From: an uncultured Opitutaceae bacterium
Lineage (GTDB): Bacteria; Verrucomicrobiota; Verrucomicrobiia; Opitutales; Opitutaceae
DNA: 64,000 bases
NCBI GenBank assembly: GCA_903890485.1
Contig: CAITBM010000026.1
Location: 62,001 to 126,000 of the forward strand
Direction: 5' to 3'
Shown: piece after piece, positions 1 through 64,000 of the stretch
Layout: each line of letters starts with the position of its first letter
Numbering within the stretch: the first letter of the stretch is position 1
The notes under the pieces: model-generated
What the model was told of the DNA's origin: nothing
What the model saw: only the letters and a program-made list of their open reading frames with translations
Database searches by the model: none
Position numbers and translations under genes: made by a program

Positions 1-1
1 C

Positions 2-391
2 GGGGCCCAGGTGGAGATCGTGGACTACAAGACCGGTGGCGACGCCCGGCTCTCGGCCAGGCGCATGGGCTCGAGCGGGGCGTCCCTCCAGCTCGGGGTC
101 TACCTCCAGGCGGCGGCCTCGGTGGGCGCCAGCGGCGGGGTGTGGATGCTCAAGCCCGACCAGCGGCCGTCCCGGATCGGGCAGGATGAGATCGGGCGCG
201 CGACCGCGCAGCTCAGGGTCGTGGGCCAGCACCTGGTCACGGGAATCTGCGGTGCGCGCACGGCGGACCGCGACGAGTACACGCACATCTTCGAGTGGCC
301 GCTCGCCTCAAGCCCGGTGCCCCAGGCGGTCCTTGAGGCCAAGTTCCGGGCGACCTTCGGGGAAATCCAGGTGGAGGGCACCGATGAGTAG
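2..391 (+). CDS. PD-(D/E)XK nuclease family protein, AddB-like (C-terminal part)
   Basis: The gene enters from the left edge, so only the last 129 residues are present. A VDYKTG motif near the start is the D-x-K core of the PD-(D/E)XK (RecB-type) nuclease fold found at the end of AddB-like subunits of double-strand-break repair nucleases. No cysteine cluster follows, so the C-terminal Fe-S staple of classical AddB seems absent. The stop overlaps the start of the next gene, a UvrD/RecB helicase, by 8 bases, which fits an AddB-AddA-like pair made from one transcript. Assignment rests on the motif plus the neighbour; the helicase-like half lies outside the window. Confidence 0.7.
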   Translation, partial: GAQVEIVDYKTGGDARLSARRMGSSGASLQLGVYLQAAASVGASGGVWMLKPDQRPSRIGQDEIGRATAQLRVVGQHLVTGICGARTADRDEYTHIFEWPLASSPVPQAVLEAKFRATFGEIQVEGTDE

Positions 392-3300
392 CGAGCCGTC
401 CGACCAGGCAGCGCGCGACCGGTTCACCTCCGACTGGGGCGTGAACCTGGCCGTGGTCGCAAACGCGGGCTCGGGGAAGACCACGGCCATATCGGACCGG
501 CTCGCGGCCATGGCGCTCTCGCCCACCGGCTCGGAGATGCTCGCCCGCACGGCAGTGGTGACCTACACGAAGAAGGCGGCCGCGCAGATCGGGCAGCGGG
601 CGCGCACGGCGCTCCTGAGGCGGATGTCGGGGGCGGGGAGGGCCGACGTCGAGGCGCTCTCCCGCCTGGACCGGGTGTTCTTCGGGACGATCCACAGCTT
701 CTGCCTCCTCCTGGCGCGCCGACACGGGAGCGCCATCGGTATCCATCTTAACCCTACGCTCGTGGATTCAGGCGAGGAATCCCACTGGCAGGAGTTCCTG
801 GAGCAGGACCCCATGCTCTTCACCTCGCTCTCCGAGTCCCAGGTGGACGCCTTCCTCCGGCACGCCGCCCTGGACGACATCTTCGAGCTGGCCAGGGAGC
901 TGGACCGGAAGACGGCGAGGCTCCTTTGCGCCGTCCCTCCGGCCCCGGCCCCCCCGGGGCCCGACGCCCGCGTCCTGGCCGAGATCCTGGCGGCCACGCC
1001 GGCCCGCAAGGGGCCCGGGGCGGCGGCCCTGGCCCGCAACCAGCTGGCGGCGAAGGCCTGGGCCGAGCGCTTTCAAAACGAAAAGGGTCCCCTTGCGATC
1101 CTTAGGCCCGAGGGCACCGCCTCGGGGATAAAGGACCTCTACCGCCGGCTTTTCTCGCCGCTCAAGAACTGGCTTGCCCATGCGGGCGGAGTCCTGGCCG
1201 CCGAGCTCTCGGTTCGGTACCGGGCGTGGCGCCTGGACCGCGGCATCCAGACCTATGCCGACCAGGTCGAGACTGCGCTCTCGATCCTGGAGGACCCCGT
1301 CATGCTTGAGCGCATCCGCTCTGAAGGGTGGCGGGTCATCCTTGACGAGGCGCAGGACACCGACCCCAAGCAGTTCGCGGTGCTTGTCGAAATCACGCGC
1401 CCCCCGGGCGAGCGCCGTGGATCCTGGCCCGGGGCGGGCGGGCAGGGGCCCCGGCCGGGGCATTTCTGCATGGTGGGGGACGCCCAGCAGGGCATCTACT
1501 CGGCCCGGGCCGACATCCGCAACTTCCAGGCCCACGTTTCGGCGTTCGAGTCCGGGGCGTCGTCGCAGAAGCTCGCCTTCGCGGTCACCTTCCGCTCGCC
1601 CAAGAGCGTGGTTCGACTGCTCAACGCGACGCTTCCGGCGGCATTCGGCCAGGGCCGGCCCCACAACCAGGGGCTGCCGCCCGAGGACGGGGCCCCGGCC
1701 CCGAACCTGCAGGTGGAGTATGAGGCCCTGGTTGCGGGGCCCGGCAACTCGGAGGGCGGAACCCTCCTTGTGCCGCTGCCGCCGTTTTCGGCGCCCGGCA
1801 GGAAAGGCGCCTCCGACCAGAAGCTCGAGCACGAGGCCCGCCACCTGGCCCGGTTGTTGGCCCGTAGGGGACCGGAAGCTTTGGGTGCCCGTTCCTGGGG
1901 GGAGGTGTGCATCCTGGCGCCCCGGACCGCGTGGCTCACGATCATCCGGGACCAGCTCGAGCGCGAGGGCCTTAAGACGGCCCTGCAGGTCCGGCGCAAC
2001 CGAAATGGCGACAACCCGGCCTATGCCTGGATTTGCGGCCTCCTGGCCGTGGTTTGCGACCCCTTGAACTCATTCGAATGGGTCGGCGTCCTGCGCGAGG
2101 TCTTCGCGGTGAGCGACCCGGAAATCGCAGCGGCGCTGGGGCCGGGTCGGGAGCTGGCCTGGGAGGAGCCGACCAGCCATTCCGAGCCGATCGCGGGGAT
2201 CCTTGCGACGCTCCTTCCCTTCATCGACCGCGCGGACCTGGAAGGGGAATCCCTGGAGCGGTTCGTGATCGAGCTTGTCGAGGCCTCGGGCCTGAGGGCA
2301 AAGGCGCGCTGGGTGGACCCCGAGGGCGGCCTGGAGGACGAGATTTCGCGGCTCGAGGCCCGTGCCGCCGAGCTGGGGCTTGAAGGAGCCGGGCCGCGGG
2401 CGTTCCTGCGGGACCTCCTGGCGGGTGTCGATGACTTCCGCGCCTACGGTCGGCCCGCAGGGGATGCCCTGGCGCTCATGACCTCGCACTCGGCCAAGGG
2501 CCTGGAATGGCCGGTCGTGATTCCTATGGGCCTGTGGCGGGAGGTAGGGGCAAGGGGACCCTCGGGCTTGCGCCTGGTCGCGGACCGCGACGGGACCTCC
2601 CGCGTGGTCTTCGACAACGAGGGCGTGAGCCCGGACACCCGGGAGTCGCTTGAGCGCGAGCGGCTCCGGGAACTCGTCAGGCTGCTCTACGTGACCCTCA
2701 CCCGGTCGCTCCGTACCTTGGTTGTCCCCTGGTCGGCCGAACCGCCCGAGGAGGGCAGCCTGGGCGCCCTCTGGGGCCCCGACCTGTCGGCTATGGCGCC
2801 CTTTCCAGATGCGGCGCCGGGCGAGCCCAAGCCCGGGCCCGGTGACGACGGTCAAGTCGACGGCGTCCCCGCCCCGTCATCTCCAGGGGGGAGGCCCGCG
2901 GCTCCGTTTCCCGCACGGGTGCTTCCTCACCAGCTGGCCGTGCACCCCGATGCCCCGCGGTCCGCCCTTCACGAGGCGTCGGTTGATGACCCTCTGCCGG
3001 TCAAGCACGGCTTTGACCCCCTCGAATACGGCGTGTGGTGGCACCAGACCCTTGAATTCGTCCCCTGGACGGGGGACTCGGCAGCTGTGGCGGCGCACGG
3101 CGAGGCCGCCCTGGGGATCGCCTCCGAAAAGGGGTTTGGCGATCGGGCGGCCGAGGAATGGAAACGCCTGCTCGGGAGCGAGGCCTGGCGCCTGATGAGG
3201 GAGCCCCGCTGGAGCCGGCTGGCCGAGGTCGGCATCTTCTCGCCGCTTGAGCCCGCCAGCTGGATCGACGGGGTCATCGACCTGGTGATGCACGACCCGG

Positions 3301-3515
3301 CGTCGGGCGAGGTGTGGATCGTCGACTGGAAAACCAACCGGGCTCTGGCAGGGGAGGGGCCCGGGGCGACCCTAACCCGGCTCGCAGCCGAGTACGACCG
3401 CCAGCTGGGCGCCTACGGCTCCTGCGCGGCCCGCTTCTTCCCGGGAGCGCGGGTGCGGCTCTGGGTCTATTCGACCGCGCTCGGCCAGTGGGCCGAACTC
3501 CGGGCGGGGGGCTAG
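384..3515 (+). CDS. UvrD/RecB-type helicase-nuclease, AddA-like
   Basis: This 1043-residue protein is an ATP-dependent helicase with a C-terminal nuclease, expected to process DNA ends for recombination with the upstream AddB-like subunit. Superfamily 1 motifs appear in order: Walker A NAGSGKT (27-33), TIHSF (motif Ib), DEAQDTD (motif II, about 320), GDAQQGIYSARAD (III), TFRSP (IV), TSHSAKGLEW (V) and LLYVTLTR (VI). A PD-(D/E)XK nuclease core, IDGVIDL then VDWKTN, lies near residue 980. The ATG at 384 is chosen because it directly precedes the Walker A region and overlaps the upstream stop; the frame stays open to 36, but that extension is low-complexity Arg/Ser-rich sequence read from inside the upstream gene. 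Confidence 0.88.
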   Translation: MSSEPSDQAARDRFTSDWGVNLAVVANAGSGKTTAISDRLAAMALSPTGSEMLARTAVVTYTKKAAAQIGQRARTALLRRMSGAGRADVEALSRLDRVFFGTIHSFCLLLARRHGSAIGIHLNPTLVDSGEESHWQEFLEQDPMLFTSLSESQVDAFLRHAALDDIFELARELDRKTARLLCAVPPAPAPPGPDARVLAEILAATPARKGPGAAALARNQLAAKAWAERFQNEKGPLAILRPEGTASGIKDLYRRLFSPLKNWLAHAGGVLAAELSVRYRAWRLDRGIQTYADQVETALSILEDPVMLERIRSEGWRVILDEAQDTDPKQFAVLVEITRPPGERRGSWPGAGGQGPRPGHFCMVGDAQQGIYSARADIRNFQAHVSAFESGASSQKLAFAVTFRSPKSVVRLLNATLPAAFGQGRPHNQGLPPEDGAPAPNLQVEYEALVAGPGNSEGGTLLVPLPPFSAPGRKGASDQKLEHEARHLARLLARRGPEALGARSWGEVCILAPRTAWLTIIRDQLEREGLKTALQVRRNRNGDNPAYAWICGLLAVVCDPLNSFEWVGVLREVFAVSDPEIAAALGPGRELAWEEPTSHSEPIAGILATLLPFIDRADLEGESLERFVIELVEASGLRAKARWVDPEGGLEDEISRLEARAAELGLEGAGPRAFLRDLLAGVDDFRAYGRPAGDALALMTSHSAKGLEWPVVIPMGLWREVGARGPSGLRLVADRDGTSRVVFDNEGVSPDTRESLERERLRELVRLLYVTLTRSLRTLVVPWSAEPPEEGSLGALWGPDLSAMAPFPDAAPGEPKPGPGDDGQVDGVPAPSSPGGRPAAPFPARVLPHQLAVHPDAPRSALHEASVDDPLPVKHGFDPLEYGVWWHQTLEFVPWTGDSAAVAAHGEAALGIASEKGFGDRAAEEWKRLLGSEAWRLMREPRWSRLAEVGIFSPLEPASWIDGVIDLVMHDPASGEVWIVDWKTNRALAGEGPGATLTRLAAEYDRQLGAYGSCAARFFPGARVRLWVYSTALGQWAELRAGG

Positions 3516-3596
3516 TCTGCGCGCCCGGGGGGCACCCGGGAAGTTTGCACTCGACAGGCCCTCAGCGGAATCGCACGTTCATCGGACTAATTCACC

Positions 3597-3698
3597 ATGG
3601 GAAATCTCAAGAAGAAGCGCCGCCTCAAGATGAACAAGCACAAGCGCAGGAAGCGCTTGAAGTCGAATCGCCACAAAAAGCGTACGTGGCAGAAATAG
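3597..3698 (+). CDS. Tiny basic AURKAIP1/COX24-domain protein (mS38-like)
   Basis: A 33-residue protein, almost half Lys and Arg, begins [11 protein letters not shown], contains [11 protein letters not shown] and ends RTWQK. This is the pattern of the AURKAIP1/COX24 domain, the bacterial counterpart of the mitochondrial small-subunit ribosomal protein mS38, so a ribosome-associated role is likely. The gene stands alone about 80 bases after the helicase and is followed within 4 bases by a strong hairpin terminator, as expected for a discrete, well-expressed small gene. Family assignment is from remembered sequence pattern; the ribosomal location is inference from the family. Confidence 0.8.
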
Positions 3699-3701
3699 GC
3701 C

Positions 3702-3728
3702 AAACCCGCCGTCTCCCGCGGCGGGTTT
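3702..3728 (+). terminator. Rho-independent terminator after the mS38-like gene
   Basis: A perfect 9-bp inverted repeat, AAACCCGCC and GGCGGGTTT with a 9-base loop, begins 4 bases after the stop codon and is followed by the pyrimidine-rich CTTCTTTC. Confidence 0.75.
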
Positions 3729-3894
3729 CTTCTTTCAATAAAGGGTAAATGGCTAAGGGCGCGGGGTTAATGCCTGATTTCGTCTTGTAAAGTGGGGTAT
3801 TCTACCCTGTTATAGGCTCAGACTCTGCGCAAACCGATCTCAATACCGGGCCCCAAGCCGCGGTTGCGAGATAACCTATCTACACTACCCAATT

Positions 3895-4252
3895 TTGTTC
3901 TCGAAAAAGACGAAGGGATACTTCGTCGAGATAAACGAGAATTCGGTCCTATTGGCCCGAACGACCTCGGAGTCTACCCCATTGGAGGTGGAGGACATGC
4001 GGGAGTGCGCCCTGGGGGACGAGGCGGCGATCGCGGAAGCCGTGAAGCAGCTGCAGCCCAGGAAGCCGCCGAGCGGCTACATGCACGCGGTGGTCGGGGT
4101 CTACCCGGCCAAGCGCCTTGTGCGCAAACACACCTTGGAGCTTAAGAAGTTGAAGGAGCCGACCTACATGGCCGACCTCTTCACCCAGCAGTTAAGGATT
4201 GAGCCCGAGAAGTTCATGCTCGCCCTGATCAACGCGACGGACGGGGCCGATT
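3895..4252 (+). pseudogene. N-terminal fragment of a cytoplasmic protein, broken near 4250
   Basis: From a TTG at 3895 the frame encodes about 119 plausible residues (start MFSKKTKGYFVEI, end INATDGADY). It looks like the head of a longer soluble protein, possibly actin-like/PilM-like, but I cannot name it. After residue 119 the frame runs 24 more codons of Gln/Cys/Arg-rich sequence to a stop at 4326. That tail is simply the out-of-frame reading of the Ig-like protein that starts at the same point in frame 2. The gene is therefore truncated at its 3' end by a junction with unrelated sequence. No Shine-Dalgarno motif is obvious before the start. Confidence 0.6.
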
Positions 4253-7200
4253 ACCAGCGTCAACACCCCTGCCTTTGGCGCCAATGCCAATGCCGGTGCC
4301 TTTGGTCCGACCCACGCAACCAATAGCGGCCAAGCCCTCAACGGGGGCAGTGAGCCCGTTGGGACGCAGCTCCTGTTGTGGGCACTGGCCACGGGCACGG
4401 CGCCCGTCAGCGGGTTCACCTACTCCTTCTACGTGAACGGGGTCTTCATCGGAAACGCCCTGCAGCCCACGCCCGCGGACTACCGGGTCAATCTCGGGAT
4501 CGCCTGGACCCCCCCGCAGCCCGGTGTCTATTTCCTCTCCTGCACCGCCACCGACGGATTGGGACACTCGGCCACCTCGATCCCTGTTCAGTTCACGGCG
4601 ACCGGCATCTCGATCGTCAGCCCGCTGCCGAGCACGAACCTCCCCATTGGGTCCTCCGTGGTGATCCAGGCGGCCACCGCCGTCAACTTCGGGGCCATCT
4701 CCAAGGTGGAGTTCTACGATGAGTCAGGGCTCCTGGGATCGAGCCGGACCTTCCCGTACTCGATCATCTACACCCCGGCTGCGACGAACCCGGTCACGGG
4801 CCTCAATGTCCATTTCATCCACGCCAAGTCCTACAAGGCGGACGGGACGGTGGCCTTCCTGACACCCAACCAGGGGCTCCTGATGGTCAATCCCGTGAAC
4901 CCGCTGCCCTCGTGCAGCGTGAGCACCCCCCAGGGCACCCCTGCGACGCCTTCCACGATCGCGATACCTGATTACGTCGCCAGCCCGAGCGCGTTTATCC
5001 CGGTCATCATCGACGCGAGCAGCCCCCAGGGCAACATCCAGCAGGTCCAGCTCTACATCAACGGTGTCCTCTACGGGACGAACGCCAATTACCCTTACTC
5101 GTTCAAGTGGACGCCGACCGTGACGGGCCTCTACGACCTCACGGCGCTGGCCTACGACGACAAGAACAACGTGATCGCGTCAACGACCAGCACGACGGCG
5201 ACCGTCACGCCCTCGCCGACCGTCGTGATCGTGGGCTCGCTCCCCTCGGTCGCCATCACCTCGCCCGCCAACGGCGCCACCATCTCCGGCGCGGGAACGG
5301 GCACGGCCACCGTCACGGTGAGCGCGACCGACACCAACACGGACAGCCTGGGCAACCCGATCGCGATCAAGGTCGTCCAGGTTTCCCAGGACGGTGCCGT
5401 CGTGGGCTCGGCAACGACCCCGATCACTCCAGGTGGCAACCTCTACGCGATCACGTTCCAGCCCAAGCAGAACCTCGACCCGGTGAGCGGCAAGCCGATC
5501 GCCAGCGTGTTCACCGCCTTCGCGACCGACACACTCGGCTTCACCGGGACCTCGGCCAACCTCTCGGTGACCGTCGACACGGGCGGCTCGTCCTCGAGCG
5601 TGACCGTGGGCACGCCCCCGACGATCTCGCTGCTGGCCCCGACCGACAACTCCACCGTGGTTGTTAAGACGAACGTGACCCTCTCGGCCACCGCCGCGGC
5701 CACCAACACCCCCGGGAACGTCTCCAAGGTCGTGTTCAACGTCGACAACACCGCCGTCGCCACGGTGACGTCCTACCCCTACAACGCCACGTGGCAGCCG
5801 CTCAACACCGGCACCTACCAGATCTCCGCGCAGGTGACCGACAACAACGGCAACACCGCCAACAGCTCGAAGGTCCTGGTCTACGTGAAGGACCAGCCGC
5901 CTCCGGTGGTGAGCATCACCTCTCCCCTGACGGGCAACTCGGCGACCGTTTCCTCGGGAGTGACCATCAACGCGAGCGCAACCTCGCCGGCGGGCACCAT
6001 TGCGAGCGTGCAGTTCTTCGAGAACAACATCTCGATCGGCACGTCCTCGGCCCCGCCGTACACGGCCACCTTCACCCCCCTCTCGGAAGGCCTCTACACC
6101 CTGACGGCGATCGCTACGGACAGCGCTGGCGAGGTCACGACCTCGGCACCCGTCATCGTCGAGGCCCTCCCGTCCACGAGCGGCCTGGGCACGACGACCT
6201 ACTTCGGCCAGTACCAGGGAGTCGGTACCTCCACCGGGAGGTTCGCTTACATCGTGATCGATGGGACCTATGGCACGTTCATCGGGCACTCGTCCTCGGG
6301 CGTCGCCTTCAATTCGGGGCTCTCGGTGAGCTCTGCGGGCAACTTCTCGACCAACGCGCTGAACGGCTCGGCCTCGGTTACCGGGGTCAGCGGGACGCTC
6401 AACCCGAACCAGCTCTTCATCGGTGCGGCGACCCAGGCGGGCAGCATCACGGTGGCGACCGGTTACTATTCCGGCACCGTCTCGGGCCAGTCTTCGACCC
6501 AGGTGACGGGAATCGTGGGCGCTGACGGCGAGGTCATGATCTATCTGGCCAGCGGCGGCACCAAGGACGTCGCCGACGGCTCCATCGACTCGGACGGCAA
6601 CTTCACCATCACGACGGCGCTCGGCAACACCTTCACCGGCAAGCTCGATTCCAAGCATGGTCTCCTCTCCGGTGCCATTTCCGGATCGATCAATGGCCCG
6701 GTCCTGGCGGCGAAGGTCTCCGGAGGCCTCTTCAGCGACGGGGCCCTGAGCAACATCTCGACCCGCGGCCCGGTGGCCAGCGGCGCCAACGCGATGATCA
6801 CGGGGTTTGTCGTGGGCGGCTCGGCCTCCAAGCAGCTCCTCATCCGCGCGGCGGGCCCGGCCCTGACCGCGTTCGGCCTGGCGGGCGCCGTTTCGGCGAC
6901 CCAGCTCCAGGTCTACGACTCCAAGTCCACCCTGGTCGCATCGAACACGGGCTGGGACTCTGACCCGGTGAACGCCACTGCGGTCAGCAACGCCCAGACC
7001 CAGACCGGAGCCTTCGCCTTCAAGGCCGGCGCCAAGGACTCCGCCCTCGTGGGGACCTTTGCCCCGGGCTCCTATACCGCCCAGGTGACCGGGGTTAGCG
7101 GGGCCACGGGCATCGCGCTTGACGAGGTCTACGACTTGGACGGCTACTCGCCGTTCTCCTCTAAGAAGCTGATCAACCTCTCGACCCGCGGCAACGTGAG

Positions 7201-7567
7201 CAGCGGGGCCAGCGTCATGATCGGCGGCATCGTGGTGAACGGCACGGCACCGAAGAAGCTCCTGATCCGCGCAGCGGGCCCGTCGCTCACGGCCCTCGGC
7301 GTCTCGGGAGCCCTGGCCAATCCGCACCTTCAACTCTTCGACAGCAACCAGAACCTGGTTCGCGACAACTACGCCTGGGAGGTCGGCAACGACGCCACGC
7401 TGGTTACGGCTGCCGCCAAGAAGTCGGGTGCGTTCTCCTTCGCCTCGGGAAGCGCGGACTCGGCGATCCTGATCGTGCTGCCGCCCGGTACCTACACGGC
7501 GGAGGTCTCCGGGGCCACGTCGTCCTCGACCGGCATCGCGCTGATCGAGGTCTACGAGGTTCCCTGA
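4253..7567 (+). CDS. Exported Ig-like repeat protein, 5' truncated
   Basis: About 1100 residues of extracellular-type protein remain. Several Ig-like/cadherin-like repeats follow each other, marked by ITSP or SVAITSP starts and Y(S/T/N)(F/A)(K/T)W(T/Q)P...GTY(Q/L/D) cores. Next come a Ser/Thr/Gly-rich beta domain and two tandem copies of a C-terminal module (from about 6746 and 7169) with STRG, GFVVGG/GIVVNG, LLIRAAGP and EVYD/EVYE landmarks, typical of Opitutaceae-type surface proteins. There is no ATG and no signal peptide: the frame is closed by TGA at 4226, and the first usable codon is a TTG at 4376, inside the first repeat. The 5' end was evidently lost at the junction near 4250, so expression and export as it stands are doubtful. 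Confidence 0.7.
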   Translation, partial: TSVNTPAFGANANAGAFGPTHATNSGQALNGGSEPVGTQLLLWALATGTAPVSGFTYSFYVNGVFIGNALQPTPADYRVNLGIAWTPPQPGVYFLSCTATDGLGHSATSIPVQFTATGISIVSPLPSTNLPIGSSVVIQAATAVNFGAISKVEFYDESGLLGSSRTFPYSIIYTPAATNPVTGLNVHFIHAKSYKADGTVAFLTPNQGLLMVNPVNPLPSCSVSTPQGTPATPSTIAIPDYVASPSAFIPVIIDASSPQGNIQQVQLYINGVLYGTNANYPYSFKWTPTVTGLYDLTALAYDDKNNVIASTTSTTATVTPSPTVVIVGSLPSVAITSPANGATISGAGTGTATVTVSATDTNTDSLGNPIAIKVVQVSQDGAVVGSATTPITPGGNLYAITFQPKQNLDPVSGKPIASVFTAFATDTLGFTGTSANLSVTVDTGGSSSSVTVGTPPTISLLAPTDNSTVVVKTNVTLSATAAATNTPGNVSKVVFNVDNTAVATVTSYPYNATWQPLNTGTYQISAQVTDNNGNTANSSKVLVYVKDQPPPVVSITSPLTGNSATVSSGVTINASATSPAGTIASVQFFENNISIGTSSAPPYTATFTPLSEGLYTLTAIATDSAGEVTTSAPVIVEALPSTSGLGTTTYFGQYQGVGTSTGRFAYIVIDGTYGTFIGHSSSGVAFNSGLSVSSAGNFSTNALNGSASVTGVSGTLNPNQLFIGAATQAGSITVATGYYSGTVSGQSSTQVTGIVGADGEVMIYLASGGTKDVADGSIDSDGNFTITTALGNTFTGKLDSKHGLLSGAISGSINGPVLAAKVSGGLFSDGALSNISTRGPVASGANAMITGFVVGGSASKQLLIRAAGPALTAFGLAGAVSATQLQVYDSKSTLVASNTGWDSDPVNATAVSNAQTQTGAFAFKAGAKDSALVGTFAPGSYTAQVTGVSGATGIALDEVYDLDGYSPFSSKKLINLSTRGNVSSGASVMIGGIVVNGTAPKKLLIRAAGPSLTALGVSGALANPHLQLFDSNQNLVRDNYAWEVGNDATLVTAAAKKSGAFSFASGSADSAILIVLPPGTYTAEVSGATSSSTGIALIEVYEVP

Positions 7568-7584
7568 TTCGGGGCGACAGGGCT

Positions 7585-7616
7585 GGGAAACCGCGACAAT
7601 TGGGTGGCGGTTTCCC
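7585..7616 (+). terminator. Hairpin terminator after the Ig-like protein
   Basis: A perfect 10-bp inverted repeat, GGGAAACCGC and GCGGTTTCCC with a 12-base loop, lies 17 bases after the stop. It contains the GTG at 7604, which argues against that codon as the start of the next gene. Only a weak T run follows, so termination strength is uncertain. Confidence 0.65.
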
Positions 7617-7642
7617 GATTTGGGCGTAGTGTCCGGGGGTCC

Positions 7643-8677
7643 ATGCCCAGGACCCCAAGCACCGCCACTCCCTCCCCAGTCAAGGCACACGCCTTTGCCG
7701 GCGTGTTCCGCGAGCTGGAGCCGCACATGGCCTCCCTCGACGGGTTCCTGCGCGATCAGCTCTCCTCGTTTGAGCCCGAGATCCGGGCCATGGTCGACTA
7801 CTGCATCGACACCTCGGGCAAGCGAATCCGGCCCGCGCTTGTTTTCCTGAGCGGCTGGCGTGAGCCGGGGACCCCGGCTGCGGAGCTTGTCCGTGCGGCC
7901 GCGGTGGTCGAGATGGTCCACCTGGCGACACTGGTCCACGACGACATCATGGACTCGGCCGACGTGCGGCGCAGCCGCTCGACCGCGACCCGGGAGTTCG
8001 GGCCGACGGCCGCGGTACTCCTGGGCGACGCGCTCTTCGCCCATGCGCTCCATTTGGCCACCGGGTTTCCGACGACTGAGGTGTGCGCGGCGGTGTCCGA
8101 GTCCACGAGGCGCGTGTGCGCCGGGGAGATCGTGCAGACCCTGCGGCGCAGGTCGACGGATGTGACCCCCGCGGACTACCACCGGATCATCGACCTGAAG
8201 ACGGCGGAGCTCTTCAGGGTGTCGTGCTTCCTCGGCTCGCGGCTTGCCGGGTACCCGGCGGGCTTTGTGGCCGCGGCGGACCGGTTCGGCAGGCACCTGG
8301 GAATAGCCTACCAGATCTACGATGACCTGGCGGATTTCTTCGGCAGGGAGGACAAGATCGGAAAGACGCTGGGGACGGACCTGGCGAGCGGGAAGCTGAC
8401 GCTCCCGTTGTTTGCCCTCCTGGACCGGCTCCCTGCCGCAGAGAAGGCGACGCTATCCGAGGAGATCGGGGGGACCCGAGCAGCCGAGCCGAAGCTCCGG
8501 CTGCGGCAGATGATGGAGTTCGGCGTTTTTGACACGGTGGAGATTGCCGTGAGGGAGGAGGTATCGGGCGCCCGCGCTGCGCTCGCGGAGTGGCCCAATG
8601 AGGCGCCGACCCGGCACCTGCTCCTCCTGTGCGAGGTGCTGCTCTCGCAAGTGGCGTCGCTGCGGCCGGTTGCCTAG
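7643..8677 (+). CDS. Polyprenyl diphosphate synthase (trans-isoprenyl, long chain)
   Basis: This 344-residue enzyme condenses isopentenyl diphosphate onto an allylic diphosphate to build the isoprenoid tail of a quinone. Both aspartate-rich Mg-binding motifs of trans-prenyltransferases are present: DDIMD with following RR(S) near residue 100, and DDLAD in YQIYDDLADFFG near 226, plus GKRIRP for substrate binding near 55. The length fits IspB/HepT-type octaprenyl or heptaprenyl synthases; chain length cannot be read from the sequence. Start ATG 7643 is preferred to GTG 7604, which is buried in a terminator hairpin. A quinone role fits the menaquinone or ubiquinone use implied by the complex I operon in this window. 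Confidence 0.88.
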   Translation: MPRTPSTATPSPVKAHAFAGVFRELEPHMASLDGFLRDQLSSFEPEIRAMVDYCIDTSGKRIRPALVFLSGWREPGTPAAELVRAAAVVEMVHLATLVHDDIMDSADVRRSRSTATREFGPTAAVLLGDALFAHALHLATGFPTTEVCAAVSESTRRVCAGEIVQTLRRRSTDVTPADYHRIIDLKTAELFRVSCFLGSRLAGYPAGFVAAADRFGRHLGIAYQIYDDLADFFGREDKIGKTLGTDLASGKLTLPLFALLDRLPAAEKATLSEEIGGTRAAEPKLRLRQMMEFGVFDTVEIAVREEVSGARAALAEWPNEAPTRHLLLLCEVLLSQVASLRPVA

Positions 8678-8780
8678 GGATCCGGGGTGACTGGGGTGAA
8701 GCCCTCGCGGTTTGGGGCGCCTCCTTGCGCGGATTCGATTTGCAAAGGTCCGGGCTCGGTCCTTGCTTGTTCTCAACCGT

Positions 8781-9416
8781 ATGAACGCCAGCAAAGCCCT
8801 CGAGAAGACGCTCGTCGCGTCGCCCGAGCGCAAGCTCGAGGCTGATGCCGACCTGGACATTGTCCGGAAGGTGCAAGGCGGGGATGTGGCTGCGTTCGAC
8901 AAGCTGATCAACAAGTACCGGGAGAGGGTCCTGGGGATCATCTACAACATGACCTCCAACCGGGAGGATGCAGCCGACCTAGCCCAGGACGCCTTCATCA
9001 AGGCATTCCAGTCGATCAACCGATTCCAGGGGCAGTCCTCGTTCTTCACCTGGTTGTACCGGATCGCGGTCAATTCGACGGTGACCCACCTGAGGAAGAA
9101 CCGCCTCCGGTCATTCTTCAGCCTGGAGGCCGTCCGGGAGGATGACCCGGTGTCCAAGGAGCTCGTGGACGCCCTGACCGACAAGACCGGGGTGGGGCGA
9201 GATGCCTTCGTCCGTGAACTTCAGGAAAAATTGAACGATGCGATGCAAAAACTGTCTATCAAGCATCGCACCGTGGTGACTTTATTTGAAATTGACGGAC
9301 TCAGCCATCAAGAGATCGCTGATGTAATGGATTGTTCGGTCGGAACGGTGCGGTCCCGGCTCCATTATGCAAAACAGTTGCTAAAAGCCGAGCTCCAACC
9401 CTATTTGTCAAAATGA
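8781..9416 (+). CDS. ECF-type RNA polymerase sigma factor (sigma-70 family)
   Basis: This 211-residue sigma factor has region 2 (DLAQDAFIKAFQSINRF, FFTWLYRIAVN) and region 4 (LSIKHRTVVTLFEIDGLSHQ, then VGTVRSRLHYAKQLL), the two domains of RpoE-like ECF sigmas that direct RNA polymerase to special promoters. The ATG at 8781 is used; an open extension to 8712 has no family similarity. Its TGA stop overlaps the ATG of the next gene (ATGA, 9413-9416), so the following membrane protein is translationally coupled and is the likely anti-sigma factor. Regulon and signal are unknown. Confidence 0.9.
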   Translation: MNASKALEKTLVASPERKLEADADLDIVRKVQGGDVAAFDKLINKYRERVLGIIYNMTSNREDAADLAQDAFIKAFQSINRFQGQSSFFTWLYRIAVNSTVTHLRKNRLRSFFSLEAVREDDPVSKELVDALTDKTGVGRDAFVRELQEKLNDAMQKLSIKHRTVVTLFEIDGLSHQEIADVMDCSVGTVRSRLHYAKQLLKAELQPYLSK

Positions 9417-10237
9417 AGCAGAATTCAGAACGGAAAATCACGGTTGAGGACCTTTTGCGCCTGAAAAGGGCGGAGCGTCCAAAGGCCGAGTTCTGGGCCA
9501 CGTTTGAGGCCGAGATCCGTTCCAAGCAGCTTTCGGCGATCGTGAACAAGCGTCCCTGGTGGCACGGCCTATCGCAGGCTGCCGCCGTGGTGAGCCGCTA
9601 CCAGATGCCGTTTGGCGCCGCTGCCGCACTGGCGGTCACCTGGGCGGGGGTCCACTACTATTCCCCTCCTTCGGTCTCCGCCGTGCATAGCGTGGCCGTC
9701 ACCCCTCGGGCCGCCGCTTCCGCTCCGACCGCGGCCCTTGCCGCCACCCCCTCTGCTCCCGTTGCCCTGAGCACCGCCAGGTCCGGCGAAGTGACCCGGG
9801 TCGCCGCCCGTGAGGACCTGCCAGCGCGGGATGCCGTGGTCCTGGCCACCGCCTCCCACATCACGAAGGCCCCGGTGGAGGCGACCTTGGACGGCTTGAG
9901 CAAGTCGCCCTTTGCCGAGGGAATTTCCGTCTCCCTTGCCGATTACCGTGAGCCCCAGGCCGAGGTTGCGCGCCGCTCGGTGTTTGGCTCCGACCGCGAT
10001 TTTGAGTCCGCCCTTGCCCCCGCCCGGCAGGCGCCGTCCGACCCCCTTGCCCGCATGGATCCCGCCCAGGAGCGCCGCTCGCGCCTGCTGGCCCCCGCAC
10101 TTCCCGCCTACTCCCCGGCTTCCCAGCGTGCGCTCGCAAGCGACTGGATGAGGGCCAAGGCCTCTTCCGACGAGCGGATGTACGAGTCGATGGACCGCAG
10201 CTCCAGCGACCGGATGCTGGTCGGCTTCAGGTTCTAG
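9413..10237 (+). CDS. Putative membrane-anchored regulator/anti-sigma protein
   Basis: This 274-residue protein starts in the ATGA overlap with the sigma gene. It has a charged N-terminal cytoplasmic part (about 1-60, with [15 protein letters not shown]), one weak hydrophobic segment near residues 65-85 ([16 protein letters not shown]), then a long Ala/Pro/Ser-rich, presumably periplasmic, tail. No HxxxCxxC zinc anti-sigma motif is present, so the anti-sigma role rests on gene order and topology only. Its TAG stop interlocks with the fumarase stop on the other strand in a shared CTAG at 10234-10237. Confidence 0.55.
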
Positions 10238-11889
10238 AGGCCTTTTGGGGCCGAGTGGGGCAGGCATGCCCCGCATCCGTTGGCGAAGAAGTCATTGCCC
10301 TTGTCGTCGACAAGGATGAACGCGGGGAAGTCCCTGACCTCGATCTTCCATATGGCCTCCATCCCGAGCTCGGGATACTCGAGGACCTCGACCTTGGTGA
10401 TGTTTTCCTTGGCGAGGATCGCGGCCGGCCCGCCCACGCTGCCGAGGTAGAAGCCCCCGTGCTTCTTGCACGAGGCGGTCACCTGGGCGCTGCGGTTTCC
10501 CTTTGCGAGCATGACCATGGAGCCGCCGAGCTCCTGGAACTGGTCCACATAGCTGTCCATCCGGCCCGCCGTTGTGGGGCCGAATGAGCCGGAGGCATAG
10601 CCCACCGGAGTCTTTGCCGGTCCGGCGTAGTAGACGGGATAGCGCTTGAAGTAGTCGGGAAGGCCCTTGCCCGCGTCCACGCGCTCCTTGAGTTTCGCAT
10701 GGGCGCTGTCGCGCGCGACGACGAGGGTGCCGGTGAGCGAGACCCGGGTTGTGACCGGATACTTGGAGAGCTCGGCGCGGATCTCCTCCATCGGCCGCGA
10801 GAGGTCGATTCTCACGGCGGCCGTGTCCTTGAGGGTGCGCAGCGCCTCCGGAATGAAACGGCCGGGTTTCGGGTCGAGCTTCTCCAGAAAGATGCCGTCG
10901 CGGGTGATCTTTCCCTTGATGTTTCGGTCGGCGGAGCACGACACCCCCATGCCGACCGGGCAGCTCGCTCCGTGGCGCGGCAGGCGGATGACCCGCGCGT
11001 CGAGCGCGAAGTACTTGCCGCCGAACTGCGCGCCGATCCCCGTGCTCCGGGCGATCTCCATCACCTTGGCCTCCCATTCCAGGTCGCGGAAAGCCCGGCC
11101 CTGCTCGTTGCCGGAGGTCGGCAGCGAGTCCAAGTAGCGCGACGAGGCGAGCTTGAGCGTCTTCATGCAGGCCTCGGCGCTTGTGCCCCCGACCACGAAC
11201 ACGAGGTGGTAGGGCGGGCACCCGGCGGTTCCGAGGAGCGGGAGCTTTTCCGTCACGAACTTGGTGAATCCCTTCGGGTTGAGCAGCGCCTTGGTCTCCG
11301 AGAAATAGAGCATCTTGTTGGCCGAGCCGCCCCCCTTCGCCACGAAGAGGAAGTCATAGGATGAGCCCGGTGTGGCGTTCAGGTCGATCTGGGCCGGCAG
11401 GTTGGTCTCGGTGTTCACCTCGTTCCACATGTCGAGCGGGGCGACCTGGGAATAGCGCAGGTTCTCCTTGGTGAAGCACTCATAGATGCCCCGGCTGAGC
11501 CACTCGGCGTCATTGGCCCCGGTCCAGACGCCCTCGCCCTTCTTGGCGAAGACGGCCGCGGTCCCGGTGTCCTGGCACATGGGGAGTATCCCCTCGGCGG
11601 CGACCTCGGCGTTTTTGAGAAGGGTGAGCGCCACATAGCGGTCGTTCTCCGAGGCCTCCGGGTCGTCTAGAATGGCGGCAACCTGTTTCAAGTGGCTGGT
11701 GCGCAGCATGAAGGCACTGTCGTGGAACGCGTTCTGCGCGAGGAAGGAAAGCGCCCCCGGATCGACCTTCAGGACCTCGCGGCCCTCGAACTGCGCCACG
11801 GAAACTCCCTCCTTGGAAAGGAGGCGGTAGTCCGTGGAATCCCCGGTGAGGGGCATGGGGTCCTGGTAGGCGAAGGGCGGTGTGGCCAT
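10234..11889 (-). CDS. fumA: Fumarate hydratase, class I (iron-sulfur, FumA type)
   Basis: This 551-residue enzyme interconverts fumarate and L-malate in the TCA cycle using a [4Fe-4S] cluster. The length matches E. coli FumA (about 548). The family landmark MCQDTGT places a cluster cysteine at residue 105, and later conserved stretches include [24 protein letters not shown] and a C-terminal FFANGCGAC. It is read on the minus strand 66 bases downstream of the oxidoreductase gene and converges on the sigma/regulator pair with a 4-base stop overlap. Confidence is high for the class I family; fumA versus fumB cannot be told apart. Confidence 0.93.
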
Positions 11890-11955
11890 GCCCCAATGTT
11901 GACCAACTCGGGGCCCGTGTAAAGTTGCCGGGAGCCGGCCCCCGAGAGCTATTAG

Positions 11956-13206
11956 CTACCTTGCGGAGGCCATCGCGCTGGCGACATTGTGGAGGCGCGG
12001 CAGGTCCGAAGGCGTCACCACCTCGCCATTCTCGCGGCGCCACCCCGCGTAGCTTGGCCAGATTCCCCGGCTCAGGAAATTGTCCACGATCTTGGCCATG
12101 CCGGTCACGCTCAGGTAGTCCTTCTGCTCCTTCTCGTCGCGCAGCGACGAGACAATGTCGGCGGGTATCGGATGGATCCGGCCGCTCGAGATGTGGGCCA
12201 GGTCGTTGAGCACCACCAGCGGGCGCGAGTCCTCGAGAGTCGTCGCGGGCCGGGCGATCTCCCTTCGCAGGTAGCGGACATATTCGAGGTGGTTCTCCTC
12301 CAGGGCGTCGAAGGGGCAGCTGGAGATCCGCTCGCTCCTGCCGTCCTTCCAGGACACCTCGATCTGCCCGCCCACCGAGTACCTCAGGATGGCCTTCTCG
12401 CAGATCACGGTCTCCGAGCTCGTGCTGGCGCCCGCGCAGGCCAGGGAAAGGGCGAATCGGAGCGTGCAGCCGGTGGCCAGGTCGGCCTCGACGAAGAACG
12501 TGTCGGCGCCCTCGATGGCATGGGCCCGGTAGAGCTCCGCCCGGACCGCCGCGATCTGGGCCCACTGGTAGAGGCCCCCGGTGCCGGTCCAGAAGAGCAT
12601 GTTGTGGACGAAATGCCCCATCGTGTTCCCGAAGCAGGAGTCGAGGATCACCTTGCCGTCGATGATGAGCCGCCCGGACCATCCATTGCGCGCGAAATAC
12701 CCCGAGGGCCGTGGCCAGAGCGCGGCCAGGGTGCCGCCCCGGATGGCGCCGAACTCCCCGGAGAGGAGCCGCTCCTTGAGTGCCAGGCGGCTCTTCTCCA
12801 CGATGAAGTTGAAGCCAACCAGGGAGGAGCATTTCGCGCGCCGGTCGGCCACGATCATCCGCTCGAGTTCCTGGAAGTCCAGGGTGGGGGGCTTCTCGAG
12901 GTAGGCGGGCAGGCCGTAGGAGGTGGCCGCCTCGTGCATCTCGGCGTGGAGACCGATCGGGGTGGGGACCGCCACGTAGTCCAGGTCCCCGTGGCACTCG
13001 GCAAGCATGGAGCGGTAGGAGTCGAACACCTTAACCCCGCGCTGCGCGAAGCGCCAGGAGAGCTGCTCGCTGGTGAAGGCGACCGGATTCGGGTCGCAGG
13101 CGCAGGCCAGCTTCACCACGCCCCGTTCCTCGAGCCGGGCAATGGTGTTGTGGTGGGAACCGGCGAACCCCCCCATTCCGATGATGCCGACTCGGACCGG
13201 TTGCAT
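11956..13206 (-). CDS. Gfo/Idh/MocA family NAD(P)-dependent oxidoreductase
   Basis: A 416-residue two-domain dehydrogenase. The N-terminal Rossmann fold carries VGIIGMGGFAGSHH (dinucleotide loop, residues about 5-18), and the family EKPPT motif (variant of EKP) marks the nicotinamide site near residue 116. The remainder matches the alpha/beta substrate domain of sugar and inositol dehydrogenases. Substrate is unknown. The ATG overlaps the stop of kdsD by one base (TAATG at 13204-13208), so the two form an operon; a link to sugar-phosphate or cell-envelope sugar metabolism is possible but not shown. Confidence 0.85.
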   Translation of the reverse strand: MQPVRVGIIGMGGFAGSHHNTIARLEERGVVKLACACDPNPVAFTSEQLSWRFAQRGVKVFDSYRSMLAECHGDLDYVAVPTPIGLHAEMHEAATSYGLPAYLEKPPTLDFQELERMIVADRRAKCSSLVGFNFIVEKSRLALKERLLSGEFGAIRGGTLAALWPRPSGYFARNGWSGRLIIDGKVILDSCFGNTMGHFVHNMLFWTGTGGLYQWAQIAAVRAELYRAHAIEGADTFFVEADLATGCTLRFALSLACAGASTSSETVICEKAILRYSVGGQIEVSWKDGRSERISSCPFDALEENHLEYVRYLRREIARPATTLEDSRPLVVLNDLAHISSGRIHPIPADIVSSLRDEKEQKDYLSVTGMAKIVDNFLSRGIWPSYAGWRRENGEVVTPSDLPRLHNVASAMASAR

Positions 13207-14195
13207 TACACGATCTTGAACTTGGGCAGGTCCTGGCCGTCGATCAGGCCCACGGGGCGGCCCGACGAGTCGACCACGATGAGATCGTCGATCTTGTGAA
13301 GCTCGAAGAGCCTGAGCGCGTCGACCCCGAGTGCATCGTCCCGGATGACCTTGGGCGAGCGGGTCATGAACTGCGACACGGGCCTCTCGAGGAACCCGGG
13401 CCCGGAGAGGGCCGACCTCCTGAAATCGCCGTCGGTGAGGATGCCCGAAAGCTTGCCGTTCTTGGTGCCGACCAGCGCGATGCTCCCGCTCTTGGCCTTG
13501 GTCATGGCAAGGATGGCCTCCTGGACGCTCACCGTGTCACGGGCCACGGGAAGCCGGTTCCCGCTGCGCATGATGTCGCGCACCCTCAACAGGAGCACCC
13601 GCCCGAGGTTGCCCGCGGGATGGTACTTTGCGAAGTCGTCCCTTGTCAGGCCCCGGGATTCCAGGAGCACCATGGCGAGCGCGTCGCCCAGGGCCAGGGC
13701 CGCGGTCGTGCTCGAGGTGGGGGCAAGCTTGAGCGGGCAGGCCTCCCGCTTGACCCGGTAGAGCAGGAGGTTGTCGGAATCGCGCGCCAGGTCGCTCTTC
13801 GGGTTGCCGGTGAAAGCCACGATCCGGAGCCCGAACCGCTTGAGCATGGGCAAAAGCCTCAGGATCTCGTCGGACTGCCCGCTGTTGCTGAGCAGGATGG
13901 CCAGGTCGCCCTCGTAGCACAGGCCCAGGTCGCCATGGAGGGCCTGGGTGGGGTCCAGGAAGCAGGAGGAGATGCCGGTGCTGTTGAACGTGGCCGCTAT
14001 CTTGCAGGCGATGTGGGCCGACTTGCCCACGCCGCTAAAGACCAGCTTTCCCCCGGCAGCCACCGTCGCCTCGACGGCCCGGACCGTGTCCACGAATTCC
14101 CGGCCAAGGGACCGGGAGGTTGCGTCCAGGGCCTCCCGCTCGATGCGGATGCACCGGCGTGCCCTCTCCAGGGCGGTTTTTGACGCTATGCCCAT
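13206..14195 (-). CDS. kdsD: D-arabinose-5-phosphate isomerase, KpsF/GutQ family
   Basis: A 329-residue enzyme that converts ribulose 5-phosphate to arabinose 5-phosphate, the first step toward Kdo of lipopolysaccharide. It has the SIS domain with FSGVGKSAHIA (sugar-phosphate site) and QALHGDLG, the SNSGQSDE loop, and two C-terminal CBS domains (from about residues 205 and 275, with GILTDGDFRR and PVGLIDGQDL). Length and layout match KdsD/KpsF. It heads a two-gene operon with the oxidoreductase and is divergent from the LysM lipoprotein gene. Kdo synthesis implies a Gram-negative outer membrane. Confidence 0.9.
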   Translation of the reverse strand: MGIASKTALERARRCIRIEREALDATSRSLGREFVDTVRAVEATVAAGGKLVFSGVGKSAHIACKIAATFNSTGISSCFLDPTQALHGDLGLCYEGDLAILLSNSGQSDEILRLLPMLKRFGLRIVAFTGNPKSDLARDSDNLLLYRVKREACPLKLAPTSSTTAALALGDALAMVLLESRGLTRDDFAKYHPAGNLGRVLLLRVRDIMRSGNRLPVARDTVSVQEAILAMTKAKSGSIALVGTKNGKLSGILTDGDFRRSALSGPGFLERPVSQFMTRSPKVIRDDALGVDALRLFELHKIDDLIVVDSSGRPVGLIDGQDLPKFKIV

Positions 14196-14295
14196 CGACG
14201 CGTGTTGTTGTCAGCCGTCATTTAGGTTTGTATCGTAGGGAGAGTCGGGAAAATTTATCCGCCCTTCCCGTCCATTCAATCCCTTTCGCTGCCAG

Positions 14296-15150
14296 ATGCA
14301 CACTCGTTCCCTCTTTTTCGGCTCGGCCGCGCTCCTGGCGCTGGCCCTGGCCTCGGGCTGCGGGGGCGACAGCGCCTCGCTTTCCTCGGAGATGGACGAC
14401 TCCAATTACCGCGACGGCCAGCAGATGGAGCGCCAGGGCCGGTGGGACGAGGCCCTGTCGGCGTACCTGAAGGTGATCGACCGCCGCGGGGACGCCGCTC
14501 CCGAGTCTAACCTGGACGCGGGGCTCATCTACCTTAACCACATCAAGGACCCCATCTTTGCGATCTACCACTTCCGCAAGTACCTCGAGCTGGAGCCCAA
14601 CTCCAAGCAGGCCGTCTACGTCAGGGGCCTGATCGATGCCGCGAAGCGCGAGTTTGCCCGCGCGCTCCCGGGCCAGCCGCTCGAGAGCCAGACCGAGCAC
14701 ATGGGGGTCGAGGCGCAGCTCGAGCGCCTTCAGCGGGAAAACGACGAGCTGAAGGCCGAGAATGCGGCGCTCAGGGCCGGCGTCCCGGTCCCGACCGTTC
14801 ACTCGAGTGCGATCGACATCACGGCGATTCCGACCCCGCAGAGCGTCTCAGAGCCCACGGCGCCGGCCAAGGAGCAGGCCGACTCCCCCATATCGCTGGC
14901 GCCCACCGAGAGCTCGGACCGGCCCGCTCTTTCAGACGCGAGCACGGACCAGCCGACCCGACCTTCGAAGCCCGCCGCGGCCCCCTCCGGGAGGCACCAC
15001 ACGGTCTCCCGGGGCGACACGCTCTTTAGCCTGTCCCAGAAATACTACGGCAGCCGGACCCGCTGGCGCGACATCTACGCGGCGAACCGCGACCTCCTCC
15101 AAAGCGAGAAGACGCCGCTCAAGATAGGGATGGACCTGAAGATTCCCTAG
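14296..15150 (+). CDS. LysM lipoprotein with TPR-like and coiled-coil regions
   Basis: This 284-residue protein starts with a lipoprotein signal: a hydrophobic stretch and the lipobox ASGC with the acylated Cys at residue 22. Residues about 35-115 form TPR-like helices ([36 protein letters not shown]), about 135-160 a short coiled coil ([18 protein letters not shown]), then a Pro/Ser/Thr-rich linker and a C-terminal LysM domain ([17 protein letters not shown]) that should bind peptidoglycan. It probably sits in the periplasm or outer membrane and touches the cell wall. Its TAG stop interlocks with the convergent aminotransferase stop in CTAG at 15147-15150. Confidence 0.82.
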
Positions 15151-16487
15151 GCCGCGGCCAGCGCCCTGTCCAGGACGGCGAGCATGAAGTCCGCATCGGA
15201 CTTCGAGAAGATCATCGGCGGCTTTATCCTGAGGGTGTTGCCCCAGAGTCCTCCCTTGCCGATCAGGAGGCCCATGTCCTTGCAGGCCTCGAATACGGCC
15301 AGGCATTCCTCCTTCGCGGGCTCCTTCGTCTTCCTGTCCTTCACCAGCTCGATCCCCAGCATGAGCCCGAGGCCGCGCACGTCGCCGATCAGCGAGTGCT
15401 TCTTCTCCAGCTTCCTGAAGCCCGCCTTCAGGTAATTCCCGATCTTCAGCGAGTTGGCCTGGAGGCCCTCGCCGTCGATCACCTGCAGTACGGCGCGGGC
15501 CTGGGCGCAGGCCACGGGGTTTCCCCCAAAGGTGTTGAAGTGGATGCGCGAGGCGAGCGCCTGGGCGATCTTGGGGGTGGTGACCACCGCTCCCAGGGCG
15601 CAGCCGTTGCCGATACCCTTGGCCATCGTCACGATGTCGGGCACCACGCCCTGCGTCTCAAACCCCCAGAAATGGGTGCCGGTGCGCCCGAACCCCGTCT
15701 GGACCTCGTCGGCGATGCACAGACCGCCGGCGGCGCGCACATGGGCGTAGGCGTGCTTCAGGTAGCCGTCGGGAAACACGACCGTCCCGCCGACGCCCTG
15801 GATCGACTCGGCGATGAAGCCGGCGAGCCGGCCGGAGCTGCCGAACTGGATCAGGTTCTTCACGTCGTCGGCGTACTTCCTGCCGGCATCCGGATCCTTG
15901 GCGCCGTAGGGGCCGCGGTAGAGGTCGGGAAGCACCGAGTGCTGGACTCCGAAGCCGTGGGGCACGTTGAACTTCCAGGTGCTGTGCGAGGTGAGCCCCA
16001 TCGTCGCCTGACTCCCGCCGTGGTAGCCGTTTCGCAGCGCGATGAAGTCGAAGCACCCGGTGTAGGAACGCGACATCAGGAGCGCCAGGTCGTTCGCCTC
16101 CGAGCCGGAGTTCACCAGGTACACGACCTTCAGGTCCCCCGGCATCTTCGAGGCGAGATCCCTGGCGTAGAGCGCGATGTTCGGGTTGAGGTAGATCGTG
16201 GTCGTGTGCTGGAGGGTCTCGTTCTGCTTGTTCGCGGCCGCCACGATGTCGGGGTGGCAGTGCCCGCAGCTCACCGTCACGATGCCCCCGATCCCGTCGA
16301 GGTACCTCCGGCCTTTCTCGTCGAAGAGCCACTGGGCCTTGCCCTCCACGATCATGACCGGCTTCTTGTAGTAGTGGAAGATGGCCGGGCTCAGGAACTC
16401 CTTGCGCAGGGCCAGGACCTCTTCGGCTGAAGGGCCGTTGTAGGGCTGCGGGACGTGGCCGCACGGGGGCAGGGGAATCGGTTTCAT
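15147..16487 (-). CDS. Class III aminotransferase, AGXT2-like (probable beta-alanine transaminase)
   Basis: A 446-residue PLP enzyme. It shows the NSGSEAND phosphate-binding motif, the RNGYHGGS loop, the [11 protein letters not shown] motif with the PLP-contacting Asp, and MAKGIGNG with the Schiff-base Lys. Overall it resembles mammalian AGXT2 and its plant relatives, which transaminate beta-alanine or glyoxylate. Placed 3 bases after an NCS1 permease and near the rest of a pyrimidine-degradation set, it most likely turns beta-alanine into malonate semialdehyde, the step before the MmsA-type dehydrogenase encoded at 23.4 kb. Family is secure; the substrate is inferred from context. Confidence 0.87.
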
Positions 16488-16490
16488 GGA

Positions 16491-17939
16491 TTAAAGGTTG
16501 GGCGCCAGCTTGCGCAAAACAAGGTACGCTACAAACGCTATCGCGAAGCCGGCGAACCAGGCGAAGCTGTAGATCTGGGAAAACAGGGGCGGGAGGTGGG
16601 CCGGGTCGATGACTCCGACCTGGGCGAGGAAGCCGGGGAGGTTCGGGAGCGCCGCGACAAGGAACGAAACGACGGCGACCAGGCTCCAGCCGCCCGTGTA
16701 GCGGTAGAGGCCGTTGGGATTATAAAGCGCGGCAACGTCGAGCTCCCGCTTCCTGTAGACGAAGTAGTCGGCGATCATGATGCCGCCCACCGGGCCCAGG
16801 AGCGCGCTGTAGGCCACGAGCCAGGTGAAGATGTAGCCGGTCGGGTCGGCGACCAGCTTCCACGGCATCATGACGACGCCGATGATGCCGGTTATCAGGC
16901 CCCCCAGCCGGAATGATATCCGCTTGGGCGCCACGTGGGCGAAGTCATTGGCCGGGGAGACCACGTTGGCGGCGATGTTCGTGGCCAGCGTGGCGACGCA
17001 CAGGGCGACCATGGCGACGATCAGGACAACCGGGTTCTTGAATTGGACGAGCACCTCAAGGGGATCCCAGATGGTGTGGCCAAAGATGACCACCGTCGCC
17101 GAGGTGACCGCGACGCCGATGAAGGAGTAAAAGGCCATCGCGGCGGGAAGCCCCAGGGCCTGGCCGACCACCTGGGCCCTCTGGGACACCGCGTAGCGGG
17201 AAAAATCAGGGATGTTCAGGGAGAGGGTGGCCCAGAATCCGATCATGCCGGTCAGGCCCGGGATGAAGAACGCCATGAACTGGCCGGCCTTGGGCTGGCC
17301 CGGGTCGAACGCCGAGGGCTGGGAGAGCATGGGCCCGAATCCGCCCGCCGCCCGGTAGGCCCAGACAAGGAACACGACCCCGAGCGTGATCAGGAGTGGG
17401 GCCTTGATCTGGAGGAGGAGCCGGATGGAGTCGATTCCCCTGTAGACCACTGCCATGTTCACGCACCAGAACGCCATGAAGCAGGCGAACTGGGACAGGC
17501 CGATCCCGAGGGGCCCCGTGCCCCCGCCCGCCATCTGCGGGAAGAAGATCCCGAGGATCTTGTGGATCGCCTCGCCCCCGATCCAGACTTGGATGCCGAA
17601 CCAGCCGCAGGCGACAAAGGCCCTCAAGAGCGCCGGGATGTTGGCGCCGACCGTGCCAAAGGACGCCCGGCACAGGACGGGGAACGGGATCCCGTAGCGG
17701 GTGCCCGCGTGCGCGTTGAGGAGGATCGGCACCAGGACGATGGCGTTTCCCAGAAAGATCGTGAGCACCGCCTGCCACCAGCTCATGCCTCCCCCGACCA
17801 GGGAGGAAGCGAGCATGTACGTCGGCACGCAGGCCGACATCGAGATCCAGAGGGCGGCAAAGCTGCCGGTCCGCCACGTCCGCCTCTCCAGGGGCACCGG
17901 GGCCAGGTCCTCGTTTCCTAGGGGGCCGTCCGTCACCAT
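16491..17939 (-). CDS. NCS1 family nucleobase/hydantoin permease
   Basis: A 482-residue membrane protein with about 12 hydrophobic segments. It carries NCS1 landmarks: N-terminal LWISMSACVPTYMLASSL, GIPFPVLCRASFGTVGANIPA, and NIPDFSRYA in the substrate region. Relatives (Mhp1, PucI, PydP) carry hydantoins, allantoin, uracil or dihydrouracil by cation symport in the inner membrane. Its ATG overlaps the stop of the ferritin/VIT1 gene by one base and the aminotransferase follows after 3 bases. Context points to uptake of uracil or its reduced products; selectivity cannot be read from sequence. Confidence 0.9.
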   Translation of the reverse strand: MVTDGPLGNEDLAPVPLERRTWRTGSFAALWISMSACVPTYMLASSLVGGGMSWWQAVLTIFLGNAIVLVPILLNAHAGTRYGIPFPVLCRASFGTVGANIPALLRAFVACGWFGIQVWIGGEAIHKILGIFFPQMAGGGTGPLGIGLSQFACFMAFWCVNMAVVYRGIDSIRLLLQIKAPLLITLGVVFLVWAYRAAGGFGPMLSQPSAFDPGQPKAGQFMAFFIPGLTGMIGFWATLSLNIPDFSRYAVSQRAQVVGQALGLPAAMAFYSFIGVAVTSATVVIFGHTIWDPLEVLVQFKNPVVLIVAMVALCVATLATNIAANVVSPANDFAHVAPKRISFRLGGLITGIIGVVMMPWKLVADPTGYIFTWLVAYSALLGPVGGIMIADYFVYRKRELDVAALYNPNGLYRYTGGWSLVAVVSFLVAALPNLPGFLAQVGVIDPAHLPPLFSQIYSFAWFAGFAIAFVAYLVLRKLAPNL

Positions 17940-18898
17940 TAGGATGAGCCGATCAGCATGCCGGCCATGAACACGAGGACACCGCCCACGATGACCTGGA
18001 AGGCTGCGGAAAGAAACGGCGTGTCCATGTAGTGGTGGCGGATCCAGGAGATGATGAAGAGTTCGGCGGCGACCACGACCATGGCCACGGTGAATGCCGC
18101 GTGGAAATCGGAGATCATGAAGGGCAGGGTGTGCCCGAGTCCCCCGGCCATCGTCATCAGGCCGCAGACAAAGCCGCGGATAAGCGGATGGCCCCGGCCG
18201 CTCAGGGCTCCGTCATCGGAGAGGGCCTCGGCGAACCCCATGCTGATCCCCGCGCCCACGGAGGAGGCGAGACCGACCAGGAATGCGTCGCGGCTGCTGT
18301 GGGTCGCGAATGCAGCAGCGAAGAGGGGGGCAAGCGTGGATACGGAGCCGTCCATCAGCCCCGCCAGCCCGGGCTGCACCACCTGCAGGACGAACATGCG
18401 GCGCTGGCTCTCGTCCTCGGCCGCCCGCTCGCCAGAGGCGACCTGCTCCTGGTCGAGCCTGAGTGCGATCGCGGAGTGTTCGGCCTCGGCGGACGCCAGG
18501 TCGCCCAAGAGCTTGCGGGCTCCTGCATCCTCGGTTCTCGCCGCGGCCACCTCGTAGAACCGGCGTGAGCCCAGCTCCATGACCCCGATCTGCCGGCGGA
18601 TCTGCGCCACGGTCAGGACCTTCATGGGCCAGATCGGGGCCTGCCTCAAAAGGCCCTTCACGTCCGAGCGCTGGATCTGGGGGATATGCTCGCCGAACCG
18701 GGCACGGTAGAGGTCTATCAGGCGCTGGCGGTGTCCGGATTCCTCCTGCTGCATGGTCAAGAGCGCCGATGCCGTCGAAGGAAAGCTGCCCCTGACCTTG
18801 TCGGCCATGTCGGCGTAGATGCGGCCGTCCTCCTCCTCCATAGAGATGGCGAGGGCCAGGATTTCCCGTTCCGATAAACTTGAAAACGCTGTTGCCAT
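17939..18898 (-). CDS. mbfA: Ferritin-like/VIT1 fusion protein (MbfA type)
   Basis: This 319-residue protein joins an N-terminal rubrerythrin-like four-helix domain to a C-terminal VIT1/CCC1 membrane domain. Iron-ligand Glu/His motifs are visible: [25 protein letters not shown] and AEAEHSA. The second half has several membrane segments starting at [19 protein letters not shown], the typical VIT1 entry. This architecture is that of MbfA, an inner-membrane iron (or Mn) exporter against metal and peroxide stress. The ATG at 18898 is chosen; the frame is open to 19090, but that part is Arg/Pro-rich and unlike the family. It is the first gene of a run with the NCS1 permease and aminotransferase, an odd partnership. 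Confidence 0.85.
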
Positions 18899-19089
18899 TG
18901 GCGCCGGACGCGGCCCGGAAAACCTAGGGGCCCGTTGGGGTGGCTGCCAGCAACAAATCGTTGGGGAGGGGTGCCTTGCGGGGCAAGAGGGACGGGCGCA
19001 CACCCGGCTCGTGCCCCCGGGGTGCCGCCTATCCTCTGAGGACCGCTTTTTAAGAATGCGCGGTGTAGAAAGATCCCGCGGCCCCCGCA

Positions 19090-19935
19090 CTACTCGGGCA
19101 GCGGCTGCAAAAGGCGTTCTTTCACGAGCACGCCGGCCTTCTGCGGATCGTAGGTCAAGCCGACCCGAAGGAGTTGGTTCATGTCGGTGCAGAAGCCGCG
19201 GTCGGCCAAGTGCGAATCGAGAATTCCAACGAATTCAGCGCGGGAGGCGGTGCTGTTCTCCTGTTTGAGGTAGTGGAGGAACGACTCAATAACGAGGGCC
19301 GGATCAACCTTCGGGCCGTCGGCACGCAGCGCCCAATACAGGTCGAACAAGTCACGTCCGCGTTTACGTTGGAACATGGCGCGCATCTTGGTGCCGAGCA
19401 TCTCATGGATGTCGTAGCCGTTGAGCACCGTATTGACCCGGGCACCGCGAAACGGGAACTCAAAAGGGATCTGCACGAGGTCGCGGTGAGGCTTGCGCTC
19501 GGTCACGTTGGCCTCGACCACGATGACCAGATTGGGGCCGGATCCGCTCACGGACGGGACCTCATACGTCAATCGGAGCACGCGCGAAGGTTGCGCTAGG
19601 TTCCGAATGGCCAGCTTGAGGTTGGCCCAGATGGAATCGACGGGTTCGCCGAGTTGATCGCGCAGCACGCGACGGATGGCCGCTTCGATATGGCCCTCGG
19701 GCCGGTCGCCGAAGACCACCAGGTCGATATCCTCACTGAAGCGGGAGGCCGGGGCGAGATGCACCTTGTGCAGCAGCGTGCCACCGCGCATCGCGATCTG
19801 GCTTCGGAGGAACTTGTCTTCAAACAGCGCGGCCATCGCGCGGCAAAGCTGCAGGTCCTGCTCGACTTGACGCTGGTTGGGCCAAGGTACGACGGACTGA
19901 TGGGCAAGCACGTCGCGGCGGGTCAGTGGATTCAC
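19090..19935 (-). CDS. abiEii: AbiEii-type nucleotidyltransferase toxin
   Basis: A 281-residue toxin of the AbiEii/AbiGii family (type IV toxin-antitoxin, phage abortive infection). It has the polymerase-beta-like core: RGGTLLHK (GG-T-x-K) and EDIDLVVF (metal-binding Asp pair), then the conserved downstream motif [25 protein letters not shown] start at 19935 overlaps the antitoxin stop (GTGA), the usual coupled arrangement; a longer frame reaches 20052 inside the antitoxin gene and is not needed. Motifs look complete, so the toxin is probably active. Confidence 0.88.
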
Positions 19936-20753
19936 GGGGAAAATTCTCCGGAGTTGTCGAGGACGCGCCAGCGTGAAGAAACGGCGGCTGCCTGCCTGTC
20001 GACTTTCGTCGGGACCATGGAGATGAACGGCTGCCGCCGGCCGGACAGCCACGCGGCAACTAGGTCGGCCAGCTTGGACTGGCCGGCCTTCTCCAGGATA
20101 AACCCGAGGCGCTGCGCCGTTGTGGTTTCGTCTTCCGCGTCGAGCACCGCATTCAACTCAGGACGGCGAATCTGGGAGAGAAGCGGTCGGAGGGTTTCGA
20201 CGGCTCGGCCGATGCCCCCAATGCGAGGGGCGTAGCGGACCAGGTCAAACGCGGTGGCCGCGGGCGTGCTAACGCGCGTCGGGGCGAAGGCGTTCAGGAG
20301 CTGCTGGGTCGGCGTGCGCGCGATACCTCGCTTCACGAAGAAAACAATTTTCAGGCGCCCGAGTTCGATCGGTTTCCGGGGCTTGTCCGTCATTATCTGC
20401 GTCACTTGGATGGATTGGGGGCTTGAGCCAAGGGCTCCCGCCGCGGATTGCAGGGCGAGGTAGTAAGGGTGCTTGAGCCAGGTGAAGTAGTCGTCGAGCC
20501 ACCATTCGACGGGCGGCCCGCCTGCCGATTGATGCTCTGGGCAGACTATCAGGAAGAAGGGACTTGCAGGCGGAATGCGGACCACGCGCGGACCGAGGCG
20601 GCGAAGCTGGGCCTTGGCAGCGTCCACTTTCAAGCCGGTTGCTTCCAGCAATTGGGAAAGCGGGAAGCCGACGCGACCCACCTTCAGCAGCTCGTCGACA
20701 AACGCTGCTGCTGCCCTCGGCCGCCTGGTGCTCGCTCCCCCAACATGGCTCAT
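19932..20753 (-). CDS. abiEi: AbiEi-type antitoxin / autorepressor
   Basis: A 273-residue protein immediately upstream of, and overlapping, the AbiEii toxin. The N-terminal 80 residues look like the winged helix-turn-helix of AbiEi antitoxins (FPLSQLLEATGLKVDAAKAQLRRL), followed by the antitoxin domain with WWLDDYFTWLKHPYYLALQSAA, which matches the family's D-x-Y..L..P-x-Y-LALQSAA pattern. AbiEi both neutralises toxin and represses its own promoter, so the AT-rich upstream region is the probable operator. Assignment rests on family pattern plus operon context. Confidence 0.82.
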   Translation of the reverse strand: MSHVGGASTRRPRAAAAFVDELLKVGRVGFPLSQLLEATGLKVDAAKAQLRRLGPRVVRIPPASPFFLIVCPEHQSAGGPPVEWWLDDYFTWLKHPYYLALQSAAGALGSSPQSIQVTQIMTDKPRKPIELGRLKIVFFVKRGIARTPTQQLLNAFAPTRVSTPAATAFDLVRYAPRIGGIGRAVETLRPLLSQIRRPELNAVLDAEDETTTAQRLGFILEKAGQSKLADLVAAWLSGRRQPFISMVPTKVDRQAAAVSSRWRVLDNSGEFSP

Positions 20754-21096
20754 TTATATGTTAGATTTGTGATGTAAAACGTAACGAATAGCAAACCAAA
20801 GAGAGAGATCGGCAGAGGGGGAAAATGGCGCAATAAGTTTTAAAAATACTGATAAACAAGAGGTTCTGCGTTACAAATACGGCAACTGTTTTCGCGACCG
20901 AAGGGAACCTTCAAACTTTGATTTCCTAATCGACTTTTGAGGCGGCGTTTCAGCTTCGCGAGTGGCGGTGGGGCAACGGCATAACCCGATGGAAACGGCG
21001 CGGCAGGCTCCGGCGACTCCCCTTTGTCCGGTCGGGTGACTCGGCAGGTGTAACTTTTCGACGGCCTCGGGTGTTATCATCCCAACGACCCCTAAT
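20754..21096. other. AT-rich intergenic region between abiEi and the DUF4097-like gene
   Basis: This 343-base divergent spacer is clearly more AT-rich in its first 150 bases (runs such as ATATGTTAGATTTGTGATG, GTTTTAAAAATACTG) than the surrounding DNA. It must hold the abiE promoter on the minus strand and the promoter of the plus-strand beta-solenoid gene. I see no gene, tRNA or clear long inverted repeat in it. The base composition suggests the abiE cassette arrived by transfer. Confidence 0.5.
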
Positions 21097-22038
21097 ATGT
21101 TCACCCTCCCACGCCTCGCCGCACTCGCCGTCGCCCTCTCCGTCTTCACCGCCGCCGCCTCCGCCAAGGTGGAGCGCGAAGTGGTCAAATCCTTCCAGGT
21201 TCTGCCTGGCGTACACCTCCGCGTGATAACCTCCGGCGGCGACATCCATGTAACCCAGTCCAAGGACGCGGTCGTGCGCATTGTCGCAAAGGAGCATATT
21301 CGCGCAGGAAGCGAGGCGGACGCCGACGAGCTGTTGAAGAAGCTGGATTTGAAGATCGAGAACGAAGGCAACGACGTCCTGGCGTCGGCCTCCTATGAGA
21401 GCTCAATCGGATTCCATTTTGGAAGCTGGCCGCCGGTCCAGGTAGATTTTGAGGTGAGTGTTCCGGCCGATGCCTCGGCCAACCTGAAGACCTCTGGCGG
21501 AAACGTGGTCGTGGGGGACATCTCGGGCAGCCTGAAGGCCCACACCTCTGGCGGAGACGTGAGGCTCGGGGTCATCGGCGGCGAAATCGATGCGTCGACC
21601 TCGGGCGGCAACGTCGACCTCACCGAGGGACGCGGATTGGTGCACCTTTCCACCTCCGGCGGCAACGTGTCGGTGGAGCGAATTGTCGGCACCGCGGTCC
21701 TTAAGACCTCAGGCGGCGACATCAAGATTGACTCAGTGGCGGGCACCTTGGACGCCGAGACCTCGGGCGGTGACGTCAAGGCCGGATTCCTCGGGGCGCT
21801 CAAGGGGGACTGCTCCCTTTCGACCTCGGGCGGCGAGGTCAGGGCTGTGGTCGGCAAGGACACAGCCTTTCACCTGGACGCGGCGACCAGCGGCGGCGAC
21901 GTCGAGGCCGCAGGGTTCACGATCACCATCGACAGCGGCGGCATGGGCAAGAGCAACCTTTCGGGCAATGTGAATGGGGGCGGGCCGCGCCTGCGCCTGC
22001 GCTCGAGCGGGGGCAATATCAAGCTCTCGGGCCGCTAG
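21097..22038 (+). CDS. Exported DUF4097-like beta-solenoid protein with TSGG repeats
   Basis: A 313-residue exported protein: a signal peptide (residues 1-24, ending ASA) precedes a domain typical of DUF4097/head-GIN adhesin-like proteins. Ten SGG turns of the form (T/S)SGG(D/N/E)(I/V) recur about every 16-30 residues, at VITSGGDI, LKTSGGNV, AHTSGGDV, ASTSGGNV, LSTSGGNV, LKTSGGDI, AETSGGDV, LSTSGGEV, AATSGGDV and LRSSGGNI. They predict a right-handed parallel beta helix. Function is unknown; periplasmic or surface location is inferred. It converges on the dihydropyrimidinase gene with a shared CTAG stop overlap at 22035-22038. Confidence 0.75.
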   Translation: MFTLPRLAALAVALSVFTAAASAKVEREVVKSFQVLPGVHLRVITSGGDIHVTQSKDAVVRIVAKEHIRAGSEADADELLKKLDLKIENEGNDVLASASYESSIGFHFGSWPPVQVDFEVSVPADASANLKTSGGNVVVGDISGSLKAHTSGGDVRLGVIGGEIDASTSGGNVDLTEGRGLVHLSTSGGNVSVERIVGTAVLKTSGGDIKIDSVAGTLDAETSGGDVKAGFLGALKGDCSLSTSGGEVRAVVGKDTAFHLDAATSGGDVEAAGFTITIDSGGMGKSNLSGNVNGGGPRLRLRSSGGNIKLSGR

Positions 22039-23423
22039 AGGCCGGCCCGGCTGGGGGTACGCTTCAGGAACTTGCCCGCCGTCGGTTCCCCGACGAACGC
22101 GCCGTCCCTGGCGGCCACCTTTCCCCGGACAGTCACCACACTCGGTCTGCCTTCCAGCTTCCAGCCCTCGAACGCGCTGTAGTCGACGTTCATGTGCTGC
22201 GTCTTTGCGGAGATCGTCCCCCTAAAGTCGGGGTCGAACACGACCAGGTCGGCGTCGGCGCCGGGCTGGATCGTCCCCTTCCTGGGGAACAGGTCGAAGG
22301 TCTTCGCCACCTGCGTGCTCGCCGCGTTCACCAGGGTGTGGAGGCTGATGCGTCCCGTGCGGACGCCGTGGGTGTAGAGCAGGTTGATCCGCTCCTCCAG
22401 CGAGGGGATGCCGTTCGGGATCTTGGTGAAGTCGGAGATGCCCATCTGCTTCTGGCTCTGGAAGTCGAAGGGGGCGTGGTCGGTTGCGACCGTCTGGATG
22501 AGCCCGTCGCGCAGTCCGTTCCAGAGAACCTTCTGGTTCGAAGCGTCCCTGAGCGGTGGCGACATGACATACTTGGCCCCCTCAAAACCAGGCCGTTCGG
22601 CCCACGTCTTGTCCAGCACGAGGTATTGGATCAGGGTCTCGATCCCGACGTTCACGCCGCGGCGCCGGGCCCTCAAGGCCTCCTCCAGCGCCTCGCGGCA
22701 GCTCAGGTGCACGATGTAGGTGTGGGCTCCGGTTAGCTCCGCAAAGCTCATCAGGTGGTGGACCCCCTCCGCCTCGACCTCGGGCGGCCGGCTCTCGTGG
22801 TGCTGGCCGGGGTCGGTCTTGCCTGCGGCCAGAAGCTCCTTTTGCCGCTCAAACACGAGCGTTTCATTCTCGCAGTGCGCCGTCACGATCACCCCGAGTT
22901 CGCGCGCAAGCTTGAGCGTGCGGTAGAGCTCCGTGTCGTCGATCCCGAAGGCCCCCTTGTAGGCGAGGAAGATCTTAAAGGAGCTCACGCCGCGGCTCAC
23001 GATCTGGCGCAGGTTCGACTCGGTCGCCGGGTCATAGCGTGTCGCGCCCATGTGGAAGGTAAAGTCGCAGGCCGACCTTCCCTGGGCCTGCGCCATCCAG
23101 TGCTCAAAGGAGCCGAGGGCATCATCGGACCGCGCCGGGCAGCACATCTCGATAAGGGTGGTCGTGCCGCCCACAAGGGCCGCCCGGCTCGCCGTCTCGT
23201 AGGTGTCCTTGGCGAAGGTGCCCATGAACGGCAGGGTGATGTGGACATGGGGGTCGATGAATCCCGGGAACACGTACTTTCCCGCGGCGTCGATCACGGT
23301 GGCCCCCGGGGGGGCCTCCAGGCCGGAGCCGATCCTGGTGATCGTCTCGCCCTCGCAGTAGATGTCCGCGCGGGAGCGTGAGTCGGCAGTGACGATTTCT
23401 CCGTTCTTTATGAGCAGTGGCAT
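22035..23423 (-). CDS. Dihydropyrimidinase (D-hydantoinase)
   Basis: A 462-residue zinc amidohydrolase that opens dihydrouracil to N-carbamoyl-beta-alanine. Active-site residues fall at the expected places: HVH (His59, His61), the carboxylated Lys150 in FKIFLAYKG, His183 in TAHCEN, a further His in IVHLSCREA, and the catalytic Asp in ATDHAPF. Start ATG 23423 (MPLLIKNGEI) matches the family; the longer open frame to 23687 is not. It is the last gene of the minus-strand operon preA-GNAT-mmsA-dihydropyrimidinase, 7 bases after mmsA. Confidence 0.92.
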   Translation of the reverse strand: MPLLIKNGEIVTADSRSRADIYCEGETITRIGSGLEAPPGATVIDAAGKYVFPGFIDPHVHITLPFMGTFAKDTYETASRAALVGGTTTLIEMCCPARSDDALGSFEHWMAQAQGRSACDFTFHMGATRYDPATESNLRQIVSRGVSSFKIFLAYKGAFGIDDTELYRTLKLARELGVIVTAHCENETLVFERQKELLAAGKTDPGQHHESRPPEVEAEGVHHLMSFAELTGAHTYIVHLSCREALEEALRARRRGVNVGIETLIQYLVLDKTWAERPGFEGAKYVMSPPLRDASNQKVLWNGLRDGLIQTVATDHAPFDFQSQKQMGISDFTKIPNGIPSLEERINLLYTHGVRTGRISLHTLVNAASTQVAKTFDLFPRKGTIQPGADADLVVFDPDFRGTISAKTQHMNVDYSAFEGWKLEGRPSVVTVRGKVAARDGAFVGEPTAGKFLKRTPSRAGL

Positions 23424-23430
23424 GGGGGTC

Positions 23431-24927
23431 TCACTTTCTCCAGACGTCGTCGACGACTCCGCCGAACCAGCGCGTCGTGATGGTCTTTTGCTGGGTGTAG
23501 AATTGGACGGCCTCTTGGCCCTGGATGTGGAGGTCCCCGTAGAACGAGGCGTCCCATCCTGTGAAGGGGAACATGGCCATCGTGGCAGGGACGCCCACGT
23601 TGATGCCCACCATGCCCGCCTTGACCCGGTGCTTGAACGTGCGGGCCGCGGCGCCAGAGGAGGTGAAGATCGAGGCGCCGTTCCCATAGGAGGAGCGGTT
23701 TGCCACCTCGATGGCCTGTTCCAAGTCCTCCATGCGCATGACGTTCAGCACGGGCCCGAAGACCTCCTCCTTGGAAATGGTCATCGTCTCGCTGACATGG
23801 TCGACGATCGTCGCGCCGAGGTAGAACCCGTTGGGGGCGTCAGAGACCTTTGCGCCGCGGCCGTCGCATGCCACCGTCGCCCCCTCGCGCTCGCTGCTCT
23901 CCACAAGCCTCTCGACCCGGTCCCGGTGGTCGCGGGTTATCAGCGGCCCCATGTCCGGTTGGGACATCGGGGTGTCCGTCCGCCCGATCTTCACCGAGCG
24001 GGCCGCAGCAACGAGCTGCGGGAGGATCGAGCCCGCCGCCTTGCCGACCGCGATCGCCGTCGATCCGGCCATGCACCGCTCTCCCGCGCATCCGAACGCA
24101 GCCGTCGTAAGCGCCTCGACGGATTTCGGGATATCCGCGTCCGGCATAACGATGATGTGGTTCTTCGCCCCGCCATTGGCCTGCACCCTCTTTCCGTTTC
24201 GGGTCCCGGTCTCGTAGATGTACCTTGCCACGGGGGATGACCCGACAAAGGAAACCGCGCGGACCTTTGGGTGGGCGAGGAGCGCATCCACGCATTCGCG
24301 GCCTCCATGCACCACGTTGACGACTCCCTTCGGGAGCCCGGCCTTGGCGAGCAGTTCAACCAGGAGCACCGCCGTGAGCGGAACCTTCTCGCTCGGCTTT
24401 AGGACGAAGGTGTTCCCGCAGGCGATAGCCAGGGGGAACATCCAGAGGGGGACCATGGCCGGAAAATTGAACGGCGTGATGCCGACGCAGACCCCGAGGG
24501 GCTGGAGCAGGGTCTCGCAGTCGACGTTTCGAGCCATGTTGCCAAGCGTGTTGCCGAAGAGGAGCGTCGGGGCTCCGCAGGCGTACTCAATGTTCTCGAT
24601 CCCGCGGTAGAGGCTACCCCTCGACTCGACCAGGGTCTTCCCGTGCTCAAGGGAGACGCTTGCGCAGAGGCGGTCAAAGTTCTCCTCGACCAGTTGCCGG
24701 TACCTGAAGAGGTAGCGCGCCCGCTCGATTGCCGGAGTGTCCCTCCATGAGGGAAACGCAGCCTCCGCGGCCTGGACTGCCGCCTCCACCTCGCTAGCAC
24801 CCCCGACCGGGCATTCGGAAATCACCTCTCCGGTGGACGGGTTAAAGATCGGGGTCCCGACAAGCTTTGGTTGAATCCATTCGCCGCCGATAAAGAAGGG
24901 GCAGGGGAGTAGGCTCGCAGACTTCAT
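23431..24927 (-). CDS. mmsA: CoA-acylating methylmalonate/malonate-semialdehyde dehydrogenase
   Basis: A 498-residue aldehyde dehydrogenase of the MmsA class, which oxidises malonate semialdehyde to acetyl-CoA with loss of CO2. The catalytic loop GCAGERCMAGS gives the nucleophilic Cys with the class-specific GERCMA signature; GVCVGITPFNFPAMVPLWMFPLAIA and FVGSSPVARYIYE are nucleotide-binding landmarks. Gene order with preA and dihydropyrimidinase argues that its job is the last step of pyrimidine breakdown rather than valine or inositol catabolism. It overlaps the upstream GNAT gene by 4 bases. Confidence 0.92.
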   Translation of the reverse strand: MKSASLLPCPFFIGGEWIQPKLVGTPIFNPSTGEVISECPVGGASEVEAAVQAAEAAFPSWRDTPAIERARYLFRYRQLVEENFDRLCASVSLEHGKTLVESRGSLYRGIENIEYACGAPTLLFGNTLGNMARNVDCETLLQPLGVCVGITPFNFPAMVPLWMFPLAIACGNTFVLKPSEKVPLTAVLLVELLAKAGLPKGVVNVVHGGRECVDALLAHPKVRAVSFVGSSPVARYIYETGTRNGKRVQANGGAKNHIIVMPDADIPKSVEALTTAAFGCAGERCMAGSTAIAVGKAAGSILPQLVAAARSVKIGRTDTPMSQPDMGPLITRDHRDRVERLVESSEREGATVACDGRGAKVSDAPNGFYLGATIVDHVSETMTISKEEVFGPVLNVMRMEDLEQAIEVANRSSYGNGASIFTSSGAAARTFKHRVKAGMVGINVGVPATMAMFPFTGWDASFYGDLHIQGQEAVQFYTQQKTITTRWFGGVVDDVWRK

Positions 24928-25469
24928 GGTTGTGATTCGATGGCGTGGGCGGGCGGACGGGGCTCAGCAGGAGAGTCGATTTCGGGCCTCAGGGCGAGTT
25001 CCCACCAGCCGACATCCCGCCAGGCCCCGAGTTTGTAGCCGATCTTCCGGTAGATTCCAACGGGGGAGAACCCCATCGCCTCATGGAAGGCCTGGCTTGC
25101 CGGGTTGGGCACCAGGATCCCGGCGTAGGCCTTGAAGAATCCCTGCTCCCGAAGGAGATCGAATAGTTCGGCGTAGAGGGACGTGCCGACTCCCTGGCCC
25201 CTGTAGTCGGCGTGGATGTAGACGGTGACCTCAACGGCCCAGCGGTAGGCCGCGCGCTCCCGGTGCGCCGAGGCGTAGGCGTAGCCCGCTATCCTCTGGT
25301 CGCGCTCGCACACGAGCCACGGGAAGCGCAGGCGAATCTTTTCGATCCGGGATGCCATCTCGGCGGCGTCGGGTGCCTCGGTCTCAAACGACACGCAGGA
25401 TTCCTCGCAGAAAGGTCGGTAGATCGCGGCGATTTCCGAAGCGTCGCGCTTTTCAGCCAGTCGGATCAT
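24924..25469 (-). CDS. GNAT N-acetyltransferase, phosphinothricin acetyltransferase-like
   Basis: A 181-residue GNAT enzyme. The acetyl-CoA site is visible as VEVTVYIHADYRGQGVGTSLY (motif A, R-G-x-G-x-G) near residues 85-105, and the C-terminal GFSPVGIYRKIGYKLGAWRDVGWWE is typical of phosphinothricin/methionine-sulfoximine acetyltransferases. The ATG at 25469 is used; the open frame to 25721 comes from the opposite frame of preA. It lies between preA (14-base gap) and mmsA (4-base overlap), so it is co-expressed with pyrimidine degradation. Substrate is unknown. Confidence 0.87.
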   Translation of the reverse strand: MIRLAEKRDASEIAAIYRPFCEESCVSFETEAPDAAEMASRIEKIRLRFPWLVCERDQRIAGYAYASAHRERAAYRWAVEVTVYIHADYRGQGVGTSLYAELFDLLREQGFFKAYAGILVPNPASQAFHEAMGFSPVGIYRKIGYKLGAWRDVGWWELALRPEIDSPAEPRPPAHAIESQP

Positions 25470-25483
25470 CGGACGGACCGAGC

Positions 25484-26608
25484 CTAATCCCGGGAGAGTG
25501 CGTCGGACTGCTTCACAAACTCGTCGCCGGACCACTCCCCGTCGGACTTGACCACCTTCTTGGGCGCGACCTTCTGCGCCGCCTTGCGCTCCGATTGGCG
25601 CCTGACCAGGTCCGCGTGGGTCGTGAAGTAGTCCAGGCTCTTGCCCTTGAAGTCGGCCAAGGTCTCGAACTTGTGCTTGTCCATGAACGCGAGCAGTTCG
25701 TCGCACATGGGCTTCACGCACTCGTAGCCGAATTTCATGACCCCGGTGCAGACCTGCACGGTGTCTGCCCCGAGGAGGATGAACTGCGCGGCGTCGGTTC
25801 CGCTCTCGATCCCGCCCAGGCCCGAAAGGCTCCTGCCGGGGAACTCTTTGCGGATCATGGTCGCGATCTCCATCACCATCCGCAGGGCGATCGGTCTCAC
25901 GGCCTTGGACGAGTAGCCCCCTGGGGTGGTCCAGCCCTCCACCGTGGGTTCCGGCCTCAGCGTCTCGAGGTTCACGCCCATCACGCTCCGGATAGTATTG
26001 ATCGCGCTCAGCCCGTTGCAGCCCGCCTTGAGTGCCGCCCGGCTAGGCTCCTCGATGTGCGTAATGTTGGGCGTCATCTTTGCCCAGACTGGTTTCTTCG
26101 CGACGCCCATGACCCAGGTACAGACTTCGCCTAGGACTTCGGGGTCCTGGCCCATCGCCGCCCCCATCTTGCGTTCGGGCAGTCCGTGCGGGCACGAGAA
26201 ATTGAGCTCGAATCCGTCCACCCCCGCGCCCTGGCAGCGTTCGACGATCTCGACCCAGGCGTCCTTGCGACATTCCTCCATGATCGAAGCGATCAAGACC
26301 CCATCAGGATTCGTGTCCTTGCAGCGCTTGAACTCGTCCAGCCAGATCTCAAAGGGCCTGTCGCTGATCAGCTCAATGTTCTCCCAGCCGATGACCTCCT
26401 TGCCTTCGCCCGAGTGAAGCTTTGCGTAGCGGGGGGTGACGTTCACCACCTTGGAGGAGTCCAGGCTCACGGTCTTTGCGATCACCGCGCCCCAGCCTTC
26501 GCGGAATGCCCGGTTGATGACGCTTAGGTTGGTGCCCGGAGGGCCGGACCCAATAATAAACGGGTTGGGCAGCCTCAATCCGTCGACGGTGGTCGCTAGG
26601 GTGGGCAT
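25484..26608 (-). CDS. preA: Dihydropyrimidine dehydrogenase, PreA/plant PYD1-like
   Basis: A 374-residue DHODH-fold flavoenzyme expected to reduce uracil and thymine. FMN-barrel landmarks include GSGPPGTN, AKTVSLD, ELNFSCPHGLPERKMGAA, WAKMTPNITHIEEP, SAINTIRSVMGV, GGYSSKAVRPIAL and SGLGGIESGTDAAQFILLGAD. From memory these are very close to the plant plastid enzyme. The loop that carries the catalytic Cys in mammalian DPD (MGLACGQDP) reads MGAAMGQDP here, with Met152. The C-terminal two-[4Fe-4S] ferredoxin domain of E. coli PreA is missing and no preT is next to it. Start ATG 26608; the long upstream frame belongs to the opposite strand's gene. First gene of its operon, divergent from the ureidopropionase. 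Confidence 0.88.
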   Translation of the reverse strand: MPTLATTVDGLRLPNPFIIGSGPPGTNLSVINRAFREGWGAVIAKTVSLDSSKVVNVTPRYAKLHSGEGKEVIGWENIELISDRPFEIWLDEFKRCKDTNPDGVLIASIMEECRKDAWVEIVERCQGAGVDGFELNFSCPHGLPERKMGAAMGQDPEVLGEVCTWVMGVAKKPVWAKMTPNITHIEEPSRAALKAGCNGLSAINTIRSVMGVNLETLRPEPTVEGWTTPGGYSSKAVRPIALRMVMEIATMIRKEFPGRSLSGLGGIESGTDAAQFILLGADTVQVCTGVMKFGYECVKPMCDELLAFMDKHKFETLADFKGKSLDYFTTHADLVRRQSERKAAQKVAPKKVVKSDGEWSGDEFVKQSDALSRD

Positions 26609-26687
26609 GGGTGATTCGGCTTGGGTGTAATCTCGACCAAAATTCGCTCGTTTCCAAGCAGCAACTGGGCCAGCTTTGCCGCCTCCG

Positions 26688-27932
26688 ATGCCGATGAACG
26701 CCTTTGTCGACCCCAGGCGCACGATTGCCGAGCTTAAGGAGCTCAGGAGCCTAACTTCCGACGAGAACGGCGCGCAGCGGGTCGCATTCACAAAGACCTG
26801 GGTTGAGACGAGGGCTTGGCTTAGGTCGAAGCTGGCGGATCTGCCCGTCGAGACCCATGTCGACCAGGCGGGCAACCTCTGGAGCACCCTGAAGGGCAAG
26901 AGCGAACGGGCGCTCCTGATCGGCGGCCACATGGACTCCGTGCCCAACGGCGGCTGGTTGGACGGCTGCCTGAACGTCCTCGCGGGACTGGAGGTGCTGC
27001 GGGGCCTGTGCGATCGGTATGGCGGATCGCCTCCGGTCACGGTTCGGCTGGTGGACTGGGCCGACGAGGAGGGTGCGAGGTTCGGGAAGAGCCTATTCGG
27101 CTCGTCGGCGTGCTCGGGCTCGCTCGACATGGCGGAGGCCCGCGGCCTCAAGGACCGGGACGGTGTCCGGCTTCCCGATGCGCTTCGCGAGGTCGGCGTG
27201 GATTTTGAAAACGTCAAGTCCTCGGGCAGTGAGCTGCGCCATGCGGCGGCCTACCTGGAGCTGCACATCGAGCAGGGCCCCGTGCTCCTAGACCTCGGGC
27301 TGCCCCTGGGCGCCGTCCTTGGGACCTTCGGGGTCGAGCGCCATGCGATCACCTTCCGGGGGCAGGCGGCGCATTCCGGGAGCACACCCATGAACCGAAG
27401 GAGGGACGCGCTCCTTGCGGCGTCGCTCATGAGCCCGGAAATCTATACCATCGCCAACCGGAACGGCGGGGTGTGCACGATCGGCTCCTGCACGACAAAG
27501 CCGGGAATCGTGACCAGCGTCGTCGAGGAGTGTAGGATCACTCTCGACCAGCGCCACCTGGACCCCGAGGCACTCGGGCGGATGCTCGCAGAGGCGCGCG
27601 AGGCCTCCGAAAGGCACGCTCGCGCGTGCGACGTCTCGGTCGGCTGGGAGCGCATCTGGCAGATCGAACCCATCCCGTTCAACCCTGAGCTGATCGCGCT
27701 GTGCGAGAGCTCAATCCTGGAGACCTACGGGCAGGTCCACCGCCTGCCGTCGGGCCCGCTCCATGACGCGGCCGAGGTGGCGCGGTCGGGAGTGCCCACC
27801 GTGATGATGTTCGTGCAGAGCCTGCACGGCATAAGTCACAACAAGATTGAGGACACGCGAGAGGAGCACCTCGAGCTCTGTGTAAGGGCGTTCGCTCGCC
27901 TGGCGGACAAGGCTATCGCCTGGATCGGCTAG
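26688..27932 (+). CDS. Zn-dependent M20 amidohydrolase: beta-ureidopropionase / N-carbamoyl amino acid hydrolase
   Basis: A 414-residue M20-family hydrolase (allantoate amidohydrolase/HyuC/PydC group). Metal-binding motifs are GGHMDSVPNGGWLDG, WADEEGARFG and ELHIEQGPVL; the dimer lid contributes GQAAHSGSTPMNRRRDA. In this setting it should hydrolyse N-carbamoyl-beta-alanine to beta-alanine, CO2 and ammonia, the step after dihydropyrimidinase. Two ATGs (26688 and 26694) are possible; a TTG at 26676 is less likely. It is transcribed away from preA across a 79-base shared promoter region. Confidence 0.88.
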   Translation: MPMNAFVDPRRTIAELKELRSLTSDENGAQRVAFTKTWVETRAWLRSKLADLPVETHVDQAGNLWSTLKGKSERALLIGGHMDSVPNGGWLDGCLNVLAGLEVLRGLCDRYGGSPPVTVRLVDWADEEGARFGKSLFGSSACSGSLDMAEARGLKDRDGVRLPDALREVGVDFENVKSSGSELRHAAAYLELHIEQGPVLLDLGLPLGAVLGTFGVERHAITFRGQAAHSGSTPMNRRRDALLAASLMSPEIYTIANRNGGVCTIGSCTTKPGIVTSVVEECRITLDQRHLDPEALGRMLAEAREASERHARACDVSVGWERIWQIEPIPFNPELIALCESSILETYGQVHRLPSGPLHDAAEVARSGVPTVMMFVQSLHGISHNKIEDTREEHLELCVRAFARLADKAIAWIG

Positions 27933-27939
27933 CGGGGGG

Positions 27940-29166
27940 TCAACCCGCGAAGAACTTGATGGTCCGCGCCATCGACGCCACAAGGGCGTCGATCTCCCTG
28001 CGCTCGTTGTAGACGTAGAAACTTGCCCTGACCGTGCTCGTGAGTCCCAGCTTCTTCATGAGGGGCTGGTTGCAGTGGTGGCCCCCGCGGAGGGCGATGC
28101 CGTCCTCGTCGGCAAATGTCACCACATCGTGGGCGTGGACCCCCTCGAATGCGAAACTCACAAGTCCGCCGCGCTCGCCGTCCGGGCCGATAATCCGGAT
28201 CCCGGGCAATTCGGCCAGCCGGTCACGCGCCTCCTTGGCGAGCCCGCCGTCGTGGAGCCTGATCTGCTCTCGGCCGAGAAGGTCCAGGAAGTCGCACGAG
28301 GCCCCGAGGGCGATCGCATCGGCAAAGTTGGGGGTCCCCGCCTCGAAACGCTCGGGGGAGGGCTTCCACCGGCTGCCCGAAAAATCCACGCTGGAAATCA
28401 TCCCGCCGCCGCCCTGCCACGGGGGCATGGCGTCCAGGAGCGCGCGGCGCCCATAGAGGACTCCGATTCCTGTGACGCTCGCCATCTTGTGGCCGGAGAA
28501 GGCCAGGAAATCGCAACCTATGGCCCTCACGTCGAGCGGCATGTGGCCGATCGACTGGGCTGCGTCGACAACGGTAACGATGCCGAGCTTCCGGGCACGG
28601 GCGCAGAGGTCCGCCGCAGGGTTTATGGTTCCGAGCGTATTGGAGACGTGGGTGAAGGCGAAGAGCTTGACCTCGGGGGTGAGCAGCTTGTCCAGGGCGC
28701 CTAGGTCCAGGAGGCCCTGGTCCCCGGTCACGGGCACGTACCGGACCGTGGCGCCGGTCCGCTGGGCGGCCATCTGCCAGGGCACAAGGTTGCTGTGGTG
28801 CTCCATCTCTGTGAGGAGCACCACGTCCCCCTTCCTCAGGTTCGCCGACCCCCAGCTTGCAGCAACCAGGTTGATGGATTCGGTTGTCCCGCGCGTGAAG
28901 ATGATCTCCTCGGGGGCCTCGGCGTTTACAAAGGCCTGCACCCGCGCACGCGCTCCCTCGTAGCCGTCCGTCGACCTCATCGACAGCGCATGGAGGCCGC
29001 GGTGCACGTTTGCATTGTCGTTGGCGTAGAAGCGGTCCAGCGCCCGGGTCACCGCGAGCGGCTTCTGGGTCGTGGCGGCGTTGTCCAGGTAGACCAGAGG
29101 GTGCCCGTTAACCTTCTGGTCAAGGATCGGGAACTGATCGCGGATGTTGTCCCAGGGGGAGGGCAT
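27940..29166 (-). CDS. sufS: Cysteine desulfurase, SufS class
   Basis: A 408-residue PLP enzyme that takes sulfur from cysteine for Fe-S cluster assembly. The Schiff-base Lys lies in FSGHKM, PLP-contact residues in TEMEHHSNLVPW and DAAQSIGHMPLDV, and the persulfide Cys in RGGHHCNQPLM near residue 360, the SufS (group II) arrangement. It follows sufU by 6 bases, the pairing seen where SufU transfers sulfur from SufS. Cluster genes sufBCD are not in the window. Confidence 0.93.
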   Translation of the reverse strand: MPSPWDNIRDQFPILDQKVNGHPLVYLDNAATTQKPLAVTRALDRFYANDNANVHRGLHALSMRSTDGYEGARARVQAFVNAEAPEEIIFTRGTTESINLVAASWGSANLRKGDVVLLTEMEHHSNLVPWQMAAQRTGATVRYVPVTGDQGLLDLGALDKLLTPEVKLFAFTHVSNTLGTINPAADLCARARKLGIVTVVDAAQSIGHMPLDVRAIGCDFLAFSGHKMASVTGIGVLYGRRALLDAMPPWQGGGGMISSVDFSGSRWKPSPERFEAGTPNFADAIALGASCDFLDLLGREQIRLHDGGLAKEARDRLAELPGIRIIGPDGERGGLVSFAFEGVHAHDVVTFADEDGIALRGGHHCNQPLMKKLGLTSTVRASFYVYNERREIDALVASMARTIKFFAG

Positions 29167-29172
29167 CGCGCG

Positions 29173-29628
29173 TCAGTCCTTGTGGCTCTCGGTCGTGGCC
29201 GGCGCCCCGTCGCCGCGCAGGGCGTTCAGGGCCGCGTGCCAGGAAAGCGTCGCACACTTGATGCGAGCCGGGAAGGCGTGCACCCCGGCGAAGGCCCCAA
29301 GGTCGCTGATCTCCTCCGGTTCCTTGCCGGTGGTGACGATCTCGTGGAACTCCTTGTAGAGGTTCTCCGCCTCGGCAGTGGTCTTGCCCTTGAGCTGGGT
29401 CGTCATAAGCGAGGCGCTTGCCTGGGATATGGCGCAACCCGAGCCGTCGAAGGAGATCTCGGCGATGCGGTCGCCGTCCAACCTAAGGAAGACGTCGCAC
29501 TGGTCGCCACAGGAAGGGTTGTCCCCGTGGGCCGACCGGTTGGCTGTCGGAATCCGTCCCCGGTTGCGCGGCCTGCGGTTGTGGTCCAAGATGACGTTCT
29601 GGTAGAGATCGGAAAGGTCGGCCGACAT
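29173..29628 (-). CDS. sufU: SufU-type Fe-S scaffold / sulfur-transfer protein
   Basis: A 151-residue NifU-N/SufU protein. The three conserved cysteines are in NPSCGDQCD (with the Asp of the metal site), DGSGCAIS and RIKCATLSWHA, and YQNVILDHNRRPRN at the N terminus is the family signature. SufU binds zinc and receives persulfide from SufS, encoded directly downstream. The insertion between the second and third Cys is typical of SufU rather than IscU. Confidence 0.92.
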   Translation of the reverse strand: MSADLSDLYQNVILDHNRRPRNRGRIPTANRSAHGDNPSCGDQCDVFLRLDGDRIAEISFDGSGCAISQASASLMTTQLKGKTTAEAENLYKEFHEIVTTGKEPEEISDLGAFAGVHAFPARIKCATLSWHAALNALRGDGAPATTESHKD

Positions 29629-30023
29629 GGTGGAAGGATACAGGTATCCGGACCCGACACTGCGTCAAGGAAGTCAGACGGGTTTGAACCCCCTAAAGAC
29701 CCTGATAATGAAGACAAAGGGTGTGCGAGCATCCGAAAGCCCCCGGCGGCGTTCGTGGGGCGGTGCCGGCAAAACACGGGTCCCCCCGCTAGGCTGAGCT
29801 GCTTGCGGGGCGGCTCTCCCTGGCGCCCAATTTCGAGGTCGCGGTAGATTCTTTAACCCTCCATGCTCCACGGTGTTGCGCACCGTCCCGGGAGCACCGG
29901 GGGCTCAGGAACCTCCACCCGGATCTTTTTTCCGGACAGTAGAGGGTACAGGCCCCCGGGATGTCACAGAGGGAAGGTGTGAAACCCATCCAGACACTTC
30001 CCCTTTCCCGATTTACGGCTCCC
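29629..30023. promoter_or_regulatory. Divergent intergenic region sufU / ECF sigma gene
   Basis: This 395-base spacer holds the promoters of sufU (minus) and of the sigma-FecR operon (plus). It contains a small hairpin CCGGA...TCCGG around a T-rich loop (29919-29935). An in-frame GTG/ATG extension of the sigma gene to 29961 is possible but unsupported. No RNA gene or repeat is recognised. Confidence 0.4.
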
Positions 30024-30545
30024 ATGACCGAAGAGCCCAACGGCCAGACTGACTTCTCCGCGCTGTACCGCTCAACGCTAGCACCGCTGAGGCGCTACCT
30101 CACGCGCCTGCTTGGCAATTCAAGCGAGGCTCAGGACGTTGCCCACGACGCCTATATACGCGTTTATCCCACGATCCAGAGCCACGCCGCCCGGCGGCCA
30201 ACGGCCCTACTTTACACCGCGGCACGGCGCCTGGCTATCAACCGGCTCAAGCGCCGGAGCATCTCGCCCGTCGCCCGGGACGCATTCATCCCCGAGATGT
30301 CAGCAAGCGGGGAGCCTGGGGTCACCCAGCAGGTGATCAGCCGCCAGGAGCTTGACCTCCTGGAGGAGGCCATTGCCGGTCTGCCCGAGGGCTGCCGAAC
30401 CGTGCTTCTCATGTGCAAGATCGAGCAGCTTTCCCATAAGGAGATCTCGGAGCGGCTCTCCATAGCCGTGAGCACGGTCGAGAAACAACACGCGCGCGCC
30501 CTGAGGCTGCTGCGAACGGCACTGGAAGGGAGATTCGACTCATGA
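30024..30545 (+). CDS. FecI-like ECF sigma factor
   Basis: A 173-residue ECF sigma factor with region 2 (AQDVAHDAYIRVYPTIQ) and region 4 (LPEGCRTVLLMCKIEQLSHK, then STVEKQHARALRLLRTAL). Its stop overlaps the FecR ATG (ATGA at 30542-30545), and a TonB-dependent receptor with an STN signalling domain follows, so this is an iron-starvation-type cell-surface signalling set. The start at 30024 matches family length; a longer frame begins at 29961. Ligand is unknown. Confidence 0.88.
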   Translation: MTEEPNGQTDFSALYRSTLAPLRRYLTRLLGNSSEAQDVAHDAYIRVYPTIQSHAARRPTALLYTAARRLAINRLKRRSISPVARDAFIPEMSASGEPGVTQQVISRQELDLLEEAIAGLPEGCRTVLLMCKIEQLSHKEISERLSIAVSTVEKQHARALRLLRTALEGRFDS

Positions 30546-31552
30546 ACCGGACCCATTCGCCTTTTGACGAGACCACAGAGGACGAGGCATCGCTTTGGGC
30601 CGCCAGGCTGGAGGGCGCCGAACTGACCCCGCGCGAGCGCTCGGACCTCGCGTCCTGGCTCGCGGGCGGGCCGGGACGCAGGGAGGCGCTCTCGGGATTC
30701 TGTCGCCTGTCGCGGAGGCTTGACCAGGCGGTGTCCGAACTTGTGGCCTCGGGGGCGATAGAGATCCGGGAACCCGAGCTGGTCCGGCCGCGTCTTGGCC
30801 CGGGAAGGCTCCTGGCCGCCGGCCTGGCCGCGGCTGCGCTCGCCCTTGGGTGCGTCTGGTTCCTTGGGCAGTCGGGGCGTGCCGAGAGCTACTCTGCCCC
30901 AGCCGGGCAGAGGCAAACCTTCACCCTGTCCGACGGGACCCGCATCGAGCTGAACGCCAACACGAGCGTGGTGGTCGAAAACGGCCGCTCCGAGCGCCGC
31001 GTGCGGCTCGCCAACGGCGAGGCGTTCTTCGTGGTCAGCAAGGACAAGGCGAGGCCCTTTATCGTCGACACCCCCGCGGGATCGGTCCGGGTGACCGGAA
31101 CGATCTTCAATGTGCTCACGGAGACCTCCTCCCAGCTCGATGTCACCGTCGTCGAGGGATCGGTGCAGGTAAGGCCGGGGGACGGCGGGTCCAATGCGCC
31201 GGCCGAGCCCGTGGGCCTGGGCGCGGGCGACAGGCTATCGGCCGTGAAGGGTGGGGTGGCGCTGAGCAGGCTTTCGGACTCGGACCTGGGCGACCTCCTG
31301 GCTTGGAGGCAGGGAAAGATCGTGTGCAAGATGATGCCGCTTTCCGAGGCGCTCGCGCTCTTCGCCCATTACCACGGCCGGACAATATCTGTTTCCCCGG
31401 GGGCCGCGGCGCTCCACGTGGGCGGAAGGTACAGCATCGACGACCTCGATGGATTCCTTGCCCAGCTCGAACTGGTCCAGCAGGATCACAAGGTGCGCAT
31501 AGACCACGGGGCCTCGGGCTCCATTCGGGTGAGCCTGCGCGCCGAGCCGTGA
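30542..31552 (+). CDS. FecR-family anti-sigma / signal transducer
   Basis: A 336-residue inner-membrane protein. The N-terminal DUF4880-like cytoplasmic domain (about 1-75, WAARLEGAELTPRERSDLASWL) should hold the sigma factor; one membrane segment follows near 85-105 (LLAAGLAAAALALGCVWFLG). The periplasmic FecR domain then starts with QRQTFTLSDGTRIELNANT and includes EAFFVVSKDKARPFIV. The C-terminal 80 residues resemble the secretin/STN-like DUF4974 region. It passes the receptor signal to the FecI-like sigma encoded just upstream. Confidence 0.9.
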   Translation: MNRTHSPFDETTEDEASLWAARLEGAELTPRERSDLASWLAGGPGRREALSGFCRLSRRLDQAVSELVASGAIEIREPELVRPRLGPGRLLAAGLAAAALALGCVWFLGQSGRAESYSAPAGQRQTFTLSDGTRIELNANTSVVVENGRSERRVRLANGEAFFVVSKDKARPFIVDTPAGSVRVTGTIFNVLTETSSQLDVTVVEGSVQVRPGDGGSNAPAEPVGLGAGDRLSAVKGGVALSRLSDSDLGDLLAWRQGKIVCKMMPLSEALALFAHYHGRTISVSPGAAALHVGGRYSIDDLDGFLAQLELVQQDHKVRIDHGASGSIRVSLRAEP

Positions 31553-31565
31553 CGACCCGTTTCAG

Positions 31566-34500
31566 TTGACCTGTATCCCCCCTACCAAGACCGGATCCCT
31601 TCGAGCCACTTTCGTTCTCCTCGTGTGGGGAGTCATCTGCTCGGTCCCGCCGGCTGCCTGGGCCGAGCCGATCGAGTTCCGCCTCCCCGCGCAGCCCGCC
31701 GACGAGGCCCTGATGGCGCTCTGCCGCCAGTCCAGGGTGGAGCTCCTCTTCTCCTTCGACGACCTCCACCAGGTACGATCGACTGCGGTCGTCGGTTCAC
31801 GGGAGCCGGAGGCGGCGCTCGCCCTCCTGCTTGAGGGCACCGGCTTCGTCGCGCGGCAAAAGGGGGTCGGAAGGTTTGTCGTCACGCCGGTGGGCGACAA
31901 AGGGTCCGTTAAGGGTGTGCTCCTCACGCCGGCAGGGTTGCCCGCACGCGGCATCCACGTGGTCGTCACGGCCCTTCGCCAGGGCTGCGTGACCGACGCC
32001 GCTGGCACCTTTGAGTTCCCGGCGCTTGCGGGGGGGACCTACCAGCTGGTTGCCGAAGGCGCGGGCTACCAGCCCCTGGAGATCGCCGACGTGTGCGTCA
32101 CGGCGGGCAAGGCCCTCACGCTGGACCCGATGGCAATGACTGTCCCCAGCAACCCCGACAAGCTGGAACCCTTTGTGGTGCAGGCCAAGTCGGCGTCCTA
32201 CGGACCGCTGGACAGCATCAAGCGGGACCCAATACCCAGGAGCGCCATCGGCAATGTCGACCGGCCGCGCACCGAGAACGACCCGCTGGACTACACCATC
32301 TTCACCCGGGAACAGATCGCCCGGAGCGGCGTGATCGACGTGAACGAGTTTCTGCAGCGGGAGATCCTAGACAGCGACGCCACAGCCTTGCCGCCCGAGC
32401 GCAACGGGAGCCTCGGAGCCTTTGTGTCGGGCAGCGACAACCTGAACATGAGGGGATACAAGGCGGACGCCACGATCGTCCTTGTTGACGGGCGGCGGCT
32501 GCCGGAGATCGTCACGGCGCTTCCGGCCGACCTGACGCAGCCTGCGGCCCCGCAGGCCGATGTGAATGTCATCCCGCTGAGCCTGATAGACCACATCGAG
32601 GTGCTCCCGGTCTCGGCATCGGCGATCTACAGCGGGAGCCCGGTCGGGGGCGTGATCAACATCGTGCTCCGGCCAAACGCCAACGCGACGGAGCTCACCA
32701 CCACCTATACGAACGCGCTGGCGGGATTCGACGCCCCGCAGTCCACGGTCTCGCTGATGCACGGGGAGACACTCCTGGACGGGCGCCTTCATTTCCGGCT
32801 CAACGCGACCTTCACCCAAGTGAGCCCCAGCACGGAGAGCGAACTGGGGTACATCCGGGCGAACCTCGCCGGTCGGGCCTCGGCCGAGAGCGCGCTTTTC
32901 CGGGCGACGCCGAATCTGGTGAGCCTGAGCCTCGCCCCGCTCTTCGGTCCGGGCACAGCCTCGTTCACCTCGGTGGCGCCCGGCACCGACGGCAGCGGTG
33001 GGGCTGCGGCCTTCAGTGGGCGGTCGGGGGTCCAGAGCCTCGGCCTCTTCGAACCCCTGGGCGGCGGGCTTGCGCAGTCTGCGAACAGCCTGGGTTTTCC
33101 CTACGGGAGGAAGGAACGGAGCACGACCGTGTTCGGGTCGGTCACCTACGATGTCTTCCCTTGGCTCCAGGTCGGTATAGACGCGAGCGCTGGGCGGTCG
33201 GTCAACAACACAGGCTATAGCGTTTTCAATGGAACGCTCCTGTTGCCCGGGACCCTGCCAACCAACCCGTTTCATACCGACCTGGCCGTGACCCTGAACG
33301 AGACTGCGCCGGCGCTCGGGCAGGATTATGATGAGGCGCACATCGACCACTATTCCGCCGTGTTTGGTCTCCTGCTCAAGATGCGGGACGACTGGCAGGC
33401 GACCCTTGATGCACAGTACGGACTTAGCCTCACGAGGTACCGCGGCATCCAGGGCGTCGACAATTCGCGGTGGCAAGGGCTCGTGAACCAGGGTGCTTAC
33501 AACCCCCTGCGCGACACCGAGACTTTCGGCCCCCCGCAGGCGTTCTACGACCAGGCCGTGGTCTACTACGGGCAGCGCGGCCGCTTCGTGACGCTGGGAG
33601 ACTACGACACGTTCGACTCCGCGCTTCGGATCACCAATCCCTACCTGAGGCTCCCGACGGGCACCAGTACCGTTGTGGTTGGTGGGGACTACCGCTACGC
33701 GAGGCTGGGAACCTACGCCGACATCCTGCGCTATGGGGATGGGACCCTCGTGGCTCCGCCCCAGTACTGGGTGGGCCGCTCGCTGCAACGGGTGAGCGCC
33801 TTCAGCGAGGTCGAGGCTCCGCTCCTTCCCGCCCGGTGGTTGCCTGCATTTGTCCACGCGATCGAGGTCGACGTGGCGGGCCGCTACACGGCGTCCACGC
33901 TCGCCAACGAGTCCAACTTCGCTCCTACGGGCGCAGTGAAAATTGACTTCGCCGGGGGCTTCTCGCTGCGGGGCACGTTTGCGACCTCCAACCGATTTCC
34001 TCCGCCGGTGTTTAGTCGCAAGTACTCCGGCCTGACCACCGGCGGTGCGGGGACCACCGTGGCCGTTAAGCTCGCGGACCCGCGCAGGGGCAATATCGAG
34101 GAGACATTCCTGGAGAGCGACGCCGTGAATCCCCGGCTGGTCCCCGAGGCCTCGGTCACGCAGACCATCGGGCTGCTCTATGAACGGGGGAAAGTGCATC
34201 ATGTTCGGGCCTCGATAGAGTTCGTCGACACCGTCACGTCGGGGGAGCAGGCCTACCTGGGAGCGAACGGCGTCCTGGACCTTGAGAGCACATTCCCGGA
34301 CCGGGTGATACGGGCGCCAGCTGCCCCTGGCGACCCCTACGGCGTCGGCCCGATCACGTCCGTCCTGACGGGCAACTTCAACCTCGCGTGGAGGCATTCC
34401 TACGAGTGGACGACGTCGCTCGACTACACGTGGTCGCGCTGCCTTGGAGGTTCGTTTGAGGCCTACTGCAGGCTGATCGACTTCCAGCGGTACGCGGTGG

Positions 34501-34913
34501 AGCTGATGCCTAAGTCGAGTCCCGTAGACGAGCTCCGGGAGCCCGACGGCTCGACCCCGGGGCTTCTAAAATTGCGCATGAACTTCGGGGCGGGGTGGTC
34601 CAATCACGCCTGCGGATTCGGCGTGGACGGCCACTATTTCCACTCCCGGATCCTGCCGGTGCAGGAATGGGCCGTCCAGGGCACGGACAGGGTTGAGCCC
34701 TTCTGGCAGTTCGACGGCTACCTACAGGGCGACCTGGGCCGCTGGATCCCCTGGAAGAGCCCCCGCTACGGGCTCCGCGGCCAGGTCCGTGTCGACAATA
34801 TCTTCGGCGCCACACCCCCCCGGTACGCGAACGATCCCACGGGCGCCGGCGTGCAGTCCTACGGCGACTGGAGGGGCCGGGTCTACTCGGTGTCGGCAAC
34901 GGTTACCTTTTAA
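31566..34913 (+). CDS. TonB-dependent outer-membrane receptor with STN and regulatory-like domains
   Basis: A 1115-residue receptor: signal peptide (about 1-33, ending WAE), STN domain (about 36-110, LPAQPADEALMALCRQ), a carboxypeptidase-regulatory-like beta domain (about 115-180), plug (about 225-360 with MRGYKADATIVLVDGRRLP and GSPVGGVINIVL) and a 22-strand barrel ending in aromatic VSATVTF, the outer-membrane insertion signal. The STN domain talks to the FecR protein encoded upstream. The start appears to be TTG at 31566, 13 bases after fecR; no better ATG precedes the signal peptide. Substrate unknown; Opitutaceae use such receptors for glycans as well as siderophores. Confidence 0.9.
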   Translation: MTCIPPTKTGSLRATFVLLVWGVICSVPPAAWAEPIEFRLPAQPADEALMALCRQSRVELLFSFDDLHQVRSTAVVGSREPEAALALLLEGTGFVARQKGVGRFVVTPVGDKGSVKGVLLTPAGLPARGIHVVVTALRQGCVTDAAGTFEFPALAGGTYQLVAEGAGYQPLEIADVCVTAGKALTLDPMAMTVPSNPDKLEPFVVQAKSASYGPLDSIKRDPIPRSAIGNVDRPRTENDPLDYTIFTREQIARSGVIDVNEFLQREILDSDATALPPERNGSLGAFVSGSDNLNMRGYKADATIVLVDGRRLPEIVTALPADLTQPAAPQADVNVIPLSLIDHIEVLPVSASAIYSGSPVGGVINIVLRPNANATELTTTYTNALAGFDAPQSTVSLMHGETLLDGRLHFRLNATFTQVSPSTESELGYIRANLAGRASAESALFRATPNLVSLSLAPLFGPGTASFTSVAPGTDGSGGAAAFSGRSGVQSLGLFEPLGGGLAQSANSLGFPYGRKERSTTVFGSVTYDVFPWLQVGIDASAGRSVNNTGYSVFNGTLLLPGTLPTNPFHTDLAVTLNETAPALGQDYDEAHIDHYSAVFGLLLKMRDDWQATLDAQYGLSLTRYRGIQGVDNSRWQGLVNQGAYNPLRDTETFGPPQAFYDQAVVYYGQRGRFVTLGDYDTFDSALRITNPYLRLPTGTSTVVVGGDYRYARLGTYADILRYGDGTLVAPPQYWVGRSLQRVSAFSEVEAPLLPARWLPAFVHAIEVDVAGRYTASTLANESNFAPTGAVKIDFAGGFSLRGTFATSNRFPPPVFSRKYSGLTTGGAGTTVAVKLADPRRGNIEETFLESDAVNPRLVPEASVTQTIGLLYERGKVHHVRASIEFVDTVTSGEQAYLGANGVLDLESTFPDRVIRAPAAPGDPYGVGPITSVLTGNFNLAWRHSYEWTTSLDYTWSRCLGGSFEAYCRLIDFQRYAVELMPKSSPVDELREPDGSTPGLLKLRMNFGAGWSNHACGFGVDGHYFHSRILPVQEWAVQGTDRVEPFWQFDGYLQGDLGRWIPWKSPRYGLRGQVRVDNIFGATPPRYANDPTGAGVQSYGDWRGRVYSVSATVTF

Positions 34914-35184
34914 AAAGGGGGGGCAAGCTAGCGGGTCCCGTCGCTCGGGCTGTCTCAAGGGGTGAAGGTCGCCGGTGGCGCCTTCGATTTTTTTGAAACC
35001 CTCCCTACCTCCCGCTCGTCAGTCACCCATGGCGGACCACAATTCGGCAAAAATCGTCGGTAAAAGCCCCCTCGGGAACGGGCCTTGCTATACAGAGGCC
35101 TATATAGGGACCCAAAAGGGCGGATTATCGGTGTTTTATGCCGAACCAAAGCGCGCCGCAGGAGTCCATGTTACCAAGCGAACC
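34914..35184. promoter_or_regulatory. Intergenic region with perfect TATA-like palindrome upstream of the carrier protein
   Basis: This 271-base spacer contains the 10-base palindrome CCTATATAGG near 35098-35107, inside a short AT-rich patch (GCTATACAGAGGCCTATATAGG). It could be a promoter -10 element or a protein-binding site for the carrier-protein gene. No gene is evident. Confidence 0.35.
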
Positions 35185-35604
35185 ATGAGCCAAGCAACCG
35201 AACGCCATCCCGGAGCGCCCTTGATCGGGCTCTTCCCGGACGAACTTCGCGAGGACGCACAGGAGACCCGCCTGCGTGACGCCCTGAAGCGGTGCTCCGC
35301 CTCAACCCGGGACGCCGCCGTCGAATTCCGCAGGACTGGCGACCTCGACTGCGTGCCGGTGATCATCGACGGCCTGATCGAGCATTACGTCATCCCCGAG
35401 GCGCGAGCAAAGCTGCGGTCCCATGACGACGGGCTGCGTCTGATCGAGGACCTGGCAATAGACTCACTTACGATGCTTGAAATCGTCTTCCTGGCCGAGG
35501 AGGTCCTCCAGGTGTCCATCGACAACGAGGAACTCCGACCCTTCAGGACGGTGGGCGACGTGAAGCGTTTCGTGGCCCAAAAGTTGTCCAAGTCCGCGGG
35601 TTAG
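35185..35604 (+). CDS. Acyl carrier protein-like protein with N-terminal extension
   Basis: A 139-residue protein whose last 75 residues form an acyl carrier fold. The phosphopantetheine Ser lies in LAIDSLTMLEIVFLAEEVL and the last helix in FRTVGDVKRFV. Upstream is a 60-residue extension with helical character not seen in housekeeping ACP. No ketosynthase or other fatty-acid gene is adjacent, so it is an orphan carrier; its acyl group and partner are unknown. The ATG at 35185 gives the most plausible start; the frame is open further upstream through non-family sequence. Confidence 0.75.
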   Translation: MSQATERHPGAPLIGLFPDELREDAQETRLRDALKRCSASTRDAAVEFRRTGDLDCVPVIIDGLIEHYVIPEARAKLRSHDDGLRLIEDLAIDSLTMLEIVFLAEEVLQVSIDNEELRPFRTVGDVKRFVAQKLSKSAG

Positions 35605-35674
35605 CCGCACGGGCTTCGGCCCAGAGTTTCTGGTTTTCTTTATCCCGTTGGGCGGTCAGGGTGAGCGGACCCCT

Positions 35675-36976
35675 ATGACCCGAGTTGCCCACATGCCTTG
35701 GCGCCTTCTTCCGTTCGTTGCCGCCCTTCTGAGCGCAATGCCCTTGGCCCCGCTTAGCGCCGCCGAGCCGCCGGCGCCAGCCACCCCGGAAAGTCGCTTC
35801 CAGGTACCCGCGACCGACGACGGCCTGCCTGGGTCCGGACCGATCAGGAGGGCCGACTGGTTCAAGAATATCTGGGTCGAGCGACGCTCGTCCTGGGCCG
35901 AGAGAGTGCGCGACGACCAGGGTGCCCTGGTGTTCCTAGGCGACTCGATAACCCAGGGGTGGGGCGATGTCGGCAGCAGCTTCCCCGGAATCAAGGTCGC
36001 GAACCGCGGGATCAGCGGCGACACCACGCGCGGGGTCCTAATACGCCTCCAGGAGGACGTAATCGCGCTCAACCCGAAGGGCGTGGTGCTCCTGATCGGG
36101 ACCAATGACATCGAGGAGAAGGCGGAGCCAGAGACGATAGCGGGAAACGTGAAGCTGATCGTCGACGCACTTAGGGCTCACGACCCGAAGATGCCGGTAA
36201 TCCTGTGCGAGATCTTCCCGAGTTCGTTGTCCAAGTCGAGGCCCAGGTCCAAGATTTGGGACACCAACGAGCTCTATAAGAAGCTGGCGATCGACGAGCC
36301 GCAGGTGACGGTCCTCGACACCTGGGCGCTCTTCGGGAACGCCCAGGGCGATGCCAAGGAGGAGGAGATGCCAGACCTCCTGCACCCGAATATCCTGGGG
36401 CAGGCGAAATGGGCGCTTGCGCTGCGTCCGGTGCTGGAGACTGCGGGACTCGTGCCCGCTTGGCCCGACGACTTCCAGACCGAGCCTGGCTTCACCAGCC
36501 TCTTCAACGGCAGCGACCTTGCCGGCTGGTCGTACGAGGGCGGGGGCGACCTGAAGGGGCAGTCGGCGACCGGTGACGGCCGCTACGTGGTGAAAAACGG
36601 GCGGCTTGTCGTCACCGTTGCGCACACGATAAGGGACTACAAGAAGCTCTGGACCAAGCGCGTTTTCCCGAGGGACTTCGTATTGAAGATCGAGTTTCGT
36701 GCGAGCCCGAATGCGGACAGCGGGATCTTCGTCCGCGAGCCCCAGCTCCAGTGCCGAGACTTTCTGATCGCGGGGCCCTTTGCGACCCTCCGGCTCTACC
36801 GGCCGCTCGACTGGAACGAGATCGTCGTCACGGTGAAGGGTGGGCTCGCCCACGCTACCTGCAACGGCGAGGTGATCATGGATGCTATGCCGGTGCCCCC
36901 GTCGGGCCCAATCGGGCTCGAGAGCGACCATGGCCAGATGGAATACCGGCGCATCCGCTTTAAGGAGACCCACTAG
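35675..36976 (+). CDS. Exported SGNH hydrolase fused to a DUF1080 domain
   Basis: A 433-residue exported protein. After a signal peptide (about 1-30, ending LSAAE) comes an SGNH/GDSL esterase domain (about 45-265) with the Ser block FLGDSIT, the Gly block NRGISGDT, the Asn block IGTNDIEE and the His block LLHPNILG. The rest (about 275-430) matches DUF1080 (3-keto-disaccharide hydrolase/LamG-like): FTSLFNGSDLAGW, NADSGIFVRE and GPIGLESDHGQMEYRRIRF. Likely role is removing ester groups from, and binding, polysaccharides outside the cytoplasm; exact substrate unknown. Confidence 0.87.
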   Translation: MTRVAHMPWRLLPFVAALLSAMPLAPLSAAEPPAPATPESRFQVPATDDGLPGSGPIRRADWFKNIWVERRSSWAERVRDDQGALVFLGDSITQGWGDVGSSFPGIKVANRGISGDTTRGVLIRLQEDVIALNPKGVVLLIGTNDIEEKAEPETIAGNVKLIVDALRAHDPKMPVILCEIFPSSLSKSRPRSKIWDTNELYKKLAIDEPQVTVLDTWALFGNAQGDAKEEEMPDLLHPNILGQAKWALALRPVLETAGLVPAWPDDFQTEPGFTSLFNGSDLAGWSYEGGGDLKGQSATGDGRYVVKNGRLVVTVAHTIRDYKKLWTKRVFPRDFVLKIEFRASPNADSGIFVREPQLQCRDFLIAGPFATLRLYRPLDWNEIVVTVKGGLAHATCNGEVIMDAMPVPPSGPIGLESDHGQMEYRRIRFKETH

Positions 36977-37011
36977 CTTTTCCTCTCTCTCGTCGCATTG
37001 GCGAGGCAACC

Positions 37012-38061
37012 ATGCCCATCTCAAAGCACTTTCAAGGAAGGTCCACCGTGCGCTGGGGTATCATCGGCTGCGGGGATGTGACCGAGATCAAGAGCGGGCC
37101 GGGGTTTCGAAAGGCCCGGGGGTCGGCACTGGTCGCGGTGATGCGCCGCAATTCGGCCCTGGCCGAGGACTATGCCAAGCGCCACGGGGTCCCGCGCTGG
37201 TATGCCGACGCACATGCCCTCATCGCCGACCCCGAGGTTGACGCCGTGTACATAGCGACGCCGCCGGACTCGCACTGCGACTATGCACTCGCCGTTGCGG
37301 CGGCGGGGAAGCCCGCACTTGTCGAAAAACCGATGGCGCGGAATCTGGCGGAGTGCAACCGGATGGTTGAGGCCTTTGAGCGCGCCGGCCTTCCACTCTT
37401 TGTCGCCTATTACTACAGGTCCCTTCCGTATGTTGTGAAGGTTGCCGAGCTCTTGAGGGACGGAGCGATCGGGCGTGTCACCGGGGTCACCTACCGGATG
37501 GTCGAGCCGCACCACAGGCGGGGCATGCCATGGCGGGTCGATGTCGCGGTTGCCGGTTCCGGGCACTTCCTGGACGTGGGCTCCCATTCGCTGGACCTCC
37601 TGGACCACCTGCTTGGGCCGCTGGAGCAGGTCGAGGGCAAGGCGGCCAATCTGGCATCGGATTACGAAGCGGAGGACACGGTGGCCCTCACGTTCCGGAC
37701 TCCGGGTGGCGCCCTGGGCGCTATGATGTGGAATTTCGCGAGTGACCTCCACGACGACCTCATGCGTATCGCGGGAACCGAAGGGGAGATCGTATTCCCG
37801 ATGTATTCCCAGGTGCCCGTTAAGGTAACAACCGCCGCGGGAACGCGGGAGGTGGAGGTCGACTTCCCGCAACACGTGGCGCAGCCCTTCATCCAGACCG
37901 TGGTCGACGACCTGCTGGGCATTGGCGCTTGTCCGAGCACCGGCGAATCCGCCCGGAGGACGTCCCGGATCATGGACCATGTGCTTTCCGGCTATTACGG
38001 CGGCAGGAACGATGAGTTCTGGGCCCGTTCCGCTTCCTGGCCCGGTCGCCGCAGGCGTTAA
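37012..38061 (+). CDS. Gfo/Idh/MocA family oxidoreductase
   Basis: A 349-residue NAD(P)-dependent dehydrogenase with Rossmann motif RWGIIGCGDVTE (about 14-25), YIATPPDSHCDYA, and the EKPMA motif near residue 108. The C-terminal domain has VGSHSLDLLDHLLGP, as in 1,5-anhydrofructose reductase-like enzymes. It follows the SGNH/DUF1080 gene by 35 bases and may belong to the same sugar-processing unit. Substrate not determinable. Confidence 0.87.
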   Translation: MPISKHFQGRSTVRWGIIGCGDVTEIKSGPGFRKARGSALVAVMRRNSALAEDYAKRHGVPRWYADAHALIADPEVDAVYIATPPDSHCDYALAVAAAGKPALVEKPMARNLAECNRMVEAFERAGLPLFVAYYYRSLPYVVKVAELLRDGAIGRVTGVTYRMVEPHHRRGMPWRVDVAVAGSGHFLDVGSHSLDLLDHLLGPLEQVEGKAANLASDYEAEDTVALTFRTPGGALGAMMWNFASDLHDDLMRIAGTEGEIVFPMYSQVPVKVTTAAGTREVEVDFPQHVAQPFIQTVVDDLLGIGACPSTGESARRTSRIMDHVLSGYYGGRNDEFWARSASWPGRRRR

Positions 38062-38122
38062 GGCTTGGTCCCGGATCGAGCGTTCCCTTAGACGGCGATT
38101 AAGCTTAGGCCCGTGCCCCAGG

Positions 38123-39118
38123 CTATTTGGCCGGCTCTGCGACCTCGCCGAGGTTCTTAACTTCGCCGATGTCGACCTTCCCTTCTAGGACCCGTTTCCT
38201 CAGGAGGCCGTTGCTCGGCTCGCCAAAGTATTGGGAGGCGTAGCGGGCCATGACCGGAAGCGCCTTTTCGAACTGGTTGCGTCTCTCGCTAATGCTAAAC
38301 CGTGTCTCCCAGAGCAGCTTGTGCTTCTTCTCCTTCCACATCAGCTGGAAATCGTAGGCCATCAGGACCACGAAATACCTGTTCTCCTCGATCTCCATCT
38401 CGATGTCCTTGCGCTCGACGTCAAATGCCGTGCCCCTCACGTACCGCCCGCGCTCTGAGGCGATCAACCCTGCGGAGTCGTAGCCCAGCATCATCGCGTT
38501 CCTGAAATCGGCGTTGTCCCGGATGTCGTTCATCATGCTGAGAACGTGGAGCGCGTTGGACTGGTCGCTGAGGTCCTCGTCCCTGGCTCCTACGGTGGAG
38601 CTGGTGCCGATCCCCTGGCCCAGTTTGAGGCCAATCCCGTTCCTCACTGCCGACGACGTGCCAAGTGCGTCCGCGGGACTTAGCGTGTTGTTTATGCCAT
38701 CCATGACTCCGCTCAGGTTGGAGTCGGCCACGGAGCTTCCAAACGAGGGGGAGACATGGGTCATCCCCCAGTAAACCATGATGAGGAGCTTCGTCTCTTT
38801 CGGGTTCCCTGCCGGGAGGTAGCTTCGTTCCGCCAGGGGCGCTGCTATCACCCGAGCAACCTTCTCGAAGTTCTGATTGTCGAGTGTCTTGTCGGCAATC
38901 TGGCCCTCCCATTCGCCGCCCTTGCCAAAAGCATAGTACTCGGGCTGAAAGCTGCCGTCCGGGCGCTTGGTGCGCACGTAGTCGGCGCACACCTTTGCCG
39001 ATACTGTCGTGACGCCGTCGACATCTTTGTCGACTGGCTTAGTGGCAGCCATGCCAGAAAGGCCAGAGGAGGCCAAAAGGAGAAGTGAGGCGATCCTGAA
39101 CGGGGCGGGGGTTTTCAT
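38123..39118 (-). CDS. Exported protein of unknown function
   Basis: A 331-residue protein with a signal peptide (residues about 1-24, ending SGMAA). The mature part has no motif I recognise. Visible features are a VYWGMTHVSPSFG stretch, a Ser/Gly-rich middle (residues about 125-170) and a Lys/Glu-rich segment near 250-275 (DFQLMWKEKKHKLLWE). Two methionines upstream (to 39181) are possible starts, but the signal peptide begins at 39118. It stands alone between an oxidoreductase and a sensor kinase. Confidence 0.65.
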   Translation of the reverse strand: MKTPAPFRIASLLLLASSGLSGMAATKPVDKDVDGVTTVSAKVCADYVRTKRPDGSFQPEYYAFGKGGEWEGQIADKTLDNQNFEKVARVIAAPLAERSYLPAGNPKETKLLIMVYWGMTHVSPSFGSSVADSNLSGVMDGINNTLSPADALGTSSAVRNGIGLKLGQGIGTSSTVGARDEDLSDQSNALHVLSMMNDIRDNADFRNAMMLGYDSAGLIASERGRYVRGTAFDVERKDIEMEIEENRYFVVLMAYDFQLMWKEKKHKLLWETRFSISERRNQFEKALPVMARYASQYFGEPSNGLLRKRVLEGKVDIGEVKNLGEVAEPAK

Positions 39119-39316
39119 GGCGAAGGCTTTTCCGTGATCTGTCGGTTGCTCGATACGGCATTCAATCACTTTCAGGGGCAATGGAGAAGGATTTACAGGG
39201 GGGTGTGCAGACCACGGGCACCGGATTGTCCGTGCGGCACCTTGTGCGAATCCTTCTGGGGATAAAATCTATCTATTGTATTTACCCTGAGCCAAGTTAG
39301 CCTCCGCGGTCTCATC

Positions 39317-41806
39317 GTGGAATCGGCAATCAAGCGATCTAAGGCGCTCGGCGCTACCGGATACGTTCTGTTGGCTGCCGTTTTGGTTTTTGCGGCCGGG
39401 TACGCCTTGGTTCGCCAGCGTCCCCCCGCCTTCGATCACGGGAAAGTGTACCGGATCGGCTACGGCAACGACGCGCCCTACCACTTTGTCGGGCCGGACG
39501 GCTCGCCGATGGGACTCGCCGTCGAACTCGTGCGGGAGGCGGCACGGCGCTCGGGCATCAAGCTCGAATGGGTCCCGGGCACAGGGTTCAACCTGGATAC
39601 TGTGGACATGTGGGTGCTCGCGACGATAACGCCGGAGCGGCTCAAGCTGTTGCACTTGACCGAGCCCTATCTCCAGGCGGAGATCGCATTTCTCGTCCGT
39701 GCCGACAGCCCGATCCGAAATGCCGCCGAGCTAAGTAAGGCCCGGATCAGCTGCCGCAACCTACCGGTCGTAATCCAGGTGCTGCGTCAACTGATGCCCG
39801 AGGCACAAGTTGTAGTGGCTGACGGCAGCAAGGGAACCTTCGCGGAACTGGCCGAGGGAAGGTCGGACGCGATCTTCATCGACCAGCATGTCCTCTTGAT
39901 GTCGCTCCTGCACGGCGATCCGCACGTGGCGCTCAGGATGCTCCCGTCGCGGTCGCCGAGGCGACCGCTGGCCATCGCCTCCACCTTCGCGAGCGCAGCG
40001 GTGGCCGACGAGCTTCGCCGTTCGATGCAGGAAATGGGCGAGGACCGCAGCTCCACGCCGATCATCGAGCGGTGGACGTTCTTCTTTGACCCCGCCAATG
40101 CCATTGTCGGGGAGACGGCGCACGAGAAAGCCCGGGTGGAGCGGCTCGTGATCGGCCTCGTGGGGATGGCGATCGTGATCTTGATCATGGTCGGCCTTAT
40201 CGTCTGGTCCCGTCGCCAGGCCGCACAGCTCCTCCAGACGAGGAAGCTCCTTCGAGAGGTTGCTGATCGAGTCCCGGGCCTTGTCTTCCAGCTAAGGCTA
40301 AACGCCGATGGGACGTTCTGCTTGCCCTATGCGAGCGAGGCGATCCGGAAGATCTATCATGTGACACCGGATTCGGTGCTCACCGATGGAACAGCGGTGC
40401 TCATGGCCGTGCACCCCGAGGACCGAGAAAAATTCAAGGCTTCCATAAGTCAGTCCGCTGCTCAGCTCACGCCGTGGCAGCACGAGTTTCGCGTGCAGTT
40501 CGACGAGGGCCCCTTGCGCTGGCACTCGGGTAACGCGCTGCCGCAGCACGACCACGGCGGCGTAACGCTCTTCCACGGCTTTATAACCGACATCACTGAG
40601 GCGAAGGCCGCCGAGGAGGCGATGGAGAGCTTCGAGCGCAAGATCCAGCAGACGCAGAAGCTTGAGAGCCTGGGTCTTCTTGCGGGAGGCATTGCCCACG
40701 ATTTCAACAACATCCTCACCAGCATCCTTGGGAGCGCGGACCTCGCGATGCACAGCATCACAGCGGGTGCGCCCGCGCAGGAATATCTCAGGTCCGTGAA
40801 GCAGGGATGTCGGCGCGCGGCCGAGCTGTGCAAGCAGATGCTCGCGTACTCCGGCAAGGGCCGCTTCGAGATACGCAAAGTGTAGTTGAATACCCTTGTC
40901 GAGGAAACGGCGGAATTGCTGAGGCTCTCCATCAGCAAACAGGCGGAACTCCGATATGACCTTAGCCCAAACCTCCCGAGCATCGAGGCGGACACGACCC
41001 AGATGCGACAGGTGATCATGAATTTGGTGATCAACGCATCCGAGGCGATCGGTGCAGGCAACGGCTTGATCAGCCTGAGCACTTCGGTCATGCGGGTCCC
41101 TAAGGATGATCCGATCGGCCTGATGCTCGCACCCGAGCACGCCGCCGGAACCTACGTTTGCCTGGAGGTCAGCGACACGGGGTGCGGCATGAGTGCAGAA
41201 ACACAGGCCCGAATCTTCGATCCTTTTTTCACCACGAAATTCACGGGGCGCGGGCTGGGTCTCGCCGCCGTGCACGGCATAGTTCGGGGACACAAGGGAG
41301 TGATGAAAGTCTACTCGGAGCTTGGCCGAGGAACTACGTTTAAGTTGCTCTTTCCCGCAGCTGAAGGGGAGAACGATCCGTCCCCGGGCACCTCGGCGGC
41401 CCGTGCGCCGGCGGAGTGGCGCGGCAAGGGTTGCATCCTTGTCGTGGACGACGAAGAGGCTGTGCGCAGGGCGTTGTCCGCCATGCTAAAGAATCTCGGC
41501 TTTACCGTGGTGCTCGCAAGCGACGGACGGGAGGGTCTCGAGAAATTCCGCCAGACCCCGGCGCAATTTGCGGCGGTGCTGATGGACTTAACGATGCCGC
41601 AGCTTAACGGGAAACAGGCGTTCGCTGAACTTCGGCGGATCCATCAGGACGTTCGCGTCGTGCTCATGAGCGGCTTTAGCGAGGAGGAGGCTGCGCCCGA
41701 GCTTGTCGGCAAGAAGCTCGCCGGGTTCCTCCAGAAACCGTTTGAGTTTGAAGCCCTCATAGGCGTGTTGCAGCGCGCCTTAGGTGAGACTCAGGCCGAG
41801 TCTTGA
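39317..41806 (+). pseudogene. Hybrid sensor histidine kinase interrupted by an in-frame TAG
   Basis: One continuous reading frame of 829 codons is broken only by TAG at 40883-40885. Order of domains: membrane segment (about 14-33), periplasmic SBP_bac_3-type sensor (about 45-260), second membrane segment (about 275-298), PAS (about 312-420), HisKA with catalytic His461 in AHDFNNIL. After the stop come HATPase (NLVINASEAIG, VSDTGCGM, GRGLGLAAVHG) and a receiver (VVDDEEAV, phospho-Asp in VLMDLTMPQ, Lys in LQKPF). The TAG falls in the linker between HisKA and ATPase domains. A TTG follows it directly, so two separate polypeptides by reinitiation are possible; nonsense mutation, sequencing error or read-through are the alternatives. 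Confidence 0.8.
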
Positions 41807-41896
41807 ACTTTCCTGTGCGTTCGTGGGTTCGGTACGGAAAAGGGGCGCTTATGCGGACGAAAGGGGCCCGGGCGGCGAGGCCAGGACCCCTGCGAA

Positions 41897-42994
41897 CTAG
41901 GGAATCGTCGTCAGCAGCATCGGGTCCGAATTCGTGGACCCGGCGGAATCCGTCACCACGCACCGGTACATATTCTGGTTTTGGGCCATGCTTGTCACGG
42001 GCACATATAGGGTTGCGGCCGTCGAACCGGCGTCCGTCCACGTCGTGCCGAAGTCGGTCGATAACTGCCACAGGTAGGTTAGCTCTGACGCCCCAGAGGC
42101 CGTTACTCGGAACGACGCCGTCGTGTTTACCTTCGCAGTGGTCGAGCCATCGTTCAGCCCGTCCCCATAGATGTCCGAGTTTGAAACAATCGGGTCCGAG
42201 ACATCCAACCTTCCCGGGTTCGTTGTGATGCTCGAGCCGTTGTTCTTATCGGTCACGATCGCCCTAAACAGGTTCCCGTTGTCGGTGGATACCGGCACAG
42301 GAACATAGATCGTTTGGGCGTCCCCTGAAATGACGTAGCGCCCCCCGCTTGAGATCAAGTTCCAGGTGGTGCCGCCGTCCGTCGACAAAAACCATTGGAC
42401 GGTGTAACCGCCTCCCGATCCTCCGGAGTAGGTTGGGGAAAAGGTGACGACGCTGGGAGTCGCACCCAGCAATAGCGGCCGATGAAAGGGAGGGGAGGAA
42501 AGGTAGTAGTCGCAGTCCTGGGATGGAGGTGGAGGCGAAGCGAGGTTTTGGGCGAGAAACCGTCCTCCGGGGTCTTGGATCAGGCTGACCTGGTTGCTCG
42601 GATTTGCCGTCACATAGAGGAGGGCCGTGTTGCTCAAGGCGAAGGAGGTGCCGCTGTAAGCCAGGCATCGGATGGAGCAATTGTTCAACAGGAGCGGCAC
42701 CAGCGGAAGCCTAAGGGACTGCGTATCGGCCGTGCCCGCGCTCCAGATGAAATTGTCTATCGGGACCCATACGGAACCGGTGAACGATATCTGCCATTGA
42801 TAGTTTGTCGCGTTGCTCGCCGCAGCGTCGAACCCGGCCGTCGTGCCCACTCCTGCCGACAACGTGGAGGGCTGAAGCGTGAAAAGGGGCGCTGCGCCAA
42901 ACACGGTCGTTGGCCCGAGGGATGAGGCCAAGAAAACGGCCAGGGCCAATCCGCGAAGGTTGGTGATCGGCATCAATTGCGTCGAATGACTCAC
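41897..42994 (-). CDS. Secreted Ig-like repeat protein
   Basis: A 365-residue exported protein with a hydrophobic leader near residues 10-33 and at least three Ig-like repeats carrying YQWQIS, VQWFLSTDGGTTW and YLWQLSTDFGTTW followed by Y(V/R)VPV or RCVVTD motifs. Such repeats occur in Opitutaceae-type surface proteins. No catalytic or anchoring domain is visible. Single gene, convergent with the sensor kinase. Confidence 0.72.
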   Translation of the reverse strand: MSHSTQLMPITNLRGLALAVFLASSLGPTTVFGAAPLFTLQPSTLSAGVGTTAGFDAAASNATNYQWQISFTGSVWVPIDNFIWSAGTADTQSLRLPLVPLLLNNCSIRCLAYSGTSFALSNTALLYVTANPSNQVSLIQDPGGRFLAQNLASPPPPSQDCDYYLSSPPFHRPLLLGATPSVVTFSPTYSGGSGGGYTVQWFLSTDGGTTWNLISSGGRYVISGDAQTIYVPVPVSTDNGNLFRAIVTDKNNGSSITTNPGRLDVSDPIVSNSDIYGDGLNDGSTTAKVNTTASFRVTASGASELTYLWQLSTDFGTTWTDAGSTAATLYVPVTSMAQNQNMYRCVVTDSAGSTNSDPMLLTTIP

Positions 42995-43367
42995 GGTCGC
43001 TTTTTCCCCGCTTTGCCCCCGCGCCTTTTGCCTCGAAGATATAAATACGTATATCGAACCGTATAATGGACGGCGGGGGCGCGCCGGGTCCGCGCAAACC
43101 TATTGGCTATGGCAAGGCCTTCAAATAATATAGCTGCGCATTTCTCGACTTTGCGTGTGGGCAAGGGATGCACATGCCTGGTGCCGACCCGCACGGAAGC
43201 GCGGCGTGGGTGACCGTCGACAGGGCTTTGAAATCGCGCCAGCGATCACGGCCACGAGGTCGAATCGCGTGGCTGGCGTGGGCTTCAGTTCGGGGCGCCT
43301 CGGGGCAACGGAAGCTTCCCGCGAGATGGGGAAAGGGCGGCCGGCTTGAGGTTGCCCCTTTTGAAAG
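42995..43367. other. Intergenic region, AT-rich promoter patch then nothing recognised
   Basis: This 373-base stretch lies upstream of the Ig-like protein gene (minus). A strongly AT-rich patch at about 43038-43068 (AAGATATAAATACGTATATC and TATAAT) is a likely promoter area. The GC-rich remainder up to the tRNA has no gene I can support. Confidence 0.45.
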
Positions 43368-43457
<90 letters not shown>

Positions 43458-43618
43458 GTGTACCGGAAACCCGTGTTGTCCGTCAGTCGAAGGGAAGATC
43501 AAAGGCCAAGGGGAGGGGGAGGGTCAAACGCAATCTCCACCAGGGTCGTGAGAATCTCTTCGAAAGGCTGCCCGGGTGATCTCCCTCGCGCGGATCAATT
43601 CAACTTAGCAAACATAGG

Positions 43619-43655
43619 TTGACGGAACCCATCGATCGATCTATCGTCATACGGC
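43619..43655 (+). promoter_or_regulatory. Candidate vapBC promoter with palindromic operator
   Basis: TTGACG (43619-43624), a 17-base spacer and TATCGT (43642-43647) form a plausible sigma-70 promoter just before the antitoxin ATG at 43656. The spacer contains the perfect palindrome ATCGATCGAT (43631-43640), well placed for autorepression by the VapB dimer. Confidence 0.5.
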
Positions 43656-43862
43656 ATGCAAACCGTAACTATATCTCCTAAGTTTCAGGTCGTAATTCCT
43701 CAACGCGTGCGTGAATCCATGGGCCTTCGCTCCGGAGAAAAGGCACACGTCATCTCGTTTCGCAATCGGATCGAGATCATCCCATTGCGTGACGTCAAAA
43801 AATTACGAGGGTATCTGAGTGGAATCGATACTTCATTTGAACGGGAAGCCGACCGTGTATGA
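43656..43862 (+). CDS. vapB: AbrB/MazE-family antitoxin (VapB-like)
   Basis: A 68-residue protein with the swapped-hairpin AbrB DNA-binding domain: TVTISPKFQVVIPQRVRESMGL is the family signature, followed by an acidic and basic tail that should bind the toxin. Its stop overlaps the VapC ATG (ATGA, 43859-43862). It probably represses its own promoter through the palindrome upstream. Base composition is lower in GC than neighbouring housekeeping genes, in line with transfer. Confidence 0.87.
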   Translation: MQTVTISPKFQVVIPQRVRESMGLRSGEKAHVISFRNRIEIIPLRDVKKLRGYLSGIDTSFEREADRV

Positions 43863-44242
43863 ACGTTGTCGATTCCTCGGCTTGGTTGGCCTACTTCTCA
43901 GAGGAGAAAAATTCCGCCTTTTTTGCGGATGCGATTGAGGACACTGAGTTATTGATCGTACCCGTGATATGCCTTTACGAGGTGTTTAAGGTGGTTCTGC
44001 GGGAAAGGGGTGAGGACGACGCGCTCCAGGCAGTATCCGCAATGCAACAGGGCGTTGTTGTAGATTTGGACAGCGATCTTGCGTTGGAGGCGGCGATAAT
44101 CGGTCACGAGGAGAAATTCGCTTTTGCGGATTCTGTGATCTACGCGGTTGCCAAACGGCACAACGCGACTGTCTGGACTCAAGACGAGCATTTTTTCGGA
44201 CGAGCCAATGTGCGTTTTAAAGCAAAGGGAAGAAAGCCCTAA
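43859..44242 (+). CDS. vapC: PIN-domain toxin (VapC-like ribonuclease)
   Basis: A 127-residue PIN-domain endoribonuclease. Acidic active-site residues lie in VVDSSAW (Asp5), LYEVFK (Glu), FADSVIYA (Asp) and WTQDEHF (Asp), the VapC order. Translationally coupled to the antitoxin. VapC toxins cut tRNA or rRNA; the target here is unknown. The pair lies between two copies of a tRNA-Ser 5' half. Confidence 0.88.
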   Translation: MNVVDSSAWLAYFSEEKNSAFFADAIEDTELLIVPVICLYEVFKVVLRERGEDDALQAVSAMQQGVVVDLDSDLALEAAIIGHEEKFAFADSVIYAVAKRHNATVWTQDEHFFGRANVRFKAKGRKP

Positions 44243-44780
44243 CGAATCAACGGATCCGACTCTCGCGTCAGGCACGCTTGGTGCCGGGCACCAGTCGCGC
44301 TTTACTTAACGCGGATCGATTCAACGTCGCAGGTCTTCGAGGGTTCGAAAAAGGAGCGTTGGCGAACGCGAAGGCTACCGTATCTAATGGGGTGATACAA
44401 ATAGGTACCGCTGCCGAGACGGAAGGGATGCCTCTACCTTCAAAAGACCGACCAGAAACCGACCAAAATCAAAAATTAGCAAAATCAGAGCCGCCAATGG
44501 TAATTGATAGGCAACGAGTTACCTATGCGGCTCGAATTCATACACCATGATTTCCAATCATGCACATTCGACCACTCTGCCACCTCTCCGTGGGCCTGAC
44601 CGACAGCTTGTCCGTCGGGACAAGGGGAAGATCAAAGCTCACGCGGCTGCATAGGATCAAATGCATTCTCCACGTGGCTTTGTTCCCATCTTTTTGGGTC
44701 CAGCGGGCAATAGGCTGGGTGGGGGAACAACGGGGTTGCAGTCCCGGGATTGGGGGGGCTTCATTTTGCGCCATTACCCC
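44243..44780. other. Gene-free region after vapC holding the tRNA half-copy
   Basis: This 538-base stretch has no supportable gene. At about 44309-44324 it repeats, with one mismatch, the GCGGATC(A/G)ATTCAAC sequence of 43590-43604. It then holds an A/C-rich segment (AGACCGACCAGAAACCGACC) and, at 44546-44592, the partial tRNA-Ser copy plus about 80 bases of diverged similarity to the region upstream of the intact tRNA. The final 100 bases should contain the GH2 promoter. Confidence 0.55.
44546..44592. repeat. Direct repeat copy 2: partial tRNA-Ser 5' half
   Basis: Exact 47-base copy of 43414-43460 in the same orientation, ending abruptly in the anticodon stem; the T arm and 3' acceptor strand are absent, so this is not a functional tRNA. 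With copy 1 it brackets about 1.1 kb containing vapBC. Confidence 0.87.
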
Positions 44781-46865
44781 ATGAGAGTTCTCCGACTTAC
44801 CCTGGGCGCAGCACTCGTCCTAGCCGCGCTCGGGCTCTCGCTCTCCGCGGCCCCTGCGGGGGACGGGCGCCAGCTGATCAACCTGGATGCGGGATGGCGA
44901 TTCCTCGGCGGAGAAGAGCCCCATGCCCAGGAGGTGGCCTTTGACGACCTGGCCTGGGAAAAAGTCGATCTTCCCCACACCTGGAACGCGCAGGACGGAC
45001 AGTCCGGGGGCGGCTACCGCCGCGGCGCCGGCTGGTACCGCCGGCATCTGGAGGTTTCCCCGAGCCTCTCGGGCAGGCGGCTCTACCTGCAGTTTGACGG
45101 CGCCTGCCTCGCGGCCGACGTCTTTGTGAACGGGGTACATCTCGGCAACCACCAGGGCGGTTTCGCGCGGTTCCGGTTCGACGCCACGGGCATTTTGAGG
45201 CCGGGGGCTGACAACGTGATCGCCGTCCGCGTCGACAATGCCGACCTGGGCATTCCGCCGGCCTCCTCCGATTTTACGCTCTTCGGGGGGCTTTACCGCG
45301 ACGTGTTCCTGCTCGCCACGGACCCGGTCCAGGTGGCGACCATGGACCGCGCATCGTCGGGAGTCTTCGTGGAACAGCAGCAGGTGAACGCGGAGGTGGC
45401 CAAGCTCCTCGTCCGAGCCGAGGTGGAGAACCACGGTTCGCTTCCGAGGGTGGTGGACGTGCGCATGGTGGTCCTGGACCACGCCCACAAGCCCGTGGGC
45501 GCGGCCGAGACCACGCTCCGCTTGCACCTCGACGCCAACGGGGTGGAGGACGTGACCAAGGCTCTGTCGGTCACCCGCCCGCACCTTTGGGACGGGCGCC
45601 GGGACCCCTACCTCTACACGATTCGCGTGGAGGTGCGGCCGGTGGCCGCCAACGGCGACTTGGGCGAGGTCTCCGACGCGGTTGAGGAACCCCTTGGGCT
45701 CAGGAGCTTCTCCGTGGATCCGGACAGGGGATTCATCCTGAACGGCCACTACCTTGACCTGCGCGGGTTCAACCGGCACCAGGACTGGCCCGACAAGGGA
45801 TGGGCCATATCCGAGAGCGACGAGGCCGTGGACTTCGACCTCATGCTGGAGGCCGGCTCGACCGCGGTCCGCGTGTCCCATTACCAGCAGTCGAACTCCT
45901 GGTACGACCGCTGCGACCGGGCTGGCCTTGTCGCCTGGGCCGAGATCCCCGACTGGCAGAAGATCCTCGGGACCCCCGAGTTTCTTGACAGCGCAAAGAG
46001 GCAGCTGGCCGAGATGATCCTCCAGGAATACAACCACCCGTCGATCTGCTTCTGGGGCCTGGGCAACGAGACGGGGGGGCCAGCCGCGCTCCCGACCCTC
46101 CAAGCCCTTAAGCCCGTTGCCCGGCTCCTGGACCCGACGCGGCCGACCACCTATGCCTCTAACCACGACAGCGGCGACCCGAAGGACTGGGTGACCGACG
46201 TCGTGGCGTTCAACCGCTACGACGGATGGTACCGAGGGGAGCTTGCCGCCTTCGGGCCCTGGCTCGACAGGGCCCACCGGGAGCACCCGAAAAACGCCAT
46301 CGGGATGAGCGAGTTTGGGGCCGGCGGCAGCATCTTCCAGCATGAGGACAATCCCGCCGGCCCGAGGCCGAACGGACCCTTCCATCCCGAGGAGTACCAG
46401 AACACCTACCACGAGGCGTACCTGGCCGCCCTAAATGCGCGGCCCTTCGTGTGGTGCAAGTTCATCTGGTGCCTCCACGACTTTCCCTCGGACGGGCGGA
46501 ACGAGGGCGACCATGCGGGGCGCAATGACAAGGGTCTGGTGACCTTCGACCGAAAGGTGAAAAAGGACGCCTTCTACCTTTACAAGGCCAACTGGAGCGA
46601 CCTGCCGGTCCTTCACCTGGTCAGCAGCCGTTTTGTGGATCGGCTGGAGGCGGTCACCGGGGTGAAGGTCTACTCGAACGCGACGGAGGTCACCCTTGAG
46701 GTGAACGGAAGGGTGATCGGGACTCAAAAGGACCCCTCCGGCTCGCGCATCTTCACCTGGCCGGGGGTCGTCCTGGCCCCAGGGGCCAACGCCGTGGTCG
46801 CCCGGGCTCATTTTGGAGCAAACGAGGTGACGGATTCGTGCACTTGGACCCTGAAAACGCGCTAA
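44781..46865 (+). CDS. Exported glycoside hydrolase family 2 (beta-galactosidase-like)
   Basis: A 694-residue GH2 enzyme with a signal peptide (1-24, LSLSAAPAG). The N-terminal sugar-binding jelly roll (WRFLGGEEP, LPHTWNAQD, GAGWYRRHL, VFVNGVHLGNHQGG) precedes the Ig-like domain and the TIM barrel with the acid/base Glu in LGNETGG (near 425) and the nucleophile in GMSEFGAGG (near 511). It should cleave beta-linked galactosides or similar glycans in the periplasm or outside. ATG 44781 starts the signal peptide; an open frame to 44661 is not needed. Confidence 0.9.
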   Translation: MRVLRLTLGAALVLAALGLSLSAAPAGDGRQLINLDAGWRFLGGEEPHAQEVAFDDLAWEKVDLPHTWNAQDGQSGGGYRRGAGWYRRHLEVSPSLSGRRLYLQFDGACLAADVFVNGVHLGNHQGGFARFRFDATGILRPGADNVIAVRVDNADLGIPPASSDFTLFGGLYRDVFLLATDPVQVATMDRASSGVFVEQQQVNAEVAKLLVRAEVENHGSLPRVVDVRMVVLDHAHKPVGAAETTLRLHLDANGVEDVTKALSVTRPHLWDGRRDPYLYTIRVEVRPVAANGDLGEVSDAVEEPLGLRSFSVDPDRGFILNGHYLDLRGFNRHQDWPDKGWAISESDEAVDFDLMLEAGSTAVRVSHYQQSNSWYDRCDRAGLVAWAEIPDWQKILGTPEFLDSAKRQLAEMILQEYNHPSICFWGLGNETGGPAALPTLQALKPVARLLDPTRPTTYASNHDSGDPKDWVTDVVAFNRYDGWYRGELAAFGPWLDRAHREHPKNAIGMSEFGAGGSIFQHEDNPAGPRPNGPFHPEEYQNTYHEAYLAALNARPFVWCKFIWCLHDFPSDGRNEGDHAGRNDKGLVTFDRKVKKDAFYLYKANWSDLPVLHLVSSRFVDRLEAVTGVKVYSNATEVTLEVNGRVIGTQKDPSGSRIFTWPGVVLAPGANAVVARAHFGANEVTDSCTWTLKTR

Positions 46866-46943
46866 AATGGGCGGCAGGCCAAAACCTTCTTGCGCGGTGT
46901 AGGTGGCCCGGTACGGTTGGGTGGTTTTTGCCGAAAATCCACC

Positions 46944-47453
46944 ATGGTGTCTGCCAACTCTGAACTGACGTACGACAGCAAGATCGAGGGTGACGTGATC
47001 GTCACCCGCGCTGATGCCGTCATCAACTGGATACGCAGCAACTCCATGTGGCCTATGCCGATGGGTTTGGCGTGCTGCGCGATCGAGCTGATGGCGGTGG
47101 CGGCAAGCCGCTTTGACATCGCCCGGTTCGGGGCCGAGGTCATGAGGTTCTCCCCGAAGCAGTCCGACTGCATGATCGTCTCCGGCACCGTGACCTACAA
47201 GATGTCCTCGGCTGTCCGCCGCATCTACGACCAGATGGCCGAGCCGAAGTGGGTCATCGCCATGGGCGCCTGCGCGAGCACCGGTGGCATGTACCGCAGT
47301 TATGCCGTTCTTCAGGGAGTGGACCGGATCCTCCCCGTCGACGTCTACGTCAGCGGCTGCCCCCCACGCCCCGAGGCGCTTTTGGATGCGTTAGTCAAAC
47401 TCCAGGAAAAGGTTAAGCGCGAGCGCTCCTTTAGCAAACTGAACACCGCCTGA
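46944..47453 (+). CDS. nuoB: NADH-quinone oxidoreductase subunit B
   Basis: The 169-residue subunit carrying cluster N2: GLACCAIE (tandem Cys), GACASTGG and VSGCPPRPE supply the four cysteines. It is the first gene of the operon; the usual nuoA is not upstream, where only 78 bases separate it from the GH2 gene. Its stop overlaps the nuoC start by one base. ATG 46944 is used, not the upstream open codons. Confidence 0.94.
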
Positions 47454-48079
47454 TGCCAAAAGCATTAGACGCCATCGCAGCGCTGAGGGGCAAGTGGTCC
47501 GGCGTGACCGATCGCGCCAGCCTGGACCAGCCGGCGATCAATGTCCCGGCGGCGGATCTCCTGGCGGTCCTGGGGTTCCTGAAGCAGGAGCAGGGCTTCG
47601 ACATGCTTGCGGATGTTTCCGGCATCGACTGGTCGCCCGGGGTGAGCCCGCGCTTCACGGTCGTCTACCACCTGCTTTCCACCACGGACCACGAGTACGT
47701 CCGGGTGGCCGTCGACTGCCCGAGCGACACCTTGCCCGAGGTTCCCAGCGCGGTCGGGCTCTGGCAGGGCGCCAACTGGCACGAGCGGGAGGCCTTCGAC
47801 ATGTTCGGGATCCGGTTTTCCGGCCACCCCGACCTGCGCAGGATCCTCATGTGGGACGGCTACCCGCACTTCCCCCTTCGCAAGGACTTTCCCTTGGCGG
47901 GCGTGGACACCCTGCTGCCTGACCTCGAGGTGGTTGCCGAGACCAAGACCAACGCGATCGCGGCCCCCATGGCGGGAGGCCCCTTCGTGGCAGCCTCCGG
48001 CGGGATCAACATGACCAACGCCGAGCCCAGGGCCAAGGACGAGAGCTGGAACGAGCGCCGCCCGAAGCCGGGAAGCTGA
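47453..48079 (+). CDS. nuoC: NADH-quinone oxidoreductase subunit C
   Basis: A 208-residue peripheral-arm subunit. The 30-kDa signature HEREAFDMFGIRFSGHP followed by DLRRILMWDGYPHFPLRKDFP is intact. The C-terminal 50 residues (Ala/Gly/Asn-rich) extend beyond the usual end. A 14-base gap leads to nuoD. Confidence 0.94.
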   Translation: MPKALDAIAALRGKWSGVTDRASLDQPAINVPAADLLAVLGFLKQEQGFDMLADVSGIDWSPGVSPRFTVVYHLLSTTDHEYVRVAVDCPSDTLPEVPSAVGLWQGANWHEREAFDMFGIRFSGHPDLRRILMWDGYPHFPLRKDFPLAGVDTLLPDLEVVAETKTNAIAAPMAGGPFVAASGGINMTNAEPRAKDESWNERRPKPGS

Positions 48080-48093
48080 GCTGAGACCCAAAG

Positions 48094-49320
48094 ATGCCCG
48101 TAGAACACATATTTCCCGATTCGGCCTCCAGGAACGCCCAGGGCGAGTTCGAGACCGAGAAGATGTCCCTCTCGATGGGGCCGTCGCACCCCTCCACCCA
48201 CGGCGTTCTGCGCCTCCAGATGGAGCTCGACGGGGAGATCGTGACCAAGGCGGACCCGGTGGTGGGCTACCTGCACCGCGGCGACGAGAAGATCGCCGAG
48301 AACATGACGTACAACCAGTTCGTGCCGTACACGGACCGGCTCGACTACCTTGCGCCGCTCGCCAACAACATGGCCTACGCGATCGCGGTCGAGAAGCTGG
48401 CGAAGCTCGAGGTCCCGGCGCGATGCCAGGCGATCCGCGTCATCACGGCCGAGCTGGCGCGCATATCAGCCCACATGATGGGCCTTGGCGCATTCGGGAT
48501 CGATGTCGGCGCGTGGACCGTCTTCCTGTACTCCTTCACGGAGCGCGAGAAGCTCTACAAGCTCTTTGAGGAGCTCACCGGGGCCAGGTTCACGACGAGC
48601 TACTCGCGGATCGGCGGCGTTTCCCGCGACATTCCCGCCGGCTGGACCGACCGGGTTAACGCCTTCTGCGACCAATTCCTGCCGATCCTCGAAGAGATCC
48701 TCAGCCTGCTGACGCGAAACAGGATCTTCACGGACCGCACGGTGGGCATCGGGGTCATATCGAGGGAGGACGCCGTCAATTTCGGCCTCACCGGGCCGAA
48801 CCTCCGGGCGAGCGGAGTGCCGCTTGATCTGCGAAAGGACAAGCCGTACAGCGGCTATGAGCAGTACGATTTCGACGTGGCCGTGGGTACGAAGGGCGAC
48901 GCCTACGACCGGTACCTGGTTCGCGGCGAGGAGATGCGCCAGTCGGTGCGCATCATCAAGCAGGCGATCGCGAAATTGCCCGGCGGAAAATGGTACGCCG
49001 AGGATGCGAGGAAGATCTTCGCACCGCCGAAGGAGAAGGTGCTCACCTCCATGGAGGAGTTGATCCAGAACTTCATGCTGGTCACGGAGGGGCCGCAGAT
49101 GCCGGCCGGCGAGGTTTACTTTGAGGCCGAGAACCCGAAGGGCGCGCTCGGCTTCTACGTGGTGTCCAAGGGCGGAGGGGTTCCCTACCGCCTGAAGATC
49201 CGCGCCCCCTCGTTCTGCAACCTCTCTATCCTGCCCAAGGTCTGCGTCGGCGCCATGGTGTCCGACGTGGTCTCGATCCTGGGCTCCCTCGACTTCGTGA
49301 TGGGCGAATGCGACCGCTGA
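48094..49320 (+). CDS. nuoD: NADH-quinone oxidoreductase subunit D
   Basis: The 408-residue 49-kDa-type subunit that shapes the quinone site with NuoB. Landmarks: MGPSHPSTHGVLRL, GYLHRGDEKIAE and LDYLAPLANNMAYA near the N terminus, and the C-terminal SILGSLDFVMGECDR. Stop and nuoE start overlap by one base (TGATG). Confidence 0.95.
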   Translation: MPVEHIFPDSASRNAQGEFETEKMSLSMGPSHPSTHGVLRLQMELDGEIVTKADPVVGYLHRGDEKIAENMTYNQFVPYTDRLDYLAPLANNMAYAIAVEKLAKLEVPARCQAIRVITAELARISAHMMGLGAFGIDVGAWTVFLYSFTEREKLYKLFEELTGARFTTSYSRIGGVSRDIPAGWTDRVNAFCDQFLPILEEILSLLTRNRIFTDRTVGIGVISREDAVNFGLTGPNLRASGVPLDLRKDKPYSGYEQYDFDVAVGTKGDAYDRYLVRGEEMRQSVRIIKQAIAKLPGGKWYAEDARKIFAPPKEKVLTSMEELIQNFMLVTEGPQMPAGEVYFEAENPKGALGFYVVSKGGGVPYRLKIRAPSFCNLSILPKVCVGAMVSDVVSILGSLDFVMGECDR

Positions 49321-49811
49321 TGAACCTCCAAGCCGAGACACTCAGGAAGATCGACGAGGTCATCCCGCACTACCCGGTGAAGCGCAGCGCGGCCCTTCCC
49401 CTCCTGCACCTTGTCCAGGAGGACCAGGGGTTCATCTCGAACGAGGCGATCGAGTGGATCGCCGACAGGCTCGAGATCCAGCCGATCAACGTCTACGAGC
49501 TCGTCACGTTCTACCCGATGTTCAGGCAGAAGCCGATCGGGCGCCGCCACATCAAGGTCTGCCGCACGCTCTCGTGCGCGATCATGGGCGGATACCGCAC
49601 CTGTGCTGAGTTCCAGAAGCAGTTCGGCACGGGCCTGGGCGAGGTCTCGCCGGACGGCGAGGTCACGGTCGAGTTCGTCGAGTGCCTGGCGAGCTGCGGC
49701 ACGGCGCCCGTCGTCATGATTGACGACCACCTCCACGAGAAGGTTGACGCGGCCAGGGCCCGCGAGCTCTCGGACAAGATCAAGGGCGAGGCCAAGACGG
49801 CAAACCGCTAG
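49320..49811 (+). CDS. nuoE: NADH-quinone oxidoreductase subunit E
   Basis: A 163-residue thioredoxin-fold subunit with [2Fe-2S] cluster N1a, bound by CRTLSC and CLASCG. ATG 49320 overlaps the nuoD stop and matches the family start; an ATG at 49308 in the same frame would overlap further and is less likely. Confidence 0.93.
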   Translation: MNLQAETLRKIDEVIPHYPVKRSAALPLLHLVQEDQGFISNEAIEWIADRLEIQPINVYELVTFYPMFRQKPIGRRHIKVCRTLSCAIMGGYRTCAEFQKQFGTGLGEVSPDGEVTVEFVECLASCGTAPVVMIDDHLHEKVDAARARELSDKIKGEAKTANR

Positions 49812-49828
49812 GAACCACCCGAAACGCC

Positions 49829-51190
49829 ATGCCCGCACCCGAACAATTCAGGCTGATCTTCAAGCACATCGACGAGCCGGGGTACACCAACGACCTCGCA
49901 TGCTACGTGCGCAACGGCGGCTACGAGGTGCTGAAGAAGTCGGTTGCAAGGAAGCCCGAGGAGCTGGTCGACGAGGTCAAGAAATCGGGCCTGAGGGGCA
50001 GGGGAGGCGCGGGATTTCCGTGCGGGGTGAAGTGGACGCTTCTGGACAGGAAGAGCGGCAAGCCGATCTACCTGGTGGTGAACGCCGACGAGTCCGAGCC
50101 GGGCACGTTCAAGGACCGCTACATCATCCACAATGACCCGCACCAGCTGATCGAGGGCATCATGATCACGTGCTTCGCCAACAAGGTGGAGCGCGCCTAC
50201 ATCTATATCCGCGGCGAGTTTCCCGAGGGGGCGAGGATCCTCGAGAAGGCGATCGCCGAGGCCAGGGCCGCCAATTTCTGCGGCCCAAACATCCTCGGGA
50301 CCGGCTACGGCTGCGAGATCTACGTCCACCGGGGCGCGGGCGCCTACATCTGCGGCGAGGAGACGGGCCTCATTGAGTCGATCGAGGGCAAGCGCCCCTA
50401 TCCCCGCATCAAGCCGCCGTACTTCCCCGCGGTGCTCGGGCTCTACCAGTGCCCGACAATCGTCAACAACGTGGAGACCCTCTGCCATGTGAAGCACATT
50501 GCGGACAGGGGGGGGGAGGCCTATTCGAAGATCGGCACCCCGAACAACACGGGCACCCGCATCCTTTGCGTCTCGGGGCACGTGCAGCGCCCGGGCTACT
50601 ACGAGTTCGAGGTCGGCAAGATCACGATGGGCCAACTCCTCTTTGAAGTCTGCGGCGGCCCGCTGCCGGGGCGCACCTTCAAGGCCGTGATCCCAGGCGG
50701 GTCCTCGGCCAAGGTCCTCAAGTTCGGCGAGCGCTACAAGGGCAAGCGCAAGTCCGGCGCCGAGATGGTCGAGTACGACTGGGGACTGGAGGATATCCCG
50801 ATGGACTTCGACTCGCTCGCGATGATCGGCTCGATGGGCGGATCCGGCGGCGTGATCGTGATGGACGACTCGGTCAGCATGGTCGAGGCCCTCGCCAACA
50901 TCAACGCCTTCTACTCCCACGAGAGCTGCGGGCAGTGCACGCCCTGCCGCGAGGGTTCGCTGTGGATGAAGAAGATCACCAGCCGCATGGTCCACGGGGA
51001 GGCGCGCACCGAGGACGGGGCCCTCCTCAAGAGTGTCGCCGACCAGATCGCCGGCAGGACAATCTGCGCGTTCGGGGAGGCCTGCGCCTGGCCGACCCAG
51101 AGCTTCATCGCGAAGTTCGGCGATGAATTCAAGGCGTACCCCGAGGCCAAGAAGGCCCCGAGGGCCGCGGCGGCCCCCGAGCTCGTCTAG
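49829..51190 (+). CDS. nuoF: NADH-quinone oxidoreductase subunit F
   Basis: The 453-residue NADH-oxidising subunit. FMN/NADH site GLRGRGGAGFPCG (with Cys where Thr is common), NADESEPGTFKDR, GAGAYICGEETGL and the cluster N3 ligands SCGQCTPCREG with the later Cys in FGEAC. It receives hydride from NADH and passes electrons to NuoE and NuoG. Confidence 0.95.
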   Translation: MPAPEQFRLIFKHIDEPGYTNDLACYVRNGGYEVLKKSVARKPEELVDEVKKSGLRGRGGAGFPCGVKWTLLDRKSGKPIYLVVNADESEPGTFKDRYIIHNDPHQLIEGIMITCFANKVERAYIYIRGEFPEGARILEKAIAEARAANFCGPNILGTGYGCEIYVHRGAGAYICGEETGLIESIEGKRPYPRIKPPYFPAVLGLYQCPTIVNNVETLCHVKHIADRGGEAYSKIGTPNNTGTRILCVSGHVQRPGYYEFEVGKITMGQLLFEVCGGPLPGRTFKAVIPGGSSAKVLKFGERYKGKRKSGAEMVEYDWGLEDIPMDFDSLAMIGSMGGSGGVIVMDDSVSMVEALANINAFYSHESCGQCTPCREGSLWMKKITSRMVHGEARTEDGALLKSVADQIAGRTICAFGEACAWPTQSFIAKFGDEFKAYPEAKKAPRAAAAPELV

Positions 51191-51221
51191 GCGCCCCCAC
51201 ACCCTTTTCACCCGACCTTCG

Positions 51222-52931
51222 ATGATACAGCCCGCCTCCCCAGACCTGATCACCGTCAACGTTGACGGCAAGGAGATCGCCGTCCCGAAGGGCACGAACA
51301 TGATCGAGGCGGCGCGCCGGGTCGGGGTCGACGTCCCGCACTACTGCTACCATTCGAAACTCTCGATCGTGGGCAACTGCCGCATGTGCCTGGTCGAGAT
51401 GGGCATGCCCGCCGTCGACCCGGCCTCCAAGGCCCCCGTGATTGATCCGGCCACCGGCAAGCAGCGCGTCAACTGGTCGCCCCGGCCCACGATCGCCTGT
51501 GCCACGAATGCCTCGCCGGGGCTGCACATCTGCACCACCAGCCCCATGGTCAAGGAGTGCCGCGAGGGCGTGATGGAGTTCCTCTTGATCAACCACCCCC
51601 TCGACTGCCCGATCTGCGACCAGGCCGGGGAGTGCAAGCTCCAGGAGCAGTCAACCGGGTACGGCAGGGGCTACTCCCGGTTCATCGAGCAGAAGAACGT
51701 GAAGCCGAAGCGGACCCTCCTCGGGCCGCGGGTCATGCTGGACGACGAGCGGTGTATCCTTTGTTCCCGCTGCATCCGCTTCTCCAAGGAGGTCGCCAAG
51801 GACGACGTACTCGGCTTCGTGGACCGCGGAAGCTACAGCACGCTCACGTGCTACCCCGGCAAGAAGCTCGAGAACAACTACTCGCTCAACACGGTCGACA
51901 TCTGCCCTGTAGGGGCGCTCACGAGCACCGATTTCAGGTTCAAGATGCGGGTGTGGTTCCTCAAGCAGACCAACAGCATCGACACCGAGACGAGCGTAGG
52001 CGTGAACACGGTCGTGTGGTCGCGCGAGGGCGTGGTCTACCGGATCACCCCGAGGGAGAACGGCTCCGTGAACGACACCTGGATGCCGGACAGCGGGCGC
52101 ACCCTCTACAAGCAGATCCGGGAGGGCGGACGCCTGGAAGCGGCCAGGGTCTCGGGCTCGGTCGCCGACCTGGAGAGCGCCGTCAAGGCGGCCGCGGCCC
52201 TGATCTCCGGCGCCAAGGTCGCCGTGGTCGGCTCGGGGCGAAGCTCGGTCGAGGAGCAGTTCCTCACGCGCAAGCTTGCCGCGAGGGCCGGGGCCGAGGC
52301 GTACCTGGTCTCTAGGGTGGGGCAGGGGGACAATCTGCTCGTCTCCACCGACAAGAATCCAAACGTGCGCGGGGCGCTCGTCACGGGCCTCATCTCCGAG
52401 TTGCCGAAGCCAAGCCTCGGCGCGCTGGGCGAGAGGATCGACTCGGGGTCGGTCACCACCGTCGTCTCCGTTGGCGAGGACCTCTTGGCGGCGGGCCTGA
52501 GCGCCTCGCAGCTGGCGAAGGTCTCCATCGTCTACCTGGGGACCCACGATAACGCGACGAGCGGGCTGGCGAAGGTGGTCATCCCGACCCTCACCGTTTT
52601 TGAGAAGCACGGGACCTTCGTGAACCAGCAGTTCAGGATCCAGCGCTTTGCCAAGGCCGTCCCGGGGCCTTCGGGCTCGTCCGACGACCTGGTGGTCCTC
52701 TCGAAGCTCCTCTCGGCCGCGGGCGGCGAGGCGCTCGGCGCCGACGTCGGCTCCCTCTGGCCCTCGATCGCCTCCGAGGTCCCGGCACTTTCGACCATGG
52801 CGTACTCGAACATCCCCGACACGGGCCTGCTCCTGGACTCCTCGCCCTGGTCGACCCTCGCGTTCGCCGAGGAGGCGACGCTCCACTTCAAGCCGGCGGC
52901 TGCCGCTCCAAAGGAGGCCCCCCGTGGCTAA
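51222..52931 (+). CDS. nuoG: NADH-quinone oxidoreductase subunit G (short form)
   Basis: A 569-residue subunit, shorter than the 700-900 residues of many NuoG. N-terminal [2Fe-2S] domain (CYHSKLSIVGNCRMC), the His/Cys-ligated cluster (HPLDCPICDQAGECKLQ), and a [4Fe-4S] site (CILCSRC...CPVGAL) are complete, so the electron wire is intact. The molybdopterin-like C-terminal domain is reduced and lacks cofactor features. Its stop overlaps the nuoH GTG by 8 bases. ATG 51222 is selected; earlier codons of the frame lie in nuoF. Confidence 0.92.
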   Translation: MIQPASPDLITVNVDGKEIAVPKGTNMIEAARRVGVDVPHYCYHSKLSIVGNCRMCLVEMGMPAVDPASKAPVIDPATGKQRVNWSPRPTIACATNASPGLHICTTSPMVKECREGVMEFLLINHPLDCPICDQAGECKLQEQSTGYGRGYSRFIEQKNVKPKRTLLGPRVMLDDERCILCSRCIRFSKEVAKDDVLGFVDRGSYSTLTCYPGKKLENNYSLNTVDICPVGALTSTDFRFKMRVWFLKQTNSIDTETSVGVNTVVWSREGVVYRITPRENGSVNDTWMPDSGRTLYKQIREGGRLEAARVSGSVADLESAVKAAAALISGAKVAVVGSGRSSVEEQFLTRKLAARAGAEAYLVSRVGQGDNLLVSTDKNPNVRGALVTGLISELPKPSLGALGERIDSGSVTTVVSVGEDLLAAGLSASQLAKVSIVYLGTHDNATSGLAKVVIPTLTVFEKHGTFVNQQFRIQRFAKAVPGPSGSSDDLVVLSKLLSAAGGEALGADVGSLWPSIASEVPALSTMAYSNIPDTGLLLDSSPWSTLAFAEEATLHFKPAAAAPKEAPRG

Positions 52932-54087
52932 TTTCTTCTTCGGGCTTCCGCTCATGGTCCAGGGGATCGCCAAGGGCCTGGCCGTCATCCTTTTCATCTT
53001 CCCCGTGGCCGCGGCGTGTTCGATGGCCGAGCGAAAGGTCTCGGCCTGGATCCAGCGCCGCCCGGGACCCAACCGCACGATCCCTCCGTTTTTCGTGGGC
53101 ATCCCCGGGGCCAGCATCCTCCAGCGCCTCGGCATCTTCCAGCTGGCCGCCGACGGCGGGAAGTTCTTCTTCAAGGAGGAGCCGCTCCCCAACCACGTCC
53201 ACAAGTTCTATTTCATCCTGGCCCCTTTCATCGCGATGATACCGGCCTTCACGACCGTGACGGTAGTGCCGTTCGGCGCCTACCTGGACCCCGAGGGCAA
53301 GGTGATCCCGATCATGCTGGCCAACGTCGACATCGGGATCCTCGCCATCTTCGCGGTGGCCTCCCTCGGCGTCTACTCGCTGATCCTCGCCGGCTGGGCG
53401 TCGAACTCCAAGTACCCGTTCCTGGGCGGCGTCCGCGCCTCCGCGCAGCTGATCTCCTACGAGCTCTCGATGACGCTTTCGGTGCTGCCGGTCTTCCTGT
53501 GGGTCAACGAGCCCGGGAGCTCGGGCTCGCTCAGCCTGGCCCGGGTGGTCGAGTTCCAGAGCCACGCCGGATTCTGGGGCGGCACCTGGTTCCTCTTCAC
53601 TATGCCCCTATCCGCGGCGATCTTCATGATCGCCCTATTCGCGGAAACCAACCGCCAGCCGTTCGACATGCCGGAGTCCGAGGCGGACCTGGTGGGTGGT
53701 TTCCATACGGAGTACGGCGCGTTCAAGTGGTCGCTCTTCTTCGTGGCGGAGTACGCCAACATGATCGTCGGCTCGGCGGTCTTCGCGCTCCTCTTCCTCG
53801 GTGGCTGGAACCTGCTGCCGTGGCTGCCGCTCTCCTCGCTCCTGGAGGACCTGCACCGCCTCACGGGATCGGCCCTCTGGCTGAACCCCCTGGTGTCGGG
53901 GGTCCTCTCGATCGCGATCTTCGTCGCCAAGGTATTGTTCACGATCTTCTTCTTCATGTGGGTCCGCTGGACCGTCCCGAGGTTCCGCTACGACCAGGTG
54001 ATGCGGATAGGCTGGAAGGTGCTCCTGCCGCTCTCGATCGCCAATCTGGTCGCCTACACCGTCGGAATCTACTTCCTCCAGGGATAG
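52924..54087 (+). CDS. nuoH: NADH-quinone oxidoreductase subunit H
   Basis: A 387-residue membrane subunit linking the quinone site to the proton arm. Signatures AERKVSAWIQRRPGPNR, LISYELSMTLS and FAETNRQPFDMPESEADLVGGFHTEY are intact, with about eight membrane segments. The start is GTG at 52924, inside the nuoG 3' end. Confidence 0.94.
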   Translation: MANFFFGLPLMVQGIAKGLAVILFIFPVAAACSMAERKVSAWIQRRPGPNRTIPPFFVGIPGASILQRLGIFQLAADGGKFFFKEEPLPNHVHKFYFILAPFIAMIPAFTTVTVVPFGAYLDPEGKVIPIMLANVDIGILAIFAVASLGVYSLILAGWASNSKYPFLGGVRASAQLISYELSMTLSVLPVFLWVNEPGSSGSLSLARVVEFQSHAGFWGGTWFLFTMPLSAAIFMIALFAETNRQPFDMPESEADLVGGFHTEYGAFKWSLFFVAEYANMIVGSAVFALLFLGGWNLLPWLPLSSLLEDLHRLTGSALWLNPLVSGVLSIAIFVAKVLFTIFFFMWVRWTVPRFRYDQVMRIGWKVLLPLSIANLVAYTVGIYFLQG

Positions 54088-54100
54088 GACACCCAACGCC

Positions 54101-54643
54101 ATGGCCGTAATCCAAGTTCAACGAAAGCCCCTCTCCCTGGCGGAGCGCACCTACATCCCGCAGGTGATCGGCGGGCTGCTGACGACGATCAAGTACTTCT
54201 TCAGGCCTTCCGAGACCCTCCAGTACCCCGAGCAGCGGCCCGCCATCCCGCCGGGCTACCGCGGCGTCCCGACGCTTGTCATGGATCCCCACGGGCGGGA
54301 GAAGTGCGTCTCCTGCCAGCTCTGCGAGTTCGTCTGCCCGCCGAAGGCGATCCGCATCACCCCGGGCTCGGTTGCCCAGGGCGCGGGGGTGGACCACGTG
54401 GAGAAGGCACCGCAGGCCTTCGACATCGACATGCTCCGGTGCATCTACTGCGGCCTTTGTGAGGAGGTTTGCCCCGAGGAGGCCATCGTCCTGCAGAACC
54501 AGTTCTCCATGTCGGGCTACGGCCGCTCCGAGATGGTCAACCACAAGGATCGCCTCTACGAGCTCGGCGGCACCCTCCCCGACAAGCATTTCAAATGGGA
54601 CAAGAAGAAGGCCGCCGAGACCGGGGCGGGGGGGCACCACTAG
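54101..54643 (+). CDS. nuoI: NADH-quinone oxidoreductase subunit I
   Basis: A 180-residue ferredoxin-like subunit with two [4Fe-4S] motifs, CVSCQLCEFVCP and CIYCGLCEEVCP (clusters N6a/N6b). The N-terminal helix anchors it at the membrane. Thirteen bases after nuoH. Confidence 0.95.
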   Translation: MAVIQVQRKPLSLAERTYIPQVIGGLLTTIKYFFRPSETLQYPEQRPAIPPGYRGVPTLVMDPHGREKCVSCQLCEFVCPPKAIRITPGSVAQGAGVDHVEKAPQAFDIDMLRCIYCGLCEEVCPEEAIVLQNQFSMSGYGRSEMVNHKDRLYELGGTLPDKHFKWDKKKAAETGAGGHH

Positions 54644-54654
54644 AGGACATCCCG

Positions 54655-55167
54655 ATGGAACACCTCGCCTTCACCTGCCTCTCGGTCTTTAGCCTGGCCT
54701 GCGCCCTGGGGGTCGTCCTCAGTAAGAACGCCATCAACGGGGCGATGTGCCTGTTGCTCTGCCTGGCCGGGGTCGCCGGGCTCTTCGTCCAGCTTCACGC
54801 CTACCTCCTGGCCTTCGTCCTGGTGCTGGTCTACGCGGGCGCCGTTGTCGCCCTCTTTCTCTTCATCATCATGCTCCTGGACATGCAGGGCGGCAGGACC
54901 TGGAAGTTCCGGGGGCTCAACGCCGCGGCCGGGTTCGTCGCCGCGCTCCTGCTGATCACGGGCCTCAATCTCCTGGCCGTGCGGGGCCACCTGGAGGCCG
55001 GTCCCCCGATCGGGAATTCGGTCGGATCCTCGCTCAAGTTCTACAGCTACCAGCTCTTCACGACCTACCTGCTGCCCGTGCAGATCATTGGGTTCCTGCT
55101 CCTGATCGCCATGCTCGGGGTGATTGTCCTCAGCCGGCGAGCCCCGCAACCGGAGGACGCCAAATGA
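54655..55167 (+). CDS. nuoJ: NADH-quinone oxidoreductase subunit J
   Basis: A 170-residue membrane subunit with about five hydrophobic segments and the conserved [19 protein letters not shown] helix containing the pi-bulge region. ATG 54655 begins the first membrane segment. The stop overlaps the nuoK ATG (ATGA). Confidence 0.92.
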
Positions 55168-55469
55168 CCCCAAGCCTCGACTCCTACGTGATGCTGAGCG
55201 CCGCGCTTTTTGCGATCGGGTTCCTCGGCGTCCTCATTAGGAGGAACACGCTCGTCATCTACATGTGCCTGGAGCTCATGCTCGTGGCTGCGACGCTCGC
55301 CCTGGTGGCTTTCTCCCGGTTCAACGGCACCGAGGACGGCGACGTCTTCGTGTTCTTCATCCTGACCGTGGCGGCCGCCGAGGTGGCGGTGGGCCTGGCG
55401 ATCATCGTGGCGCTCTTCCGCGCCCGCCAGACGGTGCAGGTCGACCAGCTCGATTCGCTCAAACACTAG
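55164..55469 (+). CDS. nuoK: NADH-quinone oxidoreductase subunit K
   Basis: A 101-residue subunit with three membrane segments. The conserved membrane Glu residues lie in [12 protein letters not shown] and [12 protein letters not shown]. Length is standard (about 100). Confidence 0.93.
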
Positions 55470-55480
55470 GCCCGAAGGAC

Positions 55481-57298
55481 ATGTCCCCCCTTTCTACCGC
55501 ACTCCTCGTCCTCCTTGTTCCGCTCGCCTCCGCGGTCCTGATCGCGCTTTTCCTGCGGACCCGGGGCACGGCGGCTTCGGTTCTTTCGGTTGCGGCTGCT
55601 TCCTTCGTCGCCCTGGGCGCCCTCGTGCTGGCCTTTGGCGGCGCCCGTTTCACGGGCTCGCTCGAATGGTTCCGCCTGGGGTCGTTCGCGATCGAGCTGG
55701 GCGTCAAGTTCGACGACCTGGCGGCGCTCATGCTCTCGATCGTAGGCGTGGTCGGCCTGTGCGTCCATGTGTTCTCCCTGGGCTACATGCACGACGATTC
55801 GGCCAAGGCCCGGTTCTTCGGGGGCCTGTCGATCTTCATGTTCTCGATGATCGGCATAGTCCTGGCCGACAACCTGTTCATGATGTTCATCTTCTGGGAA
55901 CTTGTGGGCTTCAGCTCGTACTTCCTGATCAACCACTACTGCCACAAGCAGTCCGCCGCCGACGCCTCGAAAAAAGCGTTCATCGTGAACCGCGTGGGCG
56001 ACTTCGGTTTCATCCTGGGGATCATCCTCTGCTACTGGAAGAACGGGACGGTCAACCTGACGGAACTCGGCGCCGGACACGCCCTGGTCTACAGCCGGCT
56101 CATCCCGCTGCTCCTGTTCTGCGGTGCTGTCGGCAAATCGGCCCAGCTTCCGCTGCAGGTCTGGCTGCCGGACGCGATGGAGGGCCCGACACCGGTGTCC
56201 GCCTTGATCCATGCGGCGACCATGGTCGCGGCGGGCATCTACATGCTCTGCCGAATCCACGTCCTCATGGTGCCGCCGGCGATGACCGTGATCGCCTGGG
56301 TCGGCACCCTGACCGCGCTCTATTCGGCGCTCTGCGCGGTCACTCAGCGCGACATCAAGAAGGTCCTGGCGTATTCCACGCTCTCCCAGCTGGGCTACAT
56401 GGTCGCGGCCTTCGGACTCGGGTCGGTCAGCGCCTCGATGTTCCACCTGACCACGCACGCCTTCTTCAAGGCGCTCCTGTTCCTTGGGTCGGGCTCCGTG
56501 ATCGTCGGCTGCCACCACGAGCAGGACATCTTCCGGATGGGCGGGCTCAGGGCCCGCATGCCGGTCACCTTCTGGACCTTCACCGTGGCGGTGGCTGCCA
56601 TCGCGGGCCTACCCGGCCTTGCCGGTTTCTTCTCGAAGGATGCCATCCTTGTCCTTGCCTTCGGGAGCAACAAGGCGGTTTTTGCGGTCCTTGCACTGAC
56701 AGCGGTGCTCACGGCCTTCTACATGCTCCGCCTCTGGAAGATCGTGTTTCTGGGCTCCGCGCGCAGCGAGGAGGCGGGCCACGCCCACGAGAGCGGATTC
56801 TCGATAACTGCGCCCCTGGTGCTCCTGGCGGTTCTCTCCGTGGTCGGCGGCTACACGGCGATCTACCACGGCGCCTTTGACGCCGTGTTCTCGGGGGTGC
56901 CCGAGGCCGAGGGCCCGACCCACTACATTGTCCTGGCCACAAGCCTCACTGTCCTCCTCCTGGGCGCCGGCCTTGCCCTCGCCTTCTACGCGACCGACGG
57001 GAAGGACGCGCTCGAGGAAAGGGCGCCGGGCGCTTTCGGCTTCCTGGTGGCGCTCCGCGCCTCATTTGACAGCGCGTACGACTACTACGTTGCGAAGATC
57101 CAGCAGCGGTTGGCAATGGCGCTCAACTTCCTGGACCTGGTGGTGCTCTCCGGGGTCCTGATCCGCGGGTTCTCCGGCGCCGTGGAGATCCTCGGCTTTG
57201 GTGTTCGCACCCTGCACACCGGGCGCATCAACCACTACGTGTACTGGTTCCTCGGGGGGGTCGTCCTGCTGTGGGCCTTCGCGGCGGGAATCCTCTGA
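55481..57298 (+). CDS. nuoL: NADH-quinone oxidoreductase subunit L
   Basis: A 605-residue antiporter-like subunit with about 16 membrane segments. Signatures: WELVGFSSYFLINHY, PLQVWLPDAMEGPTPVSALIHAATMVAAGIY and DIKKVLAYSTLSQLGYM. The C terminus includes the long lateral helix. Eleven bases after nuoK. Confidence 0.94.
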   Translation: MSPLSTALLVLLVPLASAVLIALFLRTRGTAASVLSVAAASFVALGALVLAFGGARFTGSLEWFRLGSFAIELGVKFDDLAALMLSIVGVVGLCVHVFSLGYMHDDSAKARFFGGLSIFMFSMIGIVLADNLFMMFIFWELVGFSSYFLINHYCHKQSAADASKKAFIVNRVGDFGFILGIILCYWKNGTVNLTELGAGHALVYSRLIPLLLFCGAVGKSAQLPLQVWLPDAMEGPTPVSALIHAATMVAAGIYMLCRIHVLMVPPAMTVIAWVGTLTALYSALCAVTQRDIKKVLAYSTLSQLGYMVAAFGLGSVSASMFHLTTHAFFKALLFLGSGSVIVGCHHEQDIFRMGGLRARMPVTFWTFTVAVAAIAGLPGLAGFFSKDAILVLAFGSNKAVFAVLALTAVLTAFYMLRLWKIVFLGSARSEEAGHAHESGFSITAPLVLLAVLSVVGGYTAIYHGAFDAVFSGVPEAEGPTHYIVLATSLTVLLLGAGLALAFYATDGKDALEERAPGAFGFLVALRASFDSAYDYYVAKIQQRLAMALNFLDLVVLSGVLIRGFSGAVEILGFGVRTLHTGRINHYVYWFLGGVVLLWAFAAGIL

Positions 57299-57308
57299 TT
57301 TGAACGCG

Positions 57309-58829
57309 ATGAGCAATCTTCCCCTAGATCCCCTCCTCCTGTCGGTCGCGGCGCCGCTCACGCTTGCCGTTTTGATCGCGGTCGGGCTTCCCAAGAAGAT
57401 CGTGGTAAAGCTCGCCTACGCCGCGTTCGCGATCCCCGCCCTGGTGGCCGTGTACCTCTGGAGCGCCTTCGCCTGCGCCGCCAAGGAATCCCACGGCTAC
57501 GCCTTCCTGACGGAGTACTCGACCGGACTTGGCGGCCTGGGGATCAGCCTGAAGCTGGGCCTGAACGGCATCTCCCTGCCGCTCTTTGTCCTGGCGGGAG
57601 TGGTTGGCCTGGCCGCCGGGCTCTACGCCCTGCAGTCGACCGCCGAGCGCATGAAGACCTACCTCCTCCTGCTCCTCGTGATGCAGGCCGGGCTCATGGG
57701 CACCTTTGCCAGCGTCGACATCTTCTTCTACTACTTCTTCCACGAGTTGGCGCTCATCCCGACCTTCATCATGGTCGGCATCTGGGGCGGCCGGGACCGC
57801 AGCCACGCCGCGATGATGATGACGATCTACCTGACGGTGGGCGCCATGCTCTCCCTTCTGGGCCTTGTTGCCATCTACGCGAAGAGCGGCGCCGGCAGCT
57901 TCGACCTCCTCGCCATCCGGGACGCCCTCTCGGCCCACCCGCTCGGCGAGGTCACGCAGAAACACATCTTCGGGATACTCCTGTTCGGGTTCGGCATCCT
58001 GGTTTCCCTTTGGCCGTTCCATTCGTGGGCGCCCTTGGGGTACGGCGCGGCCCCGAGCTCTGCTGCGATGCTCCATGCCGGGGTCCTGAAGAAATTCGGG
58101 CTCTACGGCCTCGTTCAGATCGCCCTCCCGCTCCTTCCCCTGGGGCTTCTCCAGTGGAACCACTCGATGGCGGCCCTCGCCGCAGTCGGCAACGTTGTCG
58201 TGATCGGATTGGTCACGATGGCCCAGCGCGACCTGAAGCAGATGATCGGCTTCAGCTCGGTCATGCACATGGGCTATGCGTTCCTCGGTCTCGCGGTGGG
58301 TTCCCTGCTCGGAGTGGGCGGGGTGGTCATGCTCATGGTGGCGCACGGCCTGTCCGTTGCGCTCCTGTTCCTCCTCTCGACAAGCATTCACCAGCGCACC
58401 AACACCTTCGACATGCACCAGATGGGGGGCCTGGCCCAAAAGGCGCCGGTGCTTGCCGCGCTGTTTGTCACGGCAACCTTCGCCAGCGTTGGCCTGCCCG
58501 GCTTCGCCAATTTCTGGGGCGAGTTGCCGATCTTCGTGTCCCTCTGGGGATTCTCGCACTGCCTCACCCTGGTCGCCCTTTCCGGGACGGTCGTGTCGGC
58601 GGTTTACGGCCTCCGGGCCGCGGCCCGCGTGTTCTTCGGGCCGCAGACCGAGGCCTTCGCGCGTTTCGCCGCGTCAAAGCCCACGGTCGACATCACCTGG
58701 GGCGAGCGCATCCCCGCCCTGATCCTCATCGCAGCCCTCCTCTTCGTGGGCGTCTGGCCCAGGTCATTGTCCACCGCGATCGACCAAGCCCTCGCCCGGA
58801 CGCCCCCGTCCGTCGTGGCCAGCCGATAA
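57309..58829 (+). CDS. nuoM: NADH-quinone oxidoreductase subunit M
   Basis: A 506-residue proton-pumping subunit. Conserved stretches: FFHELALIPTFIMVGIWGG (with the key Glu), PFHSWAPLGYGAAPSSAAMLHAGVLKKFGLYG and DLKQMIGFSSVMHMGY. Length matches the family (about 505). Confidence 0.94.
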   Translation: MSNLPLDPLLLSVAAPLTLAVLIAVGLPKKIVVKLAYAAFAIPALVAVYLWSAFACAAKESHGYAFLTEYSTGLGGLGISLKLGLNGISLPLFVLAGVVGLAAGLYALQSTAERMKTYLLLLLVMQAGLMGTFASVDIFFYYFFHELALIPTFIMVGIWGGRDRSHAAMMMTIYLTVGAMLSLLGLVAIYAKSGAGSFDLLAIRDALSAHPLGEVTQKHIFGILLFGFGILVSLWPFHSWAPLGYGAAPSSAAMLHAGVLKKFGLYGLVQIALPLLPLGLLQWNHSMAALAAVGNVVVIGLVTMAQRDLKQMIGFSSVMHMGYAFLGLAVGSLLGVGGVVMLMVAHGLSVALLFLLSTSIHQRTNTFDMHQMGGLAQKAPVLAALFVTATFASVGLPGFANFWGELPIFVSLWGFSHCLTLVALSGTVVSAVYGLRAAARVFFGPQTEAFARFAASKPTVDITWGERIPALILIAALLFVGVWPRSLSTAIDQALARTPPSVVASR

Positions 58830-58848
58830 CCCCGACACGCCGCCCAAA

Positions 58849-60348
58849 ATGGACTTCACCGTTCTAAGAGATCTCGCCGCAGGGAACACCTGGTGGGCCA
58901 TCTGGCCCGAGCTCGGCCTCGGGTTCCTCGCCCTTTTTCTCCTGGTCCTGGAGACCGTGCTTCCGAAGTCGGCCCACGGGAAGATCCCGGCCATCTCGAT
59001 AGCGGCCCAGCTGGGCATCCTTGCCGCCCTGCTCGCAAACTTCGACAGGTCCCACCACGAGATCTTCAACGGCCTCCTCATGCAGTCGCCGCAGGGCGAG
59101 CTCATGAGGGTCTTCTTCATCGTCTCCTCGATACTGGTCTCGGTGCTTGGCAGGGTGAGTCTCCCCGGCCGCGGAGTGCCAAGGGTCGAGTTCCACCACA
59201 TTGTCCTGGTGGTGGCGGCCGCGATGATGCTTCTGGTCCAGAGCAGGAACTTCGTGATGCTCTTCGTGGCGCTGGAGACAGTGACGGTGGGCCTCTACAT
59301 CCTCGTTAGCTACTACCGCTCCAACCCGAAGACCCTCGAGGCTGGGCTGAAATACCTGGTGATGGGGGCGCTCAGCTCGGCGCTTCTTCTCTTCGGGATC
59401 GTGCTCCTCTACGGGGTCGCGGGCAGCGCGGGGCTTGCGGGGCGCACCCCCGCGGGCATGTACTTCGTGGGGCTGGCCGGCTTCCTTGAAGCCAATCCGC
59501 ACAACTTCATGGCGGCTGCCGGCATCGTCCTCGTCCTTTCGGGCATCGCCTTCAAGATCGGGGCGTTCCCCTTCCAGGTCTGGGTCCCCGACGTTTACCA
59601 GGGGGCGCCCACGCCGGTGACCGCTTTCCTTGCCGTGGCATCAAAGGCCGCGGGCTTCGTCGTCCTTCTGGTCCTCGTCACCCAGGTCTTCACCCCGTAC
59701 GATTGGCTGGTTGGCCCCGTTCTCGTATTCATGTCCGCGGCAACGATGTTGTTCGGCAACCTGGCAGCCCTTAAGCAGAACAACGTGAAGCGCCTGATCG
59801 GCCTTTCCGGGGTATCGCACGCTGGGTTCATCCTCCTGGCCGTCGCCTCCGCCTCGCAGGTTCCTAGCGCCGTTGGGGCGGTCTATTTCTATCTGATCGT
59901 CTACCTGATTGCTTCGTTCGCGGTGTTCGGCGTGATGACGATCCTCGCGGGCCCCGATGACGCGCAGCAGGACCTCTCCGATTACAGCGGCTTGGCCAAG
60001 AAGAGCCCGTTCCTCGCAGGTGTCCTCGGATGCGGGCTCGGCTCCCTGGCCGGCATCCCCCCGCTAGCGGGGTTCATGGGCAAGCTTTTCGTGTTCATCG
60101 CGGCATTCAAGGCGGGCCATTACGGCCTGCTCGCCGTCGCGGTCGTGTGCGTCGCGATCTCGATCTACTACTACTTCGGATGGATACGCTCCGCCTACTT
60201 CAGCGATGAGGCGGCGATTTCCCCCGCGATAGAATCCCGGGTGGCCGGCGGCGGCACCCTGGTCAGGGTCACCCTCGCTGTCCTGGCTGCGGCCTCGGTC
60301 ATCCTTGGCTTCTACCAGGGTCCGCTCGGGCACCTGATCTCACGCTGA
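58849..60348 (+). CDS. nuoN: NADH-quinone oxidoreductase subunit N
   Basis: A 499-residue antiporter-like subunit, last gene of the operon. Motifs: VALETVTVGLYILVSYYR, FKIGAFPFQVWVPDVYQGAPTPVTAFL and NNVKRLIGLSGVSHAGF. A strong terminator follows the stop. Confidence 0.94.
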   Translation: MDFTVLRDLAAGNTWWAIWPELGLGFLALFLLVLETVLPKSAHGKIPAISIAAQLGILAALLANFDRSHHEIFNGLLMQSPQGELMRVFFIVSSILVSVLGRVSLPGRGVPRVEFHHIVLVVAAAMMLLVQSRNFVMLFVALETVTVGLYILVSYYRSNPKTLEAGLKYLVMGALSSALLLFGIVLLYGVAGSAGLAGRTPAGMYFVGLAGFLEANPHNFMAAAGIVLVLSGIAFKIGAFPFQVWVPDVYQGAPTPVTAFLAVASKAAGFVVLLVLVTQVFTPYDWLVGPVLVFMSAATMLFGNLAALKQNNVKRLIGLSGVSHAGFILLAVASASQVPSAVGAVYFYLIVYLIASFAVFGVMTILAGPDDAQQDLSDYSGLAKKSPFLAGVLGCGLGSLAGIPPLAGFMGKLFVFIAAFKAGHYGLLAVAVVCVAISIYYYFGWIRSAYFSDEAAISPAIESRVAGGGTLVRVTLAVLAAASVILGFYQGPLGHLISR

Positions 60349-60355
60349 AAAAAGG

Positions 60356-60375
60356 CCAGGCCTCGTGAGGCCTGG
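60356..60375. terminator. Terminator of the nuo operon (possibly bidirectional)
   Basis: CCAGGCCTC and GAGGCCTGG form a perfect 9-bp stem with a 2-base centre (longer with flanking GG/ACC). A run of A lies before it and CCGCTTTT after, so it could serve nuoN and the convergent YXWGXW gene. Confidence 0.75.
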
Positions 60376-60409
60376 ACCGCTTTTGGGGAAGATTTCCCGG
60401 GGCGCCTGA

Positions 60410-61003
60410 CTAGCGCCAGTGGCCCTCGTGCCACACCCAAGCGCCGCCGCGGCGGTCCCAATGCCCTGACTCCCATGCGGCGCCGGGATGGTAGTGGGGG
60501 TGGCGCTCATAGTGGCCGCGAACCCACACCCATCCGCCACTCCAATGCCAGTGGCCGCCGATCCAAAAGAACTCCGGGCCGGGCGCCATCGGTATGGCTT
60601 CGACGATCGGAGCCGGGGGAGCCTCTTGGGCGATCACTTCGACGGGTTGCCCCGGGGGCGGGGGAGGGGTCGCTACCGTGGCGTAGTGGCCCTCGATCCA
60701 GACCCATCCGTTGCCTCGAGCTACCCATTGGCCGGGTATCCAAGTGTAGCCGGGCGAGGAGACGCGGTCCCAGTGCCCGTTGATCCATTCCCAGCGCTCG
60801 TGTCTCCAGGACCAGTGCCCGCGGATCCAGATGTATCCCGGCCCGGGGTTCATCGGAACGACCTCCACCCGCTCTGGGGGTGGCTGGGTGCGCACGACAA
60901 TTTCCGGGCCGCCAATGGTGAGGCCGATTTCGACCCCGGCGCTTGCTGCCCACGGAAGGGAGCTGCATGCGAGGGCTAATAGAGAGAGTTTTACGAATTT
61001 CAT
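60410..61003 (-). CDS. Exported YXWGXW-repeat-like Trp/His-rich protein
   Basis: A 197-residue protein with a signal peptide (1-22, ending ASAG). The rest consists of repeated Trp-rich strands of the form (Y/W)xW(I/V)xGHW: YIWIRGHWSW, WEWINGHW, YTWIPGQW, WVWIEGHY, FFWIGGHWHW, WVWVRGHY and WVWHEGHW, in two groups separated by a Pro/Ala linker. This matches the YXWGXW (BcpO-like) exported family of unknown function. Confidence 0.78.
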   Translation of the reverse strand: MKFVKLSLLALACSSLPWAASAGVEIGLTIGGPEIVVRTQPPPERVEVVPMNPGPGYIWIRGHWSWRHERWEWINGHWDRVSSPGYTWIPGQWVARGNGWVWIEGHYATVATPPPPPGQPVEVIAQEAPPAPIVEAIPMAPGPEFFWIGGHWHWSGGWVWVRGHYERHPHYHPGAAWESGHWDRRGGAWVWHEGHWR

Positions 61004-61160
61004 GGGGAGATTATAATGGCTGTCGGAAGATTAGACGCCGTTTTCAGCCGAAAGTTACGGCCCCCGGGGTGGGGGTGCTTCCCCCTCCGTGGCATAAATT
61101 GGTGGGGGGAGCCGTTTCCAGTTTGTTTCCCCAGGCAATTGCTGCCTGATTTATCCTCAC

Positions 61161-62507
61161 ATGAAGGTTACCGGGCTCGCCATCGTACCCCCTCCAAGCG
61201 CAGCGGATCTCCCCAAGGTTACCCCCGAATTGCTCGCCTCGGTCCTGGCGCGGTATTCCCGAAGCACCGAGGGCATTTCCTCGATTCTGGCCAAGGTCGA
61301 CAACGACAATCCCGACGCCTCGATCGACCGGATCCTCAAGTTCGTCGACTACGGGCATGCCTCGATTGGGGGCCTCACTGGCGGCCTCGCCGTGGCCCTG
61401 GACGGGGTTTCGATGTGGCTTGCGTACAAGCTTTTTGAAATCGCGCAGATGGCCGATGGCCAGGAGTCGAGCACGCGGTACATCACGATGGATCCTGCGA
61501 ACATCCCGGACGCCGCTGATCTGGGCATCCCCGATGACCTGGCTCCCCGCTGGCGCGACATCCTCGCCCGGGCCTTTGCGGCGTACAACAGCGAGTACTC
61601 CCGGCTTGATGCCCTGTCGATCGCGGAGCCTGAGCGAATCAAAATGCCCAAGGACGCGAAGCCCGCAGTGGTCGCCCGCATCCGGAAGAATTACGCCCTG
61701 GACCGCGCGCGCTACTTCATCCCTCTTGCGACGAAGACCAACGTAGGCCTGGTGCAGTCGTCCCGCATGTGGGCAGCCACCGTCAAGCACCTCGACTCCC
61801 TTCCCCATCCCGAGGCCCGGGCTGCGGCGGCCCTGGTCCGCGCGGAGCTGGTCAAGCTTTCGCCACGCCTGATGCGGCACAGCCTCGCTGAAGCCTCCTA
61901 CCAACAGCAGGCGGCCCAGGAGATCGGGGCCTCAATCAAGCTGGGTCTGGAGGCGCTCGCCACGGATCCGGCCCCGGACAAGGTTTGGGTGAATGTGGAC
62001 CGATCCGCACCTCCCTGGCTCGCCCAGTGGCAGCCGGTGGCTGAGGCGCTCAGGCACCGCACCAACCGCTATGGACAGCAGGGACCGGCCACGCGCAGGA
62101 TGCGGGTCACGTTTGCCTGGAACAACATGGCCCTTGCGGAACTGCGAGACCTCAACCGGCATAGGACCGGCAACCGCTACACCCCCTTGATCCAGGTTGG
62201 ATTCTACCTTCCGCCGGAGATCGACCGTTCCCTTCATGCGGCGCTCCTCAATGAGCAGAGGGACCTGACGCGAGAGCTCATGGCGCGCGGTTCGCCCTCC
62301 TACGTATATTCCCTGCTTCTCGGCGCGCAGACGCCGTTTGAGCATGGGACCCATGCCGACAAGTTCATCTATGAGGCCGAATTGCGCACGGGCATGGGCG
62401 CCCATTTCCGTTATGCCGAGCACCTGAGCGCTGCACTTCGGGAGTTCCTCGAACGCGTGCCCGAGGCGCGGGAATGGGTTGTCGAGGGCACGGCGGAACC
62501 CGAATGA
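61161..62507 (+). CDS. ThyX-family protein (FAD-dependent thymidylate synthase-like), long form
   Basis: A 448-residue protein, about twice the size of classical ThyX (about 220-250). The first half has SILAKVDNDNPDASIDRIL, DYGHASIGGLTGGLAVALDGVS and QESSTRYITMD, which match the ThyX flavin fold and the end of its signature. The Arg-His-Arg part of RHRxxSxNxxSxRY is not there. An RHR occurs in the second half as LNRHRTGNRYTPLIQVGFY (residues about 333-335). It is probably a two-domain ThyX relative; whether it makes dTMP is open. Isolated gene. Confidence 0.68.
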   Translation: MKVTGLAIVPPPSAADLPKVTPELLASVLARYSRSTEGISSILAKVDNDNPDASIDRILKFVDYGHASIGGLTGGLAVALDGVSMWLAYKLFEIAQMADGQESSTRYITMDPANIPDAADLGIPDDLAPRWRDILARAFAAYNSEYSRLDALSIAEPERIKMPKDAKPAVVARIRKNYALDRARYFIPLATKTNVGLVQSSRMWAATVKHLDSLPHPEARAAAALVRAELVKLSPRLMRHSLAEASYQQQAAQEIGASIKLGLEALATDPAPDKVWVNVDRSAPPWLAQWQPVAEALRHRTNRYGQQGPATRRMRVTFAWNNMALAELRDLNRHRTGNRYTPLIQVGFYLPPEIDRSLHAALLNEQRDLTRELMARGSPSYVYSLLLGAQTPFEHGTHADKFIYEAELRTGMGAHFRYAEHLSAALREFLERVPEAREWVVEGTAEPE

Positions 62508-62635
62508 TAGGGTCGATCAAATCGTTAAACTAAAGAGTTGCTGCAATCCATTGGCGAAGCCACGAATAATGCGAAGCGACCATGACATTCCCGCTAATTT
62601 CCTGCGGCTGTTTGGCCGATGCAGCTTAGTTCATC

Positions 62636-63403
62636 ATGTTTAGAGTCCTGCAATTTAACATGCAGTTCGGAATGGGCTGGGATTCAGCCGATCCCGATTC
62701 TGTGCCACACGACATCGACCGGACGATCGCGGAGATCAAGAAGCACAACCCCGACGTTGTGCTGCTTTAGGAGGTCGAGCACGCCCGTCCGGGTGGCGAG
62801 CAGATCGAGCCGCCTCCGAACTACACGCGGCTAAAGGAGGCGCTGACGGACTACGACAGCTATTTCTCGTACCCCAAGGCTGATCCGCGCGAGTTGCCCT
62901 TCGGTATTGGCCTGGCTATATTCTCCCGAACGCCCCTGATCGATCCTTTTCGGATCGATGTGCCCTCGCCCGCGATCGAGTTCGAGTTTGGCGGCAAGAA
63001 GACGACGCCCACCGACCGCCTCATGATCGGCGCGAAAACCGAGGTGGGCGGCCGCCAGGTCCAGTTCTTCAACGTGCACCTGCTCGCCTTCTTCATGCTC
63101 GGTTCGAGCAGCACCATGTTCCCCTGGCAGCGTGACCTCGTAGCCGACCGCCTCGCCTCGTCGGACCTGCCGACAATCCTCGGAGGGGATTTCAACGTGA
63201 GCCAGCACGCCTCCCTCGTCGAGCAGTTTGCGGAGTTTGGCTACGCGACGGTTCAGTACAAGGTGCCGACCTGGCACCGTCGCCCCTTCGTCCTGGACCA
63301 TATCTTCTATAACTCGGGACTGCGCTGCCTGGGCCACGCCGTCGAGAACTCCCTTGCTTCGGATCACCTGCCGATCCACGCAGATTTCGACTTCGGGTTC
63401 TAG
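62636..63403 (+). pseudogene. Endonuclease/exonuclease/phosphatase-fold protein with in-frame TAG
   Basis: From ATG 62636 the frame reads an EEP-family protein of 255 codons broken only by TAG at 62768-62770 (codon 45). N-terminal FRVLQFNMQFGMGW and NPDVVLL are followed by the stop exactly where the family has Gln of LLQEVE, next to the metal-binding Glu. Later motifs are intact: ILGGDFNVSQH, VLDHIFYNS and SDHLPIHADFDF. A single C-to-T change in CAG would explain it. Without suppression only a start downstream of the catalytic Glu is possible, giving an inactive product. The 3' end shares CTAG with the convergent gene. Confidence 0.75.
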
Positions 63404-63687
63404 GCCCCCGCCGAGCGGACCTTCTCCTTCTCGGCTTCCTTCTCGTCCTCGATCCGGGCCTTTTCGGAGGCGATTTGCTTGCGGATCTTGTCGGCCTCCT
63501 CGGCGTTCTGGGCCGAAAGCGCCTGCTCGAGGTGCTGCTTCAGGAATATCTCCCGCTCGGCCAGCTTTCCCTGGAAGACACGGTCGACCTCGGCCAGTTT
63601 GGAACGTTGAGCCGCTGTCAGTGGGCGAGAGGAGCCCGGGTCGGACTTCGACAGTCGCTCCATGGCCAATTCGTAGGCGCTTTTCAT
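63400..63687 (-). CDS. Small charged coiled-coil protein of unknown function
   Basis: A 95-residue protein, mostly Lys/Glu/Ala/Gln heptads (DRVFQGKLAEREIFLKQHLE, AEEADKIRKQIASEKARIED), predicting a helical coiled coil; no signal peptide or Cys. Its stop interlocks with that of the convergent EEP gene. It is divergent from rarA across about 97 bases. I do not recognise a named family. Confidence 0.65.
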   Translation of the reverse strand: MKSAYELAMERLSKSDPGSSRPLTAAQRSKLAEVDRVFQGKLAEREIFLKQHLEQALSAQNAEEADKIRKQIASEKARIEDEKEAEKEKVRSAGA

Positions 63688-63784
63688 GTTGGGGACGAAG
63701 AATCGCCCAGAAGGTCAACAATGGCAACAAAATGGCTTCTCATCTGCGGGGAATGTGCGGAGATTCGCCCTGCGCCGCCAGCCC

Positions 63785-64000
63785 ATGAGTACCGATGACC
63801 AGAGCGAGCTATTCAGTGAACCGGCCGACTCGGAGCCCTCGGGGGGCCCCGCCGGCGATTCCGGCCGGCCGCTTGCCGTCCGGATGAGGCCCAGGCGCCT
63901 TTCGGAGGTGGTCGGCCAGGACCATATCCTGGGACCCGGGAGCCTGTTGGCGCGCCTTGTGGCGCAAAATCGATTTGGCTCGCTCCTCTTCTACGGGCCA
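63785..64000 (+). CDS. rarA: Replication-associated recombination protein A, N-terminal part
   Basis: The first 72 residues of a AAA+ ATPase run off the right edge. After an acidic leader, PLAVRMRPRRLSEVVGQDHILGPGSLLARL and the beginning of the Walker A strand (SLLFYGP) match RarA/MgsA, a clamp-loader-like factor acting at stalled forks. ATG 63785 gives the family-like start. Confidence 0.88.
   Translation, partial: MSTDDQSELFSEPADSEPSGGPAGDSGRPLAVRMRPRRLSEVVGQDHILGPGSLLARLVAQNRFGSLLFYGP

Follow-up and report, generated by a model that had tools for sequence, protein, structure and literature searches.

A gene of the endonuclease/exonuclease/phosphatase (EEP) family in an uncultured Opitutaceae bacterium is interrupted by an in-frame TAG at codon 45, and with a probability of roughly 0.88 this TAG is an ordinary nonsense codon in a dispensable gene and not a recoded one. 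The reading is preferred because the corresponding residue is glutamine in all relatives compared, because many genes of this genome end in TAG, and because release factor 1 (RF1) is present. The gene lies in a stretch of 64,000 nucleotides that was analyzed as a whole and is referred to here as the window; its source genome (G000) is a metagenome-type assembly of 3.1 Mb in 144 contigs, with an estimated completeness of 97% and contamination of 2%.

An in-frame TAG one codon ahead of an invariant glutamate

62636..63403, + strand: EEP-family gene (PF03372), 255 codons with one interruption, assigned by its PF03372 match and by intact orthologues elsewhere
62768..62770, + strand: premature in-frame TAG, codon 45; Gln in relatives by alignment
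62636..62770, + strand: standard-code product of 44 residues, stopping short of the invariant Glu and, further on, of the likewise invariant GDFN and SDH motifs
62894..63403, + strand: leftover downstream frame, whose first possible start is a TTG 42 codons past the stop, with no Shine-Dalgarno-like tetramer by a simple test

The frame runs from the ATG at 62636 to a terminal TAG at 63401-63403, and the TAG at 62768-62770 is the sole interruption in its 255 codons. The translation around it reads VVLL*EVEH, which puts the stop one codon ahead of the family-invariant Glu, the position that the first-pass annotation of this DNA had given. When read through, the frame matches PF03372 (Exo_endo_phos) over profile positions 1-225 of 225 (E=8e-20, 71.9 bits against a cut-off of 24.5). 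The QE (Q45 E46), GDFN (G184-N187), and SDH (S242-H244) motifs, which mediate metal binding and catalysis in the EEP superfamily, are invariant in 17/17 aligned rows, in which the window TAG was entered as Q, so that Q45 stands for 16/16 relatives. In covering the whole profile and keeping these motifs, the read-through protein resembles other members of the superfamily, but the window copy differs from them in being interrupted: the TAG at codon 45 of 255 leaves it without the uninterrupted standard-code frame of an active EEP enzyme. It also has no equivalog or solved-structure relative by sequence, as the best NCBIfam equivalog model scores 32.7 bits against a cut-off of 144, and searches for proteins of solved structure, with the single sequence or with a 17-row profile, returned none at E<=0.001.

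Under the standard code, the ribosome would end after codon 44, and the resulting 44-residue product is predicted to be inactive, because it is without the Glu and without the GDFN and SDH motifs. No usable restart was found beyond the TAG; the TTG at 62894 is not preceded by a Shine-Dalgarno-like tetramer, and a product started there would also miss Glu46. The EEP gene would be silent in cells that carry the TAG. There is one other EEP match in the same genome, 31% identical over positions 118-252. The upstream neighbor of the interrupted gene is a Thy1-domain gene (PF02511, 61161-62507), and at its 3' end it shares the CTAG at 63400-63403 with a convergent short frame on the opposite strand, both frames ending in overlapping TAG codons.

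Glutamine at the site in every relative compared

Among 57 genomes searched for EEP orthologues, the source genome included, clear orthologues with 45-93% identity are found in 20 others, including 8 of the 12 congeners, and all are intact. The column that holds the stop is Gln in 20/20 aligned orthologues (8 of them same-genus), and nowhere else in this 20-orthologue alignment does the window differ from a unanimous residue. Across all fetched loci, the site is spanned by 64 tblastn rows, 60 with CAG and 4 with CAA. These rows represent 46 distinct sequences, every one of which has a Gln codon at the site and none of which has an in-frame stop within its matched stretch. The Gln consensus claimed by the first-pass annotation is thus borne out, and an ancestral Gln codon, as inferred from the relatives, is supported as well. 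Programmed readthrough would be expected to conserve the stop itself, which is present in 0/46 distinct relatives.

Of the named relatives, the closest are MAGs with the label Opitutaceae, and the isolate names of several contain palsa or bog. Orthologue-like proteins with 60-65% identity (L140-L142, L144-L146, L151) also occur in MAGs labelled Gallionellaceae, Sideroxydans, Nitrosomonadales, and Beta- or Gammaproteobacteria, perhaps as a result of horizontal transfer or of mis-binned contigs.

Apparent dispensability, selection, and the age of the stop

Searches of G001, G009, G011, and G012, which make up 4/12 congeners and are 93-95% complete, gave no EEP match, and the gene therefore looks dispensable in the genus. 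Codon changes were divided between the window branch and the branch of the relative G004, using as outgroup G008, which was assumed from identities and not taken from a tree, and leaving aside the codons that have three different states (31 in all, 23 of them downstream of the stop and 8 upstream). Past the stop, the window branch carries 4 nonsynonymous and 36 synonymous changes, which departs from the neutral expectation of ~73% nonsynonymous (P ~1e-16), and the G004 branch carries 2 and 30 (Fisher P=0.69 against the window branch). Before the stop, there are 7 synonymous and 0 nonsynonymous changes on the window branch, and 1 and 2, respectively, on that of G004. Read from the sequences, these counts show purifying selection on the post-stop codons of the window branch and no decay there, and nearly all of this branch probably passed under selection for the full-length protein. 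Since decay has not set in, the stop would have to be very recent, or unfixed in the population as a strain variant, or an artefact such as a metagenome-type consensus error. The same observation is a point against the ordinary reading, because an absence of decay is also expected of a gene that is still read through. Continued function by readthrough would leave identical branch counts, but it finds no other support.

The gene shares with bacterial nonsense pseudogenes a single stop in an otherwise intact frame, a lack of matches in a third of the congeners, and membership in a set of interruptions with the expected stop spectrum (see below), and differs from them in having undergone no decay so far. 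Within the ordinary-nonsense reading, a real recent nonsense allele is the probable form, a strain or assembly variant taking up the smaller share. The latter, a strain polymorphism or a consensus error of the assembly with most cells carrying the Gln codon, is a sub-case that is judged rather unlikely although worth weighing. The lack of decay after the stop and the absence of any other departure from family-unanimous residues are consistent with it. Against it, dispensable genes acquire nonsense mutations as a matter of course.

Other interrupted genes and the nonsense spectrum

39317..41806, + strand: hybrid histidine kinase gene (SBP_bac_3, PAS, HisKA, HATPase_c, and response-regulator domains), the other clean TAG-interrupted frame found in the window
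40883..40885, + strand: in-frame TAG separating HisKA from HATPase_c; the G004 orthologue, 74% identical, has Ser (TCG)

The first-pass annotation had counted two in-frame TAGs in otherwise intact genes of the window, giving no position for the first. One other clean TAG is found, at 40883 in the kinase gene, and over 10 homologous rows its site is Ser in 8, Asp in 1, Asn in 1, and Gln in 0. The two window TAGs, one at a Gln site and one at a Ser site, therefore share no amino acid, and the idea of a second Gln-amber site in the window was rejected. The coding-potential scan behind this count covered the whole window and requires 40 open codons before a stop and 60 after it; sequence of relatives is comparable for ~39 kb of the window, so that in the other ~25 kb a less clear interruption may be missed. 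Several further stops were considered and set aside. Those at 29173 (TGA) and 16491 (TAA) are followed by an ATG 3 and 2 codons on, respectively, and are read as boundaries between neighboring same-frame genes. The TAG at 10234 was flagged in one scan and is absent from two others, and the TAG at 60410 is the end of a WXXGXW-protein gene, for which G003 has a stop at the equivalent position.

Beyond the window, 848 kb of the source genome were surveyed against congener stretches, of which 261 kb aligned. This survey leaves 4 interrupted genes in G000, namely the two in the window and two genes for putative ATPases. A further interruption came from a family search and is excluded from the count of 4 in 261 kb.

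G000:C116:840 (L108:840), + strand: GspE/PilB-like ATPase gene, one TAG, from the aligned-DNA survey
G000:C111:20376 (L120:376), - strand: PilT-like ATPase gene, one TAA, from the aligned-DNA survey
G000:C125:2858 (L200:2858), + strand: MMPL-family gene, one TAG, from the family search; Gln in the single relative compared (G004)

In the closest relative, the residues at these five stops are Gln for the EEP gene, Ser for the kinase, Ser for the GspE-like gene (which is 98.6% identical to that relative), Tyr for the PilT-like gene, whose stop is TAA, and Gln for the MMPL-family gene. The GspE-like and PilT-like sites vary in more distant homologues, with Gln in 2 and 3 of 13 rows each. Whereas a suppressor would be expected to place its TAGs mostly at one amino acid, the four TAG sites, a small sample, are divided as Gln, Ser, Ser, and Gln. 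This mixture of residues, together with the one TAA, tells against the partial suppression at Gln-type amber codons that the first-pass annotation had thought possible.

The codon usage of the genome predicts that random nonsense mutations yield TAG in a fraction of 0.64, TAA in 0.14-0.19, and TGA in 0.18-0.23, with transition weights from 1 to 4. Codons for Glu, Lys, Gln, and Trp contribute prominently to TAG by this estimate, and Gln codons turning into TAG should account for 0.10 to 0.23 of all random nonsense. With P(>=4 TAG of 5) = 0.41 and P(>=2 TAG-at-Gln of 5) = 0.08-0.32, neither TAG nor Gln appears to be clearly over-represented among the five interruptions. As about two thirds of random nonsense mutations create TAG, genes interrupted by this codon can look like amber recoding, and a couple of clean cases should be read with caution, since plain mutation or assembly noise suffices to produce them.

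Density of interruptions

The first-pass annotation had held that two such events within 64 kb exceed chance, a claim that is weakened by the present estimates, since two or more have P=0.26 at the rate sampled across the genome and a rough 0.05 when the rate is taken from outside the window only. In the congeners, two TAGs interrupt a single gene within 223 kb of G003, and 149 kb of G002 yielded no interrupted gene; the aligned-DNA survey thus sets 4 genes in 261 kb of G000 against 1 gene in 372 kb of congeners (one-sided P ~0.1). The G003 gene, on contig C78 (L161:18733 and 18973, - strand), is of the LuxR response-regulator type as judged from its sequence, and its homologue in the window genome (L212) is an open frame with Lys and Gln at the two TAG sites.

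For these counts, homology filtering listed 33 candidate stops, 18 in G000, 9 in G003, and 6 in G002, of which 4, 2 (one gene), and 0 were kept. Among the 27 dropped, 23 were shadows, in which a different open frame has the better score, and 4 others (L118:13200, L190:9646, L099:5420, L232:13064), which had been marked as possibly real beforehand, were dropped by judgement, having negative or weak scores on one side and the look of a gene-edge overrun. The coding-potential candidates, 18 in 464 kb of G000 and 19 in 258 kb of relatives, for the most part resemble neighboring same-frame genes, and only those supported by homology were counted; earlier unfiltered listings held many more rows.

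A stronger contrast emerges from two protein families. PF00437 matches with an internal stop number 2/8 in G000 and 0/98 in 12 congeners, and for PF00873 the figures are 1/10, this one being below the family cut-off, and 0/134. Pooled, this gives 3/18 against 0/232 (Fisher P=0.0003), a biased figure, as PF00437 was picked after two interrupted members had been seen. A possible nonsense excess of G000 over its congeners counts against the ordinary reading, but it is weakened by this biased choice, by frameshifts being uncounted, and by the P of ~0.1 in aligned DNA. The internal-stop count is blind to frameshifts, and several congener matches consist of neighboring segments that lie in different frames (G010:C153 and G008:C52 for PF00437; G008:C127, G008:C114, and G010:C161 for PF00873). 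These splits suggest frameshifts, either real or introduced by assembly, and congeners therefore have broken-looking genes too.

A modest nonsense excess in this assembly is possible, and it would fit a variant-rich or error-bearing consensus and real decay alike. For the variant or error sub-case in particular, the surplus of isolated stops relative to congeners in the two families would fit sporadic consensus substitutions, and so would the lack of frameshift-like pairs, of which none were found in 193 kb aligned of G000 (or in 200 kb of G003), a smaller set than the 261 kb. The aligned-DNA survey, on the other hand, shows no clearly higher rate than in relatives. MutY and MutS are both matched without internal stops, so that no mutator is indicated and loss of either was rejected as an explanation; the MutY match is under the NCBIfam cut-off in 13/13 genomes.

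TAG as a stop codon and the decoding machinery

TAG terminates 15/31 of the window's long non-overlapping ORFs, chosen for their length. Across the 848-kb sample of G000, which includes the window and has a GC content of 63.9%, TAG is the commonest terminal stop, closing 255 of 588 closed predicted genes against 229 for TGA and 104 for TAA, counts that come from mechanical gene prediction and are approximate. The corresponding figures for TAG in congeners are 155/502 in G003 and 113/300 in G002. A survey of 736 bacterial genomes gives an average TAG usage of around 20% (PMC3549826). RF1 (prfA) is intact at G000:C98, with 447.6 bits against a cut-off of 423.25 and no internal stop. An Rfam RF00005 search of the whole genome (E<=10, anticodons by ARAGORN) returned 48 matches, and the 45 over the cut-off all have sense anticodons. 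The tRNA-Gln(CUA) that the first-pass annotation had suggested looking for is not among them: no CUA anticodon occurs in these 45, and no tRNA was called in the 3 weaker matches, although at 97% completeness a gap could hide one.

Low-level amber suppression, in which a near-cognate tRNA-Gln inserts Gln and some full-length enzyme is kept, is improbable. Near-cognate insertion of Gln at UAG occurs in other organisms, tRNA-Gln with CUG and with UUG anticodons is present in this genome, and the purifying selection past the stop on the window branch would agree with such insertion. However, no suppressor tRNA was found among the matches just described, RF1 is intact, the other interruptions fall at Ser and Tyr sites and include a TAA, and 0/8 congener orthologues have the stop, so that there is no conserved recoding signal. 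A 4-bp anticodon stem, an idea for a near-cognate route to stop-codon reading taken from one report (PMC13092985), was rejected here, as both tRNA-Gln have ordinary 5-bp stems by inspection.

Also improbable is a free-living Opitutaceae species with a leaky amber codon that tolerates a load of in-frame TAGs in conserved genes, in which near-cognate tRNAs, or a suppressor hidden in an assembly gap, read a fraction of UAG codons while TAG stays the commonest stop. If true, it would be a striking natural example, with TAG serving the bacterium as its main stop as well. Pyrrolysine coding or a genome-wide reassignment of TAG has a negligible probability, as PylS is not matched over the cut-off (two weak matches, 24.3 and 22.9 bits against 178.15), TAG is not rare or unused but the commonest terminal stop of the sample, and RF1 is neither lost nor altered. 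The first-pass annotation, which took TAG as a normal stop in this window and excluded its reassignment, was right in this respect.

Among the literature matches listed for recoding, for nonsense mutations and pseudogenes in MAGs, and for stop-codon usage, there is no Opitutaceae title, and those on nonsense and pseudogenes in MAGs concern Chlamydiae. The Opitutaceae belong to the Verrucomicrobiota, the phylum of Ca. Pinguicoccus supinus. In that lineage, recoding of UGA to Trp has been reported (PMC13092985). The two cases are alike in their phylum and in having an in-frame stop in a conserved gene. They differ in that the codon is UGA there and TAG here, where it is the commonest stop, RF1 is present, and a suppressor tRNA was not found.

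A weak tRNA-like match in the window was considered as a suppressor tRNA and rejected, since it duplicates the 5' half of tRNA-Ser(GGA), whose complete gene lies at 43368-43457. This half is present as an exact 44-base repeat (43414-43457 and 44546-44589, - strand), the second copy being a fragment at a distance of 1.1 kb. Between the tRNA gene and this fragment lies a PIN-domain gene (43859-44242, + strand), and the region looks like a small module inserted at a tRNA.
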